DNA from: Verrucomicrobiota bacterium
GTDB lineage: Bacteria; Verrucomicrobiota; Verrucomicrobiia; Limisphaerales; UBA11358
Assembly: GCA_028872915.1 (NCBI GenBank)
Contig: JAGWNY010000010.1
Span: 16,346-80,345 of the forward strand
DNA: 64,000 bases
Reading direction: 5' to 3'
Part shown: piece by piece, positions 1 through 64,000 of the stretch
Layout: each line of letters opens with the position of its first letter
Numbering within the stretch: position 1 is the first letter of the stretch
Made by a program: the position numbers and the translations under genes
The notes under the pieces: model-generated
The model's input: the letters and a program-made list of their open reading frames with translations, nothing else
The model's database searches: none
What the model was told of the DNA's origin: nothing

Positions 1-5
1 GGGTT

Positions 6-1055
6 TTGTTCATCACCGGGGCCGGTTTTCCCGGAGGGCCGATTTATTCGCCGGCGACGTGCTACAACGGCATTGGGGTGAGCGTGACGGGAGTTTCGAA
101 TCCGCTTTACGGGCCGACGCCGGATGGGCGGAGCAAACCGGACATTTGCGCGCCTGGACCGCAGGGGGCGGAGACGAGTTATTCGACGCCGTTGGTGGCG
201 GGCGCGGCGACGCTGCTGATGCAGGCCGGGTTGCGCGGGGACGGGGGCAGCGACACGAATTCGGCAGTGGACATCCGGGTGATCAAGGCGCTGTTGCTGA
301 ACGGCGCCGTCAAGGCTTTCGATTGGACGAATGCGCCTGCGTTTCCGCTCGACGCGCGGTGGGGCGCCGGTGTTTTGGACGTGTTTAATTCCTATGAGCA
401 ACTGATTGGAGGCAGGCAAACGAACTTTGTTTCGACGACGGTGGCAGCGGGCGCCGCGCATCCGCCGGTTCTGGCGACCAATACGATTGGCGCATCGAGC
501 GGATGGGATTTCGAGACGATTGCCAGCAGCGTGCGGAATGACGCCGTAAACCATTACTTTTTTGACGTGACCAACACGGCGAACGACGGGGCATTTGCGG
601 CCACGGCCACGCTGGCGTGGAACCGGCAGGCGGGCCAGAGCGCCATCAATGTGCTCAATCTGTTTCTTTACAACGCGGCCAACGGGAATCTCGTGTTGTG
701 CAGCACGAGCCAGGTGGACAACGTGCAGGAGATTTTCGTTCCGCGACTGGCGCAGGGCCGATATGACCTGGAGGTGTGGAAGGCCGGCGGCCTCGGAGAC
801 GCGAGCCAGTCCGAGACCTACGCGTTGGCCTTTGAATTTTCCGAGCCCATGCTGAGCGCACAACGGTCGGGAAGAAACGTGTTGTTGTCCTGGCCGCTGT
901 ATCCGGACGGTTTTTTGGTGGAATCCACCACCAATCTTGCGGCGCCCGAAAACTGGACGACCAACCTGCCGGCGCCCGTGCTCACGAACGATCAAAATGA
1001 AGTGCTGGCGGGCGTGACCAACGCGGCGCAATTTTTCCGGCTGCGAACGCCGTAG
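6..1055 (+). CDS. Subtilisin-like (S8) serine peptidase, C-terminal part; 5' end outside window
   Basis: Translated motif ETSYSTPLVAGAATLLMQ resembles the S8 catalytic GTSxAxPxVAG block; preceding KPDICAPG; open to window edge. Confidence 0.8.
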   Translation: MFITGAGFPGGPIYSPATCYNGIGVSVTGVSNPLYGPTPDGRSKPDICAPGPQGAETSYSTPLVAGAATLLMQAGLRGDGGSDTNSAVDIRVIKALLLNGAVKAFDWTNAPAFPLDARWGAGVLDVFNSYEQLIGGRQTNFVSTTVAAGAAHPPVLATNTIGASSGWDFETIASSVRNDAVNHYFFDVTNTANDGAFAATATLAWNRQAGQSAINVLNLFLYNAANGNLVLCSTSQVDNVQEIFVPRLAQGRYDLEVWKAGGLGDASQSETYALAFEFSEPMLSAQRSGRNVLLSWPLYPDGFLVESTTNLAAPENWTTNLPAPVLTNDQNEVLAGVTNAAQFFRLRTP

Positions 1056-1184
1056 CGTTCCGGAAGAACCGGCGCAAATGAAGGCCTGATTGCCTGATTG
1101 TCTCACATCCTCCGCCGCCTTGCGCCATCCTGTTCCTCCCGTCAAAATTGGGATTCCCTGCGTTTCCGGGTCTCCGCGGCGAAA

Positions 1185-2051
1185 TCAGGCTTTTCTCCGC
1201 GCGCCCCGTGTCTCCGTGGCAATCGGCATTCGCGGTTGAAAACCGGTATCCAGCGCGAAGTGGCGGCCGATGCGATAGCCGCGGGCAATGGCGGCGGTGA
1301 CGAAGTTTTTTCCGATTTTTACCGAGTCAGTCGGGGAATTTCCCCATGCCAGGGCGGCGCACACGGCCGCGGATAAAACGCAGCCGGTGCCATGCGTGCG
1401 GACGTTCTCGATGAACGGCGCCTCGAGAAAAAAATCTTTTTTTCCATCGAAGAAGAGGTCCACGGCTTCGCGTTGGCCGCGGCTGCCTTGCGGGGGGTGA
1501 AGATGGCCTCCTTTGAGGAGGACCCGGCATCCGAACCGGGAATGAATTGTTCGCGCCGCGGCGCTCATGTCTTCCCGGGACGAAATCGCGCGGCCTGATA
1601 ACAGGGCGGCCTCGCGGATATTCGGTGTCACGATGGCAGCGGCGGGCAGCAATTTCAGGCCGAGAATTTTCAATGCTCCGGGTTCGAGCAACGGCCTTCC
1701 ACTCGTGGAAACGAGAACCGGGTCCAGGACGATGGGACAGGCGGGGTTGCGGAGAGCGGCGGCGGCAGCCAGGACGTTTTCGCATGAGAACAGCATTCCG
1801 ATTTTCACGGCGGCAGGGGGCATTTCGTCAAAAACAGCCTGGATTTGGCGGCGCAACATTTTGGCGGAGCATGGCTCGATGGCGGCGAGGGCGGCCGGAT
1901 TTTGGGCAGTCAGACAGGCGATGGCGCTGGCGCCGTGGACTGAGAAGGCGGCAAAGGTTTTCAAATCCGCCTGGATGCCGGCGCCGCCGCCGCTGTCCGA
2001 ACCGGCAATGGTCAGTGCAACGGGCCATTTTTTTCTTTTTGCGGGGATCAT
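1185..2051 (-). CDS. thiD: Hydroxymethylpyrimidine/phosphomethylpyrimidine kinase
   Basis: ALTIAGSDSGGGAGIQADLKTF N-terminus and VRTHGTGCVLSAAVCAALA C-terminal motif; start trimmed to MIPAKRKKW (the upstream ORF extension lies antisense to nothing conserved). Confidence 0.9.
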   Translation of the reverse strand: MIPAKRKKWPVALTIAGSDSGGGAGIQADLKTFAAFSVHGASAIACLTAQNPAALAAIEPCSAKMLRRQIQAVFDEMPPAAVKIGMLFSCENVLAAAAALRNPACPIVLDPVLVSTSGRPLLEPGALKILGLKLLPAAAIVTPNIREAALLSGRAISSREDMSAAARTIHSRFGCRVLLKGGHLHPPQGSRGQREAVDLFFDGKKDFFLEAPFIENVRTHGTGCVLSAAVCAALAWGNSPTDSVKIGKNFVTAAIARGYRIGRHFALDTGFQPRMPIATETRGARRKA

Positions 2052-2064
2052 GGAGTTGGAAGGG

Positions 2065-3027
2065 TCAGGCGCGGGGATGGGCCGCGTCGTAGGCTTTTTT
2101 GAGGCGTTCGGTGGTGACATGGGTGTAGGCCTGGGTGGTGGAGAGGTGGGCGTGGCCGAGCAATTCCTGGACGCTGCGCAAATCGGCGCCGGCATCGAGG
2201 AGATGGGTGGCATAACTATGGCGCAATTTATGGGGCGTGAGGGCGGGGTCGAGGCCGGCGAGGGCGAGGTAATGTTTGAGGCGCCGCGAAAGCTGGATGG
2301 GATGGAGCGGCCCGCGCCGCCTGGTTTCGGAAAAGAACACGGGCGACTCGCCGGCGGGAGGCTGTTTCAAATCATGCCAGTAAATCTCAATGGCTTTGAG
2401 GGCGGGTTTGCCGATGGGGACAAGCCGCTCTTTTTTTCCCTTGCCCCGAACGCGGACCGTTCCGGAGGCCCAATCAATATCCGCCGCCTGGAGACCGCAG
2501 AGTTCGCTGATGCGCAGGCCGCAGGAATAGATGGTTTCGAGCACGGCGCCGTCCCGCAACGCCGCGGTTTTTGAGAAGGGGCGTCCGGCCTTTTTTTCGC
2601 GGCGCAACGCGGCGAATTTTGCGGGGGCATCCAGCAGGTCTTTCATCTGCCCAATCGTCAGATACTTTGGCAGGCGCCGTTCCCGTGCCGGCAGCGACAG
2701 GTTTTTGATGGGGGAAAGTTCGACAAGCCCGCGGCGAATGAGAAATCGGTAAAAAGAGCGCAGGGCGGAAAAGCGGAGCTGGATGGCGGCGCGAGCCAGG
2801 TGATGCCGGCCGAGGAACCGGAGGTAGTTGCGGAAATGGTCGCGCTGAAGGCTTTCCCAGGGGGGCGGGGAATGAAGCTCCTGCCGATGCCAGGAGGTGA
2901 ATTCCACAAGCGCCTGGCGGTAATTGCGCTGGGTATAGACGGAAGCGCCCCGGTCCGTGGCCAAGTGGGTCATAAACCGGGTGATCCAATCGTCGTGATC
3001 TGTTTTTTCGGGCGCGGGGCCGGACAT
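2065..3027 (-). CDS. Tyrosine recombinase XerC/XerD
   Basis: HKLRHSYATHLLDAGADLRSVQELLGHAHLSTTQAYTHV catalytic block; N-terminal SAM-like core-binding domain. Confidence 0.92.
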   Translation of the reverse strand: MSGPAPEKTDHDDWITRFMTHLATDRGASVYTQRNYRQALVEFTSWHRQELHSPPPWESLQRDHFRNYLRFLGRHHLARAAIQLRFSALRSFYRFLIRRGLVELSPIKNLSLPARERRLPKYLTIGQMKDLLDAPAKFAALRREKKAGRPFSKTAALRDGAVLETIYSCGLRISELCGLQAADIDWASGTVRVRGKGKKERLVPIGKPALKAIEIYWHDLKQPPAGESPVFFSETRRRGPLHPIQLSRRLKHYLALAGLDPALTPHKLRHSYATHLLDAGADLRSVQELLGHAHLSTTQAYTHVTTERLKKAYDAAHPRA

Positions 3028-3102
3028 GACAATCGTTTAAACAAAAACGGGGGAAGATTCAAATCAATCGAAGCGGTTCGGAATTGCCCGGTTTGGGCTG
3101 AG

Positions 3103-3357
3103 CCGGAAGCATGCAGTTGGCCCGGTCGTGTTTGCTTGATCTTTTTGCGCCCGCCTTCATTCGCCAAGGCGAATTACGGCGAGGCAGGCCCGCCTTCATT
3201 CATCGGGGCGAATTACGGCGAGGCAGGCCCGCCTTCATTCATCGGGGCGAATTACGGCGGGGCAGGCCCGCCTTCATTCATCGGGGCGAATTACGGCGAG
3301 GCAGGCAAGGACTTGGTCGTTCGCCGCTTACAGACTCATGAAGGGTATGCCCGCCCC
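3103..3357 (+). repeat. Dispersed repeat copy A, containing four tandem 39-bp units
   Basis: Matches the reverse complement of 19036-19178 outside the tandem units (…GCCGGAA..ATGCA.TTGG..CGGTCGTGTTTGCTTGATCTTTT.GCGCCCGCC… and …CAAGGACTTGGTCGTTCGCCGCTTACA…CGCCCCATGG). Confidence 0.85.
3151..3306 (+). repeat. 39-bp tandem repeat, 4 copies, nested-hairpin unit
   Basis: CGCCTTCATT recurs at 3152, 3191, 3230 and 3269 (period 39); unit 1 contains TTCGCC-AA-GGCGAA; units 2-4 carry CATCGGGGCG in place of CGCCAAGGCG. Confidence 0.95.
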
Positions 3358-3564
3358 ATGGCCCAGGATTTTTATGCCGAGTTTCATCCCGGCTCGAACA
3401 ACAAGCAGATCGCCATTGTGGACGAAAACGGCATTGCGCTGGCGGCGATCCAAGGCCTGAACGACAAGCTCAAGGAGCGCGGCAGCGAAATCCAATCGCC
3501 CAAACAAAGCCTTGCGGCGCTCCAGAAGGAAGTGTCGCAGTTGAAGGAGCGCGCGAGCCGGTGA
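3328..3564 (+). pseudogene. 3' remnant of a protein carrying a C-terminal intramolecular-chaperone (S74/tail-fibre-like) tail
   Basis: MAQDFYAEFHPGSNNKQIAIVDENGIALAAIQGLNDKLKERGSEIQSPKQSLAALQKEVSQL resembles the extreme C-terminus of large surface proteins; no upstream body, directly abuts the repeat. Confidence 0.55.
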
Positions 3565-3583
3565 GGCCGGCGGCCGTGGCCGT

Positions 3584-4480
3584 TTATACGGTCCAATCCG
3601 CCGCAGCGGCGTTGGCACGGACTTGTTCCGGGTTTTTGCAGCCTGGAATAACGGCGCTGACCAGCGGATTTTTCAGGCACCAGGCCATCGCCCATTGAGC
3701 CAGTGGAACGGAGGCCGGCGCCTCGGTTTGCCGCAGCCGCTCCACTTCGGCCAGGTCGCGCTTCATTTTTTCAGCGTCGAACACGGAGCGCACGTCGTTG
3801 GATGGAAAAACAAAGCCGGGCTTGTATTTTCCAGAGAGCAATCCACTGGCCAGCGGCACCCGTGCGAGCACGCCCAGGTGATGGCGTTCGGCGTGCGGGA
3901 AATAAAGGGTTTCCGGCCGCCGGTCCAGCCGATTATAGACCACTTGCAGCGCCCCGACGCCGGCTTGGGCCGCGTCCCGCGCTTGAAGCTCGCTGCCGCG
4001 CTGCAATATGGAAATGCCCAACTGCCGGACTTTCCCCGCCCGCTTGCAGCCGGCCAGAAACCGCCACAAATCCGGATTTTGAAAAAATGCGTCCGAGCCG
4101 GAATGGAACTGGTAGAGATCTATCGCGTCGAGGCGGAGGGCCTTGAGCGAGGCATCCAATTGCGCGCGCACGCCGCTGATGGAGTAGTCGTCATCGCGGT
4201 CCATGAACGCTTTGAAACGGTGGCCGAATTTTGTGGCGACGATCCAGCGCGACCGGTCGCGGCGGGAGAGATAATTGCCGATGAGCTTTTCGGAGAGATG
4301 GTCCGGGCCGTAGCATTCGGCGGTATCAATGAGATTGATGCCGCATTCCGCGGCGGCGTCCAGGATGGCGTCCACATCAGCCTGCGAGAAGTCGCGGCCC
4401 CATTCGCCGCCAAATTGCCAGGTGCCCACGCCGATCGCGGAAACCCGCAGGCCCGTCTTGCCAAGAATTCTGTAACGCAT
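3584..4480 (-). CDS. Aldo/keto reductase
   Basis: MRYRILGKTGLRVSAIGVGTWQFGGEW…GINLIDTAECYG family signature. Confidence 0.9.
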   Translation of the reverse strand: MRYRILGKTGLRVSAIGVGTWQFGGEWGRDFSQADVDAILDAAAECGINLIDTAECYGPDHLSEKLIGNYLSRRDRSRWIVATKFGHRFKAFMDRDDDYSISGVRAQLDASLKALRLDAIDLYQFHSGSDAFFQNPDLWRFLAGCKRAGKVRQLGISILQRGSELQARDAAQAGVGALQVVYNRLDRRPETLYFPHAERHHLGVLARVPLASGLLSGKYKPGFVFPSNDVRSVFDAEKMKRDLAEVERLRQTEAPASVPLAQWAMAWCLKNPLVSAVIPGCKNPEQVRANAAAADWTV

Positions 4481-4489
4481 GGTCCTGGA

Positions 4490-5689
4490 TTATTTCAATG
4501 TCTCCAGCACACGGGCGGAAATATGGCGGCCAATGGCCAGGGACGCCGTCGCGGCCGGCGAGGGGGCGTTGATGACGTGCAGCGCGCCCGCCCCCTCTTC
4601 AAAACAAAAATCCTCCACCAACCTCCCGTCCGGCGTCATGGCCTGCGCGCGCACGCCGGAGCCGCCGGGTTCCATGTCGTCGCCGCGGATTTCCGGCACT
4701 AGGCGCTGGAGCGAACGGAGGAATTCGGTCCTGGAAAGCGAACGGCGGATTTCGTAAGCGGTTACGCGCGGGTAACGGGCCAGAAATTTCCAAAGGCCCG
4801 GATAAGACAGTGACTCCACGGCATCGCGCCAATGGAAATCCGTCCAGGAGTAGCCTTCGCGCGCCAGGGCGAGCACGGCATTTGGCCCGGCCTCGACGCC
4901 GCCATGAATCAGGCGTGTGAAATGAACGCCAAGAAATGGAAATTTGGGATCGGGAACGGGATAAATCAGGTTGCGGACCAGGAACTGCCGCTTTTTTCTG
5001 AGACAATAGTATTCGCCACGAAAAGGAATCACTTTGGCCGACGGCGCCTGCCCCGACGCCTTGACCAGACGGTCCGAGTGAAGGCCGCCACAGGTGACGA
5101 CACATTTGCAGCGAAATTCGCCCGCGGACGTTTCGACCACGCGCCCGCCGTCCCGGGCGATCATCTTGAGGACGCGGGTGTTCAGTCGAATTTCGCCGCC
5201 GGCCTGCCGGATCAGCTCGGCCAGCTTTTCGCAAACAGCCGGATAGTCCACAATCCCTTCCTGCGGCACGTGAATGGCCGCGATGCCCGCGGCGTGCGGC
5301 TCGATTTCCCGGATTTCCGCGGGCGTGAGTTTTCGCAGGCCCGCCAGTCCGTTGGCGTTCCCCCGCTCCCACAATTTTTCCAGCCGCGGCAGTTCTTCTT
5401 CATGCGTCGCCACCACGATTTTGCCGCATGGATCGTGGGCAATGCCGTGCCGGCGGCAGAATTCCAGCATTTGTTGGAGACCGGTCACGCTCAACCGCGC
5501 CTTTTCCGAACCGGGCTTGTAGTAGAGGCCCGAATGCAGGACGCCGCTGTTGTGGCCGGTCTGATGGGCAGCCAACCTGGCTTCCTTTTCGAGCAAGAGG
5601 ACTTTCAAGCCGGGCCGCGCTTCCAAAAGGCGAAATGCAGTGGCCAGGCCCACGATGCCCCCGCCCACGACAATGACATCGTGATTCAT
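4490..5689 (-). CDS. lhgO: L-2-hydroxyglutarate oxidase-like FAD oxidoreductase
   Basis: DVIVVGGGIVGLATAFRLLE dinucleotide-binding motif plus AAHQTGHNSGVLHSGLYYKPGS, typical of LhgO. Confidence 0.82.
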   Translation of the reverse strand: MNHDVIVVGGGIVGLATAFRLLEARPGLKVLLLEKEARLAAHQTGHNSGVLHSGLYYKPGSEKARLSVTGLQQMLEFCRRHGIAHDPCGKIVVATHEEELPRLEKLWERGNANGLAGLRKLTPAEIREIEPHAAGIAAIHVPQEGIVDYPAVCEKLAELIRQAGGEIRLNTRVLKMIARDGGRVVETSAGEFRCKCVVTCGGLHSDRLVKASGQAPSAKVIPFRGEYYCLRKKRQFLVRNLIYPVPDPKFPFLGVHFTRLIHGGVEAGPNAVLALAREGYSWTDFHWRDAVESLSYPGLWKFLARYPRVTAYEIRRSLSRTEFLRSLQRLVPEIRGDDMEPGGSGVRAQAMTPDGRLVEDFCFEEGAGALHVINAPSPAATASLAIGRHISARVLETLK

Positions 5690-6861
5690 TTCTTTTTGCC
5701 GCCTTTTTGGAGGAAACCGATGATCATGGTCTTGGTGTCGCTGGCGACCATGCCGAAGAACCGAAACAGCCGGCGGGCCAGATTCATTTCCGGCCAGGGG
5801 GCGAGCGTTTCCCGGGCAAGCTTCCCGGCCTCGGCGTCACGGCCCAGGGCGCGCAGGCATGCCGCCTTCATGTCATGGATTTGCCGGACGCGGAGGTTGG
5901 ACAGAAACGTGGCATCCAGAAAGTCAATGGCCTCGCTGAATTTTTCCCGCGACATGCGATCCTGCGCGTATTCGGCCAGTTCGGCGACGGCGGCGGCTTC
6001 CCGTTCAAAATAACGGCGGTTGAAGGCGCGGCGTTCGGCGGGATCGTGCATGGAAAACCGTTCCTCCTGAAAGACGTTGTACAGATCGGAAAAGGCATTC
6101 TGCTGCCTGGCAAAGGCCGCCGCGCGTTGCTGGAGGTTCCTTTCGGCGGCGGCTTTTTTTTCAGGGTCCTGGGCCAGGGCGTCAATGAGTTTTTTTGCGT
6201 CCGCCTTGCGTTCGTCCAGAGTCAATTGAAAAAATCGGGTCCAAAACGGCAAATCGCGCATCCGGCGGGTGCGGCCCTTGCCGCCGATGGGCCGCAGGTC
6301 AATGGGCAGCCGCGCGTAGCAGCCGGCCATTTCTCCGATTTGATGCACCCAGCGGTCATCGAACCAATACGGGAAATATCCCGGAAACATCCGGCCCAGC
6401 GTCTCCAGCCAGCGCCAGCCGAAAATGGGATACGTGCAGGTGTCGGCGGTGGTGGGATCGTACGGACAGGCCAGAAAAACGCCGTCGGGGAATTTTCGGG
6501 CCGTGTCGCGAAGAATATCGTCCCAGCCTTTGGTGAGGAAACAGATGTCATCGGCCAGCACCATGTAAATTTCCGCCGTGCGGCCGGATTCACGCCACAG
6601 CGCGTGTTGCGTTTCGCAAAGGCCGCCCGTTTGCGGCCCTATGTGCCAGTGAATCCGCGCGCCCGCCTGCGCCAGCGCGCCGCCGTCCATTGCCCGCCGG
6701 GTGGCCGTGTCGTCTTCATCCACATAAAGCCACAGCGAAACGCCGTCCGGCCGGGCCGTCGTGGCCCGGAGCGCCGCAAACACCTCGGCCAGCATTTGCG
6801 GCCGGCCGCGCGTGGCCATGATCAGGCAGATTTCACCGGCTCGAATGTGCGGCGGGTTCAT
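5686..6861 (-). CDS. Glycosyltransferase-like protein
   Basis: N-terminal LIMATRGRPQMLAEVFAAL…LWLYVDEDD resembles GT-A (GT2) folds; embedded in sugar operon. Confidence 0.55.
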   Translation of the reverse strand: MNPPHIRAGEICLIMATRGRPQMLAEVFAALRATTARPDGVSLWLYVDEDDTATRRAMDGGALAQAGARIHWHIGPQTGGLCETQHALWRESGRTAEIYMVLADDICFLTKGWDDILRDTARKFPDGVFLACPYDPTTADTCTYPIFGWRWLETLGRMFPGYFPYWFDDRWVHQIGEMAGCYARLPIDLRPIGGKGRTRRMRDLPFWTRFFQLTLDERKADAKKLIDALAQDPEKKAAAERNLQQRAAAFARQQNAFSDLYNVFQEERFSMHDPAERRAFNRRYFEREAAAVAELAEYAQDRMSREKFSEAIDFLDATFLSNLRVRQIHDMKAACLRALGRDAEAGKLARETLAPWPEMNLARRLFRFFGMVASDTKTMIIGFLQKGGKKK

Positions 6862-7814
6862 CCTTCGTCAAATTTGGGGCGGTCCTTGTATTCGTCGAAA
6901 TGAGCCGCGAACCACTCGACCGCCCGGCGGATTCCGGGCGCCAGGTCGCCGCCGATTTCCATCCCATATTTTTCGCGAAGCTTTGCGGCGTCCAGGAACT
7001 TTTCGCGCGCGCCGGTGTAACGGTCGGGATTGAAGAAAACGCGGCCCTTGAATCCGGCCGCCTCGGAAATGGTCAGAGCCAGTTCCCGGATGGTTTTGGC
7101 GCAGCCGGGCGCAAGATTGACGATATCGCGCTCGATTCGGGGCGCCAGGTCCAGCAGGCCGCGCGCAAAATCCTTCACATCCATGAAATCGCGGACCTGC
7201 GAGCCGTCGCCCCAGATTTCCACTTCGGGCAGGTTTTCCTTCACCGCCCGCGCGAAACGGCCGATCAACGCGCCGGGCACGTGGGCCGTCGCTTCGTGAA
7301 AATCGTCCTGTTCGCCAAACATGGCCGCGGGCACGACATAACTGCCATCGAGCTTGAATTGATCGTTGTAAGCCAGAATGCCCGTGTAGAGCAGCCGCTT
7401 GGTCGCGCCGTAGGCATAGACGCTGCCGTGGATCGGGCCGTCGAAAATTTTCTCCTCGGTCATCGCCTCCGCCGAACTGGGATAGGCGCAGGAGGCGCCG
7501 ATGCCGATGAACCGCGCCTGCGGCGCCCATCGCCGCCACGCTTCGAGCGTGTGATTGTGGATGAGGTTGTTGACGTAGAACTGCTCGGCCGTGTGCTTTG
7601 CCGGAAACGCGCCGGCGGCCTGAAAACCGGCGAGGTGCAGGATCAATCCAGCGTCGCGGTTTTGCTGGAAGACGGCCTGTGCCTGGTACCATTGGGTCAA
7701 ATCGAACTGCCGTTTGCCAAAGGCAAAAAATTCCACCCCCCGCTCTTTCAATTCCTGCTGAAGATGGCGGCCCACAAAACCCGTTCCGCCGGTGACAAGG
7801 ACTTTGGAGTTCAT
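6858..7814 (-). CDS. NAD-dependent sugar epimerase/GDP-fucose synthase-like
   Basis: KVLVTGGTGFVGRHLQQEL; YAYGATKRL YxxxK; overlaps next gene by 4 nt. Confidence 0.85.
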   Translation of the reverse strand: MNSKVLVTGGTGFVGRHLQQELKERGVEFFAFGKRQFDLTQWYQAQAVFQQNRDAGLILHLAGFQAAGAFPAKHTAEQFYVNNLIHNHTLEAWRRWAPQARFIGIGASCAYPSSAEAMTEEKIFDGPIHGSVYAYGATKRLLYTGILAYNDQFKLDGSYVVPAAMFGEQDDFHEATAHVPGALIGRFARAVKENLPEVEIWGDGSQVRDFMDVKDFARGLLDLAPRIERDIVNLAPGCAKTIRELALTISEAAGFKGRVFFNPDRYTGAREKFLDAAKLREKYGMEIGGDLAPGIRRAVEWFAAHFDEYKDRPKFDEG

Positions 7815-7876
7815 CTCCGGGCATTATGAAAGAAGGCCCGATTTTCTCAAGAGCGCGTTGCGCCTGCGATTACTCT

Positions 7877-8656
7877 TTACCGCCTGCCCCTGGGCCGCTC
7901 GCCAAACTTGCCCATGAGCGCCGATTGCACGGCCAGCTTGCAAGTGCTGGCAAACAGGGGGTAATTGCGGCGTTTGAGAAGATTGCCGAGATAGCGCAAT
8001 TTGGCTTGGAAGGAATACTGGCGGCTTCGGCGGCGCACGTAGGGCTGGTCGGGAAACTCATTGTTCTGGGTGCCGTTGCCGAGCTTTTTCAGGGCGCAGC
8101 CGCCCAGTGATTCATGAACCAGGTCCCAATCCTTTTCCTCCGTCAGCAGGTTGGCGAGCGTTTCACAAACCCAGACGTGGAGATCGTCAATGATCACATA
8201 TCCGCCGATCTTTAACATCTCCGCCACATAATACCAGTCCATGAAGGGCTGGGGAAATCCGTGCCGGCCGTCAATGAGCGCCAGGTCGAAGTCCCGCTCC
8301 TCCAGCCGCGGCAGGGCCTTTTCGGATGGCTCGATGATGAACGTGAGCTTGTCCACGGGCACTCCGTGCTCCTTGCAAAACGCGACAATGCGTTCGGTCA
8401 GCGGGCGGTCCGGGACGATGCAGGTATGCCGCGCGCCCTTCATCGCGAACAGCACCGTGCTGCAACCGGCGCCCGTTTCGATGGTTTTCGATTGTGCATT
8501 GACGTGGGCGTCAATAAAAAGCAGCTCCTCGTCCGAGAGCTTCCAGCGGTTGATCAATTCGCCCGGCGCGAACATCTTTTCCTCATGGGTTCCGGCAACG
8601 GGCGTGAAGGCGTGAAGCTTGGGCGGGTCGGCAAGCAACTCTTGGACAGTAATCAT
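7877..8656 (-). CDS. Class I SAM-dependent methyltransferase-like protein
   Basis: KTIETGAGCSTVLFAMKG motif I-like; FDLALIDGRHGFPQPFMDWYYVAEMLKIGGYVIIDDLH. Confidence 0.7.
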   Translation of the reverse strand: MITVQELLADPPKLHAFTPVAGTHEEKMFAPGELINRWKLSDEELLFIDAHVNAQSKTIETGAGCSTVLFAMKGARHTCIVPDRPLTERIVAFCKEHGVPVDKLTFIIEPSEKALPRLEERDFDLALIDGRHGFPQPFMDWYYVAEMLKIGGYVIIDDLHVWVCETLANLLTEEKDWDLVHESLGGCALKKLGNGTQNNEFPDQPYVRRRSRQYSFQAKLRYLGNLLKRRNYPLFASTCKLAVQSALMGKFGERPRGRR

Positions 8657-8686
8657 TGTATCCGGGGAATGGGCGCGGGCAGGGCT

Positions 8687-10210
8687 TCAATCGCCGAGCA
8701 ATTTCCGTTTCAGGCGGATGCCAGCCATCGTCTCGACGTTCCGGCGCTGTTGCGGGCCGAACTTTTCCTCCACCAGTTTCAGATACGGCGGATTGGTGAA
8801 ATACGTGCGCCACGCATCGTCACGGAATTTGAGCACCTGGGCGGCCGTCAGGTGCCTGGTGGGAAGGGGCTCGCTTTCATAGGAGAGAAAGGCGAATCCG
8901 GCGGGCGAATCCGGCAATTTCCAACCGTTGGCCTTGGCGGTCCGGTAAAGCGGGCTGCCGGGGAGGGCCTGGCAGGGATACATGTTGGCCATCTCAGTGT
9001 TCAATTCAAGCGCCAGGTCCAGCGTTTGTTGCATGGTTTGCAGCGTGTCTTCCGGAAAGCCAAAGATGTAATTTGAGATGACGTACAGTCCCGCGTCCCG
9101 CACCGTTTTGATCACCTGCCGGATGTCCACTTCTTCAAAACTGCCCTTGGAAACTTCCCGCCGGATGGTCTGGTTGGCCGCCTCCACGCCCAGCGCCAGC
9201 CAATGGATGCCCGCCTTTCGGAATTTTTCCAGGTATTGCGGGCGCACGGTGTCCACGCGCGAATAAGTCCAAAGGCGCAGGCCCAGATCGCGTTCGGCAA
9301 GGCCATTGACGAGCGGCTCAAAATAATTCCTGTTCAAAAAGAACATCTCGTCGGAAACGCGAATCGTTTGCACGCCCATCCCCGCGAGCTTTTCAAATTC
9401 CTTGAGCATGAATTGCGGCGACCAGAACCGCATGTTGGGCGAGTTGGCCGAGACGATTCCCTCCGTATTATCCACGCGGTTGACAATGTTGATCATGCAA
9501 AAATCGCACTTGAACTTGCAACCGAGTGAAGTGTAAATGGCCGCGAAGGGAGTGCGCAGGTCCTGGTTGAATTCGGCGTGCCAGAAATGGGCGCGGTAGA
9601 GGTCCAGCGGCTTGCTCTTGCGCGGCAGGAGGTCCCAGGCGGAGCCGGGCATGTCGGCGTCCATGCGGTCGCCGGGCACCACCCGTTCGGGCGCGTTCAA
9701 CCGCGGGCCGCCGTTTTGCTTGTGTCCGATGCCTTTGACCTGGTCGAGCCGGTCCTGCAGGTTGGTGCGCAGAAGGTTTTGCAGCGCATAAACCCCTTCA
9801 TTCAGCAGCACAAAATCCACTTCAGGAAGCGAAAGCACTTCCAGGGGAAGCGCGCTGGTGTGGGAGCCTACGAAACACGTCTTGATTTCCGGATGCGCCG
9901 CCTTCAACGCCCGCGCCAGTGCCGTGGCGCCGATCATGTTGGTTGTGCCGGAGTTCGGATTCTGGCCGTACACGGCAAAACATGCCAGGCGGGGCCCGGC
10001 TTCGGCGATTCGCCGCACCGATTGATCGTCCGGGAGCCGTTCAGCGCCGCAATCGAGAATGGCCGCGCCAAAGCCGTTGGCACGGCACGCCTGGGCCAGC
10101 AACAACGCCCAGGTCGGCGGTTCGATGGCCGAAAAGTCCTTGCTCAATTCCTGGTACGCCTGCGCGGAGGAGTCTGCATTGACAAAAAGGACGTCGAGTT
10201 GCCGGTTCAT
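8687..10210 (-). CDS. B12-binding-domain radical SAM protein
   Basis: CKFKCDFC cluster motif (CxxxCxxC); N-terminal cobalamin-binding-like domain; downstream IFGFPEDTLQTM. Confidence 0.85.
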   Translation of the reverse strand: MNRQLDVLFVNADSSAQAYQELSKDFSAIEPPTWALLLAQACRANGFGAAILDCGAERLPDDQSVRRIAEAGPRLACFAVYGQNPNSGTTNMIGATALARALKAAHPEIKTCFVGSHTSALPLEVLSLPEVDFVLLNEGVYALQNLLRTNLQDRLDQVKGIGHKQNGGPRLNAPERVVPGDRMDADMPGSAWDLLPRKSKPLDLYRAHFWHAEFNQDLRTPFAAIYTSLGCKFKCDFCMINIVNRVDNTEGIVSANSPNMRFWSPQFMLKEFEKLAGMGVQTIRVSDEMFFLNRNYFEPLVNGLAERDLGLRLWTYSRVDTVRPQYLEKFRKAGIHWLALGVEAANQTIRREVSKGSFEEVDIRQVIKTVRDAGLYVISNYIFGFPEDTLQTMQQTLDLALELNTEMANMYPCQALPGSPLYRTAKANGWKLPDSPAGFAFLSYESEPLPTRHLTAAQVLKFRDDAWRTYFTNPPYLKLVEEKFGPQQRRNVETMAGIRLKRKLLGD

Positions 10211-10220
10211 CGTCGGACAA

Positions 10221-11435
10221 TTATAGCCCATTCAACAGCGCGCACAATGCCTGGATGCGCTCCGGTTCCAATTCCGGGTAGTTGCCGATATAGGCGCCAA
10301 AGAAATGCACGTGGTCCACCTTGGGATATTTCTTGTATTCCTCCGGCATCAGTTTGCGCAGGAACGGCTGGCGCAGTTGGTTGCCGCCGCCGGAAGCGCC
10401 GCGCCGAAACTCGATCCGCCGCTCCCGCAACGCCCTTTCAACGCGCTCCCAGAGCGCCCCGTCCGGCTCGCGCAGAACGAGCGTGAAAGCGTAATTGCAA
10501 CTGCCCTCGCGTTCGAAATCCGTGAAAAATTTTTTTGAATCCAGGTGGTCGAGGAACACGTTGAGATTGCGGCGCCGCGCCCGGTTGCGTTCATCCAGGC
10601 GTTTGAGTTGCGAACGGCCGATGACGGCGTTGATTTCGGTGCCGCGGACGTTGTAAGCGGGAAAGGCAAAGATGAAGTCAGGATTCAAGTCCGGCCATTC
10701 GGCTTTGTAATGGTTTTTCAGCGTCTCGGACCGGCTTTCGCGCACCATGCCGTGCGAACGGAACATGCGGACCGTTTCGTAAAAGGACGGGTCATTGGTG
10801 CATACCATGCCGCCCTCGATCGTGCTCATGTGGTGCGCGTAATAAAACGAGAAGTTCGACGCAAACCCGAACGAGCCGAGCTTTTGACCGCGGAAGGTCG
10901 CGCCGTGCGATTCGCACACGTCTTCGATCAGCGGAATGTTGCGCCGCTCCAATTCCGCCAGCAGCGCTGTATCCAGCCCGTTGTAACCCAGCACGTGTGT
11001 CAGGAATACCGCGCGCGTCTTCCTCGAGAGCTTGCCGATGACTTCCTCCGTGTCCATTCCCAGCGTGCGCGGATTGATGTCCGTGAACACGGGCGTGAAC
11101 CCGTTCTGCAGGACCGAGGCGATGTCCGATACCCACGTCAGCGTCGGAACGATGATTTCCCCGCCGCCAAACCGTTCGCGCAGGGCCGCCATGGTGATTT
11201 GATTGGCCGATGAGCCGGAATTGACGAAGACGCTGTACTTGACGCCAAGCCATGCCGACCATTCCTCCTCAAATGCCGCCACGTTTTTCGATTGGGTGAG
11301 GATGGGGTCGTCCTGCCGCAGAAATTCAATCACGGCGTCGAGGTCTTCCCGCGCGATGTTGTTTTTCATCAGCGGCCAGTCGCTGAGACCGGCCGCCCTT
11401 TCATTTTTCACTGTAGTAGTCGCCATATTCAACAA
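10221..11435 (-). CDS. DegT/DnrJ/EryC1/StrS-family PLP sugar aminotransferase
   Basis: FVNSGSSANQITMAAL; ISFYYAHHMSTIEGGMVCTND region with catalytic-Lys substitution context (see findings). Confidence 0.85.
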   Translation of the reverse strand: MLNMATTTVKNERAAGLSDWPLMKNNIAREDLDAVIEFLRQDDPILTQSKNVAAFEEEWSAWLGVKYSVFVNSGSSANQITMAALRERFGGGEIIVPTLTWVSDIASVLQNGFTPVFTDINPRTLGMDTEEVIGKLSRKTRAVFLTHVLGYNGLDTALLAELERRNIPLIEDVCESHGATFRGQKLGSFGFASNFSFYYAHHMSTIEGGMVCTNDPSFYETVRMFRSHGMVRESRSETLKNHYKAEWPDLNPDFIFAFPAYNVRGTEINAVIGRSQLKRLDERNRARRRNLNVFLDHLDSKKFFTDFEREGSCNYAFTLVLREPDGALWERVERALRERRIEFRRGASGGGNQLRQPFLRKLMPEEYKKYPKVDHVHFFGAYIGNYPELEPERIQALCALLNGL

Positions 11436-11937
11436 TCAGCGTGCTCCGCCCGTCCTGGCGCTCCAGCGCCTTTTGATAGGCGGGGAAAATCTGCTCCGGT
11501 TCGTCCAGGCGGATCACGTCAACGGTCTTGCACATCAGCCGGAAGGCATCGGTGAAATCGCCAATGTGTTGGTGCTGCGGATGGAGCGGACGTTCCGAGC
11601 CAATGCCCGTGCGGATGATGACCTTCGGTTGGTAACCGCCGTTGGAAATGATGGGCAGCTTGTCGAGATGATTCACCAATTGATTGACCGACAGGAGCAG
11701 GAAGTTCCAGCGCGGGTAAATGCTCACCGGCACCATGCCGTTCAGCGCCATCCCCGTGCTCATGCCCATTTGCATTTCCTCGGTCACGGGCAATTCCAGT
11801 AATTTTTCGCGGGGAACGTTTTTCAGCGTGTTACTCATGGCCGTCCCGGCGCAGGCGACCGCCTGCCCCAGAAACAGCGTCCGCTCGTCCCGCCCCAGAA
11901 ACTCCATGGCGCGGCAAAGTTCGTCGAAATACTTCAT
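11401..11937 (-). CDS. TPP-dependent enzyme, E1-beta/transketolase pyrimidine-domain-like subunit
   Basis: LPVTEEMQMGMSTGMALNGMVPVSIYPRWNFLLLSVNQLVNH resembles the E1-beta Pyr domain; short (178 aa), lacks the usual C-terminal domain. Confidence 0.7.
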   Translation of the reverse strand: MKYFDELCRAMEFLGRDERTLFLGQAVACAGTAMSNTLKNVPREKLLELPVTEEMQMGMSTGMALNGMVPVSIYPRWNFLLLSVNQLVNHLDKLPIISNGGYQPKVIIRTGIGSERPLHPQHQHIGDFTDAFRLMCKTVDVIRLDEPEQIFPAYQKALERQDGRSTLIVEYGDYYSEK

Positions 11938-11948
11938 GCGTGAAAAGA

Positions 11949-12548
11949 TTAAAACTGGACCCGTACGCCGGCGCCGGCGTGCGGGTATTTGGATTGGTAC
12001 TTGTAAAAGCGCACGAGCGGGTGCGCGGTCTTCTCATACGTCAACACGCCCTGGTTCCACGTTTGCCGCGTGTCGGTGCAAACGGATTTGCCATTGTCCT
12101 CCACGATGAAGCGGATGGGCAATTGATGGTTGCTGGAATACTTCACACATTCGTGAAAGACCCCGGTTTCCGACGTCATTTCGCCGGCAAAACAATGCAC
12201 CCGCCCTTTTTCGCCCCGGCGCTTGAGTATCAGGGCCGCCCCCACCGCCATCGGCAGCACGCCCGTGACGATGGCGGACGACACGACGCGGTATTTCGGG
12301 AAGCACAGCGAAATGGACCTGCCGGCCAGAATTTCCGCCTTTACGTCCTCTGCCGGGACGCCTTTGAGCAGGCATTGATAATGGCTGCGCCATGAACAAA
12401 AAACCCAGTCTTCCGGCTTGATGTCCTTGAAAATTTCGATCATTTGCTCTTCATTCCCGTCGTATAAATGGACTGGAGCGCGAATTTTTCCGGCATTGAA
12501 AGTCGTGGCAATGTCGGTCTCAAAGGCGATCAGTTGTTCGGGCGTCAT
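11949..12548 (-). CDS. TPP-dependent enzyme, E1-alpha-like (PP-domain) subunit
   Basis: SIVTGVLPMAVGAALILK…HCFAGEMTSETGVFHECVKYSSNHQLPIRFIVEDNGKSV: GE…N TPP-binding segment. Confidence 0.75.
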   Translation of the reverse strand: MTPEQLIAFETDIATTFNAGKIRAPVHLYDGNEEQMIEIFKDIKPEDWVFCSWRSHYQCLLKGVPAEDVKAEILAGRSISLCFPKYRVVSSAIVTGVLPMAVGAALILKRRGEKGRVHCFAGEMTSETGVFHECVKYSSNHQLPIRFIVEDNGKSVCTDTRQTWNQGVLTYEKTAHPLVRFYKYQSKYPHAGAGVRVQF

Positions 12549-12620
12549 GTTCGCACAGCTTGCCCAAACAAAGCGCGCGGGTCAAGGAATGAAGCCCCGA
12601 AAACGGGTTGAATGCATGGA

Positions 12621-14306
12621 TTATTTCAAAAGCGCTTCGGCATGTTGCCGGGCGGCGGCGGATTGGCCGCCCAGCATCCGGGCCAATTCGCTCACGCGTT
12701 CCTTGCCGTGGAGGCGGACGACTTCGGAAACCGTGCGGCCATTTTTTACCTGCTTGGTGACTGCGTAATGGGCGCCGGCGGGCGCGGCAACCTGCGGCAG
12801 GTGGGTGATGCATAACACCTGGCGCCGGGCGGCGATCTCTTTCATTTTTTGACCGACGGCGTTCGCGATTTCTCCGCCGATATTTGCATCCACTTCATCA
12901 AAGACCAGCACGGGCACGTCGTCTTCGGCAGCCAAGGCGGTTTTGAGGGCGAGCATGACACGCGCCATTTCACCCGACGAGGCGATGGCGCGCAACGGCT
13001 TGGGCGGTTCGCCGGGGTTCGGCTCGAACTGAAATTCGATGCGGTCGAAGCCACTGAATCCGGGTGCGGGAGCGGACGCGGGCGCCAGCGCGTCCGGCAG
13101 GCTGGTTCGGAGCGCGGCGCTGAACCGGCTTTTCTTGAAACCCAAATCTTCAAGCTGGCGGCTGACCGCCCCGGCCAGTTGCGGGACGAGACGCGCGCGG
13201 GCTTCGGAAAGTTTTTTGCCCGCGCGAAAAATGTCGGCGTCCAACGCCTTCAATTGGGAATGGATTCGGGCCAGTTCGGCGTCGCGGGTTTCAAGGGATT
13301 GCAATCTGGTTTTTGCCCCGGCGGCGAAGGCCAGCACGTCGGCGATGGCAGGGCCATACTTGCGCGTCAGCGAATGGATGAGGTTAAGGCGTTCTTCGAG
13401 CCGGGTGAGGCGGGCGGGGTCCACTTCGATTTTGTCCGCGTAGCCGGACAGGGCGGCCTGGAATTCCCGCAGCAGGGTAACGGCCTGGAAATGCGATTCG
13501 ACCAGGGCGGCGGCGCCGGGGTCCAGGCGCTGCAATTCGCGCAAAACCCGGCCGATTGCGCCGGCCTGGACGAGCAGGGAATTTTCGCCCTCACTCAAGG
13601 CGTCGGTCGCGGCGCGGCTCAATTCCAAAATTTTGGCCGCATTGGCGGCTCGCTGAAATTCTTCTCCGACGGACTTTTCCTCATCGGGAAGAAGGTGGGC
13701 GTCGGAAATTTCCCGCGTTTGAAAGCGAAGGAGGTCCAACTGCTGCGCATAGGTTTTTTCGTCAACAATCAGCGCCGATTTTTCCGCTTCCAGGGTCATG
13801 CGGCGGCGAACCAGGACGGCAAAGGCGTCGCGGGCCGGCAGCAAGCCGCCGAACGCGTCGAGAATGGCCAGTTGCCGGGCCGGATGGAGAAGTGACTGAT
13901 GGTCGTGGGGACCGTGAATGTCCACCAGCCATTCGCCGAGAGTGTCGAGGGCGGCCAGGGTGGCGGGAGAGCCGTTGATGAACTGGCGGTTGGCGCCGGC
14001 GGCGGTGAAACTCCGTTTGATGAGCAGTTGGCCGGCGTCACACGGCTCAATGCCGTTATCGTCAAGAAATCGCGTGAGGCACGCGCCGAGGGCCGACACG
14101 TCGAAGACAGCCTCAACCGAGCAGCTTTCGGCGCCGGAACGGATCAAGCCGCGATCGGCCCGGCTCCCCAAAACCAGGTTGAGGGCGCCAATGAGAATGG
14201 ATTTGCCGGCGCCGGTTTCGCCGGTAATGACGTTGTAGCCGGGCTGAAGTTCCCAAACGAGGTCCGTGACCAGGGCCAGGTTTTTGATGCGCAATGTCGT
14301 CAACAT
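12621..14306 (-). CDS. recN: DNA repair protein RecN
   Basis: MLTTLRIKNLALVTDLVWELQPGYNVITGETGAGKSILIGAL N-terminus; VLVFDEVDANIGGEIANAVGQKM C-terminus. Confidence 0.95.
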   Translation of the reverse strand: MLTTLRIKNLALVTDLVWELQPGYNVITGETGAGKSILIGALNLVLGSRADRGLIRSGAESCSVEAVFDVSALGACLTRFLDDNGIEPCDAGQLLIKRSFTAAGANRQFINGSPATLAALDTLGEWLVDIHGPHDHQSLLHPARQLAILDAFGGLLPARDAFAVLVRRRMTLEAEKSALIVDEKTYAQQLDLLRFQTREISDAHLLPDEEKSVGEEFQRAANAAKILELSRAATDALSEGENSLLVQAGAIGRVLRELQRLDPGAAALVESHFQAVTLLREFQAALSGYADKIEVDPARLTRLEERLNLIHSLTRKYGPAIADVLAFAAGAKTRLQSLETRDAELARIHSQLKALDADIFRAGKKLSEARARLVPQLAGAVSRQLEDLGFKKSRFSAALRTSLPDALAPASAPAPGFSGFDRIEFQFEPNPGEPPKPLRAIASSGEMARVMLALKTALAAEDDVPVLVFDEVDANIGGEIANAVGQKMKEIAARRQVLCITHLPQVAAPAGAHYAVTKQVKNGRTVSEVVRLHGKERVSELARMLGGQSAAARQHAEALLK

Positions 14307-14588
14307 GCGATTGGGGCCGGCATTGTGAAGCGTAAATCAGGAAAAACACAATTCACATTTCAGTGCAAACTCCGGCGGGAATGAATCTTGCCTCTTATCG
14401 TGCCTGAATATGCCGCCTCCATGAGCCTCGGATTTTGTGCCACAACGACGGCGGGCCGCACAATTTCAGCAAAGACTTCGCCGCGCCGCGTAAAGGAGCC
14501 ATCAAGACGACGCTCAATACGGCGCCATACGCAATTTAACCTCCGGGCCGCCTGCCCTCACGCGGCGCAACTTGGGACGCTATGTCTG

Positions 14589-14930
14589 TCAGCCCCTGGC
14601 AGCCTTGGCCTTGGCCCAACGCGCGCGGACTGCGGCAACAATTCTCGCCCTGCCGGCGGCGCTCAATCGGTTCTTTCTGCGGGCGGGGACCGGGCCTCTT
14701 TTTGCCCGGACTTTGGCCCAGCGCGCCCGTTGCGCGGCGGCGATCCTGGCGCGGGCGGCGGCGCTCATCATGCGCGAACCCCGGCGCGGATGGCTGGCGG
14801 CGGAGGGACGGCTGGCGGCGGAGCGAGCGCCGAGGAGTCTTTCAAGCTCGCTTTGCAGCGATTGGATTTTTTCGGCCAGATTTGCGGCGTGCCGCAGTTG
14901 TCCGGCGGTCAGTTGAGTGAGTGAATTCAT
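14589..14930 (-). CDS. Small basic protein with duplicated (M/L)SAAxRARIxAAxRARWAKxxA motif, possible DNA-binding
   Basis: Internal near-repeats MSAAARARIAAAQRARWAKVRA and LSAAGRARIVAAVRARWAKAKA. Confidence 0.6.
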   Translation of the reverse strand: MNSLTQLTAGQLRHAANLAEKIQSLQSELERLLGARSAASRPSAASHPRRGSRMMSAAARARIAAAQRARWAKVRAKRGPVPARRKNRLSAAGRARIVAAVRARWAKAKAARG

Positions 14931-15135
14931 GGTGTTATTGTTTACTGACTTGTTCAGTCATGGCGAAAGTTATAAAGGGTTGCCAGGGTTAGTCCAGTTA
15001 AATTTACAATTTATTTACTGTTCTGTCACCGGGGGGTTACAAGATGTTTTGCCTTGGCCGGCATCCCATTTTTGCGTGCCTGAATATACCGCCTTCGCGG
15101 GACTTGGACGTTGTCAGCCCAACGGGCAAGGCAAG

Positions 15136-16122
15136 TTAACTTTGCGCCGTCAGCCGGATGATGTCCCGCAGCGGGGTTCGGGGCGTGAATCCGGCGGCGC
15201 CTCGCAGCTTTTCCAATAATGGCTTGCGGCGGCGCATGTCGTCAAATGCCGCATGATCCGGGCCGGAGACATGGCCGGGATAGGCTTTGGAGTAGGGAAC
15301 CATGCGGACGCGTGATTTCGAGCCGAGCGTTTTGATGACCAGCCGGGCAAGGTCCAGAATGGAGACTTCCTCCGCGCCCCCGACATTGAAGATGCGGCCG
15401 CTGGCGCTCCCGCAACGTTGAAGCCGGATCAACGCTTCAACGGCGTCATCCACCAGGCAAAAACATCGGGTCTGGGCGCCATCGCCAAAAACGTCGAGCG
15501 GACGGTTGGCCTTTGCCGCGGCGATGAACCGGGGCAGCACCATGCCGTATCGTCCCGTCTGGCGCGGGCCGACCGTGTTGAAAAGGCGGACGATGATGAC
15601 CGGCAACCCGGCCTCGCGCGCGTAGGCCAGCGCCAGAAACTCGTCGGTAAGTTTGGAACACGCGTAGCTCCAGCGGGATTGATTGGGCGGCCCGATGATC
15701 AAATCGTCTTCCTCGCTAAATTCCTTGCGGGCGCTTTTGCCATAGACTTCGGACGTGGATGTCAGGAGCACGGGCGTGGAATGGCGCGCGGCGGCGCGCA
15801 GCAGGATTTGGGTTTCATGAAACCCCGCCTCAAGGACGCGCAAGGCGGATTGTACGACCAGTTCAACGCCAACGGTGGCGGCCAGATGGAAAATAAATTC
15901 CGCGTTGGCGGCGAACGCGGGGAGCCTCGCGCACCCGGAAATTCGACTCCGAATGATTTTCAAGCGCGGATGCCTTTGGACGGCGCGGAGATTGGCCATG
16001 CTGCCCGTCGAAAAGTCATCAATAACAATGACTCTTTTGCCCGAAGCCAGAAGACGCTCCACCAGATGCGAGCCGATAAACCCGGCGCCGCCGGTGACGA
16101 TCACGTGCCGGACGGGCCTCAT
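15136..16122 (-). CDS. NAD-dependent epimerase/dehydratase (UDP-sugar)
   Basis: HVIVTGGAGFIGSHLVERLL; YACSKLTDEFLAL YxxxK; start trimmed to MRPVRH. Confidence 0.88.
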   Translation of the reverse strand: MRPVRHVIVTGGAGFIGSHLVERLLASGKRVIVIDDFSTGSMANLRAVQRHPRLKIIRSRISGCARLPAFAANAEFIFHLAATVGVELVVQSALRVLEAGFHETQILLRAAARHSTPVLLTSTSEVYGKSARKEFSEEDDLIIGPPNQSRWSYACSKLTDEFLALAYAREAGLPVIIVRLFNTVGPRQTGRYGMVLPRFIAAAKANRPLDVFGDGAQTRCFCLVDDAVEALIRLQRCGSASGRIFNVGGAEEVSILDLARLVIKTLGSKSRVRMVPYSKAYPGHVSGPDHAAFDDMRRRKPLLEKLRGAAGFTPRTPLRDIIRLTAQS

Positions 16123-17222
16123 GGGAGCGCGCTGGCCAGGACATGGGCCACTTTCCCGCGCCATCGCGGATTTTCGATCAGCGCCGCTTCCTGGGGATTG
16201 GAGAGATAGCCGATTTCAACCAGCACCGCCGGGCACTCCTGGCCTTGGAGCACGGTCATGAATCGGGCGCGGCAGACGCCGCGGTCTTCTAGGCCGGTCC
16301 CGCGGACCAGGGCTTTCTGGATGTGGACGGCGAGCTGGAGGTTTTGGGCATCGAAATCGTTGGCGGGGAAGGGGAGAAAGACGGGGTCGGAATAACCGCG
16401 GGCGAGTGTGGACGGCAGGCCGACCGGCGTGACGCAATAGGTCTCGATGCCGCGAATGTCCGGGTTGCGGTCGGGCGTCGCATTGAAATGAAGACTGAGA
16501 AACACCGCGGCGTGACGCGAGACCGCCAACGTGACGCGATTGGAAAGAGAAACGTCGGAATCGTTGGTCCGCGTCAGAAAAACCGTCCAGCCGTTGCTTT
16601 GCAGGAGCGGCTCGAGACGCTTCGCCATGTCAAGAGTAAACTCTTTTTCAAACCGGCCGTCCAGGACGCTGTGGGTGCCGGAGTTATGGCCGCCATGCCC
16701 GGGGTCAATCACGATGACGCGGTTCGTTCCAAAACCCAGGGGCGGGGCGCACAGGAGGGGTTCGAGATTTTTATCGAGGTCAGGATCGGAAAGGCAGACC
16801 CGGCCGTCCACCATCCTCGGCGGGTAACCGAGAGAAACGCGGATGCCGTTCCACGCGGCTTCAATCACGCCGATGGCCAGCCGCATTTTTCCACGGCTGG
16901 ATTCAAGAATGATCTGGCTGCCTTTGCGCCGGGGCGGCGCCAGATCATGGCCGGCAGCCCATTCATTGAGCGGAATCCAATTCACGGATGGCGGGGGTGG
17001 TTGCGGTTGGGTTTGGGCTGGGGGCGCGGCCGGTAACGGCGCGGCGGAGGGATTGGTCCAGTTCAGGGCCGAAAATCCGCCAAAGTTCCCGGTATGTTCG
17101 ATGATCGTTTGCGGCGGCTTCGGGGCCGAACAGCCGGCCAGGAAAACCGCCGCTGCCAAAATGATTCCGCTCCCCGCCGCATGACTGCCATATTTCTTCA
17201 AACGCTCCAACACGGGGGCCAT
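16119..17222 (-). CDS. N-acetylmuramoyl-L-alanine amidase (Amidase_3)
   Basis: VIVIDPGHGGHNSGTHSVLDGRFEKEFTLDMA and VLVEIGYLSNPQEAALIENP; lipoprotein-like N-terminus VFLAGCSAP. Confidence 0.9.
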   Translation of the reverse strand: MAPVLERLKKYGSHAAGSGIILAAAVFLAGCSAPKPPQTIIEHTGNFGGFSALNWTNPSAAPLPAAPPAQTQPQPPPPSVNWIPLNEWAAGHDLAPPRRKGSQIILESSRGKMRLAIGVIEAAWNGIRVSLGYPPRMVDGRVCLSDPDLDKNLEPLLCAPPLGFGTNRVIVIDPGHGGHNSGTHSVLDGRFEKEFTLDMAKRLEPLLQSNGWTVFLTRTNDSDVSLSNRVTLAVSRHAAVFLSLHFNATPDRNPDIRGIETYCVTPVGLPSTLARGYSDPVFLPFPANDFDAQNLQLAVHIQKALVRGTGLEDRGVCRARFMTVLQGQECPAVLVEIGYLSNPQEAALIENPRWRGKVAHVLASALP

Positions 17223-17320
17223 TGTGCGGATTGACAGTGCCGAAACAAGCTGTTTTGCAGGCGCACGCGCAGGCGCAACTTTCAACTTCCAGCTTCCAAC
17301 TTCCATCCGCGCCCATCATT

Positions 17321-17881
17321 ATGGGCGAATTGAAAATTCTTGTGGCCATTACCGGCGCCAGCGGCGCCATATACGCGCAGCGCCTGCTCGATCATCTGGA
17401 TGCGGGGCATGAAATTCACGTGGTGCAAAGCAACTACGCGCAGCAGGTCATCGGCGCCGAACTGCCGGAAGGATTGTGCCTGCCGCGCGGCGCCGTGCTC
17501 CACAATTTAAAGAGCATGAACGCCCCGTTTGCTAGCGGGTCGAACCCCCCGGACGCCATGGTCGTGATTCCCTGCACCATGGGCACCATGGGCCGGATCG
17601 CGCATGGATACAGCGAGGACGTTTTGCTGCGGGCGGCGGACGTCACACTCAAGGAACGGAAGAAGTTGATTTTGGTGCCGCGGGAAACGCCGTTGAACCT
17701 GGTCCACGTGCGGAACATGGAATTGCTGCTGCTGGCCGGGGCTCTCATTTTGCCCGCCAATCCCGGCTTTTATTCCGGACCAAAAACCGTCATGGATGTG
17801 GCGGACACTGTGGTGGCAAGGGTGCTCGATCATCTGGGGATCGGCCACCGGCTGGGCGCCCGGTGGCAGGAAAAGGAGTGA
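17321..17881 (+). CDS. ubiX: Flavin prenyltransferase UbiX family
   Basis: KILVAITGASGAIYAQRLLDHL; VIPCTMGTMGRIAHGYSEDVLLRAADVTLKERKKLILVPRETPL. Confidence 0.93.
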   Translation: MGELKILVAITGASGAIYAQRLLDHLDAGHEIHVVQSNYAQQVIGAELPEGLCLPRGAVLHNLKSMNAPFASGSNPPDAMVVIPCTMGTMGRIAHGYSEDVLLRAADVTLKERKKLILVPRETPLNLVHVRNMELLLLAGALILPANPGFYSGPKTVMDVADTVVARVLDHLGIGHRLGARWQEKE

Positions 17882-17901
17882 CCCGCTCGGCACAAGGCTC
17901 C

Positions 17902-18891
17902 ATGAATCTGAATCGTACCCGCGAAATGCCGCGGGCTTTTTATCGCATGGTTCGCAAATGGGGTTCGTTTGTCCGCTTTTCGCATACGATTTTCGCGCTG
18001 CCATTTGCCCTGGCCGCAATGATGGTCGCGGCGGGGGAAAATCGCGGTTGGCCGGGATGGAAAACGTTCCTGCTCATTCTCCTGGCGATGATATGCGCGC
18101 GGACCTGCGCCATGTCCTTCAACCGCATCGTGGACCGGAAATTCGACGCCCTGAATCCGCGAACCAGGGACCGGCATCTCCCTGCCGGACATATCACCCC
18201 CGGCAGCGCGATTGGCTTGTGCGTGGCATCGTCCGCCGGGCTGGTTGTCGCGGCGTATTTTCTAAATCCGGTTTGTCTTTTCTTGTCGCCGGTTGCCCTG
18301 GGCGTGATTTGTTTTTATTCGCTGACGAAGCGGTTTACAGATTTTACGCACGTTTTCCTCGGCATCGCGCTGGCGCTGGCGCCCATTGGATCATGGCTGG
18401 CCGTGAAAGGGTCGTTGGGATTTCCACCCATAAGGGGCATGTTTGCTTCCACGGCCGCGCTGGAAGCATGGCTGGCCGCCGCGCGCACGGCCCTCGAGCC
18501 AATTGTGCTGGCGCTGGCCGTGGTGTTTTGGCTCACGGGATTCGATATTATTTATGCACTGCAAGACCATGAATTTGACAAGGCGCATGGATTGCGGTCC
18601 CTGGTGGTCGCGTGGGGACCAAAAAATGCCTTGGACGCGGCATTTCTTGCCCACGTGTTCACCTGCGGGTTTTTGTACCTGTTTGGGGTCTTTTGCGGGT
18701 TCCGAATCGTCTATTTGGCGGGTTTGCTGATTATTGCCGGCTGTTTGCTGCTTGAACATTGGATTGCCCGGCGGCGAAGCCTCGCCTGGATCAACCTTGC
18801 CTTTTTTCGCCTCAACGCGGTCATCAGCGCCGTGTTTCTGGCGGTGACGGCGGCGGAAGTAATTTTTGCCGGCGGCTTCAAATTCCGCTGA
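17902..18891 (+). CDS. UbiA-family prenyltransferase
   Basis: MSFNRIVDRKFDALNPRTRDRHLPAG (NxxxDxxxD) and second Asp-rich motif DIIYALQDHEFDK. Confidence 0.9.
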   Translation: MNLNRTREMPRAFYRMVRKWGSFVRFSHTIFALPFALAAMMVAAGENRGWPGWKTFLLILLAMICARTCAMSFNRIVDRKFDALNPRTRDRHLPAGHITPGSAIGLCVASSAGLVVAAYFLNPVCLFLSPVALGVICFYSLTKRFTDFTHVFLGIALALAPIGSWLAVKGSLGFPPIRGMFASTAALEAWLAAARTALEPIVLALAVVFWLTGFDIIYALQDHEFDKAHGLRSLVVAWGPKNALDAAFLAHVFTCGFLYLFGVFCGFRIVYLAGLLIIAGCLLLEHWIARRRSLAWINLAFFRLNAVISAVFLAVTAAEVIFAGGFKFR

Positions 18892-19035
18892 TCGGAGTCC
18901 GGATTTTAGCCGGGCCCATGCAGTCGGGAGGGAAGTGGTTGCGCGGCAGATTTTTGGGCAAGGCGGGGAGTGAACCGCTTGCCCCGTGGGATGCGCCTTT
19001 GCTCTCCCTCGCGGGACAAACCCCGAACCGTTATC

Positions 19036-19178
19036 CCATGGGGCGAGCATACTCTTCGTGGGTTTGTAAGCGGCGAACGACCAAGTCCTTGCCTGCCCCG
19101 CCGTAATTCGCCTTGGCGAATGAAGGCGGGCGCGAAAAGATCAAGCAAACACGACCGAGCCAATTGCATTGTTCCGGC
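19036..19178 (-). repeat. Dispersed repeat copy B (single 39-bp unit)
   Basis: Reverse complement aligns to 3103-3357 with one instead of four 39-bp units. Confidence 0.85.
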
Positions 19179-19185
19179 TGATCCA

Positions 19186-19239
19186 GGGAGCATGCCCAAA
19201 GAGGCCTGTAACCGGGCTAAAACGAAGCAAAACCCAAAG
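19186..19239 (+). repeat. Core of second dispersed repeat family, copy 1
   Basis: GGGAGCATGCCCAAAGAGGCCTGTAACCGGGCTAAAACGAAGCAAAACCCAAAG, near-identical to 23276-23330. Confidence 0.85.
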
Positions 19240-19309
19240 GAAATCTCCGGGAATCTCCGCCAATCCGCGGGCTTTAAGTTGAATGGAGTTTTGACGAAGT
19301 TGTCTAATT

Positions 19310-20350
19310 ATGGTAAAAATAGACGATCAGATGAGCCTTTTTTGCCGTCATTGTTTTTTACAGGTCTTCGCCATTTTTTACGGGGCGGTGTGTTCTGTTG
19401 CCGCCCCGGGAGCGGCCATGCAAGCGGGCAAACCGATAATTTTCTCGGCGCCGGATGGGACGGCGCCAACCGCTCCGGCGGTCCCCTCACTGGGGCCGAA
19501 ATCTTCCGCGCTTTTGGATTTGATCGAAGAGAGCCAGCCGCAGGAAGGGCTGGCGCCGCCATTGCCGGCGCCAACGCTCGCGGCCACCATGGGACCATCA
19601 CCGGCTGACGCTCGGAAGGCGCAACGGCAGCGGGATGAAGAGGCCAATTGGACGATGCTCACACCCGCGGAGATCCTCCACGTGCCCACGCCGGAAAAAA
19701 TTCTTGGCATTGATCAAGAGGACACGGGCGGGCCGTTGACGGTGGAAGAACGTTATTATTTGCGGATGCAGCGGCAACAGGAGGGTGGCACGAACAGTTT
19801 GACCGGGCCGGGGAGCGGTTTTTTGAGTAGCGGCCGGGACAATGGTCTCTTGACCGGAAACGCAAACATGACGCCGAACCAGTATGGCGCCCCAGGCGGC
19901 CAGCCTGGTTCGGCCGCGGCTGACAATGGAATGCAGCCATTGTTCAATCGAGGATGGTTCGCGCCACCTGATGCGGCGCAGCAGGGTAACGGGCAACAGA
20001 GCGTCTCATTCATGCGGACGCCAATGTTTGGCCCGGCAGCACGGCGGGCGCAGCCGACGGCACAGCAATTGGCGGATCAGGCGCAGTTTGCCAAGTTGCT
20101 CGCTTTTCACCCGGCACCCGCGGCCGCGCCGGTGCCGGCCAATGGCGCGGATGGAGCATTGGTCCAACCGGCGGGAGCGCCCTTCCAACTGCAGCCGATC
20201 AGCAACGGCTTGATGCCGCTGACAGCCCCAACGACGTTGACCGGTTTGGCGGGAATGCGTCCGGTGGCAGTGAAGGCGCCGCCGCCGGAATGGAAGCGGC
20301 AGCCCGCTCCGTGGTTGAGACGCGCCCCCCAGCCGGCGGCGCCGTATTGA
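19310..20350 (+). CDS. Hypothetical Pro/Ala-rich secreted protein
   Basis: Long ORF with hydrophobic N-terminus (FAIFYGAVCSVAAPG) and low-complexity Pro/Ala/Gln C-terminus. Confidence 0.55.
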   Translation: MVKIDDQMSLFCRHCFLQVFAIFYGAVCSVAAPGAAMQAGKPIIFSAPDGTAPTAPAVPSLGPKSSALLDLIEESQPQEGLAPPLPAPTLAATMGPSPADARKAQRQRDEEANWTMLTPAEILHVPTPEKILGIDQEDTGGPLTVEERYYLRMQRQQEGGTNSLTGPGSGFLSSGRDNGLLTGNANMTPNQYGAPGGQPGSAAADNGMQPLFNRGWFAPPDAAQQGNGQQSVSFMRTPMFGPAARRAQPTAQQLADQAQFAKLLAFHPAPAAAPVPANGADGALVQPAGAPFQLQPISNGLMPLTAPTTLTGLAGMRPVAVKAPPPEWKRQPAPWLRRAPQPAAPY

Positions 20351-20468
20351 AAAAACGAAACCGGCCCGGGGAACCTGTCCAAACCTGATCTGAGGGCCGT
20401 CCTCTGCAATCGGCAAATAATCATGGTTTTTAAATTCACCCGGCGGCCTGACAAATCATGATTAGGGA

Positions 20469-22208
20469 TTAGTGGACGGAGGTAACCACGAGAACTTGTT
20501 CGAGGGTGGAAAGGCCTTCGCGGGCGCGTTCCATGCCCACCATGCGGAGGGTTTTCATCCCTTCGTCAACCGCGATTTTGCCCATTTCGCGGCTGCTGCA
20601 GCGCGCGATGACGAGTTTGCGGATGGCGTCGCTCATCGTCATGGCTTCGATGATGGCCAGGCGCCCCGAATACCCGGAGTTTTTGCAGCGTTCGCAGCCG
20701 CGTCCGCGATAGAGAGTGGTGCCATGGAAAGAGGCAGGGTCCACGCCGAGGTCGTTGAACATTTTTTCGGGATAGGTCACAGGTTCCCTGCAATGAGAAC
20801 AAATGCGGCGCATGAGGCGCTGGGCGCAGGAAAGGATGACGGACGACGAAATCAGAAACGGCGCAATGCCCATGTCGTCAAGGCGGGCAATGGCGCCAGG
20901 AGCGTCATTGCAGTGCATCGTCGAAAGGACCTGATGGCCGGTAAGGGCCGCTTCGATGGCGATCTCGGCCGTTTCCGTGTCGCGAATTTCACCGATCATG
21001 ATGATGTCGGGGTCCTGCCGCAGGATGGAGCGGAGGGCGTTGGCGAAGGAAAGGCCGATTTCCTTCTTCGTCGGCACCTGATTGATGCCTGGGATTTGAA
21101 ATTCGACGGGGTCTTCGACGGTAATGATGTTCCACTGAGGATTGTTCAGCTCGTTGAGGGCTGAATAGAGCGTGGTGGTCTTGCCCGAACCTGTCGGGCC
21201 GGTAACCAGGATCAGGCCGTGGGGCGCGTCAATGGCCGCCTTGAATTGCTTGAACGTGTTCGGATCCAGGCCCAGCTTATCCAGGCTGGCCGAGAGATTT
21301 GATTTGTCAAGAACACGCAGAACGATTTTCTCCCCGTGGACGGTCGGAAGCACGGACACCCGCAAATCGTAGTCGCGGCCGGAAACGCGGACGCGCATGC
21401 GGCCGTCCTGCGGCAGGCGCCGCTCGGCAATGTCGAGGGCGCTCATGATCTTGAACCGGGAGGACAGGGCCAGTTGCATCTGCTTGGGTGGCGGCGTCAC
21501 GTCCACCAGCGCGCCGTCTATGCGGTAGCGCAGGCGCATGACTTTTTCAAAGGGTTCGAGGTGGATGTCGCTGGCGCGGTCCTTGATGGCGCGGACGATG
21601 ATCATGTTGGCCAGCTTGATCACCGGCGCTTCTTCGCCGGAGGCCGCCAGTTGGTCAATGCTGATTTCCTCGGTGTTTTCCTTGATGGCTTCGATGTCGG
21701 CATCCGCGGCCTCCTCCTGGGTTTGCCGTTGGGCATCATGAATGATCTCCTCCATCGAACCGCTCTTCGCTGAATCGAAGGCCGTGAGTTTGTCGGTGAT
21801 GGATTTTTCGGACGCAATCAGCGGGGCGATTTCCAGTTTGGTGATGCGCTTGACGTCGTCGAGGGCCAGCACGTTGAGCGGGTCGGCCATGGCCAGGAAA
21901 AGTTTGTTGTCCAGCCGCGAAACCGGGACAACCTTGTGGTTGCGCGCCACGTCACGGGGAAGCAACTCGGCCACCTCTTCAGGAACGGCCACCCGGGCCA
22001 GGTTCACCGGTGGAACGTTGAGAACCCGGCCCATGCAGACGGCAAGGTCTTGTTCGCTCACGTAGGATTTTTCAACGACAAGCTTCACCAGCCGCGCGCC
22101 CTCCTTTTTTTGCTGTTCAAGCAATTCGGCCACCTGCGCCGCGCTCAGAAGATTGTCCTCCACGAGGGCGTCGGCGATGCGTTCGCCAAATGATTTGATT
22201 TTGGACAT
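20469..22208 (-). CDS. GspE/PilB-family secretion/type IV pilus ATPase
   Basis: GLILVTGPTGSGKTTTLYSAL Walker A; ILRQDPDIIMIGEIRDTETAEIAIEAALTGHQVLSTMHCNDA; CSHCREP..CERCKNSGYSGR Zn motif. Confidence 0.95.
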   Translation of the reverse strand: MSKIKSFGERIADALVEDNLLSAAQVAELLEQQKKEGARLVKLVVEKSYVSEQDLAVCMGRVLNVPPVNLARVAVPEEVAELLPRDVARNHKVVPVSRLDNKLFLAMADPLNVLALDDVKRITKLEIAPLIASEKSITDKLTAFDSAKSGSMEEIIHDAQRQTQEEAADADIEAIKENTEEISIDQLAASGEEAPVIKLANMIIVRAIKDRASDIHLEPFEKVMRLRYRIDGALVDVTPPPKQMQLALSSRFKIMSALDIAERRLPQDGRMRVRVSGRDYDLRVSVLPTVHGEKIVLRVLDKSNLSASLDKLGLDPNTFKQFKAAIDAPHGLILVTGPTGSGKTTTLYSALNELNNPQWNIITVEDPVEFQIPGINQVPTKKEIGLSFANALRSILRQDPDIIMIGEIRDTETAEIAIEAALTGHQVLSTMHCNDAPGAIARLDDMGIAPFLISSSVILSCAQRLMRRICSHCREPVTYPEKMFNDLGVDPASFHGTTLYRGRGCERCKNSGYSGRLAIIEAMTMSDAIRKLVIARCSSREMGKIAVDEGMKTLRMVGMERAREGLSTLEQVLVVTSVH

Positions 22209-22214
22209 GGGGCT

Positions 22215-23060
22215 TCAGCGAAATGCCGCGCGCAGCACGGTGATGAGTTCCGTGGGTTGCGCCAGGTACCAGATCAGCCGGTGATTCGTGGACTCCGCCA
22301 GTTCGCGCGCAGCTTCCTGGTTGAATGGGTTGGCCGTGGCCACAAGAATGGACTTGCTCATCCGATCAAACGGCGCAACACACCACCGGCGACAGACGTC
22401 CGGAGGAAACTTGCGGAGCAGGTCCATGTCCGTATCGTAGCGTTCCAGCGGAAGATAGGCTGCCCGGCATCTGTCCACGAGCAGCTTGAGCGACCGGTCG
22501 AGGGTCAGGATGCGTTTGTCGTGCAGGGATTGGATGAACGGCTCGATCACATCGGGCGGCGGGGCCGAAAGATCAGGAGGGTGCCAGCAGAGATCGAAAT
22601 CCCCGGTGCTGATGGTCCGGGTGTCCACAAAGATTTTTCGCATCATGATACGGCCGTCGTCGAGTTCTCCATTGGTTTTGGCGGCGGCTTTTGGGGCATC
22701 GGTCTTGGGCGGCGCCTCGGCGGCGGGATGTTCGGGCGCCGGGTGCTGTTCGACAGCGTTGCCGGCCTGGGCCTCGATCTTTTTTAGGGCTTTTTGGACA
22801 TCGGCATCGCCCGGGCGGCGCTGGAGTACGGTTTCGTATTCAAGAATCGCGGACGACAACTGTCCCATTTCGGTATAGGCTTCGGCAATGTGCTTGGAGG
22901 TGCGGATCACGTCCTCCTCCCGTCCGAGCTTCGTGTAGGCTTCCTTGAGGATTTCGAGCGATTGACAGTCGTTGGGCTGCGATTGGATGATGATTTCAAA
23001 CATCTCAATCGTTTGCTGCAATTGGGCTTCTTCCGCTTGGTTTAATCCTGCTACAGCCAT
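22215..23060 (-). CDS. Tetratricopeptide protein with C-terminal secretion-ATPase-like (MshEN-type) domain
   Basis: N-terminal TPR-like repeats; C-terminal DVCRRWCVAPFDRMSKSILVATANPFNQEA resembles the GspE N-domain; adjacent to pilB/gspE. Confidence 0.65.
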   Translation of the reverse strand: MAVAGLNQAEEAQLQQTIEMFEIIIQSQPNDCQSLEILKEAYTKLGREEDVIRTSKHIAEAYTEMGQLSSAILEYETVLQRRPGDADVQKALKKIEAQAGNAVEQHPAPEHPAAEAPPKTDAPKAAAKTNGELDDGRIMMRKIFVDTRTISTGDFDLCWHPPDLSAPPPDVIEPFIQSLHDKRILTLDRSLKLLVDRCRAAYLPLERYDTDMDLLRKFPPDVCRRWCVAPFDRMSKSILVATANPFNQEAARELAESTNHRLIWYLAQPTELITVLRAAFR

Positions 23061-23228
23061 GGCAAAACTTCCTGTCAGACAGCAACTTCACTGCCATAAT
23101 CCAATGAAAAATTGCCGGATTATCAAATTATCGAATTCCTGCGGTGGAAAGGGCGCGCCCGGATCAAGCGGGCGGGGTTAAATTGGAATCGGCGAATTTC
23201 AACCCATAGAGCAGTTGAAGAAATAATA

Positions 23229-23365
23229 TAGCCGTGCGGCAGCGAGGAATTTTGGGTTTTGGCGAGGCTGAACGAGGGAGCATGCCCAAAGCGGCCTGTA
23301 ACCGAGCGAAAACGAAGCCAAAACCCAAAAGAACCGCTGCTCCCTTCTTCCCAACCGCACGGCTA
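23229..23365. repeat. Nested inverted-repeat (MITE-like/structured) element
   Basis: Outer TAGCCGTGCGG (23229-23239) / CCGCACGGCTA (23355-23365); inner TTTTGGGTTTTGGC (23250-23263) / GCCAAAACCCAAAA (23317-23330); core shared with 19186-19239. Confidence 0.85.
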
Positions 23366-23384
23366 CAGTATTTCTGAGACCGCT

Positions 23385-24800
23385 TTAATAGCCCAAGGCG
23401 GGATTATTCGGATCGGAAGGCGGCGTATGGATGTTATATACCCCAAGGAACCGGATGACAGGCTCCGCGGCTGCATCGCTCACCCGCAACTGGATGGCGC
23501 TGACTTTGGTCCGGGTGAACTGCTGGATGCGCTTGTGGCCCACCGATTGACCCTCGCACAATTTTGTCCACACACCGCCGGCCAGGCCGTCCACTTGGTA
23601 GCTGCGGATGCGTTGTCCCTGGCGGATGTCTTCCTGAATGACAACAAAATTGACCGCCTGCGGACGTGGCAACCGCAGTTCCAGGACGTCGCCCACGCCG
23701 TTCGTTTGGGCAATGCCCCGGCCGAACCAGCGGCGGATAGTGGCGCCAAACTCTTCCAGCCGCCGGGCATCGGGCGCAGGGATCAAGCCGTCGGGACCAA
23801 TGTTGGCGTTGACGATGAAATTGGCGCCGCGGCCCACCGTCTCCAGATACATGGTCATCAGGGAACTGAGACTCAAAATTTTATTGGCGTCGTTTGCCTT
23901 CCAGATCCAGACGTGATAGCGAAGGGGCGCGTTGCCTTCGACAGGGATCCAGAATTTGCCGGCGGGGTCGCCGGTGCCGCGGTCCGTCTGGTCGTTGCTG
24001 GTATTGATGGTGTTCCAGAGCGGGTAGGGGGCGTAGCCTTTTTCATTGCCGGACCACCGGGCCAGCCCGGCGGCCAGCCCGCCGGCGGGGCCGTTGAAAA
24101 CGACGGCGTGAGGTTCGTATTGTTCAAGAATGGGGGCAAGCTGGTCGCCGAACGGATTGACGCCGCCATCCAGCCAGATGTAAAAAAGCGGACCGGTCCG
24201 CCGGAAAAGGTCCCGGTACATGGAAAGGTCCATGTCAATGAAATTTTTGACCGCCTGGGGGTCGCCGGAAATGCGCCCATGCCGGTAGGCGACTTTCGGA
24301 TGGTGCAGGTTCCACCAACTGTGGCCGCCGGCGCTGCAATAAATGCCCGGCTCAATGCCATATTTTTTGCAGGAGGCCATGAAGTCGCGCACCACGTCGC
24401 CATGACCGTTTTCCCAGGGTGATTGTTTGACGCCGTAGGGGTAGAGATCGCTCTGCCACATTAAAAAGCCCGAGCCGTGCTTGGCGGTCAGAACGGCGTA
24501 TTTGGCGCCCAGCGCCTTGGCGACAGCCAGCCATTGGTCGGTGTTGAGTTTCCTGGGATTGAACCTTGCCGCCGGGATCGCGCCCAGGGGCGTGCCAGGC
24601 CATTTATTGCTGGCGTGGGTGAAGGCCGGGTCAAAAACTTCAATGTCGAAATGGATGAACATGCCCAGTTCGGCGTCCTGCCAGGCAGCTTGTTCGGGCG
24701 TTGGTTTGGGCAGGCATGCCACCGTGTTTGTGAGGCCGGCGGCCCATCCGGAGAACGGCGTCAGAATGAGCAGGGCCGGGAAAAGTGCGGGGATTTTCAT
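23385..24800 (-). CDS. Alpha-L-fucosidase, GH29 family
   Basis: ELGMFIHFDIEVFDPAFTHASNKWPG; YAVLTAKHGSGFLMWQSDLYPYGVKQSPW; FYIWLDGGV; signal peptide. Confidence 0.85.
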   Translation of the reverse strand: MKIPALFPALLILTPFSGWAAGLTNTVACLPKPTPEQAAWQDAELGMFIHFDIEVFDPAFTHASNKWPGTPLGAIPAARFNPRKLNTDQWLAVAKALGAKYAVLTAKHGSGFLMWQSDLYPYGVKQSPWENGHGDVVRDFMASCKKYGIEPGIYCSAGGHSWWNLHHPKVAYRHGRISGDPQAVKNFIDMDLSMYRDLFRRTGPLFYIWLDGGVNPFGDQLAPILEQYEPHAVVFNGPAGGLAAGLARWSGNEKGYAPYPLWNTINTSNDQTDRGTGDPAGKFWIPVEGNAPLRYHVWIWKANDANKILSLSSLMTMYLETVGRGANFIVNANIGPDGLIPAPDARRLEEFGATIRRWFGRGIAQTNGVGDVLELRLPRPQAVNFVVIQEDIRQGQRIRSYQVDGLAGGVWTKLCEGQSVGHKRIQQFTRTKVSAIQLRVSDAAAEPVIRFLGVYNIHTPPSDPNNPALGY

Positions 24801-24988
24801 TCAGGAATTCAGTTGGATTGAATGTAACGAAGCGAAAGAAAAGTGGAAAGCAGTATTGGAATCAGAATTGGCGCCGGCAAATTCCAGCCGTCGAAGGGCC
24901 GGGGCGCGGTTTTTTTTTAAATTCCGTAACTTGTGGAACGCGGCAACAGTCTGAAGTGTCGGTAATATCGTTGGTTTTTTTCTCATTT

Positions 24989-26239
24989 ATGGCGGTAAAA
25001 AGAAGCGGATGGAAATGGCCGGCCATCATGGTGGCCGGTCTTGCAGTTGTTGGCGGCGTGGTCTGGCATCTCGAACACGGCGCTCCGGCGGCGCGTTTTC
25101 AAACGGCGACGGTTGCCCGCGGCGATGTCACGCAGGCCGTGATTGCGACCGGGACGTTGAATCCGGTGCTCAACGTGGCGGTGGGCTGCCAGGTGTCGGG
25201 ACGGATCAGGGCGCTGTATGCGGATTTCAATTCCATGGTGCATTCGAATGAATTGGTCGCCGAGCTGGACCCGCAAAAATATCAGGCGTCCGTGGATGAG
25301 GCGCAGGCGAACGTGGCGAACGCCAGGGCGAACCTCGAACTTCAACAGGTTCAAGTGCGGCGGGACGCCCAATTGTTCACGAACCGTTTGATAGCCCAGG
25401 CCGATTTCGACACCGCCAGGGCGACGCTGGACGAGGCGCAAGCATCCGTGGAAATCCAGGAGGCCGCGTTGAGCAACGCGCTCGCGGATTTGAGTTATTG
25501 CAAAATCTATTCTCCGATTGACGGCATCGTAATCTCGCGTTCGGTGAACGTCGGCCAAACGGTGGCCGCCAGCCTGAGCGCGCCGACCCTCTTTGAAATC
25601 GCGAATGATTTGACCCGCATGCAGATTGACTCCGCGGTTTCGGAGGCGGACATTGGAAGCGTGAAGGTGGGCCAGCCCGTGACATTCCAGGTGGATGCGT
25701 ATCCGAACCTGACTTTCAGGGGCGCGGTCGTCCAGGTGCGAAATTCGCCCACGAACGTCAACAACGTCGTCACCTATGATTGCGTCATTGGCGTGACCAA
25801 TTCGGATTTGAAGCTGAAGCCGGGAATGACCGCCACGGTTTCCATCATCTCCGCCGAACGCCGCAACGCCCTGCTGATTCCAAATTCGGCATTGCGTTTT
25901 CAACCGCCGGACGGAACAGTGGCCATGACAGGAGGAAAAAGCGCTTCGTCCGCCGCAAACGCGCCCGCGGGACCGGGACAGGCGGCCAAGCCGCGCGGCA
26001 GCCGGCTTGAGCGCAAAAAGACCCTCCGGCCAATGCGCACAGTGTATGTATTGGTCGGAAATACGGCGAACGACGGGCGATTGCAGCCGGTTCAAATTGA
26101 GACCGGCATTGCCGGTGACATCAATGTGGAGGTCGTCAAGGGGTTGCGCGAGGGACAACGGGTGGTCACGGGGGTGCTCCTGTCGCAGGGCATCCAGGCG
26201 CCGGCATTTGGACGGCGCGGCGGCTTTTTCATGCGATGA
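24989..26239 (+). CDS. RND/MacA-type periplasmic adaptor protein
   Basis: VTQAVIATGTLNPVLNVAVGCQVSGRIRALYADFNSMV; SPIDGIVISRSVNVGQTVAAS; start trimmed to MAVKRSGW. Confidence 0.9.
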   Translation: MAVKRSGWKWPAIMVAGLAVVGGVVWHLEHGAPAARFQTATVARGDVTQAVIATGTLNPVLNVAVGCQVSGRIRALYADFNSMVHSNELVAELDPQKYQASVDEAQANVANARANLELQQVQVRRDAQLFTNRLIAQADFDTARATLDEAQASVEIQEAALSNALADLSYCKIYSPIDGIVISRSVNVGQTVAASLSAPTLFEIANDLTRMQIDSAVSEADIGSVKVGQPVTFQVDAYPNLTFRGAVVQVRNSPTNVNNVVTYDCVIGVTNSDLKLKPGMTATVSIISAERRNALLIPNSALRFQPPDGTVAMTGGKSASSAANAPAGPGQAAKPRGSRLERKKTLRPMRTVYVLVGNTANDGRLQPVQIETGIAGDINVEVVKGLREGQRVVTGVLLSQGIQAPAFGRRGGFFMR

Positions 26240-26294
26240 ACGGCGGACGGCATAATGAAAGGAGAGACCCGGCGGCTGAGGGCGGCACAGTGTC

Positions 26295-27050
26295 ATGAAT
26301 GCGGTCATCCAACTTGAAAACGTCCATAAGACGTATCACACCGGTGACGTGGACGTGCAGGCCGTGCGGGGTGTCTCGCTGGCGGTGCGTAAAGGCGAAT
26401 TTGTGGCCATCATGGGGGCGAGCGGTTCGGGCAAATCCACGCTCATGAACATTATCGGGTGCCTCGACCGGGCCACGCAAGGGCGCTATTTGCTGGACGG
26501 AGTGGACGTCTCCCAACTGGACCGGGACGATTTGGCCGACATCCGGAATCAAAAGATCGGGTTCGTGTTTCAAGGCTTTAACCTGTTGTCCCGAACTTCG
26601 GCGCTGGAAAACGTGGAGCTGCCCATGCTTTACACCCGGCGGCATTCGCCAGGGACCGAACGGCATGAGCGCGCGCGTCGGGCGCTCGAATTGGTCGGGC
26701 TGGCCGGGCGTGCGGACCATCATCCCAACCAGCTTTCGGGAGGACAGCAACAGCGGGTCGCGATTGCCCGGGCGCTGATCAATGATCCCGCCCTGCTGCT
26801 GGCCGACGAGCCAACCGGAAATCTCGACAGCCAAACGGGCGTCGAGATCATGGGAGTTTTCCAGAAATTGAACGCCGGGGGGATTACAATTGTGATGGTT
26901 ACTCACGAACTGGACATCGCCCGATATACGCGCCGCATGATCATTTTGCGGGACGGGAAGGTGGTGGCGGATGAAGGAGTGGACCGTCTGAATGCCGATG
27001 AGGAATTGCTGCGCCTGCGGCAGGCGCATGAGGCGGCGCAACTGGCGTGA
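26295..27050 (+). CDS. ABC transporter ATP-binding protein (MacB-type)
   Basis: [18 protein letters not shown] Walker [16 protein letters not shown] signature; [12 protein letters not shown]. Confidence 0.95.
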
Positions 27051-27057
27051 ACGATTT

Positions 27058-28275
27058 ATGAGAGTATTGGCTGCGTTTCGGATGGCCGTGCGCGCGTTGA
27101 AGCGCAACAAGATGCGGACGATGTTGACGATGCTCGGCATGATCATCGGCGTCGGAGCCGTGATCGCGATGGTGAGCATCGGCAACGGCGCAAAAGTGCA
27201 GGTGGAAGAGCGGATCGCAAGCCTCGGTCAGAACATGTTGCTGGTCTTTCCCGGATCCTTCAGCGCAAACGGCGTGCGCAGCGGCTGGATGGGCCGGCGT
27301 TCGCTCACGGTGGAGGATGCCAATGCCGTCGCCCGCGAGTTGCCGGGAGTCGCGGCAGTCAGTCCCGAAAACAACACTCATTTGCAGGTGATTGCGGGCG
27401 ACCAAAACTGGTGGACACGCATCGCGGGTGAAGGGTCGGCCTACCTGCAAATCCGCCAGTGGCCGCTCGCGCAAGGTTCCATGTTTGACCCGCGGCAGGT
27501 GCGGGCCGCCGCCAAGGTCTGCGTGGTCGGCCAGACCGTCGCCAAACAATTGTTTCCTTATGGAGGAGCGTTGGGAAAAATGATCCGGATTCGGAACATG
27601 CCCTGCCGCATCATCGGCATCCTCCAAGCGAAGGGGCTTTCACCAATGGGCGGCGATGAGGACGACATTATTGTCGTGCCCTACACCACCGAATTGCAGC
27701 AGTTGAATGACGAGTCGTGGCTGGACGCGATGCTCGTGCAGGCGGATTCCCGGGAGGACATTCCCATCGTGCAGCAGGAAATCACCGGCTTGCTCCGGCA
27801 ACGGCACCACATCCGGCCCGGCGGCAATGACGATTTCACCGTGCGAAGCCAGGAAGACATTGCCCAAACCGCCGACGCCATGACCAGCATCATGACCCGG
27901 CTGTTGGCCGGCATTGCCAGCGTCTCGCTGCTGGTGGGCGGTATCGGAATCATGAATATCATGCTGGTGAGCGTCACGGAAAGGACGCGGGAAATAGGCA
28001 TCCGCCTGGCCGTGGGAGCGCGCGGCAAGGACATCATGCTCCAATTCCTGATTGAAGCCATCACCTTAAGCGTCCTGGGCGGGGTGACCGGAATTTTGCT
28101 TGGAGTGGGAATTTCGCAATTGATTGCCGCCAAATGGAACGCCCCGGCGATGACCTCGGCGGCGTCCGTTTTGGGGGCGTTTTTGTTCAGCGCGGCCGTC
28201 GGAATCTTCTTTGGCTTTTATCCGGCGCGCAAGGCATCGCAATTGGACCCAATTGAAGCTTTGCGATTCGAATAA
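27058..28275 (+). CDS. ABC transporter permease (MacB/FtsX-type)
   Basis: LKRNKMRTMLTMLGMIIGVGAVIAMVSIGNG; MNIMLVSVTERTREIGIRLAVGARGKDIMLQF. Confidence 0.93.
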   Translation: MRVLAAFRMAVRALKRNKMRTMLTMLGMIIGVGAVIAMVSIGNGAKVQVEERIASLGQNMLLVFPGSFSANGVRSGWMGRRSLTVEDANAVARELPGVAAVSPENNTHLQVIAGDQNWWTRIAGEGSAYLQIRQWPLAQGSMFDPRQVRAAAKVCVVGQTVAKQLFPYGGALGKMIRIRNMPCRIIGILQAKGLSPMGGDEDDIIVVPYTTELQQLNDESWLDAMLVQADSREDIPIVQQEITGLLRQRHHIRPGGNDDFTVRSQEDIAQTADAMTSIMTRLLAGIASVSLLVGGIGIMNIMLVSVTERTREIGIRLAVGARGKDIMLQFLIEAITLSVLGGVTGILLGVGISQLIAAKWNAPAMTSAASVLGAFLFSAAVGIFFGFYPARKASQLDPIEALRFE

Positions 28276-28555
28276 ATTCTTAACCATTGTCCGCGGCAAC
28301 CCGCCGATTCCGATCATTCCATTGTCAATCTGCCCGGGCAATCAATTGCGGGTGGTCGGCCAGGACCTTCGCCACCCCCTTGCGGGAGGGACGGAGCGAA
28401 GGGACGCCGGTTCATGGCGCTATGTGAGCCTGCCTTCACCGAAATGCTCCAGGATTGGCGCACGGAAGAATTTTGAACCGCATTGAGCGTTCGTTACAAT
28501 CTAAAGCCGACACTCTCTTGCTTGATGTTTGGCAAATTCTGTTTAAGATGGATGC

Positions 28556-28936
28556 GTGTCCAAACGGCTTGGCAACGTCTTTTTGATTCTTGCGTTGCTT
28601 TTTTTCACCGGCGGAGAATGGATCGTGTTGCAATCGGTTGCGTGGATGGGCATGGTTGTCAGTTATTCGGAACGCGCTCCACTCAAAGAGGCATTGACCC
28701 AGACGTTTGACGGCAGACATCCCTGCTGCCTGTGCAAAGCCATCGCTGCCGCCGAAAAATCCGGGAAAAAGCCTCAATTTTCCCTGCGACTGCAAAAACT
28801 CGAATTTCCGCCGTTAAAAGAAAACCTCGTTTTCACCGCGCCGTCGCAATTTGAACTTTTGCCGTCGGTGGATTCTTCCGCCCAATCTCTCATCCAAAAG
28901 CCGCCCACGCCGCCGCCGCGCGGGTTCTTCGCCTAA
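28556..28936 (+). CDS. Small hypothetical protein with HPCCLCKAI cysteine motif
   Basis: N-terminal hydrophobic segment, GRHPCCLCKAIAAAEKS motif; near TonB cluster. Confidence 0.55.
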   Translation: MSKRLGNVFLILALLFFTGGEWIVLQSVAWMGMVVSYSERAPLKEALTQTFDGRHPCCLCKAIAAAEKSGKKPQFSLRLQKLEFPPLKENLVFTAPSQFELLPSVDSSAQSLIQKPPTPPPRGFFA

Positions 28937-29040
28937 TCATCACCGTTGTTTTGCCCGTGCCGTTGGCGCGAGCATTTGATTTTCCTTTTAACCTTGAGAC
29001 CCGCTCTATCGCGGTGTCTTGCAACTTTTGAATTCTGAAA

Positions 29041-29985
29041 ATGAAAAAACGTAAAAAAAATGATTCCATGGCAGTAAAAATTGGCGGCGGTTTGTTGGCA
29101 CTGATATCGGTGCCGGGCATGGCTCACGCGTGCGCGTGCGGCTGTGGTGTCTTCGAAGTCGGCGGCACTTCAATGCTGCCAACCGGCTCGGGGGGGATGG
29201 CTTTTCTCCAATACGATTATCAGGACCAAAATCGCAATTGGAACGGCTATTCAAAGGCGTCATCGGCGGACAATGGCGACAAGGATATTGAGACGCATTT
29301 TATGTCGTTGGGCGCACAATATATGTACAACGCCAAATGGGGCGCGCAACTCGAAGTGCCTTACGATTATCGCCATTTCACGGGAACGGATGGCAGTGGC
29401 AACATTGCCACGCATGATTGGGGCGGACTGGGCGACATTCGTATTGAGGGCATTTATACGGGGTTTTTCCCGGACATGTCAGCGGGTGTAACCTTTGGTT
29501 TGAAACTGCCGACGGGCAGCTATACCGAAGACCCGGATTTGGTGGACCGCGACACGCAGATTGGCACCGGCAGCACGGAGGTTTTGCTCGGCGGATTTTA
29601 CCGTGGCAGCCTGGACAGCGGCCGGACGTGGGGTTGGTATGCGGAGGGATTGCTGGACGTGCCGACGCTCACCCAGGCTGGCTATCGTCCAGGCACCGAG
29701 TTTGACACCGCCGCCGGCATTGATTATACGGGGTTCTCACTTGGCAAAGCGCAAATTTCGCCGGGCGCGCAAGTGCTCTTTTCCGAACGAACCCATGACA
29801 GCGGCTCCAATGCCCATCCGGACGAGACCGGCTATCAGCGCCTCATGCTTTCGCCGGCAGTCGAAGTCCGGATCCATCCGTTGATCGTTCACGCCGACGC
29901 GGAGTTTCCGGTGCTTCAGCATTTCACCGGTGATCAGCTTGCCGCGCCGGTGCTGTTCAAAGTAAGTGTGAGCTATATGTTTTAA
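29041..29985 (+). CDS. Outer-membrane beta-barrel-like protein with CACGCG N-terminus
   Basis: Signal peptide ending HACACGCGVFEVG; alternating aromatic strands; C-terminal VSYMF. Confidence 0.65.
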   Translation: MKKRKKNDSMAVKIGGGLLALISVPGMAHACACGCGVFEVGGTSMLPTGSGGMAFLQYDYQDQNRNWNGYSKASSADNGDKDIETHFMSLGAQYMYNAKWGAQLEVPYDYRHFTGTDGSGNIATHDWGGLGDIRIEGIYTGFFPDMSAGVTFGLKLPTGSYTEDPDLVDRDTQIGTGSTEVLLGGFYRGSLDSGRTWGWYAEGLLDVPTLTQAGYRPGTEFDTAAGIDYTGFSLGKAQISPGAQVLFSERTHDSGSNAHPDETGYQRLMLSPAVEVRIHPLIVHADAEFPVLQHFTGDQLAAPVLFKVSVSYMF

Positions 29986-29993
29986 CCGGTGCA

Positions 29994-30027
29994 GCCGCCG
30001 CGTGATTGATTCGCGCGGCGGCCTTTT
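29994..30027 (+). terminator. Rho-independent terminator
   Basis: GCCGCCGCG (29994-30002) / CGCGGCGGC (30014-30022) perfect stem followed by CTTTT. Confidence 0.75.
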
Positions 30028-30126
30028 CCGGCCGAAAGCAGAATGTGCGAATGAACATGAAAGGCTTTCTGATGCTGAAACCAAATTGAAACGGAAGATA
30101 TGTTGAACCTGCCTTTTCCAGGTATT

Positions 30127-30690
30127 TCATTCCTTGGCCATCGCCGCCGCTGTCACGCGTTTGAAGAACTTGTAAATTCCGGTGTCTCCCATGTCTCGCG
30201 CGTTGGCGAGTTCTCCTTCTCGTGTGACATAAAGAACCTGGTCCTTGGAGGAAAGGATCGCAACGGCGGGGATGCCTTTTGCCAGGGGCACTTCATACGA
30301 CTTCGCAATATCAAGATTCTTGTCGAAATGGCCGACATTGACTTTGACAATCCGGAAGTCGCGCGCCAGAAGCGTTGCACAGGCCCCATTTTTCATGGCG
30401 AGGTCCAACGTTTTGCAGTCCGGGCACCAATTGGCGCCAAAAACAACGATGACCGAGGTGTGAGTGGCGGCGGCCCGCGTCAATGCTTGTTTGATTTCGA
30501 GTCTGGCATTCGCAGTGTCGCTGTAAGGATTGTCCGCCGCGGCGGCATTGTGCATGGAGGCGCAACAGTCCAGAACCAAGATGACGACAGTCAATATGAC
30601 GGAACTGAAATTTTTCATGGCGTATTTTGTGATGCGCAATTTGGCAACCAGCCAACCAAAACCAAACCACGGCGCCCGGAGCTTAACCAA
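30127..30690 (-). CDS. Thioredoxin-family protein
   Basis: VIVVFGANWCPDCKTLDLAMKN WCPDC active site; GIPAVAILSSKDQ cis-Pro. Confidence 0.85.
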   Translation of the reverse strand: MVKLRAPWFGFGWLVAKLRITKYAMKNFSSVILTVVILVLDCCASMHNAAAADNPYSDTANARLEIKQALTRAAATHTSVIVVFGANWCPDCKTLDLAMKNGACATLLARDFRIVKVNVGHFDKNLDIAKSYEVPLAKGIPAVAILSSKDQVLYVTREGELANARDMGDTGIYKFFKRVTAAAMAKE

Positions 30691-30973
30691 GGCTTGCGAT
30701 AATGATAATCGAATTTAATTTCAATGTCGAATTCCAAAGGCGCGGCGGCCGCCGGCTTGTTGCCCGAAAACACGCCAATGCAAACGGCCAAGGCAACCGC
30801 CGCCCAACTTCAATTCAACGTGCGGATGGAATTGATTCTCGCCACAGCCATCACGGTTGTTGTGGCCATTTGGGAATTTTGCCGCCGGCGGTTCACTAAA
30901 ATTCTTTTGCCTTCAATGGCAATTTTCAAAAACCAATTGCAATTGCTCCGGCGACGGCTAAATTGCAAACGGT

Positions 30974-31300
30974 TTGCGATTCAAGAACAGCCAGGTTCGT
31001 CAGTTTGGCAAGGCGACGCTCGCCGCCCTGCTGGTGGGGATGATTTTGCTTCTTGATGCAATGGCGGCGTGCCCCGCCCTGCACGAATGGATTCATCACG
31101 ACGCGGACAAACCAGGCCACCATTGCGCCGTCACGCTGATCGCCCACGGCAAGGTAAGCGCCGCCGCCTGCGAAATCGTCATTCCGCCGCCAATTGTTTT
31201 GGTTGAAGTCACCACTCGCTTTGTTTTCCGCGCCTTCAGTCCGGCCATTGAAAATCTTCCGCAAGGCCGCGCTCCGCCCGCTTTCCTTTCCGTCTCTTAA
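30974..31300 (+). CDS. Small His/Cys-containing membrane-anchored hypothetical protein
   Basis: LALLVGMILLLDAMAACPALHEWIHHDADKPGHHCAVTLIAHG-type pattern; upstream of TonB receptor. Confidence 0.5.
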   Translation: MRFKNSQVRQFGKATLAALLVGMILLLDAMAACPALHEWIHHDADKPGHHCAVTLIAHGKVSAAACEIVIPPPIVLVEVTTRFVFRAFSPAIENLPQGRAPPAFLSVS

Positions 31301-31444
31301 TTCCATCGGATTCAGACATTGGCCGGTTGCCAGGTCTGAATGCGTTTTCCTTTAAACCAAATCTTTGCGGATGCCGTGTGGCGTTTCGTAAAGCGCGAAT
31401 CCGTGGGGTTGTGGAATCGCTTTGAAAATTCAATCACTGAAGTC

Positions 31445-33700
31445 ATGAAAAATCTTGGAGAGCGAAAGAAATACAGGAATCGGGCATATTGGACGGTCAT
31501 TTCAGTCATGGCGCTGTCCTTTGGCGGAACGGCAATGGGGCAGACAAAAGCCGTGCCAGCGACAAACGCCGCCACGACGGCCAGTTCAACGAATGTCGCC
31601 AATCTGGGCAACATCACCGTCATCGGCCAGTTGAATCAGGCTCGGAGCGCCATCGTGCCGGACCTTGGCGCAACGGCTTACACGCAAACCAAGGAGCAAA
31701 TCGAAACCGAATCACAAGGCGGCAACGCGCCGTTCAACGAAGTGATTCTGCGCGCGCCGGGTGTGGCTCAGGATTCCGCGGCAAATGGAGACCTGCACGT
31801 GCGCGGCGAGCACGCGAACCTGCAATACCGCATCAACGACGTGCTCCTGCCGGAGGGCATCACCGGCTTTGGCTTGGAACTCGATCCGCGCTTCGTGGAT
31901 TCCATGCAACTCATCACCGGCTCGCTGCCAGCCCAATACGGCTTCCGCACGGCGGGCGTGGTGGATATTCACACCAAGAGTGGCGCCTTTGAGAACGGCG
32001 GCATGTTGGATTTGTATGGCGGCAGTTACGACACCTTCCGTCCGAGCTTTGAATATGGGGGGGCGCAGGGGAAATGGGATTATTTCGTGGACGGCAGTTT
32101 TAACCAGAACAGTCTCGGCATCGAAAATCCGACGCCCGGCAAAAACGCCATCCATGACCAGACGGAACAATACAAGTCATTTATTTATGCCTCGCGCATT
32201 TTGAGCGATACCAGCCGCATCAGCGTGATGGGCGGCGCGTCTTACAGCGATTTTCAAGTGCCCAACACACCCGGGTTGCCGCCGGGAACCTCGCCCGATG
32301 GCAGCACTCAATGGTCATCGCAAATGTCCACGACGAATTTCGATTCGGCGAACCTGAACGAAAATCAAAACGAGCAAAATTACTACGGCATCGCCGCCTA
32401 TCAGCAATCGGCGGGCGATTTGAATTATCAAGTCGCCGCCTACGGCCGGATGAGCGGCGTCCATTTCAAGCCCGATCCGATCGGCGACCTGTTCTTCAAC
32501 GGCGTGGCCAGCGACGTGAAGCGCGATCTGTATTCCGGCGGCCTGCAAGCCGATGCCAGCTACGCGCTTGGCGACAAGCACACGATTCGCGCCGGCATGA
32601 TGCTGCTGAACGAATACCTGTCCGCCGACAGCACCACGACGGTTTTCCCTGTGAACAACAGCGGGAACCCGACGGGACCGGCCTATCCAATTCCGGACAG
32701 CGGCGTTTCCCACGCCCTGTTCGCCGGCGTGTATTTGCAGGACGAATGGAAAATCCTCCCGGAAGTCACCATCAATTACGGTGCGCGGTTCGACGAGTAT
32801 TATTCCTCGTTCTACAAAGGCAACCAGCCCAGCCCGCGCGTGAATATCGTCTTTAAGCCGACAGACTCAACAACGTTGCACGCCGGCTACGCGCGTTACT
32901 TCACGCCGCCGCCACTGGAAAACATATCAACCGAGACGGTGAACCAGTTTAACGGAACATCAAACGCTTCCTCCATCACCAACGGCATCAGTTCAGTAAC
33001 AGCCGAGCGCGCGAATTACTTCGACGCCGGCGTCTCGCAAAAAATCACCAAGCACCTGCAAGTCGGCGTGGACGGTTATTACAAAACCGCCAAGAACCAG
33101 CTTGACGACGGTTTGTTCGGGCAGACGCTGATTCTCTCGGCGTTCAACTACGCCAAGGGCCGGGTCTATGGCGTGGAATTCACCGGCTCCTACAATCAAG
33201 GCGGCTTTGCCGCCTACGCCAACTTGGCCTGGTCGCAGGCTTGGGGCAAGAACTGGAATTCGGCGCAGTTCCTATTCAGCCCCAATGACCTGGCTTATGT
33301 CCAGAACCACTACATCTTCCTGGACCACGACCAGCGCGTCACCGGCTCGTTCGGCGTGTCTTACAACTGGCGCGAAGGCAGCCACTGCAGCACGCTGCTT
33401 TATGCGGACGCCCTTTGCGGCACTGGTTTGCGGCAAAGCATGGACGCAAATAGTTATCAATACCAAGGCAACTCCTATGCCGTCCCCAACGGCGCCAGCG
33501 TGCCGCAATACTACTCCATCAACATCGGCGCGGCGCAGAGCTTCAAACTCGCGCGCGACCGGACGTTGACGGCGCGGATTGATGTCGTGAACCTCACCGA
33601 CAACATTTACCAGCTCCGCAGCGGCAGCGGCGTCGGTGTCAATGCCGCCCAATACGGCGAACGGCTCGGCTTCTTCGGATCGCTAAACCTCATGTTCTGA
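31445..33700 (+). CDS. TonB-dependent receptor
   Basis: Plug domain NEVILRAPGVAQDSAANGDLHVRGEHANLQYRINDVLLPEG; C-terminal GERLGFFGSLNLMF. Confidence 0.9.
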   Translation: MKNLGERKKYRNRAYWTVISVMALSFGGTAMGQTKAVPATNAATTASSTNVANLGNITVIGQLNQARSAIVPDLGATAYTQTKEQIETESQGGNAPFNEVILRAPGVAQDSAANGDLHVRGEHANLQYRINDVLLPEGITGFGLELDPRFVDSMQLITGSLPAQYGFRTAGVVDIHTKSGAFENGGMLDLYGGSYDTFRPSFEYGGAQGKWDYFVDGSFNQNSLGIENPTPGKNAIHDQTEQYKSFIYASRILSDTSRISVMGGASYSDFQVPNTPGLPPGTSPDGSTQWSSQMSTTNFDSANLNENQNEQNYYGIAAYQQSAGDLNYQVAAYGRMSGVHFKPDPIGDLFFNGVASDVKRDLYSGGLQADASYALGDKHTIRAGMMLLNEYLSADSTTTVFPVNNSGNPTGPAYPIPDSGVSHALFAGVYLQDEWKILPEVTINYGARFDEYYSSFYKGNQPSPRVNIVFKPTDSTTLHAGYARYFTPPPLENISTETVNQFNGTSNASSITNGISSVTAERANYFDAGVSQKITKHLQVGVDGYYKTAKNQLDDGLFGQTLILSAFNYAKGRVYGVEFTGSYNQGGFAAYANLAWSQAWGKNWNSAQFLFSPNDLAYVQNHYIFLDHDQRVTGSFGVSYNWREGSHCSTLLYADALCGTGLRQSMDANSYQYQGNSYAVPNGASVPQYYSINIGAAQSFKLARDRTLTARIDVVNLTDNIYQLRSGSGVGVNAAQYGERLGFFGSLNLMF

Positions 33701-33716
33701 CGAATCGAATCACCTC

Positions 33717-34394
33717 ATGGATGCAAACCGAACATTGCCCAGCTACGAGCTGAAAAACGAACTGGCGCGGATGTGCCTGACAACGGCTCGGCGCGAACCG
33801 GAGCGCAAACTCGCCTGGGTGAATTCGGTTTGCATCCTTTTCCTGCTGATTGGGATTTTCGGCGCGCGGCAGGGCGTCATTTCCATCAAATCAGTTCCAC
33901 CCATCCGGGAAGCTGTGCCCGTCATTGTTCAGCCCACGGTACAGCCGCCGCGGCCGGTTGCTCCTAAACCGGAGCAACCGTCACAGCAAAACAACCAGCC
34001 GCGCGTTCTCGTTGTCCTCCCAAATGCGCCAAACGTCAATTTCGGCATCCCCACCGCTGGCACGCTGGTTACAGACGTTGCGCTCGCCGCTCCGCTGCCG
34101 CGGACAACACCGCTGCGCATTGCCACGCTCTCCAACACCGGCGCGGGCGGCGGGCGGCCCGAACCGCCGTATCCGCCCATCGCCCTGCAAACCGGCGAGC
34201 AAGGAACCGTTGTTCTGTCGCTCACGGGCGACGCCGCCGGCAATGTCGTTTCTGTGGGTGTGAAACAATCCTCCGGTTTTCCCGTTCTCGACCATGCGAC
34301 GGTGGATTTCATTAAACGCCACTGGCATCTGCCAACCAATACCGGCGCGCGCCTTTTCCAAACCAGCATTACTTACAAACTTCAACTCAACTGA
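33717..34394 (+). CDS. tonB: TonB-family energy transducer
   Basis: Single N-terminal TM, Pro-rich linker, PYPPIALQTGEQGTVVLSLTGDAAGNVVSVGVKQSSGFPVLDHATVDFIKRHW. Confidence 0.88.
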   Translation: MDANRTLPSYELKNELARMCLTTARREPERKLAWVNSVCILFLLIGIFGARQGVISIKSVPPIREAVPVIVQPTVQPPRPVAPKPEQPSQQNNQPRVLVVLPNAPNVNFGIPTAGTLVTDVALAAPLPRTTPLRIATLSNTGAGGGRPEPPYPPIALQTGEQGTVVLSLTGDAAGNVVSVGVKQSSGFPVLDHATVDFIKRHWHLPTNTGARLFQTSITYKLQLN

Positions 34395-34401
34395 CTAAAC
34401 T

Positions 34402-35079
34402 ATGCTCGCAAACATCGTTCTTCAATTCTTCCTTAAAGGCGGCCCGGTCATGTGGCCGATTCTCATCTGCGCCCTCGTCGCCGTAGCCGTCGTCGGCGAA
34501 CGCGCCTTCTGGTGGTGGCGTGAAAGCCGGAAGCGCGACCCGCGTAAAATGGAACAACTCCTGGCCGCGCTGGAACATGCCGATGTGCCAGCCGCCGCGC
34601 AAATCGCCGCTGCCTCGGATGATCCTGTCATCCGCGTGATTCGTCATGGACTCGATCACCTTGGCCATGCGCATGGCTCGTTGATTGGCGCGCTGCAACT
34701 GGCGGCGGGTATCGAATTGAAACGCGCCGGCCGTTTCCTCACCGTCATGGATACACTCGTCACGCTCGCGCCGTTGCTCGGTTTGCTTGGCACCGTCACC
34801 GGCCTGATGCGCGCCTTCCTCAACATCGGCAGCGCGGAAATCTCCGTCGCGGGCGTGACCGGGGGCATTGGCGAGGCGTTGATTGCCACCGCTTGCGGAC
34901 TGGCCATCGCCATTTTTTCCCTGGTTCCGTTCAATTATTTCTCGGCCAGAGTGACGCAGTTACAGTTCGACCTGGAAACCGCCGCAACCAACGTCGAAGT
35001 CATGGTCGGCGGCGGGAAAACAGGCGACACCGTCCATCTGCACAAACCGGAAGCGCCAAGCCAGGCCACGAGTCATTGA
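34402..35079 (+). CDS. exbB: ExbB/TolQ/MotA-family proton channel
   Basis: TLVTLAPLLGLLGTVTGLMRAFLNIG…GGIGEALIATACGLAIAIFSLVPFNYF. Confidence 0.93.
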   Translation: MLANIVLQFFLKGGPVMWPILICALVAVAVVGERAFWWWRESRKRDPRKMEQLLAALEHADVPAAAQIAAASDDPVIRVIRHGLDHLGHAHGSLIGALQLAAGIELKRAGRFLTVMDTLVTLAPLLGLLGTVTGLMRAFLNIGSAEISVAGVTGGIGEALIATACGLAIAIFSLVPFNYFSARVTQLQFDLETAATNVEVMVGGGKTGDTVHLHKPEAPSQATSH

Positions 35080-35090
35080 AATTATTGCCG

Positions 35091-35516
35091 ATGAAAATTC
35101 CCTCGCCTGTTCCCAAACGCCGCTCGCGGATTGTCATTATTCCGCTCATTGACATCATGTTCTTCCTGCTCGCGTCGTTCATGATGGTGGCCTTGGAAAT
35201 GGAGAAGACGCAAAACATCAAGGTCAACCTGCCGCCCGCCTCGCAATCCAGGCAGGATTACCGGCCCAACATGATTAACATCGCCGTGGACAAATCCGGC
35301 GCGGTTTGGCTGGAGAAAAAACGGGTTTCGTTGACTCAACTCGCGTCGGTCTTGAAGGAACGCTTTCGCGCCAACCCGGATGTGCCGGTTTATGTCAGCG
35401 GCGACCGCGACACGCTCCACGGCGACATGGTAAAGGTTTATCAGGTCGTCCGTTCCATCGGCATTCAAAAGGTCGCGTTCATGACCGACGGCAATCCCGG
35501 TTCCACAACGCCATGA
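35091..35516 (+). CDS. exbD: ExbD/TolR family protein (copy 1)
   Basis: RSRIVIIPLIDIMFFLLASFMMV. Confidence 0.93.
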   Translation: MKIPSPVPKRRSRIVIIPLIDIMFFLLASFMMVALEMEKTQNIKVNLPPASQSRQDYRPNMINIAVDKSGAVWLEKKRVSLTQLASVLKERFRANPDVPVYVSGDRDTLHGDMVKVYQVVRSIGIQKVAFMTDGNPGSTTP

Positions 35517-35938
35517 AAATTCGCACGCCCATCCCGGAAAAGAAGTCGCGGCTGGAAATCATTCCGCTGATTGACATCATGTTCTTCCTGCTCGCGTCGT
35601 TCATGATGGTGACGTTGCAGATGCAGATTGTCCGCACGCTCAAATCCAATCTGCCCACCGCCACGCTCGCCACACCCTCCCGGAAGCCCGACATCGTCAA
35701 CCTGACTGTCAACAAGGACGGCTCGGTCTCGGTGGATGCCAAGCCCGCCAGCTTCCCCGAATTGTTCACAATGCTCACGAACCGTTACAGCCTGAACACC
35801 AATCTGCCGGTCTATATCACCGGCGCGCGGGACACCACCCACGGTTCGGTGGTGTTCGTGCTCGATTTGGTGAAACGCGCCGGCATCCAGCGCGTCGCCA
35901 TTGCCGTCAACGCCGCCCCCGACCATCCGACCCCATGA
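35513..35938 (+). CDS. exbD: ExbD/TolR family protein (copy 2)
   Basis: KSRLEIIPLIDIMFFLLASFMMVTL; overlaps copy 1 stop by 4 nt. Confidence 0.93.
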   Translation: MKIRTPIPEKKSRLEIIPLIDIMFFLLASFMMVTLQMQIVRTLKSNLPTATLATPSRKPDIVNLTVNKDGSVSVDAKPASFPELFTMLTNRYSLNTNLPVYITGARDTTHGSVVFVLDLVKRAGIQRVAIAVNAAPDHPTP

Positions 35939-36465
35939 AAAACTTCCAAGTCAACCTGTTCATCGTCCTTGCCCTTTGCTTTTGCGGACTGTGCGCATGG
36001 CAATGGTATGAACAAACCGTCCAACGCACGACTATCCAGAGCCTGAACCGGATGGTTTATGACCGCGACGCTGTCATTCAGAACGATACCAACTCCATCG
36101 CCACGCTAAATCATCAGGTGAATGAAATGGACGCGAGCCTTGCGGAAATGAAGGCAGAAGCCGGGACGAACAGACAGCTTATTGCCTCGCAAAAAACTAA
36201 AATCACTCAATTGCAGTTTGAGAACGAAAACTTCACCAACGAAATCGCGCAATACAAGGCCGGCGTGGACGCGCTGGAAGCCAGGCTAAAGGAAGCTTAC
36301 GCCGGAATTGGCAGGCAGAACGCCGCCATCTCCAACCTCGTCGTCCGGCGCAACGACCTTGTGCAAAAATACAACGACGAAGTGAAAGACCGGAACAACA
36401 TCGTTGCCAAATACAACGAACTGGCAAAGCAGGTGAAGCAGCTCCAAGACAAGTCCAAACAATGA
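35935..36465 (+). CDS. Coiled-coil membrane-anchored protein, part of tonB-exb operon
   Basis: N-terminal TM, long heptad-like coil; start overlaps exbD stop. Confidence 0.7.
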   Translation: MKNFQVNLFIVLALCFCGLCAWQWYEQTVQRTTIQSLNRMVYDRDAVIQNDTNSIATLNHQVNEMDASLAEMKAEAGTNRQLIASQKTKITQLQFENENFTNEIAQYKAGVDALEARLKEAYAGIGRQNAAISNLVVRRNDLVQKYNDEVKDRNNIVAKYNELAKQVKQLQDKSKQ

Positions 36466-36559
36466 CCATCCTTTGATGCGCCCCTATAATTACCGTTTGT
36501 GCCGCTTGATCTTCCGGGATTTTCTACGAGGATGGCATGATGCTCATTGGCCGGCAAAT

Positions 36560-36749
36560 AACACTCATATTCTCCGACCAATTCGGAATCCACCAGCTTC
36601 CCGTCCGAATTGAAGAAATCCACGTGAAAATAAGGCGCTTTCCATGGGCTGGCGCCCGGGTTTTTGATGGTTCCGAAAACCGCCGCCGTCGGTCCTGATT
36701 TTCGATTGCCACCCATCCGGCGGCTTTTCTTTCCATCGTCTGACTGCAT
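36560..36749 (-). pseudogene. Truncated FxLYD-like domain fragment
   Basis: AAVFGTIKNPGASPWKAPYFHVDFFNSDGKLVDSELVGEYECYLPANEHHAILVEN, then loses protein-like character; N-terminal similarity continues in another frame (RKAAGWVAIENQ). Confidence 0.4.
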
Positions 36750-36775
36750 GAACCAATTTTTTCGTCACCCCCCCC

Positions 36776-37021
36776 TCACTGCTTCTCATACTCCCCTTTG
36801 CGGACGCGTTTGAGTACCGTGAATCCGGCCTTTTTCGCGTCCGAGACGGAAAGCGGCTTGAGCTTGTGCGGCGTGCTGAAGCCCGAAAGGATCTTCCGCA
36901 CGGGCTTTTTGCACGCCGGACATTTCGTCAATTCCGGCGCGGACAGCGGTCGCCGCAACGTGAATCTGCCACCGCACGCCCGGCATTCCCCTTCGCACAA
37001 TTCATATTCGTAAAGTGGCAT
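36776..37021 (-). CDS. FmdB-type zinc-ribbon protein
   Basis: MPLYEYELCEGECRACGGRF…LTKCPACKKPVRKILSGF. Confidence 0.75.
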   Translation of the reverse strand: MPLYEYELCEGECRACGGRFTLRRPLSAPELTKCPACKKPVRKILSGFSTPHKLKPLSVSDAKKAGFTVLKRVRKGEYEKQ

Positions 37022-37086
37022 ACGGTTGCGCCGCTGTCGCCGCCGCCGCTCGCGAAGTCCCTCCGGCCCGCCACGGCTCAACGCCG

Positions 37087-38025
37087 TCATTTCATCCGGT
37101 CAAAACTTTTCTGCAAAATCTGCCAATCCTGCAGGCCCTGGAGCCTCTCCCGCGCGCCCCGGATGATTTCCGCCTCCTTCGCGTTTTTCGTGGCCTTCGC
37201 CGCCTTGTAGAAAATGCCGAAATAACCCGGGAATTCCGCCCCCGCCAGTTTGAATGCCGCCAGTTCATCCGTCGCGTCATGGTCCTTGGGCACTTCATTA
37301 AATGCGCCGCCTTTTCGCGGATTGCTCGCGTCGAACGCGCCCTCGTAAAATTCCACGCATTCGCTCAGGCATTCGATGAAGCCGAACCCCTCATGGTCCA
37401 TCGCCGCCTCCATCATCTGCAAAACGTGGTTCGGATTCGAATGCGTCGTCCGCGCTACAAACGTCGCCCCGGCGGCAATCGCCTGCTTCATCGGATTGAT
37501 CGGATAATCCACCGCGCCCCATTGGTCCGTCTTGCTTTTGAAGCCCAGCGGCGACGTTGGTGACGTCTGTTTCTTCGTCAGCCCATAAACCCAGTTGTCC
37601 ATCACCACATACGTCATTTTGATGTTCTTGCGCGCCGTATGGTTGAAATGATTGCCGCCGATGGAAAATGCGTCCCCGTCGCCTCCAAACACAAACACGT
37701 GCAAGTCCGGCCGCGACAGCGAGATGCCGCTGGCAAACGGCAGCGCCCGGCCATGAATGTAATGCGCGCCGTGCGCCTGCACGAAATACGGGAACCGGCT
37801 CGAACATCCGATGCCCGCGATGGTCGTGATATTCTCATGCCACATCTTCCGCTTCTCGATCAGCTTGAAATAAAGCGCCAGGACCGAAAAATCCCCGCAA
37901 CCCGGACACCACGTCGGATGGTCCGCGGCGACTTCCTTTTTCGTCAGTCCCTTGCGTTCCGCCGGCGCCGCCGGCGCCGCCGCGCCATTCGTCCGGGGTT
38001 CAATTTCTGTCAATGTTTCACTCAT
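37087..38025 (-). CDS. korB: 2-oxoacid:ferredoxin oxidoreductase subunit beta
   Basis: HPTWCPGCGDFSVLALYF; FGGDGDAFSIGGNHFNHTARKNIKMTYVVMDNWVYGLTKKQTSPTS. Confidence 0.93.
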   Translation of the reverse strand: MSETLTEIEPRTNGAAAPAAPAERKGLTKKEVAADHPTWCPGCGDFSVLALYFKLIEKRKMWHENITTIAGIGCSSRFPYFVQAHGAHYIHGRALPFASGISLSRPDLHVFVFGGDGDAFSIGGNHFNHTARKNIKMTYVVMDNWVYGLTKKQTSPTSPLGFKSKTDQWGAVDYPINPMKQAIAAGATFVARTTHSNPNHVLQMMEAAMDHEGFGFIECLSECVEFYEGAFDASNPRKGGAFNEVPKDHDATDELAAFKLAGAEFPGYFGIFYKAAKATKNAKEAEIIRGARERLQGLQDWQILQKSFDRMK

Positions 38026-38055
38026 AAATCCTTTTTGCGCATCCTGCTTTCCCGT

Positions 38056-39882
38056 TTAAAGTTTGCTCAAGCCGGACGAAACATTCGTCCGAACCCGTTC
38101 CAGAATCTCCCGCACTTTCCACGTCAGCCCGTCCGTTTTATTGATCCCCTGGATCTTCGGGTCGCAGTAACGGGCGCGCAGCAACTGGCCCAACTGGCCG
38201 AATCCATAAAGCCCTTCATCGTTCATCTCCACCACCAGCACGTGGTTAAAGCCGGAGAAAATGTTTTCCAATCCGTTGGGCAGCGGCGAGATATGGCGGA
38301 TATGCAGCGATGAAACACTGTCCCCTCCCGCTCGCGCCCGGTCCACCGCCTCCCGGATCGGCCCTTCCGTGGACCCCCATCCCACCAGCAATATATTGCC
38401 CTCAGGCGGGCCGTAAATCTTTGGCGTGGACAGCGTCGCCGCCAGTGCTTGGAGCTTTTTGCGCCGTTTTGCCGTCATTTGCGTGTGCAATTTCGGCGAG
38501 CCTGTCGGATGTCCCGCCTCATCGTGCTCGAGGCCCGTAACGATGGGATATTTGCCGCTGGCAATGCGCGTCCCCGGCGGCGCGTGACGCGTCGCGCTGT
38601 CGGGCGCCGAGAGATCGTAAGGTTTGTGGTCGGCCACAGGCGTGAGGTCCGGTGAAATGTCCTGGCAAATGGCCTTGAGATTGGGTTCGGAAAGCGCCTC
38701 GATGCGTGTCGCAATGCCCTGGTCCGTCAGGATAATGACCGGAACACTGAATTTGCGGGCAATGTTGACCGCCTCAATGGCCATGTAAAAACAATCTTCA
38801 ACGTTGGCCGGGGCAACAACCACGCGGGGGGAATCGCCGTGGCCGCCAAAGCACGCGATGTTCAAATCCGATTGTTCCACGTTCGTGGGCATGCCCGTGG
38901 AAGGGCCGCCCCGTTGCACGTCCACAATCACCAGCGGCATCTCCGCCATCACGCCCCAGCCCAGCGACTCCGTTTTAAGCGAAATTCCAGGACCGCTCGA
39001 ACCGGTCACCGCCACCCGCCCCGCGTAACTGGCGCCCATCGCCATCGAAATGGCCGCAATTTCATCCTCGCACTGCACAAACGTGCCGCCGTATTTCGGC
39101 AACTCCCGGCGCAACAGTTCCATGATGTCCGACCACGGCGTTATCGGATAGCCGGCCCCAAAACGAACCCCCGCCGCAATCAATCCATATCCCAACGCTT
39201 CGTTCCCGTTCATGACCACCTGCTGGCGGCCCTTGTGGCTGCTGTCCACGAATTTGAACGTCTCCAATACATTGCCCAGCGAATGCGAATACCCCGCGTG
39301 AAACGCGGCCAGCGCGTTCTTAACAATACTCTCGTCCTTGCCCGTAAAGCGTTCCGCGATGAGCTTTTCCAGCTTGGGCGCGTTCAGGTCAAACATCTTC
39401 GCAATCAATCCCAGGGCATAAATATTCTTTCCCTTGTCCTTCGCAGTGCCCCCGATGGCCTCCACGGTGAGGCTGGAGATCGGAACCCCCACGTGATGAA
39501 AATCCTTTTCCCATTCCGGCCGCGGCTGCACGTGATCCGAATCGTACAAAATCAGCCCCTGTTTCTTCACCGAGGCAATGTGGCCCTCATAGGAATGCTG
39601 GTAAAATGCCAGCAAAACGTCCGCTTCATCCCCGGCGCTCAGCACCTCCCCGCTGCCGATCCGCACCTGGAATATGGAAGGCCCCCCCGAAATCGTGGAC
39701 GGTATCGTCATGAACGTCATCACCTCCTGCTCGCTGCGCCCAGCCAGCCGCGCAAGAAATCCGCCAATGGCCTGGATGCCATCCTGCGAATTGCCGGCGA
39801 TACGAATGACCGCCTCTTTGATGTTGGAAATTTTTGGCGCGCCTTTCGATGACGGCGCCACGGGTGCAATCATGTCGCTCAT
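38056..39882 (-). CDS. korA: 2-oxoacid:acceptor oxidoreductase gamma-alpha fused subunit
   Basis: Gamma domain then MNGNEALGYGLIAAGVRFGAGYPITPWSDIMELL; GPGISLKTESLGWGVMAEMPLVIVDVQRGGPSTGMPT. Confidence 0.93.
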   Translation of the reverse strand: MSDMIAPVAPSSKGAPKISNIKEAVIRIAGNSQDGIQAIGGFLARLAGRSEQEVMTFMTIPSTISGGPSIFQVRIGSGEVLSAGDEADVLLAFYQHSYEGHIASVKKQGLILYDSDHVQPRPEWEKDFHHVGVPISSLTVEAIGGTAKDKGKNIYALGLIAKMFDLNAPKLEKLIAERFTGKDESIVKNALAAFHAGYSHSLGNVLETFKFVDSSHKGRQQVVMNGNEALGYGLIAAGVRFGAGYPITPWSDIMELLRRELPKYGGTFVQCEDEIAAISMAMGASYAGRVAVTGSSGPGISLKTESLGWGVMAEMPLVIVDVQRGGPSTGMPTNVEQSDLNIACFGGHGDSPRVVVAPANVEDCFYMAIEAVNIARKFSVPVIILTDQGIATRIEALSEPNLKAICQDISPDLTPVADHKPYDLSAPDSATRHAPPGTRIASGKYPIVTGLEHDEAGHPTGSPKLHTQMTAKRRKKLQALAATLSTPKIYGPPEGNILLVGWGSTEGPIREAVDRARAGGDSVSSLHIRHISPLPNGLENIFSGFNHVLVVEMNDEGLYGFGQLGQLLRARYCDPKIQGINKTDGLTWKVREILERVRTNVSSGLSKL

Positions 39883-40213
39883 GGGACTAAAAATTTGCCT
39901 TTCTTATTTGTGCTACGGCAACGATTTGTTTCCCAAACAGCCCCGGTTGCCCTCTTCTATGTGCCGTGGCATTCACTGTCGCATATCACCCTACGCCGCA
40001 TGGCTGTATCGTGTCAAATTCTAATGATGACTATATCTGCCTGAACAACAACTATTTACGCAAAATTTTTGAATTGTCACCGTGACGGCAATTTATGCTA
40101 ATTAGACAAGCTTATTGCCGGTCGCGCGCTTTGGAACAGAACTTTTGAGCCTTTGCGGAGCCGGCCATGACAGGCTTGCATCCAGCCGGTGATGCGGTAG
40201 GGTGCCCGAAAGC

Positions 40214-40720
40214 ATGACCGGGCTATACGACGACGCGATGTTCGACTTCAGCCGTGGCGAATTTGGTTCGGCGGTCGAAAAATTTAAGACCATCCTGGAG
40301 CGCGAACCGGGTAACTTCGAAGCGCGGCTGGCCCTGGGCATGGCCTTTTATCGCCTGGGAAATTTTTCGGAGGCGATAGCCGAAGGGCACAAGGCCGAGG
40401 CACTGCGTCCGCGCGACCAACTGGTCCATACGAACCTCTCTCTTTTTTATCAAAAGGCCGGCGATCGGACCCGGGCGGAGCACCACGGCTTGCAGGCCCG
40501 CATTGCCTCGTGGCGGGAGGAAGCGGGCAAGGCGCCCGGCGCCCAGTCCGAACCCTCCGCGCCGGAACTGCGGATGGCGCGCACGCCCCCACCGCCGGTC
40601 CAGTTCCCCAGCCAGCCTTGGAAAAAACGGAAAAGCGAAGATAAACCATCGGACAAATCCAATGAAAACAGCGTACGAACTGGCAATGGAACGGCTGAAC
40701 AAGACCGCTCCCGCCCATAA
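40214..40720 (+). CDS. TPR-containing protein
   Basis: MFDFSRGEFGSAVEKFKTILEREPGNFEARLALGMAFYRLGNFSEAIAEGHKAEALRP. Confidence 0.75.
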   Translation: MTGLYDDAMFDFSRGEFGSAVEKFKTILEREPGNFEARLALGMAFYRLGNFSEAIAEGHKAEALRPRDQLVHTNLSLFYQKAGDRTRAEHHGLQARIASWREEAGKAPGAQSEPSAPELRMARTPPPPVQFPSQPWKKRKSEDKPSDKSNENSVRTGNGTAEQDRSRP

Positions 40721-40937
40721 ACTCACCGACGAACAAAGGAAGGAATTGGCGGAATTGGACTCGCAATATGCGGCCAAAATTGCCGAACGGGAAATTGCGT
40801 TGAAAACGGAATTGGGGCGGACGGCCGGCGACTTCGCAAAACAACAAACCCTTCGCGAACAAATGGCCGCCGAACGGCGCAAACTTCAGGCGGAACTGGA
40901 GGAGAAGAAGGAGCGGGTGCGGAGCCGGGAAGGGTGA
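40662..40937 (+). CDS. Small coiled-coil hypothetical protein
   Basis: MKTAYELAMERLNKTAPAHKLTDEQRKELAELDSQYAAKIAERE…; overlaps the upstream TPR ORF. Confidence 0.6.
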   Translation: MKTAYELAMERLNKTAPAHKLTDEQRKELAELDSQYAAKIAEREIALKTELGRTAGDFAKQQTLREQMAAERRKLQAELEEKKERVRSREG

Positions 40938-40952
40938 CAAATCGGTTGATAA

Positions 40953-40970
40953 TGTAATCATTCATGTTAC
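40953..40970. promoter_or_regulatory. Candidate Rrf2 operator 1 (TGTAAT-N7-GTTAC)
   Basis: TGTAATCATTCATGTTAC directly upstream of rrf2 ORF; same spacing and ends as 41469-41486. Confidence 0.55.
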
Positions 40971-40980
40971 TTTCTTCAAC

Positions 40981-41445
40981 ATGAGAACCAGTTGCCGGTT
41001 CGGCATGGCTGTTCACGTGCTCGCCGTTCTTGCCTACAAGGACGGCGACCGGGTCACCTCGGCCGGCCTCGCGCACAGCGTCAATACCAATCCGGTCATC
41101 GTGCGGCGGCTTTTGCTGGCGTTGAAGCGGGCAAAGTTGGTGGACACTTCCAAGGGAGCGGGAGCCGGCTCGCGGCTGAATTGCTCCCCCAATCATATCA
41201 ATCTCGGCGCCGTTTACCGCGCCGTCGAAGCCGCGGAGCCGTTTGCCACGCCCTCTCGCCGGCCCAATGCGGCCTGTCCCGTGGGTCATTGCATCCGGCA
41301 AACGTTGGAAAGGATTTTTGCCTCCGCGCGGGCCGCCCTGGAATTGGACTTGGAAAAAACGACCCTGGGCGACGTGCTCCGCGCGGTAAAGGCCTCGGGC
41401 GCTTGTTCAAGGAAAAACGGCCAAAAAAACAAAAGAGCGGTTTGA
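40981..41445 (+). CDS. Rrf2-family transcriptional regulator
   Basis: RFGMAVHVLAVLAYKDGDRVTSAGLAHSVNTNPVIVRRLLLALKRAKLV wHTH; CPVGHCI cysteines. Confidence 0.85.
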   Translation: MRTSCRFGMAVHVLAVLAYKDGDRVTSAGLAHSVNTNPVIVRRLLLALKRAKLVDTSKGAGAGSRLNCSPNHINLGAVYRAVEAAEPFATPSRRPNAACPVGHCIRQTLERIFASARAALELDLEKTTLGDVLRAVKASGACSRKNGQKNKRAV

Positions 41446-41468
41446 CAGCGTGTTTTTTTGTGCCATTG

Positions 41469-41486
41469 TGTAATAACAATTGTTAC
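41469..41486. promoter_or_regulatory. Candidate Rrf2 operator 2 (TGTAAT-N7-GTTAC)
   Basis: TGTAATAACAATTGTTAC, contains perfect palindrome TAACAATTGTTA; upstream of htrA-like gene. Confidence 0.55.
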
Positions 41487-41512
41487 AAATAGGAAAGGAG
41501 AAATCCAAACCG

Positions 41513-42574
41513 ATGAAAATTCCAACCGGATTCCTGGGCCGCCGGGCGGAGCCTCTGGCCGGCGCTCTGGATGCCGCCGATGTCGCGGCGCCGCCGCCGC
41601 CGTCATCGTTGCCGGACGACGGCGAATTGCTGGATGCCTATTCCAGGACCATCACCCGCGCCGTGGAGAAGGTCGGGCCGGCGGTGGTGAACATTCGCGT
41701 TCGCAAAACCGGTCGTCAAGGGCGCGGCACGGAGTCCGGCGGCGCCGGGTCCGGTTTTATCGTTGCGCCGGACGGCTTCATTCTCACCAACAGCCACGTC
41801 GTGCATGGCGCGGATGAATTGGAGGCCACGCTGGCCGATGGCCGGGTGTTTGCCGCCACCCTCGTTGGCGAGGACCCGGAAACGGATTTGGCGGTCATCC
41901 GCATTGGCGCGTCGCAATTGGCGCGCGCGACTCTGGGCGATTCCACGGCCATTCGCGTTGGGCAGATTGCCATTGCCATTGGAAGCCCGTTCGGTTTTCA
42001 GCGAACGGTCACCGCCGGGGTCGTCAGCGCCTTGGGCCGCTCCATGCGGTCCCAGTCTGGACGGCTCATTGACAACGTCATCCAGACCGATGCCGCGCTC
42101 AATCCCGGCAATTCGGGCGGACCCCTGGTCAATTCACGCGGCGATGTCATAGGCGTCAACACGGCCATCATCCTGCCCGCGCAGGGAATCTGCTTTGCCA
42201 TTGCCAGCAATACCGCCGAATTTGTGACCGCGTGGCTGATCAAGGATGGACGGCTGCGCCGCGGTTGGATTGGTGTGATTGGCCGGAACGTTCCCATCCA
42301 TCGCCGCGTGGCCCGCTTTCATCGCCTGGCGGCGGATTTCGGCGTGCTGGTCGCCGGCATCGAACCCGCCAGCCCGGCGAGCCGCGCAGGCTTGCAAGAG
42401 GGCGACGTGATCGTCGCGTTCGCGGGCGAGCCGATTTCCAGCATTGATGAATTGCATGGTCGCCTCATTGCCAACGCCATTGGCATCCCGTCGCGGATGA
42501 CCATTCTCCGCCATGCCGAAAAACTTGATCTCGCAATAACGCCGGAGGAATTGGCGGCACATCATCGAAATTGA
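41513..42574 (+). CDS. HtrA/Deg-like trypsin-fold protease with PDZ domain, no evident signal peptide
   Basis: TNSHVVHGADE (His), DPETDLAVIRI (Asp), NPGNSGGPLVNSRGDVIGVNTAII (Ser); C-terminal PDZ GVLVAGIEPASPASRAGLQEGDVIVAFAGEPI. Confidence 0.9.
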   Translation: MKIPTGFLGRRAEPLAGALDAADVAAPPPPSSLPDDGELLDAYSRTITRAVEKVGPAVVNIRVRKTGRQGRGTESGGAGSGFIVAPDGFILTNSHVVHGADELEATLADGRVFAATLVGEDPETDLAVIRIGASQLARATLGDSTAIRVGQIAIAIGSPFGFQRTVTAGVVSALGRSMRSQSGRLIDNVIQTDAALNPGNSGGPLVNSRGDVIGVNTAIILPAQGICFAIASNTAEFVTAWLIKDGRLRRGWIGVIGRNVPIHRRVARFHRLAADFGVLVAGIEPASPASRAGLQEGDVIVAFAGEPISSIDELHGRLIANAIGIPSRMTILRHAEKLDLAITPEELAAHHRN

Positions 42575-42576
42575 AC

Positions 42577-43578
42577 ATGAAAACCCCGCGCAACCGCATT
42601 TTTAGATTCAAAACGGCGCGGCTCGCGCCATCGCGCGGCCGTTTGAGACCGCCGCGCTTGTCATCCAGGCTCCGAAACCAACCGGCGCCGACCGGTCCCA
42701 TCGAGGCCGTGGAAACACCCCGCGTCGAACCGCCGCCTCCATCCTCGGAACCGTTGCACGCCGACGCCTTTCAACTTTATTTGCGTGAAATCGGCCGCGT
42801 GAAGTTGTTGACGCCGGACGAGGAACTGGCCCTCGCCAAACGAATCCGAAAGGGAGACAAACAGGCCCGCGAGCACATGATCAATGCCAACCTGCGCCTC
42901 GTCGTAAAGATCGCTCGTGAATACGAGGGACTCGGCCTGCCTCTGCTCGATCTCATCAATGAGGGCAACATTGGATTGATGAAAGGCGTGGACAGGTTTG
43001 ATACCGCCAAGGGCGCCAAGCTCTCCACCTACGCCTCGTGGTGGATCAAACAATCCATCCGGCGCGCCCTCGCCAACCAATCCAAGACCATCCGCCTCCC
43101 CGTCCACGTGGTGGACACACTGGCGCATGTTCGCAAGGCCGAGGCCAGGCTCCATGACACGTTGGGCCGGGAACCGACCGATTCCGACGTGGCGGATGAG
43201 TTGCATCTTGACCCGCGGCGTATCCGGCGATACCGCCAGGCGTCGCGGGCGCCCGTGTCGCTTGATTCGCCCGTGGGCGACGAGGATTCTCCCTCCGTCT
43301 CGGACGTGGTGGCCGACGCGAATGCCGCCACGCCATCCGACCATCTTGCCATGCGCGTGGACAGGGAAATGGTTCGCCGGGTTTTGGGCACCCTCAATCC
43401 GCGCGAAAGCGCGATTCTGGCAATGCGTTTCGGGTTGGACCAGGGCGAAGGCCGCACGTTGGAGGAATTGGGCAAAAAATTCGGCGTCACGCGCGAGCGC
43501 ATCCGTCAAATCCAGGAGGAAGCCCTGCGCAAACTGCGAACCACAATTGAAAAATTAGACCGTCCGATTCCGACCTGA
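42577..43578 (+). CDS. Sigma-70 family RNA polymerase sigma factor (group 2/3-like)
   Basis: LLDLINEGNIGLMKGVDRFDTAKGAKLSTYASWWIKQSIRRAL; C-terminal [30 protein letters not shown]. Confidence 0.93.
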   Translation: MKTPRNRIFRFKTARLAPSRGRLRPPRLSSRLRNQPAPTGPIEAVETPRVEPPPPSSEPLHADAFQLYLREIGRVKLLTPDEELALAKRIRKGDKQAREHMINANLRLVVKIAREYEGLGLPLLDLINEGNIGLMKGVDRFDTAKGAKLSTYASWWIKQSIRRALANQSKTIRLPVHVVDTLAHVRKAEARLHDTLGREPTDSDVADELHLDPRRIRRYRQASRAPVSLDSPVGDEDSPSVSDVVADANAATPSDHLAMRVDREMVRRVLGTLNPRESAILAMRFGLDQGEGRTLEELGKKFGVTRERIRQIQEEALRKLRTTIEKLDRPIPT

Positions 43579-43623
43579 ATCCCAACCGAACCCAGGCCGT
43601 TCAGCCCGCGCTCCGATTCGCTT

Positions 43624-44040
43624 CTATCCGGCCCTGACCAGGAGAACCGGCACGCGGATGCTGTGCCGCACGCGGCGCGAGGCGCTGCCGAGAAACAAAT
43701 CGGCGAGAAAACCATGTCCATGCGTGCTCATGGCCACCAGGTCGCAGCCCTTCTTTTCAACCCACTTGACAATCTCATCACCAGGATCGCCATAAGCAAG
43801 TTCGGCGCCCGCCTCAATGCCTTCCGATTGAAATTCACCGCGCACTTTTTCCAGATACGCCGTGTCTTCGGTGATTTCAGGGCTGACGGCGTCCGGCCCA
43901 TACGTTCGCGCCGCCCAGCCATCGGCGACGTGCAGAAGCACCACGCGGCTGTTCGCCCATTTCGCAAGCGGTTTCACGTGCTCAATGATGGCCCGGTCGG
44001 TCGCCGTGCCGTCCAATGTCACGAGAATCGTCTTATACAT
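43624..44040 (-). CDS. Universal stress protein (UspA family)
   Basis: YKTILVTLDGTATDRAIIEHV…CDLVAMSTHGHGFLADLFLGSASRRVRHSIRVPVLLVR. Confidence 0.92.
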   Translation of the reverse strand: MYKTILVTLDGTATDRAIIEHVKPLAKWANSRVVLLHVADGWAARTYGPDAVSPEITEDTAYLEKVRGEFQSEGIEAGAELAYGDPGDEIVKWVEKKGCDLVAMSTHGHGFLADLFLGSASRRVRHSIRVPVLLVRAG

Positions 44041-44055
44041 GCATCACCCGCCAAT

Positions 44056-45480
44056 TTATCCGCCAACTATAACCCGCCAGGCTTCCTTCACCGCGTCCGG
44101 CAAACCGTAGAAATCGAAAGCCGTGATGAGCAGCGCCGAACCCCATCCCGCCGCGAGCAAAAACCAGCCCAGCCGCCATCGCCCCATCTTCCTGCGGGAA
44201 CTGGCGAAATGCAACAGTGGAAACATCGCAAACGGCAGTTGCAATGCCAGGATCACCTGGCTCAAAACCAGCAAATCGTTGATGTTCGTCGCGCCTCGAA
44301 TGCCGATAAAAATGATGGTCGGAATGATCGCCAGCGAGCGGGTGATCAACCGCCGCAGCCACGGCTGAATTCGCCACCGCATAAACCCTTCCATCACCAC
44401 CTGGCCGGCTAATGTCCCCACAATCGTGGCGCTTTGCCCGCTGGCCAGCAACGCGATCGCAAAAAGCCAACTCGCGGCCACCGTGCCCAGCAGCGGTGCC
44501 AGCGTCAGATACGCCGCGCGCACCCAGTCGGTGTTGTCATTGAACTCGACAATCTGCCCTCCCGCCACCGTCACGCTCGTTTTGCCATAAAATACCAGCG
44601 CCGCCAGCACCAGAATCGCCGCGTTGATCAGGAACGCGACCGACAAATTCGCCGAAACGTCAATCGTGTTGTATCGAATCGCCTTTCGAATGGATTCATC
44701 GTCCTTCTGAAATTTCCGGCTTTGCACCAATGCCGGATGCAAATACAGCACGTGCGGCATCACCGTCGCTCCAATAATCCCAATCGCCACGTAAACCATC
44801 CCCGGCGAACCCAGGTGCGGCGCGAACATCGCCCGGCCCATTTCCATGAAACCCGGTTGCGTCTGCGGCAGGACGAAAATTTCGATATAGTAGCAAACGG
44901 CGATGGTCAGCACCAGCAGCAGGACAATCGCTTCGATGGTCCTCATTCCAAATCGCTGAAGCGCCAGCAGCAACAACACGTCCGCGCCCGTGATGATGAC
45001 CGCCCAGAAAATCGGAATATGAAACATCAAATTCAGCGCGACGGCGCTGCCCAGCACTTCAGCCATGTCGCACGCGATAATCGCCGCCTCCGCCATCAGC
45101 CAGTTGGGCGCCCGCGTCCATTTCGGATACCAATCATGGCAGCACTGCGCCAGGTCGCGTCCGGTCGCCACGCCCACGCGGGCCGCAATCGTCTGGAGAA
45201 AAATCGCCATCAAGCTCGCCAGCCCGACAACCCAAAGCAGCCCGTACTTGAACTCCGCCCCTCCGGCCAGATCGGTTCCCCAGTTGCCCGGGTCCATGTA
45301 CGCCACGCTCACCAAAATAGCCGGGCCGAAGAACGCCCCCATTTGCTTCCAAAAACCCGCCCGGTCCGGCGGCACCGCCACGCTGCCATGCAGGCCCTCC
45401 AGCGAGAGATGGCTGGATGGCGGGCGCGCCGCTGGATCCGTCGCTTTATCCCCGGAATCTCCCCAGGAATTCATTTTCAA
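44056..45480 (-). CDS. mntH: Nramp-family divalent metal transporter
   Basis: AYMDPGNWGTDLAGGAEFKYGLLW (DPGN motif); MPHVLYLHPALVQSR. Confidence 0.92.
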   Translation of the reverse strand: MKMNSWGDSGDKATDPAARPPSSHLSLEGLHGSVAVPPDRAGFWKQMGAFFGPAILVSVAYMDPGNWGTDLAGGAEFKYGLLWVVGLASLMAIFLQTIAARVGVATGRDLAQCCHDWYPKWTRAPNWLMAEAAIIACDMAEVLGSAVALNLMFHIPIFWAVIITGADVLLLLALQRFGMRTIEAIVLLLVLTIAVCYYIEIFVLPQTQPGFMEMGRAMFAPHLGSPGMVYVAIGIIGATVMPHVLYLHPALVQSRKFQKDDESIRKAIRYNTIDVSANLSVAFLINAAILVLAALVFYGKTSVTVAGGQIVEFNDNTDWVRAAYLTLAPLLGTVAASWLFAIALLASGQSATIVGTLAGQVVMEGFMRWRIQPWLRRLITRSLAIIPTIIFIGIRGATNINDLLVLSQVILALQLPFAMFPLLHFASSRRKMGRWRLGWFLLAAGWGSALLITAFDFYGLPDAVKEAWRVIVGG

Positions 45481-45527
45481 GGCTTCATGGCGCCCCGGCC
45501 GGATGTTGCAAATGCTTTATTCTGTCG

Positions 45528-45562
45528 CCTCATATTAACATTGTAGTCAATGATACTTGAGG
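45528..45562. promoter_or_regulatory. Candidate MntR operator in mntH/mntR intergenic region
   Basis: Imperfect palindrome CCTCA-N6-CATTG-N4-CAATG-N5-TGAGG between divergent mntH and mntR. Confidence 0.5.
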
Positions 45563-45635
45563 ACGGCCCCCTGTCAACCCTTTTTGTGGCCCAGGCTACA
45601 TTTTTTCCTCGACTTCTTTTCCCGTCCGGGTTTGG

Positions 45636-46100
45636 ATGTATCCAATGACAGCCGCCGGAAAATCCGCCTCGCCCAGGGCCGCGCGCCGCGCCGGCCTCCG
45701 CCGCCAGGCCGAAAACCTCTCCCAGACCCGCCGCGAACATGCGGCTGAAATTGCCGAGGATTACGTCGAAGCCATTGCCGATCTGGTCGCCGAAACCGGC
45801 GAGGCCAGGGTCGTGGACCTCGCCCGGCGGCTCGGTGTGTCCCACGTCACCGTGGTCCGCACCATTGCCCGCCTCCAAAAAGCAGGCTTTGTCACGTCAC
45901 AGCCGTATCGCTCCATTTTTCTGACGCGAAAAGGCGGCGCCCTGGCCGCCGCCTCTAAAAGCCGCCACGAAACCGTCCTTTCATTTCTCCGCTCCCTGGG
46001 CATTCCCGAACGGGTGGCGGAGATGGACGCCGAAGGCATCGAACATCACGTCAGCCCCGACACCCTGGCGGCCTTCACGCACGCTTTGCGAAACCGCTGA
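45636..46100 (+). CDS. mntR: DtxR-family manganese regulator MntR
   Basis: AAEIAEDYVEAIADLVAETGEARVVDLARRLGVSHVTVVRTIARLQKAGFV…MDAEGIEHHVSPDTLAAF. Confidence 0.88.
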   Translation: MYPMTAAGKSASPRAARRAGLRRQAENLSQTRREHAAEIAEDYVEAIADLVAETGEARVVDLARRLGVSHVTVVRTIARLQKAGFVTSQPYRSIFLTRKGGALAAASKSRHETVLSFLRSLGIPERVAEMDAEGIEHHVSPDTLAAFTHALRNR

Positions 46101-46142
46101 TCGCGCAAAACCCCTTGAATTTCGATCTCCGCCCATCACCCT

Positions 46143-46379
46143 TCAAATCTGAAAATCCGGCTTGTCCTTCGGCCCGGCCACCCGCCCAAACGGAATCTTG
46201 TCCCACACGCGTTCATGCGCGTAAAAGAGCGCGATCTTCGTAAACAATTCAACCCCGCTGATCGTCAACGCCCATTTCAGTTGGCGCGTGATCAGCAAAG
46301 AGATGACCATGGTGTCCAGGCTGCCGGTCAGCCGCCAGGAGATGGCTTTGATGAAACTCCGGTAATGTTTTTCAACCAT
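46143..46379 (-). CDS. DUF2061-like small membrane protein
   Basis: MVEKHYRSFIKAISWRLTGSLDTMVISLLITRQLKWALTISGVELFTKIALFYAHERVWDKI. Confidence 0.85.
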   Translation of the reverse strand: MVEKHYRSFIKAISWRLTGSLDTMVISLLITRQLKWALTISGVELFTKIALFYAHERVWDKIPFGRVAGPKDKPDFQI

Positions 46380-46632
46380 GCCGCGAAACAATAGGCGCGC
46401 CGATAGCCAAGTCAATTGTGGAAGAAGGAGCTTGTCCAAAATGGCCCGATGGCGGACGTGAGGACGCTCTGGCTTCTCTGGGACCGGGGCACGGCTGCGT
46501 TGCAGACCAGCCGCGCTTATGTTTTCAGCCTTCGTGTCCGCTGCGCCCTTTGCGCGAGTTTTCCCTCCCGTTCATGGAAAGCGCGGCGTTTCTGTTTGAC
46601 CGGCTTTGGCGCGCGCCCGCAATCTGGGCGGG

Positions 46633-47886
46633 ATGGTTTCGCCCAATCCATGGATGGTCCTGCCCTTTGTGTTGCTGCTGCTTTCGCTGGCCGTATGCCC
46701 CGCCTTCGCGCCCAAGTGGTGGGCGCGGCATTATGCGAAATCAGCGCTCGGGCTGGGCGCCGTCACGCTGGTTTATGAACTCGTTGCCCTTCGCAATTTT
46801 GCCGGCGTGGAGCGCGTGGCCTGTGAATACGTCAGTTTCATCGTTCTGACCGTTGCCTTGTTCGTCGTCAGCGGCGGCATTCACATCGTCGTCAAGGGCC
46901 GCGCCACGGCGGCCACGAACACCGCCTTTTTGCTCGTAGGCGCCGTGCTGGCAAACGTTCTGGGAACAACCGGCGCAGCCTTGCTCTTGATTCGTCCCTG
47001 GCTGCGCGTCAATCGCGACCGCGCGCGCGGCTATCACGTTGCGTTCTTTATATTCCTCGTCGCAAACATTGGCGGTTGCCTCACGCCCATCGGCGACCCG
47101 CCCCTGTTCCTGGGTTACTTGCAAGGCGTGCCGTTTTGGTGGGTCGCGGTCCATTGTTGGCCTATATGGGCCACTGCGATGGGCCTGCTGCTGGCCGTTT
47201 TTTACATCCTGGACCGGCGCCATGATCCGCACGCCGCCACCGCAACTGCCGGGGACGAACGATGGACCTTCAAGGGTCTGTGGAATTTATTTTTTTTGGC
47301 CGTCGTCGTGGCGGCGGTATTCGTTCAAAAACCGCTTTTTTTGCGGGAGGCGGTTATGGCCGCCGCCGCGCTTTCCTCGTTCTTCCTCACTCGCCGGTAT
47401 TTTCAGCACGTCCATCAAAAAAACGAATTCGATTTCCATCCGGCGCTGGAAATGGGCGTCTTGTTTGCCGGCATTTTTGCCACGATGATGCCGGCCCTGG
47501 ACTGGCTCCGGCTTCATGCCGGCGACGCCCTGGGCCACCGCCTCTCACCCGCCATGTTGTTCTGGAGCGCGGGCGGCGTGTCCGCCGTGCTGGACAATGC
47601 GCCCACGTATCTCGGCTTTTTGAACGCGCTTTCGGGCGCGGCGCGCGCGAAGGATATTTCTCAATTGCTCCTTGAAAACGCCCCCGGCGTTCTCGCCATC
47701 AGCGTTGCCGCCGTCTTTTTTGGCGCCGTCACCTATATCGGCAATGGCCCCAATTTCTTCGTCAAGGCCGTGGCCGACCGGCGGAAAGTCCCCACCCCTT
47801 CGTTCATCGGCTATGTCCTTCAATTCGCCCTGCCCGTTCTGGCGCCCGTGTTTGTCATGATTTGGTGGCTGTTTTTTTCCGGCTGA
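46633..47886 (+). CDS. NhaD/ArsB-superfamily sodium:proton antiporter-like permease
   Basis: GGCLTPIGDPPLFLGYLQGVPFWW; AVLDNAPTYLGFLNAL; YIGNGPNFFVKAVAD. Confidence 0.85.
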   Translation: MVSPNPWMVLPFVLLLLSLAVCPAFAPKWWARHYAKSALGLGAVTLVYELVALRNFAGVERVACEYVSFIVLTVALFVVSGGIHIVVKGRATAATNTAFLLVGAVLANVLGTTGAALLLIRPWLRVNRDRARGYHVAFFIFLVANIGGCLTPIGDPPLFLGYLQGVPFWWVAVHCWPIWATAMGLLLAVFYILDRRHDPHAATATAGDERWTFKGLWNLFFLAVVVAAVFVQKPLFLREAVMAAAALSSFFLTRRYFQHVHQKNEFDFHPALEMGVLFAGIFATMMPALDWLRLHAGDALGHRLSPAMLFWSAGGVSAVLDNAPTYLGFLNALSGAARAKDISQLLLENAPGVLAISVAAVFFGAVTYIGNGPNFFVKAVADRRKVPTPSFIGYVLQFALPVLAPVFVMIWWLFFSG

Positions 47887-47961
47887 GCCGGGTGGCCGGG
47901 AATTTTCCTTTGCGCGCGCCGTTGGATTGCGGAAAATCAAGCCCATCGTCGTCCGGCCCGG

Positions 47962-49290
47962 GTGCGAACTTTTTACAACATTCTGTTCACGCTGTTTCTG
48001 GCGTTGTCGTCGCCGTATTATTTTCGGCGCATGTGGCGGCGCGGGAACTGGCGCGCCGGGTTCGGCGAACGGTTCGCGCGCTATGACGTCGCCCTCAAAC
48101 AGGCGCTGACCAACCGGCAGGTGCTCTGGCTCCACGCCGTCAGCGTGGGCGAAGTCAACCTTTGCACCCAGCTCATCCGCGCGCTCGAAATCCGCCTGCC
48201 CAACATCAAATTCGTCGTTTCAACCACCACCACCACCGGCATGGCCGAACTCAACCGCCATCTGCCCAGCCATATCAGTAAAATCTATTACCCCCTCGAT
48301 CGCCGCGATTACGTCCAGCGCGCGTTGGCGGTCATCCATCCGGAGACCGTGGTGCTGGTGGAGGCCGAAATCTGGCCAAATTTTTTGTGGTGTGCCCAAA
48401 ATGCCAAAATCCCCGTTTTCCTTGCCAATGCCCGCCTCTCCGAAAAATCGTACCGGGGCTATAATCGGTTCAAACTCCTCTTCGGCAATCTGTTTGCGTC
48501 GTTGGCGGGCGTCGGCGCCCAAAATGAAGCCGACGCCGCCCGGCTCCTGCAACTGGGATGCCGCCCCAAAGCGGTGCATGTGGTCGGAAACCTCAAATTT
48601 GACGCCGCCCGGCTCCACGAGCAACGGCGCTTGGACGTTCCGGCGCTGTTGCAGCGTATTGGAGTGCCTCCGGATGCCCCGATCCTGGTCGGCGGCAGCA
48701 CCCATAATGGCGAGGAAGCCATTCTCGCCGAAATTGTCCACCGCCTCCAACCCCGGTTTCCCGGCCTCTTCCTGGTCCTGGCGCCGCGCCACTTTGAGCG
48801 GAGTACAGAGGTGGGCCGCCAATTGCGGGAACGGGGCGTTACATTTGCCTATCGAACCGATGTGGTTCCCGGCTCAAGCCACGACCACGGCCCGGTGGAC
48901 TGCCTGCTGGTTAACACCACCGGCGAGTTGCGATTCTTCTATGAACGTGCGACTGTAGTATTCGTCGGAAAAAGCATGACGGCCCAGGGCGGCCAAAACC
49001 CGATTGAACCGGGAGCGTTGGGCCGGCCCATGGTATTTGGGCCGCACATGCAGAATTTTGCCGGTATTGCGCGCAGCTTCGTCGCGGCGGACGCCGCCAT
49101 CCAGGCCGCGGACCCGGATGCGCTGGAAAAAGCCATTGCCATGCTGCTGGCCAATGCGCCGTTGCGGTCGGAAATGGGCCGCAATGCCTTGCGCGTCGTG
49201 GCCGAAAATACCGGCGCGATTGATCGGACAGTCGAAATGATCCTGGAACAACTGAAAACACGCGGCGTGTTCATTGCGGAAAAAAAATAA
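47962..49290 (+). CDS. waaA: 3-deoxy-D-manno-octulosonic acid transferase
   Basis: RQVLWLHAVSVGEVNLCTQLIRAL; VLVEAEIWPNFLWCAQNAKIPVFLANARLSEKSYRGY; GQNPIEPGALGRPMVFGPHMQNF. Confidence 0.95.
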   Translation: MRTFYNILFTLFLALSSPYYFRRMWRRGNWRAGFGERFARYDVALKQALTNRQVLWLHAVSVGEVNLCTQLIRALEIRLPNIKFVVSTTTTTGMAELNRHLPSHISKIYYPLDRRDYVQRALAVIHPETVVLVEAEIWPNFLWCAQNAKIPVFLANARLSEKSYRGYNRFKLLFGNLFASLAGVGAQNEADAARLLQLGCRPKAVHVVGNLKFDAARLHEQRRLDVPALLQRIGVPPDAPILVGGSTHNGEEAILAEIVHRLQPRFPGLFLVLAPRHFERSTEVGRQLRERGVTFAYRTDVVPGSSHDHGPVDCLLVNTTGELRFFYERATVVFVGKSMTAQGGQNPIEPGALGRPMVFGPHMQNFAGIARSFVAADAAIQAADPDALEKAIAMLLANAPLRSEMGRNALRVVAENTGAIDRTVEMILEQLKTRGVFIAEKK

Positions 49291-49376
49291 AATTTTTTTG
49301 CGCTCGCAGCTTGACGAACATCGAATGACTTTTCATATTGCGCACTCCTCCGGCGCCGGCCGGAAATAAAAGCCGT

Positions 49377-51083
<1,707 letters not shown>

Positions 51084-51119
51084 CCCGGATTTGCCCCCTG
51101 CGGTGGAGAGGATCGGGAG

Positions 51120-52121
51120 TCACGCGTATCCGTTTGCCCGGAACCATTCCACCGCCTCCGTCAGCGCCTGTCGGGGCGGAGTTTGTGGCAGGCCCAGTTC
51201 CCGAATCGCTTTCGCCGGATTGAACCACATTTTGTACTTGGCCATCCGCACCCCGGCCAGCGGCGCGCGCGGCGGACGGCCGCTCAGCGCCGCCATCCCT
51301 TCCCCCGCGTAAGCCGCCGCCAGCGCAAGCCAATGCGGCGCTTTTATCCGGGGCCGCGGCACTCCGCTAATCTCTTCAAGCGCTCTCATCGTTTCTTCCA
51401 TCGTCCAATTGCCCTCCGCGTTTCCCAGTATGTACCGCTCGCCGCTTTTTCCACGCTCGGCCGCGAGGATATGGCCCGCTGCTACGTCGCGCACGTGTAC
51501 CCAATTCAGGCCGGTGTCCAGATACGCGGGCAGTCTGTGCCGGAGAAAATCCACGATCACCTGGCCCGTCGGCGTGGGTTTGATGTCGCCCGGCCCGACC
51601 GGCGCGCTGGGGTTCACGATCACCACCGGCAGCCCTTCGCCCGCCAATTCCAGCGCCACCTGTTCCGCCTGCCACTTCGACCGCTTGTAATGGTTGCTCA
51701 TTTGCGCTTCGGAAACCGGCGTGGACTCGTCGGTTGGCACGAGCACCCCGTTCCTTTTGCGTGGCAACCCGATGCATCCCACCGTGCTCGTGTAAACGAT
51801 GCGTGAACAACCGGCCGCCCCCGCTGCTCTCAACGCGTGGCGCGTTCCTTCCACGTTTGTCTGGTACATCGGGCGATAATCCCGCAGCCACAAATGGTAG
51901 CTCGCCGCGCAATGAAAACACCAATCGCAGCCTTTCATCCGCCGCGCCATTTCCTCCGGATTGCCCAGGTCGCCCGCCACCCGTTCCACGTCCGCCCCCG
52001 CCAGCCCCCGCTCATCGGCGCCGGCGCGCAGCAGCACCCTGACCTTGTGCCCCCGCCTCAACAATTCATGGACCAGGTTCGAGCCGATGAACCCGGACGC
52101 TCCTGTCACAAAACAGTTCAT
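51120..52121 (-). CDS. hpnA: Hopanoid-associated sugar epimerase-like (HpnA) NAD-dependent epimerase
   Basis: NCFVTGASGFIGSNLVHELLRRGHKVRVLLR; YKRSKWQAE; SAPVGPGDIKPTPTGQVIVDFL typical of HpnA. Confidence 0.78.
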   Translation of the reverse strand: MNCFVTGASGFIGSNLVHELLRRGHKVRVLLRAGADERGLAGADVERVAGDLGNPEEMARRMKGCDWCFHCAASYHLWLRDYRPMYQTNVEGTRHALRAAGAAGCSRIVYTSTVGCIGLPRKRNGVLVPTDESTPVSEAQMSNHYKRSKWQAEQVALELAGEGLPVVIVNPSAPVGPGDIKPTPTGQVIVDFLRHRLPAYLDTGLNWVHVRDVAAGHILAAERGKSGERYILGNAEGNWTMEETMRALEEISGVPRPRIKAPHWLALAAAYAGEGMAALSGRPPRAPLAGVRMAKYKMWFNPAKAIRELGLPQTPPRQALTEAVEWFRANGYA

Positions 52122-52174
52122 TCAAAAAGTTTGCGGCAGCCGGCTCTCGCGCGCGACAAAAAATTCATCGCGCC

Positions 52175-52630
52175 TTGACATGCCTCTCCAACCTGCAAAA
52201 ATGCCCGCGTCGTATGCAGTCAAAAGGCAGTTCGCCCAAAAAAGACCAGGCAAATTGTCCACGGGACCTGGACGTCAAAATCAGGTTCCTTGAGGGCATC
52301 GTCCGCCGCGACCCAAACTATGTGGACGCCTTGCAACTGCTCGGCGACCATTACACCCAGCGCGGGCGCTTCACCGAAGGCTTGAACGTGGACGAGCGCC
52401 TCGCGCGCCTCGAACCCCAAAACCCCGTCGTTTTCTATAACCTCGCCTGCAGCTATTCCCTTACCGGCCAGTTTGATCGCGCCGTGCTTGCCCTCGAACA
52501 GGCCTTCCGCCTGGGCTACAGGGATTTTGCATGGCTCTCCAAGGACCCCGATTTGAAGAGCCTCCGCGAACAGCCCGTTTACAGGGAAATCCAGAAAATG
52601 ATCCGCGGAATGAAAATCAAGGTCCGCTGA
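52175..52630 (+). CDS. TPR-containing protein
   Basis: IVRRDPNYVDALQLLGDHYTQRGRFTEGLNVDERLARLEPQNPVVFYNLACSYSLTGQFDRAVLALEQAFRLGY. Confidence 0.8.
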   Translation: MTCLSNLQKCPRRMQSKGSSPKKDQANCPRDLDVKIRFLEGIVRRDPNYVDALQLLGDHYTQRGRFTEGLNVDERLARLEPQNPVVFYNLACSYSLTGQFDRAVLALEQAFRLGYRDFAWLSKDPDLKSLREQPVYREIQKMIRGMKIKVR

Positions 52631-52761
52631 TCCGCTCCAAGGTGGGCGAACTCCCCATTTGCAATTGAATGGCCTCCGGCCAAATTGCGATTGTTGCAAG
52701 GGCCATGAAGTTGAACAGGCGCGGTGGATGCGACTCCGCAATCCATCGCCAAAGAGCCGTT

Positions 52762-53889
52762 ATGAACGTTACCGTCCACGGGCGGACGCGGCATTTTCGC
52801 ACCGTCACCTTTGATCGCGCGCGCAATGTTGTTTCATTGATTGAACAGCGATTGTTGCCGCATGAATTCAAAATTGTGACGGCGGCAAATTTCCGCGAAA
52901 CCGCCTCCGCCATCCGCGACATGGTTGTCCGCGGCGCCGGCGCCATTGGCGCCACCGCCGCCTACGGCCTGGCGCAAGGCGCGCTGGCTTTTCGTGGCGG
53001 CGGGTTGAAAACATTTTCCGCGCACCTGCGCCTGGTCCATCAGACCTTGAAAGCCGCCCGTCCCACCGCCGTGGACCCCGTCAACGCCATGAATCAGGTC
53101 CTGGATGTCATGCGCCGCGGCCGGACCGTTCAGGAGCGCCAGTTCCTGGGCCTTGCCGCCGCCGAGGAATTTGCCCGCGAAGACGTCCGCCACTGCGAAC
53201 GCATCGGCGCCTGCGGCGCGCCTCTCATCCGCAACGGAATGAACATCCTGACCCATTGTAACGCCGGATGGCTCGCCTTTGTGGATGTCGGCACGGCCAC
53301 CGCGCCCCTCTACGCCGCCCAGGCCGAAGGCAAAAAATTTCATGTCTTCTGCGACGAAACCCGGCCGCGCTCCCAGGGCGCCACCCTGACCGCCTGGGAA
53401 CTGGCCCAACAAAACGTCTCCCATGAAATTATCGCCGACAACGCCGCCGGCCACTTGATGCAGCGCGGCCTCGTGGACCTCGTCATCGTCGGCAGCGATC
53501 GCACCCTCGGCCGCACCGGTGAAGTGGCCAATAAAATCGGCACCTATACAAAGGCCGTCCTCGCCGCCCGCCACAAAATTCCGTTCTACGTCGCCATTCC
53601 GCTTTCCACGATAGATTGGAATTTGCGTTCCGGCATGGACATCCCGATTGAGGAGCGCGATGAAAGCGAAGTGTGCGGAGCCTGGGGCGTCATCGGAAAT
53701 GCAAAGTCCCACCGGCGCGCCTATCTGCGCGTCGCCAATCCATCCAGCCGCGCCCGCAATCCCGGATTCGACGTCACGCCGCCCGGCCTCATTACCGGCG
53801 TCATCACGCCCGCGGGCATCTTCAAACCCGGCGCGCTGTGGCGGCATCGCCACAAACTCGGCTTTTCAACCGCGCTTTCCAGCCCTTGA
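52762..53889 (+). CDS. mtnA: Methylthioribose-1-phosphate isomerase
   Basis: EIIADNAAGHLMQRGLVDLVIVGSDRTLGRTGEVANKIGTYTKAVLAARHKIPFYVAIPLSTID. Confidence 0.95.
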   Translation: MNVTVHGRTRHFRTVTFDRARNVVSLIEQRLLPHEFKIVTAANFRETASAIRDMVVRGAGAIGATAAYGLAQGALAFRGGGLKTFSAHLRLVHQTLKAARPTAVDPVNAMNQVLDVMRRGRTVQERQFLGLAAAEEFAREDVRHCERIGACGAPLIRNGMNILTHCNAGWLAFVDVGTATAPLYAAQAEGKKFHVFCDETRPRSQGATLTAWELAQQNVSHEIIADNAAGHLMQRGLVDLVIVGSDRTLGRTGEVANKIGTYTKAVLAARHKIPFYVAIPLSTIDWNLRSGMDIPIEERDESEVCGAWGVIGNAKSHRRAYLRVANPSSRARNPGFDVTPPGLITGVITPAGIFKPGALWRHRHKLGFSTALSSP

Positions 53890-55302
53890 CGCCGCTTCCC
53901 GCCGCGACAGCCGTTTCCCCCATCCGGCCAATTGCTTTGCGACTTCCTTGGCGCCGGGCGCGCCCGGCAGATTGCGCCTGGCCATGGCTGTCTTTAAATC
54001 GAACACCGACAGCGCGTCGCCATCCAGCGCCTCGTCCACCGATTGCAATTCAGACGGCGTGAGCGCGTCCAGCCGTTTGCCGAGTTTTTCCGCCAGCGCC
54101 ACAACCGCCCCGACAATATGGTGCGCCCGGCGAAAAGGCATTCCTTTGGCCGCCAAATAATCAGCAAGATCCGTCGCGAGCAATGCCGGGTCCGCGGCGC
54201 TCCGGGCGCACGCGGCGCTGTTCACCTCGACGCCCTCCAGCATGGCCGCCATGAGCCTGACCGTCGCGCGAACCGTGTCCGCCGAATCGAACAGCCGCTC
54301 CTTGTCCTCCTGCAAGTCCCGGTTATAGGCCATCGGCAGCCCTTTGAGCAGCGTCAGCAACGACACCAGATTGCCGGTCACGCGGCCCGTTTTTCCCCGC
54401 GCCAATTCAGCAATGTCCGGATTTCTCTTTTGCGGCATCAGCGACGAGCCTGTCGTGTAGGCGTCGGCGATCTTGATGAAATTGAATTCCGCCGCCGACC
54501 AAAGAACCAGGTCCTCCGCCAGCCGCGAGAGATGCACCGCCAGGAGCGCCGCCGCGGCGCAAAATTCCACCGCAAAATCCCGGTCGCTCACCGCGTCCAT
54601 GGAATTTTGCGTCAATTGAACCCGTCCGGCGCCGTCCACGAATCCCAGCCGCCGGGCCACAACGTCGCGCTGGAGCGGCAGCGTGCTGCCGGCGATGGCG
54701 CCGCTGCCCAGCGGACAAACGTTCAAGCGCGTCCGGCAATCCCGGAACCGCCCGCCGTCCCGCTCCAACATTTCGACGTACGCCAGCAGATGATGCGCCA
54801 GGTAAACCGGCTGCGCCCGCTGCAAATGCGTGTAGCCGGGAATCAGAACGTCCGCGTTCCGTTCGCCCAATGAAACCAGTGATCGCTGCAACGCCGCCAG
54901 GTCCGCGAGCAGCGCCGCGATTTCATCCCGCAGCCAGAGCCGCATATCCAGCGCCACCTGGTCGTTCCGCGACCGGCCCGTATGCAGCTTGGCCCCGGCG
55001 GGCGTCCGCCGCGTCAGCGCCGCCTCAATGTTCATGTGTACGTCCTCAAGCGCCGCGTTCCATTTGAATTTTCCCGCCGCAATTTCCGCCGCAATCGCAT
55101 CCAATCCGTGGAGTATGGCCCGCAATTCCCCTTCCGTGAGCACGCCGATTTTATGGAGCATCCCGGCATGGGCGATGGAACCCAGGATGTCGTGCCGCCA
55201 AAGACGCCAGTCAAAGGAAACGGATTGTGTAAACCGCGCCGCATCCGGGCTGGCCGCGCCGGCGAATCGTCCGCTGCGGGAAACGGTGGATGGTTTTTTC
55301 AT
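53866..55302 (-). CDS. argH: Argininosuccinate lyase
   Basis: VHMNIEAALTRRTPAGAKLHTGRSRNDQVALDMRLWLRDEI; TTGSSLMPQKRNPDIAELARGKTGRV; start trimmed to MKKPSTVSRSGRF. Confidence 0.95.
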   Translation of the reverse strand: MKKPSTVSRSGRFAGAASPDAARFTQSVSFDWRLWRHDILGSIAHAGMLHKIGVLTEGELRAILHGLDAIAAEIAAGKFKWNAALEDVHMNIEAALTRRTPAGAKLHTGRSRNDQVALDMRLWLRDEIAALLADLAALQRSLVSLGERNADVLIPGYTHLQRAQPVYLAHHLLAYVEMLERDGGRFRDCRTRLNVCPLGSGAIAGSTLPLQRDVVARRLGFVDGAGRVQLTQNSMDAVSDRDFAVEFCAAAALLAVHLSRLAEDLVLWSAAEFNFIKIADAYTTGSSLMPQKRNPDIAELARGKTGRVTGNLVSLLTLLKGLPMAYNRDLQEDKERLFDSADTVRATVRLMAAMLEGVEVNSAACARSAADPALLATDLADYLAAKGMPFRRAHHIVGAVVALAEKLGKRLDALTPSELQSVDEALDGDALSVFDLKTAMARRNLPGAPGAKEVAKQLAGWGKRLSRREAASRAGKRG

Positions 55303-55680
55303 GCGCCACGGCTTTATTAGCCCAAAGAACCGCCAACGCAAAGGCATTTTCTCATGCGCGATCCTTATCCCGTTCATCCTGTCTAAAAAAATTCCATTCA
55401 TCCGCGCCCATTGGCGAAGATTGGCGGTTGAAGGCATGGAAAAATTCGCTGCACACGCAATTAACTGCAAACCACTCAAAATGGCAAGGGTCGGCGGCAG
55501 GCGAGGGCGGCCCGGGCGGGTGGAAAGGATGTTTTTTGGCGTGAATGGGGCGGTCGGGCCTGCCCAACGAAGTGGCAACGGCCCGGACAGGCTGATGGTT
55601 TTGTTCATACCAGGCCCGAACCGTGCGGTTGGCGCGGTTGGTCCCGGCCAGGTTCCATCAAACCACGCGGATTCCAACGG

Positions 55681-55831
55681 CGCCACCGGCGTAATCCCGG
55701 ATTCCATCTTGCTCATACTACAACTCCATTAAACCACGGAACTGGAAGGCTATCCGCGAAAAGTCCAACGTCGCCACCGGCGTGATCCTGGATTCCATCT
55801 TGCTCATACTACAGTTGCATTAAACCACGGA
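55681..55831. repeat. Two 60-bp direct repeats, 91-bp spacing
   Basis: CGCCACCGGCGT(A/G)ATCC(C/T)GGATTCCATCTTGCTCATACTACA(ACTC/GTTG)CATTAAACCACGGA at 55681-55740 and 55772-55831. Confidence 0.9.
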
Positions 55832-55990
55832 TATGGGTGGAAGTCCATGAAAAGTTATTTAACTGGATTTATCGCGGAAGTCATTGCAAGGGAACGGGTT
55901 CCAAAAAGTTATCTAACTGATTTGGCCCAAGTTGAATAACTTTTCCGGTGAATCTCGATGCGAATACAGCGCACTTCACCCCCGAGGCGC

Positions 55991-56330
55991 GGAGAGAGAT
56001 TTTAGACAGGATGAACAGGATGAACAGGATGAAGAGCAAAGGCGGAACATTTCAGCCACGGATTTTGGGGAAAGCGGTGTCACGGCCACCGCAGTCCAAG
56101 ACGGCAGGCGGTTGCGCAAACGAATTTCACCACGGAGACACGGAGGGGCGGAGGGAGATTTTAGACAGGATGAACGGGATGGACAGGATGATTTCACCAC
56201 GGAGGGGCGGAGGGACGCGGTGTTGCTGGCGGGGCGCCAGCAACGGCGCCCGGGGGCGGGCGCGGTCCCGGGAGATCGCGGAGACACGGAGGGGCGGAGA
56301 GAGATTTTAGACAGGATGAAAAGGATTATC
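55991..56330. repeat. Degenerate interspersed repeats: GGAGAGAGATTTTAGACAGGATGAACAGGATGA / CACGGAGACACGGAGGGGCGGAG
   Basis: Three partial copies of GAGATTTTAGACAGGATGAA (about 55996, 56155, 56303) and repeated ACGGAGGGGCGGAG blocks. Confidence 0.9.
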
Positions 56331-56361
56331 AGATTGTCAGATTGCGGCAGGCGCGCCGGGT

Positions 56362-58065
56362 TTAATGCGTATCGGATTCGTGGCTAAAAATCATCTCTTC
56401 CGCAAGCAAATCGTAGTCGCCATGGCCAATGACTTTGACCGCCGCAAATTCGCCGATGGCCAATGGCCTTTTCGAGCGGACATAGACCCGCCCGTCAATG
56501 TCCGGGGCATCGGCCTCGCCGCGGGCCACCCAAACGGGGCCCGCGCCGCCCGGCGCGCGAGCCGCCTTGCCGGCGCGCAAAAAGCCGTGCTCCCAGGAGG
56601 CCGCGTTCGCCGCCCATTGTTTTTCATCCAACCGCCCTTCCACCAGAACCTTCAGCGCGCGCCCGACATGGGACTTCGAGACTTGCCGCGCCACTTTTCG
56701 TTGTTCGGCCATGGCCCGCTGGCGCCGCTCGCGCCGGATCGCTTCCGGTATCCGCCCGCTCATCGCGCCCGCGCGCGTTCCTTCTTCCCGCGAATACGCA
56801 AAAACGCCCAGCCGCTCAAATTTCGTTTCGCGGATAAAATCAAGAAGCGATTCAAAACAGGCCTCCGTCTCGCCGGGGAAACCGACGATGAAGGTGGTGC
56901 GCAGCGCGATGCCCGGAATCGCGGCCCGTATTTTTGCAATCAAGTCCACGATATATTGCCGGGACGTCTCGCGGCGCATCCGTTCGAGCATGTTGTCGTG
57001 AACGTGCTGGAGGGGCATGTCCACGTAACGCGCCACTTTTTTGCAGGCCGCGAGAGTGGCGATGAGTTCATCGGTCCAATGGGCGGGATGCGTGTAGAGC
57101 AGGCGTATCCAAAAATCACCTTCCAGGGCGTCCAATTGCCGCAGCAGCGTGCATATCGTTGTTGCTCCGGCGGGCAGCGCGCGGGCGGCGCGGGAAAACT
57201 TTTCCGGGGAGGAAACGGCGCGCGAATGGCCGGGCCGCAAGTCGAGGCCATAGTAGGTGGAGTCCTGGGAAATGAGCACGATTTCCTTCACGCCGCCGCC
57301 AAGGAGCGCCGTGGCCTCGGCAACCAAGTCATCCTGGGCGCGGCTGCGATGAGACCCGCGCATGCGCGGGATGATGCAAAAACTGCATGGATGGTTGCAG
57401 CCCTCGGCAATTTTCAGGTAGGCAAAATGTTTGGGCGTGAGGCGGAAACGGGGCGTGGCGAAATCAGGAATGAAAACGGGCCGCTGCGTCACTTCCAGCA
57501 GCGGTTCTTTCGCCGGCGGGCTATCATTTTGTTCGCCACGCGCTTTTCCCGCCCCCGCTTCCTCCTTGTCCAATTCGCCCAGCCGCCCCACGATGTCGTG
57601 TCGGTGCGGCTTTTGCCGTCCCGGCGCTTTTTCCTTCATCTTCCTGGCCCGCCGCGCCAGGGCGTCGCTGATGATTTCCGGCGCGCGGGCCACCTGGTCC
57701 ACTCCCATGAAGGCATCCACTTCGGGCAGAAGGGCGGGCAATTGGTCGCGAAACCGTTGCGGCAGGCAGCCGGCAACGATCACCGCCTGGCCGCGCCGTT
57801 GGGCGTCCCGCAGCGCGACCGATTCCAAAATGGCATCCACGCTTTCCTCCTGCGCCGGACCGATGAAAGAGCAGGTGTTGACGATGAGCGCGTCGGCCTC
57901 CGAGGGCTTATTAGTAATGACAAGGCCTTTTTCGAGCAATGCGCCGAGCATGATTTCGGCGTCCACCAGGTTTTTGGCGCAGCCCAGCGAAATGAGGCCC
58001 ACGGAAGCCGGGCGACTGCCCTTATTTCCGCCGGAGGGCCGGCGATTGGAACTGTTCTTCAACAC
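56362..58065 (-). CDS. rimO: Ribosomal protein S12 methylthiotransferase
   Basis: VGLISLGCAKNLVDAEIMLGAL; IAEGCNHPCSFCIIPRMRGSHRSR radical SAM motif; C-terminal TRAM-like domain. Confidence 0.95.
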   Translation of the reverse strand: MLKNSSNRRPSGGNKGSRPASVGLISLGCAKNLVDAEIMLGALLEKGLVITNKPSEADALIVNTCSFIGPAQEESVDAILESVALRDAQRRGQAVIVAGCLPQRFRDQLPALLPEVDAFMGVDQVARAPEIISDALARRARKMKEKAPGRQKPHRHDIVGRLGELDKEEAGAGKARGEQNDSPPAKEPLLEVTQRPVFIPDFATPRFRLTPKHFAYLKIAEGCNHPCSFCIIPRMRGSHRSRAQDDLVAEATALLGGGVKEIVLISQDSTYYGLDLRPGHSRAVSSPEKFSRAARALPAGATTICTLLRQLDALEGDFWIRLLYTHPAHWTDELIATLAACKKVARYVDMPLQHVHDNMLERMRRETSRQYIVDLIAKIRAAIPGIALRTTFIVGFPGETEACFESLLDFIRETKFERLGVFAYSREEGTRAGAMSGRIPEAIRRERRQRAMAEQRKVARQVSKSHVGRALKVLVEGRLDEKQWAANAASWEHGFLRAGKAARAPGGAGPVWVARGEADAPDIDGRVYVRSKRPLAIGEFAAVKVIGHGDYDLLAEEMIFSHESDTH

Positions 58066-58339
58066 AGGCGGGATATTTTAGCAGAGAATCAGATTGGCGC
58101 AATGGCGGGTGGTGTGGCAATGGGGCGTCGTATGTGAACGGAATGAAACGGTTGCGGTTTGGATTCCGCCGTCAACACGTTTGACAACGTCATCGACAAA
58201 AAGCAACTGCGTTTTCTCCAATGTTCAAAGAACTCAACGGCAGAGGCACGAACCTGCACATAAATCTCAAGGGCAAGGTCAAATGGATTGGCGACAGGAT
58301 TACCAGACCATGCGGAGTGGTCGGGGTGAGGTGAGGGAA

Positions 58340-59206
58340 TCAAAACTCCACGTCGCGGCAGCGCTGCTCCAACTGATAGCTGATTTGCTGGATGAGCTTA
58401 TCCGAAAGCTGCGCTGGTTCTTTGGAAATAAAACCAGCCACTTGTTTGCCGCTTAAAACTTTCACATCCGAATTGGCCTTGAGCGTCACATACCAGCCCG
58501 GCAACGCCACGATGGGCTGCGCCGTCACCCGCTCGCCGGTCGCCTTCGTCAGCAGGGCAGCCAGCCGCCGGGCATTTTGGCGGGCCTGCTCCGGCGCGTT
58601 CGCGTCATAGTTGCCGGAAGAGAACTGGATTTTGATGCCGTCAAATTCCGCCTTGTGATCCTCACCGGCTTTGCCCGGCCGTTTCGTGCGATATTTGGTT
58701 TCGATGGCAAACACGCCCGCCGGCCCCACGGCCACGTGGTCAATGTTCCATTTGCGGTCCCCTTTCTCGCAGGGAATGTCGTGAAAGATTTTATAGCCGG
58801 ACGGTATTAAACGCTGCAATTCCTCCGCCATTGCCTGCTCGCCGAGCAGTCCCATCCGATAGGAGCGAATGTTCCATAAAGTCCGCCACGCGAGGATGGT
58901 GCAGATTGCGGCTGCCGACCCGAACATGGTCAAATAAAGGATTCGCGCCGACAGATTGGCTGGCACAACTGACGCGAAAATGATTGCCAACGTCGAGAAA
59001 AGAAATGCTCCCGCGAACCAACCGTTAAAATTGTCGTTCAAATCCTCAAGCTTGCGTTGCAGGCTATAACCAGGTGGACGGAGCAACTTTTCCGAAAGCG
59101 GCTGGCGCTCGCCCCGCCGCTTCCGCCGCCAGCGTTCAAGGGAAACTGCAGCAAGGAGAATCAGCGCGGGAATACATCCGGCAGAAAGTAAAAGCGGTTG
59201 CTGCAT
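58340..59206 (-). CDS. NERD-domain protein with N-terminal TM segments
   Basis: LLGEQAMAEELQRLIPSGYKIFHDIPCEKGDRKWNIDHVAVGPAGVFAIETKYRTKR is a NERD signature; two hydrophobic stretches upstream. Confidence 0.85.
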   Translation of the reverse strand: MQQPLLLSAGCIPALILLAAVSLERWRRKRRGERQPLSEKLLRPPGYSLQRKLEDLNDNFNGWFAGAFLFSTLAIIFASVVPANLSARILYLTMFGSAAAICTILAWRTLWNIRSYRMGLLGEQAMAEELQRLIPSGYKIFHDIPCEKGDRKWNIDHVAVGPAGVFAIETKYRTKRPGKAGEDHKAEFDGIKIQFSSGNYDANAPEQARQNARRLAALLTKATGERVTAQPIVALPGWYVTLKANSDVKVLSGKQVAGFISKEPAQLSDKLIQQISYQLEQRCRDVEF

Positions 59207-59300
59207 GACAATCTAAGTTTTTGACGCTTTTTGAATTCGGCAAGCGCGAATTTCTTTGGCTTTGTTGCAAGGCATACTCCCAAACCCGAATTGGACCGGG

Positions 59301-59561
59301 TTACGGCGAGTTTACATTTGTCCCGGCTTGTTTCACTGGTGGAATAACCAGTGCCGGCGGGACTTGTTGTTGCGCACGCAAATTCTGAACGGTGACATCA
59401 ACTTCTGCTTTAAGAGCCTTATCTTCAGCGACAAGTGATTCTAAATTTGTGACAGCTCCAGAAACCTGACTTGCCAAGACGTCTACCTTGCCCTGTGCGA
59501 CCTCTGCTTTGCCTTGTGTTTCACTAGCTTTATTCCATGTTTCATACCCCCGAAATACGAG
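59301..59561 (-). other. In-frame 86-codon extension downstream of the TGA of the GMPK-DCD gene (not in ORF track)
   Basis: Manual translation after TGA at 59562-59564: LVFRGYETWNKASETQGKAEVAQGKVDVLASQVSGAVTNLESLVAEDKALKAEVDVTVQNLRAQQQVPPALVIPPVKQAGTNVNSP*; same frame, ends TAA at 59301-59303. Confidence 0.8.
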
Positions 59562-60686
59562 TCAAATAACCGCGACAATTACAGCTAGCCCCGGCACGAC
59601 TAACGTCAACCACAAACCATTCAGCGTATTTTCAACACGCGATAGGCGGTCCACAATAGTCCCGCCTGGGCCAACAACTGCGACTCCTGGCATATAATCT
59701 GCCAGGGTTTTATGGCCCTGATGATGTTCATGATACTTTTCCGTTACTTTCGTTGTTACCAGGAATTCCATTGTTGCGAAATGTTCACCAAGCTTGAGAC
59801 CTATATTGGAATCACTGCCGTTGAAAAGCATACAAAGTAGAATTTTGTCAAATCCAGGATCAACTTGAGGGCCGTTCGATAGGATCACGCCTTGAATGAA
59901 GAGCGAGACTTTAATGTCGTAATGTGCAACTACGAAATTAGGAAGGCAGGCCTTTTCATGCGCTTCCACAAGGACATAAGAATAAGGTGGTATTGTAATA
60001 GGTTCGTGTGCTGTTAATTTATACAGCTTGCCTTTACACCACACCGTTCCGCCCACAGTAAGATCGTAGCTCGCTGGTTGAATATTGTCCGTCAATGCGT
60101 CTTTGAGCAGGGTGCCAGCCCTGATGAGATTCGTGATAGACTGCTTATCCAAAATCCCCCTAGACTTAAGTATTATAAATATTGATGAAAGCGCGTTCTT
60201 TGTTACCTCAAAGTCTCCATGCAGAACCACGTCGCAGCTCTGCGCTACAAGTCGTTGGGCGTTAAACGCGGCTTGGCCTTCGTCACGCAATTTATCGCCT
60301 TGAATTCGTTGTATTTGCTCTTCGTAGCTATTTATGTTGTCAAGACCAACGGTAATAAATTCCAATGGACTCGTTGCCCTGTAATCGTGGAGCACTTTCA
60401 GATTCCCTGGGTGGAATACAGTGAAACCTATCTCGCCAGACTTTATGGATTCAAGCTCCGATTTCCTTAGGCCATAGAAATGCTCCGCGACTTCAATCGT
60501 CCATGCAAAATCGTTTTTGTTCCAGTGCTTTTTCTCTTGGTGGTGGTATTGCCCATCATCATCGGGCCGTTGCCCCCTTGTTGTGGAGGGCTGTAATACG
60601 TGAACGAGCGGGAAAGATTTGGCGGTGGCAATCAATGTTGATTTGCCACAGCCCCTCACGCCTACTAGCACGACAATTGTCTTCAT
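59562..60686 (-). CDS. Fusion: guanylate-kinase-like P-loop domain + dCTP deaminase/dUTPase-fold (DCD-like) domain + C-terminal TM helix
   Basis: GVRGCGKST Walker A and PSTTRGQRPDDDGQYHH (GMP-binding-loop-like); DNIQPASYDLTVGG, GPQVDPGFDKILLCMLFNGS, LGEHFATMEF (Dcd-like); LWLTLVVPGLAVIVAVI. Confidence 0.75.
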   Translation of the reverse strand: MKTIVVLVGVRGCGKSTLIATAKSFPLVHVLQPSTTRGQRPDDDGQYHHQEKKHWNKNDFAWTIEVAEHFYGLRKSELESIKSGEIGFTVFHPGNLKVLHDYRATSPLEFITVGLDNINSYEEQIQRIQGDKLRDEGQAAFNAQRLVAQSCDVVLHGDFEVTKNALSSIFIILKSRGILDKQSITNLIRAGTLLKDALTDNIQPASYDLTVGGTVWCKGKLYKLTAHEPITIPPYSYVLVEAHEKACLPNFVVAHYDIKVSLFIQGVILSNGPQVDPGFDKILLCMLFNGSDSNIGLKLGEHFATMEFLVTTKVTEKYHEHHQGHKTLADYMPGVAVVGPGGTIVDRLSRVENTLNGLWLTLVVPGLAVIVAVI

Positions 60687-60690
60687 AGCG

Positions 60691-61959
60691 TCATTTTTCG
60701 TGTTGATAGATTTCTATTGTCTCCCGCTTGATAGATGTCCAGCATTGACGTGTGCGCCCCTGGCGAATTGATCTGTCCTTCTTAAAAATGTTCACCCAAC
60801 CCAAGGTGTTTAAGGTTTCTCCCATGTGGATTGCCCCGGCTTCCCGACCATGGTCTTCATGCGGCAATACTATGGACACGCTACCGTCATCCGCCAGAAA
60901 GCTAACCTGTTTTTCCAGAGCCGACGCGAGTTCGGCGGCCCAGATTGACTCGGATAATGAATTAGACCGCTTTCTCCTCGCACCTATTTCACTGTGACCC
61001 ATTGTTGTTATCGCCTTTTCGTTAAATCCAAAGAGGTAGAGCGAAAGCCGTTGGGCGCGTGTGTAATCTATCGCGTTCGCATAGGGAGGGGATGTAATCA
61101 AGGCATTGATTTTTGACTTGGGACCAACTTTAAGCGCCGAGTCCGAACGCCAATCGTGACATGAAGCCCAAAACTGAACTGCTCGCCTATGTTTCGCCGA
61201 CAACGGACAAACCTGCGACCGGTTTAACATACCACCAACCCGGCTCAACCACCGTCGGCACAATTCGCCCACGTTCTTAATGGTAAATTCATCGGGGAGG
61301 ACGTTGTCGGCTACATGACCCCAACTCCGATTCTGGGAACTCGCAATTCTCAACGTCGCAGAAAGCATCACCAACCCGAATAGTTTACCAAGTGACGACA
61401 ATTCCGAGTTTAGAATCTTTCCGAACAGTTTTTTTATTTCCTGCAAAGTATTCGGCTCATACCAAGGCGCAAGCAAACTCCATTTGGAGGGCAACGTGGC
61501 GCGCATTTCAGCAAAAACTTCTTGCGGCGCAGGCCTCATCAGATGATCCATAACGGAATCAATCGCAGATTCGTTCGCGAAGCTAAACAAGTCATTTTCG
61601 AATGTTTTGCCGCCAAATATACGCTCAACAGCGGCAATTGTGGAAATATACATGGTTGGATCTACGGCCTTGGATAGGATCAATCCTGACGTGACATAGG
61701 CAGTGAGATAACCTATCGGACACTGGTCCACATGCCATGCTTTCCGGCCCAGACGAAGGGCCTCGACTACGGTTGTCCCAATTCCTCCATACGGGTCAAA
61801 AACCAACTCGCCTTCTCGAGTCAAAGCTTCAATCAGCGTCCCTGGCAGTTGAGGAGGGAATGTTCCTGGATACCAATGGAAAGCGCCGGTCGCCTCCGAG
61901 TTAATCCGGGGAAAATCCCAATCAACCGCTTCAAGCTGTCTTAAAAGGTTCGGGGTCAT
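60691..61959 (-). CDS. DNA N4-cytosine/N6-adenine methyltransferase-like protein
   Basis: GELVFDPYGGIGTTVVEALRLGRKAWHVDQCPIGY (motif I) and INALITSPPYANAIDYTRAQRLSLYLFGF (motif IV SPPY), order I then IV. Confidence 0.82.
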   Translation of the reverse strand: MTPNLLRQLEAVDWDFPRINSEATGAFHWYPGTFPPQLPGTLIEALTREGELVFDPYGGIGTTVVEALRLGRKAWHVDQCPIGYLTAYVTSGLILSKAVDPTMYISTIAAVERIFGGKTFENDLFSFANESAIDSVMDHLMRPAPQEVFAEMRATLPSKWSLLAPWYEPNTLQEIKKLFGKILNSELSSLGKLFGLVMLSATLRIASSQNRSWGHVADNVLPDEFTIKNVGELCRRWLSRVGGMLNRSQVCPLSAKHRRAVQFWASCHDWRSDSALKVGPKSKINALITSPPYANAIDYTRAQRLSLYLFGFNEKAITTMGHSEIGARRKRSNSLSESIWAAELASALEKQVSFLADDGSVSIVLPHEDHGREAGAIHMGETLNTLGWVNIFKKDRSIRQGRTRQCWTSIKRETIEIYQHEK

Positions 61960-63266
61960 GACAAAAGTGCCAATTGATCATTTTCTGCTCGGGGCAGGAT
62001 CAGTGGGTCGGATACCATCTTAATATCCTTACATCCGTTCTCAGATAGTATACGAATTGATTCATTTTTGAGGATGAGGCTCTCTTTTGATTTTACTGGT
62101 TTTGAAGCAAAGACCCCAATCAATAAACATCGGCTGTCGAATCCGATTACCTCCTGCTTCTGCGTCTCTTTGCACGTTATTTTTACAGAACGGTCAGTTT
62201 TTTTAACATCCAAGATGAAGTGAACCAAAATCTGCGGGCCTGGCCGGTCCTTATAGACGGCTTTACGAATTTGCTTTTCGATTTCTCGTTTTGTTGCAAT
62301 CAGGTTCAGGAACTTATACGATTCAACTGAGGGACTTCTGGCAATCATTATTGGGGTGTATAATTGTCCAAGCCGGAGCCGGCTTGTGATAATCTTGATA
62401 GACTGGGAATCGCCAATTTGGCCCAGAAACATCTGAATCAACTCTTCATCAGTTAAACGCCAATTATCAATACCAACACGTTTTTGCATGGCTGCATCTT
62501 CAAAGGCCCGCGTCAACATCGCTTTTCCCGAAAACTCCCCCCAATCCAGAAGCAAAAATTCATACAGACGTTTCCGAATCTCCTGCCATCGAGTTACTAA
62601 TGGTATGTTCTTTACGGAAATCTGGATTCCGGTTTTTGAAAGTGAGATAGACCTGGCCAATTGAATTGGCAATGTCTTGTCTTCCTGGTTACAGATGCCA
62701 ACATGAAATGCCAGCCGGACCACATTATCAATATTGTCCAAATCAATATCACCGGAAACGAGTTTTCCAAGCGGGCCACGGCCATTGATCATTTCAGACA
62801 CGTGTTTCCATCGCTTGTCACAGAGCTTTTCGACTAGAAATGGAGCGCCCAAATAGGAGGCGTTCGCACTGAGGTCTTGGTGATACATCTTCTCCCTGGC
62901 ACCAGACAGGTCTTCATGTTTGAAGTCGCCACCAATTTTATTGTCTTCGAGAATATACTGGATCGAATGGCCAAACGGGCCGGACTGCGTATCATGAACC
63001 AACGCGGCAATACGGAGATTGTCGGCCTGCCCAAACGCAACCTTGTTTTTTGCCGCGAGCCATTCATTTGCCAGCCTAAGCGTGCCAAGTGCGTGTTCAA
63101 AGCGCGAGACTTGAGCCGCACCCGGAATCAACAATGAATCGATGTTGCACAGCCTGATATGCCGCAATCGCTGAACCTCCGGACAAAATACGAAACTGCT
63201 CTCCAGCGGAGAGAGTTCCATGAGCCCATACATTGGATCCCATATTCTGTTCAATTCATTTTCCAT
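61956..63266 (-). CDS. HD-domain phosphohydrolase, SAMHD1/dNTPase-like
   Basis: FCPEVQRLRHIRLCNIDSLLIPGAAQVSRFEHALGTLRLA; AALVHDTQSGPFGHSIQYIL; DIDLDNIDNVVRLAF: H…HD…D retained; ATGA overlap with the methylase. Confidence 0.8.
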   Translation of the reverse strand: MENELNRIWDPMYGLMELSPLESSFVFCPEVQRLRHIRLCNIDSLLIPGAAQVSRFEHALGTLRLANEWLAAKNKVAFGQADNLRIAALVHDTQSGPFGHSIQYILEDNKIGGDFKHEDLSGAREKMYHQDLSANASYLGAPFLVEKLCDKRWKHVSEMINGRGPLGKLVSGDIDLDNIDNVVRLAFHVGICNQEDKTLPIQLARSISLSKTGIQISVKNIPLVTRWQEIRKRLYEFLLLDWGEFSGKAMLTRAFEDAAMQKRVGIDNWRLTDEELIQMFLGQIGDSQSIKIITSRLRLGQLYTPIMIARSPSVESYKFLNLIATKREIEKQIRKAVYKDRPGPQILVHFILDVKKTDRSVKITCKETQKQEVIGFDSRCLLIGVFASKPVKSKESLILKNESIRILSENGCKDIKMVSDPLILPRAENDQLALLS

Positions 63267-63311
63267 TTATATTACAAAACAATCTGTGCCTTAATTCGAT
63301 ACCATGACAGC

Positions 63312-63998
63312 TTAACGTTTGTTGATTTCCAAAAATCTTGCGGCCTGGTTGGCCGCATAATAGCCACTGACCAGCGACGCGGTTAATCCGCGAAAAACAC
63401 CAGTTGAATCACCGGCGATCCAAAGCGGATACGGCAACACCTTAAGATTGTTGTCAATTTTTGGATAGAAGGCAACCGCCTCAACCGTTGGGGCAACCAG
63501 AGTGGCCGACTGGCTGTTTATCGACAACGATTGTTGAAACTGCGAAAGCCCATGGGCCATGTGGTCCGCAATGTCCGGGCCAAAAAATTTGGCAATGGCA
63601 CTGGTTGGTCGAGCTCTGGAATTCCCCGTATCAATAAATGATTCCCAATACTCCTTAATTGGAAACTTGTGCGAATCCGACTGCAACGATTTAAAAATAT
63701 TTTTCCAAACGACTGTGCCATAAGCTTCATTTTCAATGCGCAAATTTAATCCAACATTAGAAAAACCCGAGATCTCGCAGTCACCCCTGCCAGAGACCGT
63801 TCTAATATCCCCGGTCGGAATGGTCACTACTTCACCGTTACGACAACAGCAAAAAGTCCGATATTCCAAATCATTTTTGCCCTTAAGGATGAGTTTGGGA
63901 TCCGTTTGGAACTTGGAATTAAGAAAGAGATCCGAGGTGGATTGCTGAATCCTCACCCCGATCTCAAGCCGAAGAAACCGCTTCGGCGTTTCTGGCAA
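63312..63998 (-). CDS. FAD-dependent dehydrogenase-like protein, C-terminal part (continues past window edge)
   Basis: C-terminal LWIAGDSTGVFRGLTASLVSGYYAANQAARFL flavin-binding GD…G motif; open to window end. Confidence 0.7.
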   Translation of the reverse strand: MPETPKRFLRLEIGVRIQQSTSDLFLNSKFQTDPKLILKGKNDLEYRTFCCCRNGEVVTIPTGDIRTVSGRGDCEISGFSNVGLNLRIENEAYGTVVWKNIFKSLQSDSHKFPIKEYWESFIDTGNSRARPTSAIAKFFGPDIADHMAHGLSQFQQSLSINSQSATLVAPTVEAVAFYPKIDNNLKVLPYPLWIAGDSTGVFRGLTASLVSGYYAANQAARFLEINKR

Positions 63999-64000
63999 AA

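Follow-up and report, generated by a model that had tools for sequence, protein, structure and literature searches.

A guanylate kinase-like domain joined to a DCD-fold domain and a membrane helix: a candidate nucleotide sensor in a rare mobile gene cassette

The window, by which we mean the whole stretch of 64,000 nucleotides of Verrucomicrobiota DNA that was analysed, carries on its minus strand an open reading frame of 374 amino acids (59562..60686) whose product joins a guanylate kinase (GK)-like domain to a DCD-fold domain and a single transmembrane (TM) helix at the C-terminus. This architecture is real and unusual, and it lies within a rare mobile cassette, in which the gene order is FAD oxidoreductase, SAMHD1-like HD phosphohydrolase, DNA methyltransferase and, as the last gene, GK-DCD-TM. 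We propose, with a probability of about 0.42, that the GK-DCD-TM protein is a membrane-anchored nucleotide sensor or regulator of a four-gene mobile anti-phage cassette. The defence function of the cassette is what we infer from its anatomy and its context, and it constitutes the main uncertainty of the proposal. The protein and the DNA immediately beyond it comprise the following features:

60162..60686, minus strand: GK-like P-loop domain, aa 1-175 (profiles and motifs; fold of the corresponding domain of the L009 homologue)
within 60162..60686, minus strand: GK-like domain motifs GVRGCGKST, PSTTRGQRP, Y47 and Y71-G72
59685..60161, minus strand: DCD/dUTPase-fold domain, aa 176-334, without the Dcd catalytic residues (profile and alignment)
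59565..59627, minus strand: C-terminal transmembrane helix, aa 354-374 (hydropathy; a helix in the same place in the L009 homologue, 2.73)
59562..59564, minus strand: in-frame TGA within the TM segment, an early stop by comparison with the L009 homologue
59304..59561, minus strand: 86 more open codons in the same frame, covering the remaining TM region and a charged tail

An initial annotation had assigned the three parts of the protein from the sequence, and profile searches bear it out. The N-terminal half matches the PHROG guanylate kinase profile (E=2e-11, aa 1-152) and NCBIfam guanyl_kin (E=8e-5, aa 3-82), while the C-terminal half matches PF22769 (E=6e-10; 39.9 bits, above the cut-off of 27), TIGR02274 (E=3.6e-15) and the PDB dCTP deaminase 9ln0 (E=2.5e-18); these E-values exclude chance. 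The hydropathy maximum of 2.17 over aa 356-374 corresponds to the proposed membrane anchor. An AlphaFold2 model of the whole fusion, built from two sequences, reached a pLDDT of 36.7 and was left out; the GK domain of the homologue from a Desulfobacteraceae MAG contig (L009) was modelled alone instead (pLDDT 69, pTM 0.70; one of five models good). The best-ranked PDB matches of this model in Foldseek are guanylate kinases (best E=2.8e-8, TM-score about 0.5-0.68); the matches include the GK-like domains of CASK and MPP1, and the named top viral matches include guanylate kinases or GMPK proteins.

The architecture had also been called unusual. As regards the fusion itself this stands, but it is not unique, given the full-length L009 homologue (53% identical) and a wider group of TM-anchored DCD-like proteins. 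No paper describing the GK-DCD fusion was found, and a 2015 paper on nucleotide-centric systems may already mention related domains. Used alone as a query, the window protein returned no relatives from the genome-contig or viral-contig collections.

The GK half resembles the Gmk family in its fold and in keeping the P-loop and the TTRxxR, Tyr and YG motifs of the GMP site, and it is plausible from these motifs that it binds a nucleotide. Unlike Gmk, however, it lacks the Asp of the E. coli VFLDID strand, where the window protein reads VFHPGN and the Rhizobium etli protein VFEPIS; it scores far below the cut-off of the Gmk equivalog TIGR03263 (22.3 against 160.45 bits); and it is fused to the DCD domain and the TM helix.

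The DCD half, for its part, shares the VDPG[FY] strand with the Dcd/PF22769 family and keeps the Asp of VDPG. It departs from that family in its membrane anchor and in three residues, S111, R115 and E138 of E. coli Dcd, which are V, I and M in the alignment; the L009 homologue has Met in the E138 position as well. Against the TIGR02274 equivalog it reaches 56.1 of 92.8 bits, which is below the cut-off. The loss of the Dcd catalytic residues suggests that the DCD half is probably a binding module rather than a deaminase. Of the two nucleotide-binding sites envisaged in the initial annotation, the one in the GK half is thus plausible, whereas the one in the DCD half is doubtful, its catalytic and phosphate-binding residues being substituted. 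Three PDB entries labelled dCTP deaminase (9ln0, 9ln3 and 8y1w) also carry Met at the E138 position, and 9ln0 and 8y1w retain the RSSxxR stretch in spite of it; no literature on 9ln0 or 8y1w was found.

Stand-alone DCD-like proteins of Acuticoccus, R. ruizarguesonis and others likewise terminate in a TM-like helix. Among 54 aligned proteins (15 TM-tailed, 36 soluble Dcd-type, and three dUTPases or dUTPase-like), the Glu corresponding to E138 is absent from every one of the 15 with a hydrophobic tail, where it is S, A, G or M, and is kept in all 36 soluble proteins; these counts ignore relatedness among the proteins, and the TM calls come from a simple hydropathy scan in which two are weak (1.45 and 1.64). 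The coincidence of a C-terminal TM helix with loss of the Dcd Glu (15/15 versus 0/36) is a simple test for a whole protein set, and the proteins that it flags, some of them labelled only 'deoxycytidine triphosphate deaminase', are probably not deaminases. Plasmid-borne proteins with a TM-like C-terminal helix and without the catalytic Glu were observed at L005, L006 and L039-L044; several are annotated with that same name, probably misleadingly. The source genome of the window contains a second TM-anchored DCD-like protein, of 229 aa (L002, G000:C104:3329-3739), which has Gly at the E138 position and is adjoined by a transposase. There is no support for the TM-DCD group being viral in origin, one viral contig having been found.

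Genes for TM-DCD proteins occur on alphaproteobacterial plasmids and in Verrucomicrobiota genomes. Their neighbours include ImmA/IrrE and C1 peptidases, uracil-DNA glycosylase (UDG), a MazG_C-containing pyrophosphohydrolase, thymidylate synthase homologues and a 5-hmdU DNA kinase. At two loci (L091 in G180 and L092 in G019) a TMPK-like or dNK-like kinase gene immediately adjoins the TM-DCD gene, and these pairs are a split counterpart of the window fusion. Both islands also carry a thymidylate synthase homologue and a 5-hmdU DNA kinase, and L091 has an ImmA/IrrE-like peptidase gene. The TM-DCD islands share with the window a Glu-less DCD-like domain with a C-terminal TM helix and, at L091 and L092, a nucleotide kinase next door; they differ in that their kinases are of the dNK/TMPK type and encoded by separate genes, and in having no HD-methyltransferase pair. 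In a further arrangement (L087:1022-4823, G310), adjacent genes encode an AAA ATPase, a GmrSD_N protein and two Dcd-like proteins, one soluble and keeping the Glu, the other TM-tailed and lacking it; the gene set is possibly a restriction-type operon.

The partner genes of the fusion in the window are the following:

60691..61959, minus strand: DNA methyltransferase (PF01555, E=1.3e-13; alignment with the two other cassettes)
61956..63266, minus strand: HD phosphohydrolase, SAMHD1/dNTPase-like (profile and alignment), overlapping the methyltransferase start
63312..64000, minus strand: C-terminal portion of a gene product that resembles FAD-dependent oxidoreductases and is homologous to that of R. 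etli; the contig end, which is the window end, cuts the gene

In the methyltransferase, motif I (FDPYGGIGTT) precedes motif IV (TSPPY), an order that suggests N4-cytosine specificity; the enzyme is a predicted amino-methyltransferase that probably acts on N4 of cytosine, and its matches to type II systems in PADLOC are generic only. The HD profile matches SAMHD1 with E-values of 1e-10 to 1e-13; for SAMHD1 and bacterial phosphohydrolases taken together the range is 1e-10 to 1e-17. Its residues H58, H91-D92 and D177/D180 are conserved in all three known cassettes, while the second His of the SAMHD1-type HDxxH motif, which is H in 2q14, is S or T in all three. The full-length L009 copy of the FAD protein carries an FAD/NAD Rossmann motif. 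The cassette has a GC content of 0.47, against 0.594 (sd 0.016) in the remaining window. Just downstream of it, at 58340-59206, lies a gene for a NERD nuclease-domain protein weakly similar to the MADS protein MAD6, and at 55932-56390 overlapping ORFs with a recurring EGRREILDRM-like motif suggest short DNA repeats.

The cassette was found in three unrelated bacteria, namely that of the window, Rhizobium etli CIAT 652 (plasmid pA, L004) and the Desulfobacteraceae MAG, with the FAD-HD-MTase-GK order kept and the genes overlapping or abutting in each. The R. etli operon was recovered by tblastn of plasmids and the Desulfobacteraceae cassette through the methyltransferase alignment; in these two cassettes the HD proteins are 42-57% and the methyltransferases 37-48% identical to those of the window. 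No additional cassette was returned by a GK profile across about 390 Verrucomicrobiota genomes, by a methyltransferase profile across 320 genomes of the order, or by a GK-DCD profile across 335 genomes of the class. An exact-pattern scan of 85,462 species genomes, which is of low sensitivity, gave one cassette, and the independent loci known overall remain three.

The L009 cassette stands directly behind a type I restriction operon, hsdR-hsdS-hsdM, with start and stop overlapping, and is bordered by tail genes at one end and by a RusA resolvase at the other; the contig is also listed as viral in IMG/VR (L032), and the 1.6-kb stretch compared is identical. Both the L009 and the R. etli cassettes are AT-rich relative to their own flanks. 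In R. etli the GK domain stands alone, with no DCD domain or TM helix, and these parts are thus not essential there. The R. etli GK-like gene (L004:5998-6522) has no annotation in the record. The FAD-like ORF of that cassette (L004:2530-3465) is shorter than its L009 counterpart and without the N-terminal FAD motif, and may be truncated or frame-shifted; upstream of the cassette, L004:426-2261 encodes a PNP_UDP phosphorylase-domain protein similar to a PADLOC 'Effector'.

In the sensor model that we favour, the GK-like domain would bind a (deoxy)nucleoside monophosphate, or a modified nucleotide, whose level shifts on infection. As the Dcd/dUTPase fold is trimeric, the DCD-like domain would by analogy bring the protein together at the inner membrane, and it may itself sense a dNTP. 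The protein would then control its partner HD enzyme, which would hydrolyse dNTPs and starve the phage, and the methyltransferase would mark or inspect DNA; the model leaves the FAD protein unaccounted for. The observations behind it are the architecture, the cassette at three loci, the lost Dcd residues, the association with type I restriction and phage genes, the foreign base composition, the SAMHD1 match of the HD partner and the GK-like fold. Against it stand the dispensability of the DCD domain and TM helix in R. etli, the missing HDxxH His and Gmk Asp, the truncation of the window copy, the lack of any PADLOC model for the HD, FAD and GK-DCD proteins, the neglect of relatedness in the TM-DCD counts, and the number of loci, which is only three. 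Were the model true, bacteria would possess a further route to sense nucleotide changes in infection, with metabolic enzyme folds reused as a membrane receptor. A broader version is speculative and, in our judgement, rather unlikely: that the cassette constitutes an anti-phage system not described before, whose membrane receptor of GK and dead DCD folds monitors the nucleotide pool and turns a SAMHD1-like dNTPase on or off, and that TM-anchored, Glu-less DCDs are general bacterial nucleotide receptors paired with nucleotide kinases.

The truncation of the window copy bears on whether the gene functions at all. The L009 homologue, of 436 aa, continues there, finishing the TM helix and adding a charged tail, and a two-sequence HMM of the window and L009 proteins aligns across the TGA. 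The chance of the frame staying open for 86 codons past the TGA is 0.6%, and the similarity of the tails is modest, being equalled in 104 of 5000 shuffles. The TGA is accordingly read as a premature stop, either real or an assembly error; its use as a sense codon is ruled out because neighbouring window genes terminate normally in TGA. The window gene might then be a decaying remnant, a pseudogene of a defunct cassette, which would be compatible with any reading of the intact family. With a stop in frame inside the TM helix, and with the upstream half of the cassette unseen because it lies at the contig end, this deserves consideration, yet we regard it as somewhat doubtful: both complete partner genes retain open frames, the TGA could come from a single assembly error, and neither the GK nor the DCD half is damaged, with 55% identity to L009 over aa 1-354. 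Alternatively, the TM segment could be the effector itself, ligand binding by the GK and DCD domains causing it to open or disrupt the inner membrane and kill the infected cell, under regulation by the HD enzyme and the methyltransferase. Abortive-infection proteins commonly pair a sensor domain with a terminal TM helix, and since the DCD fold is normally trimeric, three helices would be bundled. However, the R. etli cassette dispenses with both TM and DCD, part of the TM region is lost from the window copy, and a single helix may merely anchor the protein, which together make a membrane-disrupting role distinctly unlikely.

There are two further explanations. The fusion might be a bifunctional membrane enzyme, with an active NMP kinase and a dCTP deaminase or dUTPase altering the dNTP pool directly; both folds are those of enzymes, the VDPG Asp is retained, and the deaminase-labelled 9ln0 and 8y1w share the Met. 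We nevertheless consider this very unlikely, as all three of E138, S111 and R115 are replaced in the window protein, whereas 9ln0 keeps its RSSxxR, and the profile scores fall under the equivalog cut-offs. The cassette as a whole could instead be a DNA or nucleotide modification pathway, in which GK would add a phosphate to a modified dNMP, the canonical dNTP that competes would be cleared by the HD enzyme, the modification would be made or installed by the FAD enzyme and the methyltransferase, and DCD-TM would tether the complex. The company kept by TM-DCD genes elsewhere (thymidylate synthase homologues, 5-hmdU DNA kinase, MazG_C-containing pyrophosphohydrolase, dNK/TMPK kinases and UDG) speaks for such a pathway, and the pairing of an HD dNTPase with a kinase is reminiscent of base-replacing phages. 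Yet those accompanying genes are all absent from the window cassette, its methyltransferase is like ordinary DNA amino-methyltransferases, and the presence of type I restriction next door suggests defence, so that a modification pathway is also unlikely. On the best reading of the sequences, the cassette would be a new form of nucleotide-centred defence, with the GK-DCD-TM protein as its putative sensor.

Several known systems bear comparison with this sensor model. PADLOC models gave no match for the HD, FAD or GK-DCD proteins, only P-loop or generic methyltransferase matches. The anti-phage deaminases DcdV/AvcD are similar in outline, joining an N-terminal P-loop kinase-like part to a C-terminal deoxycytidine deaminase. 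Their deaminase is of the zinc cytidine-deaminase fold and active, whereas the window protein has a Dcd-type fold without the catalytic Glu, and a TM helix in addition; no Pfam match to a zinc-dependent cytidine deaminase domain of the DcdV/AvcD kind occurs among the cassette genes seen. AvcD is a deoxycytidylate deaminase (PMC10511110). A role in defence has been validated for thymidylate synthase and 5-hydroxymethyluracil (5-hmU) kinase domains and predicted for a dUTPase (PMC13092281); no mention of TM-DCD was found in that paper. The nearest precedent for a kinase-fold sensor, by description rather than by sequence comparison, is DndF, the nucleotide kinase of DndFGH, which has been proposed to recognise phage nucleotides (PMC10853773, PMC12839542); it too is a derived nucleotide kinase domain in defence, albeit with another architecture and other partners than the window protein. 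The nearest functional precedent is Clover, in which a dNTPase (CloA, with CloB) is controlled by nucleotide signals (PMC12265719). In both, an HD-family dNTPase is proposed to answer to a nucleotide-responsive partner; that partner is a nucleotidyltransferase in Clover, and no CloB-like one is present among the cassette genes seen, whereas here it would be the GK-DCD-TM protein, accompanied by a methyltransferase and an FAD protein.
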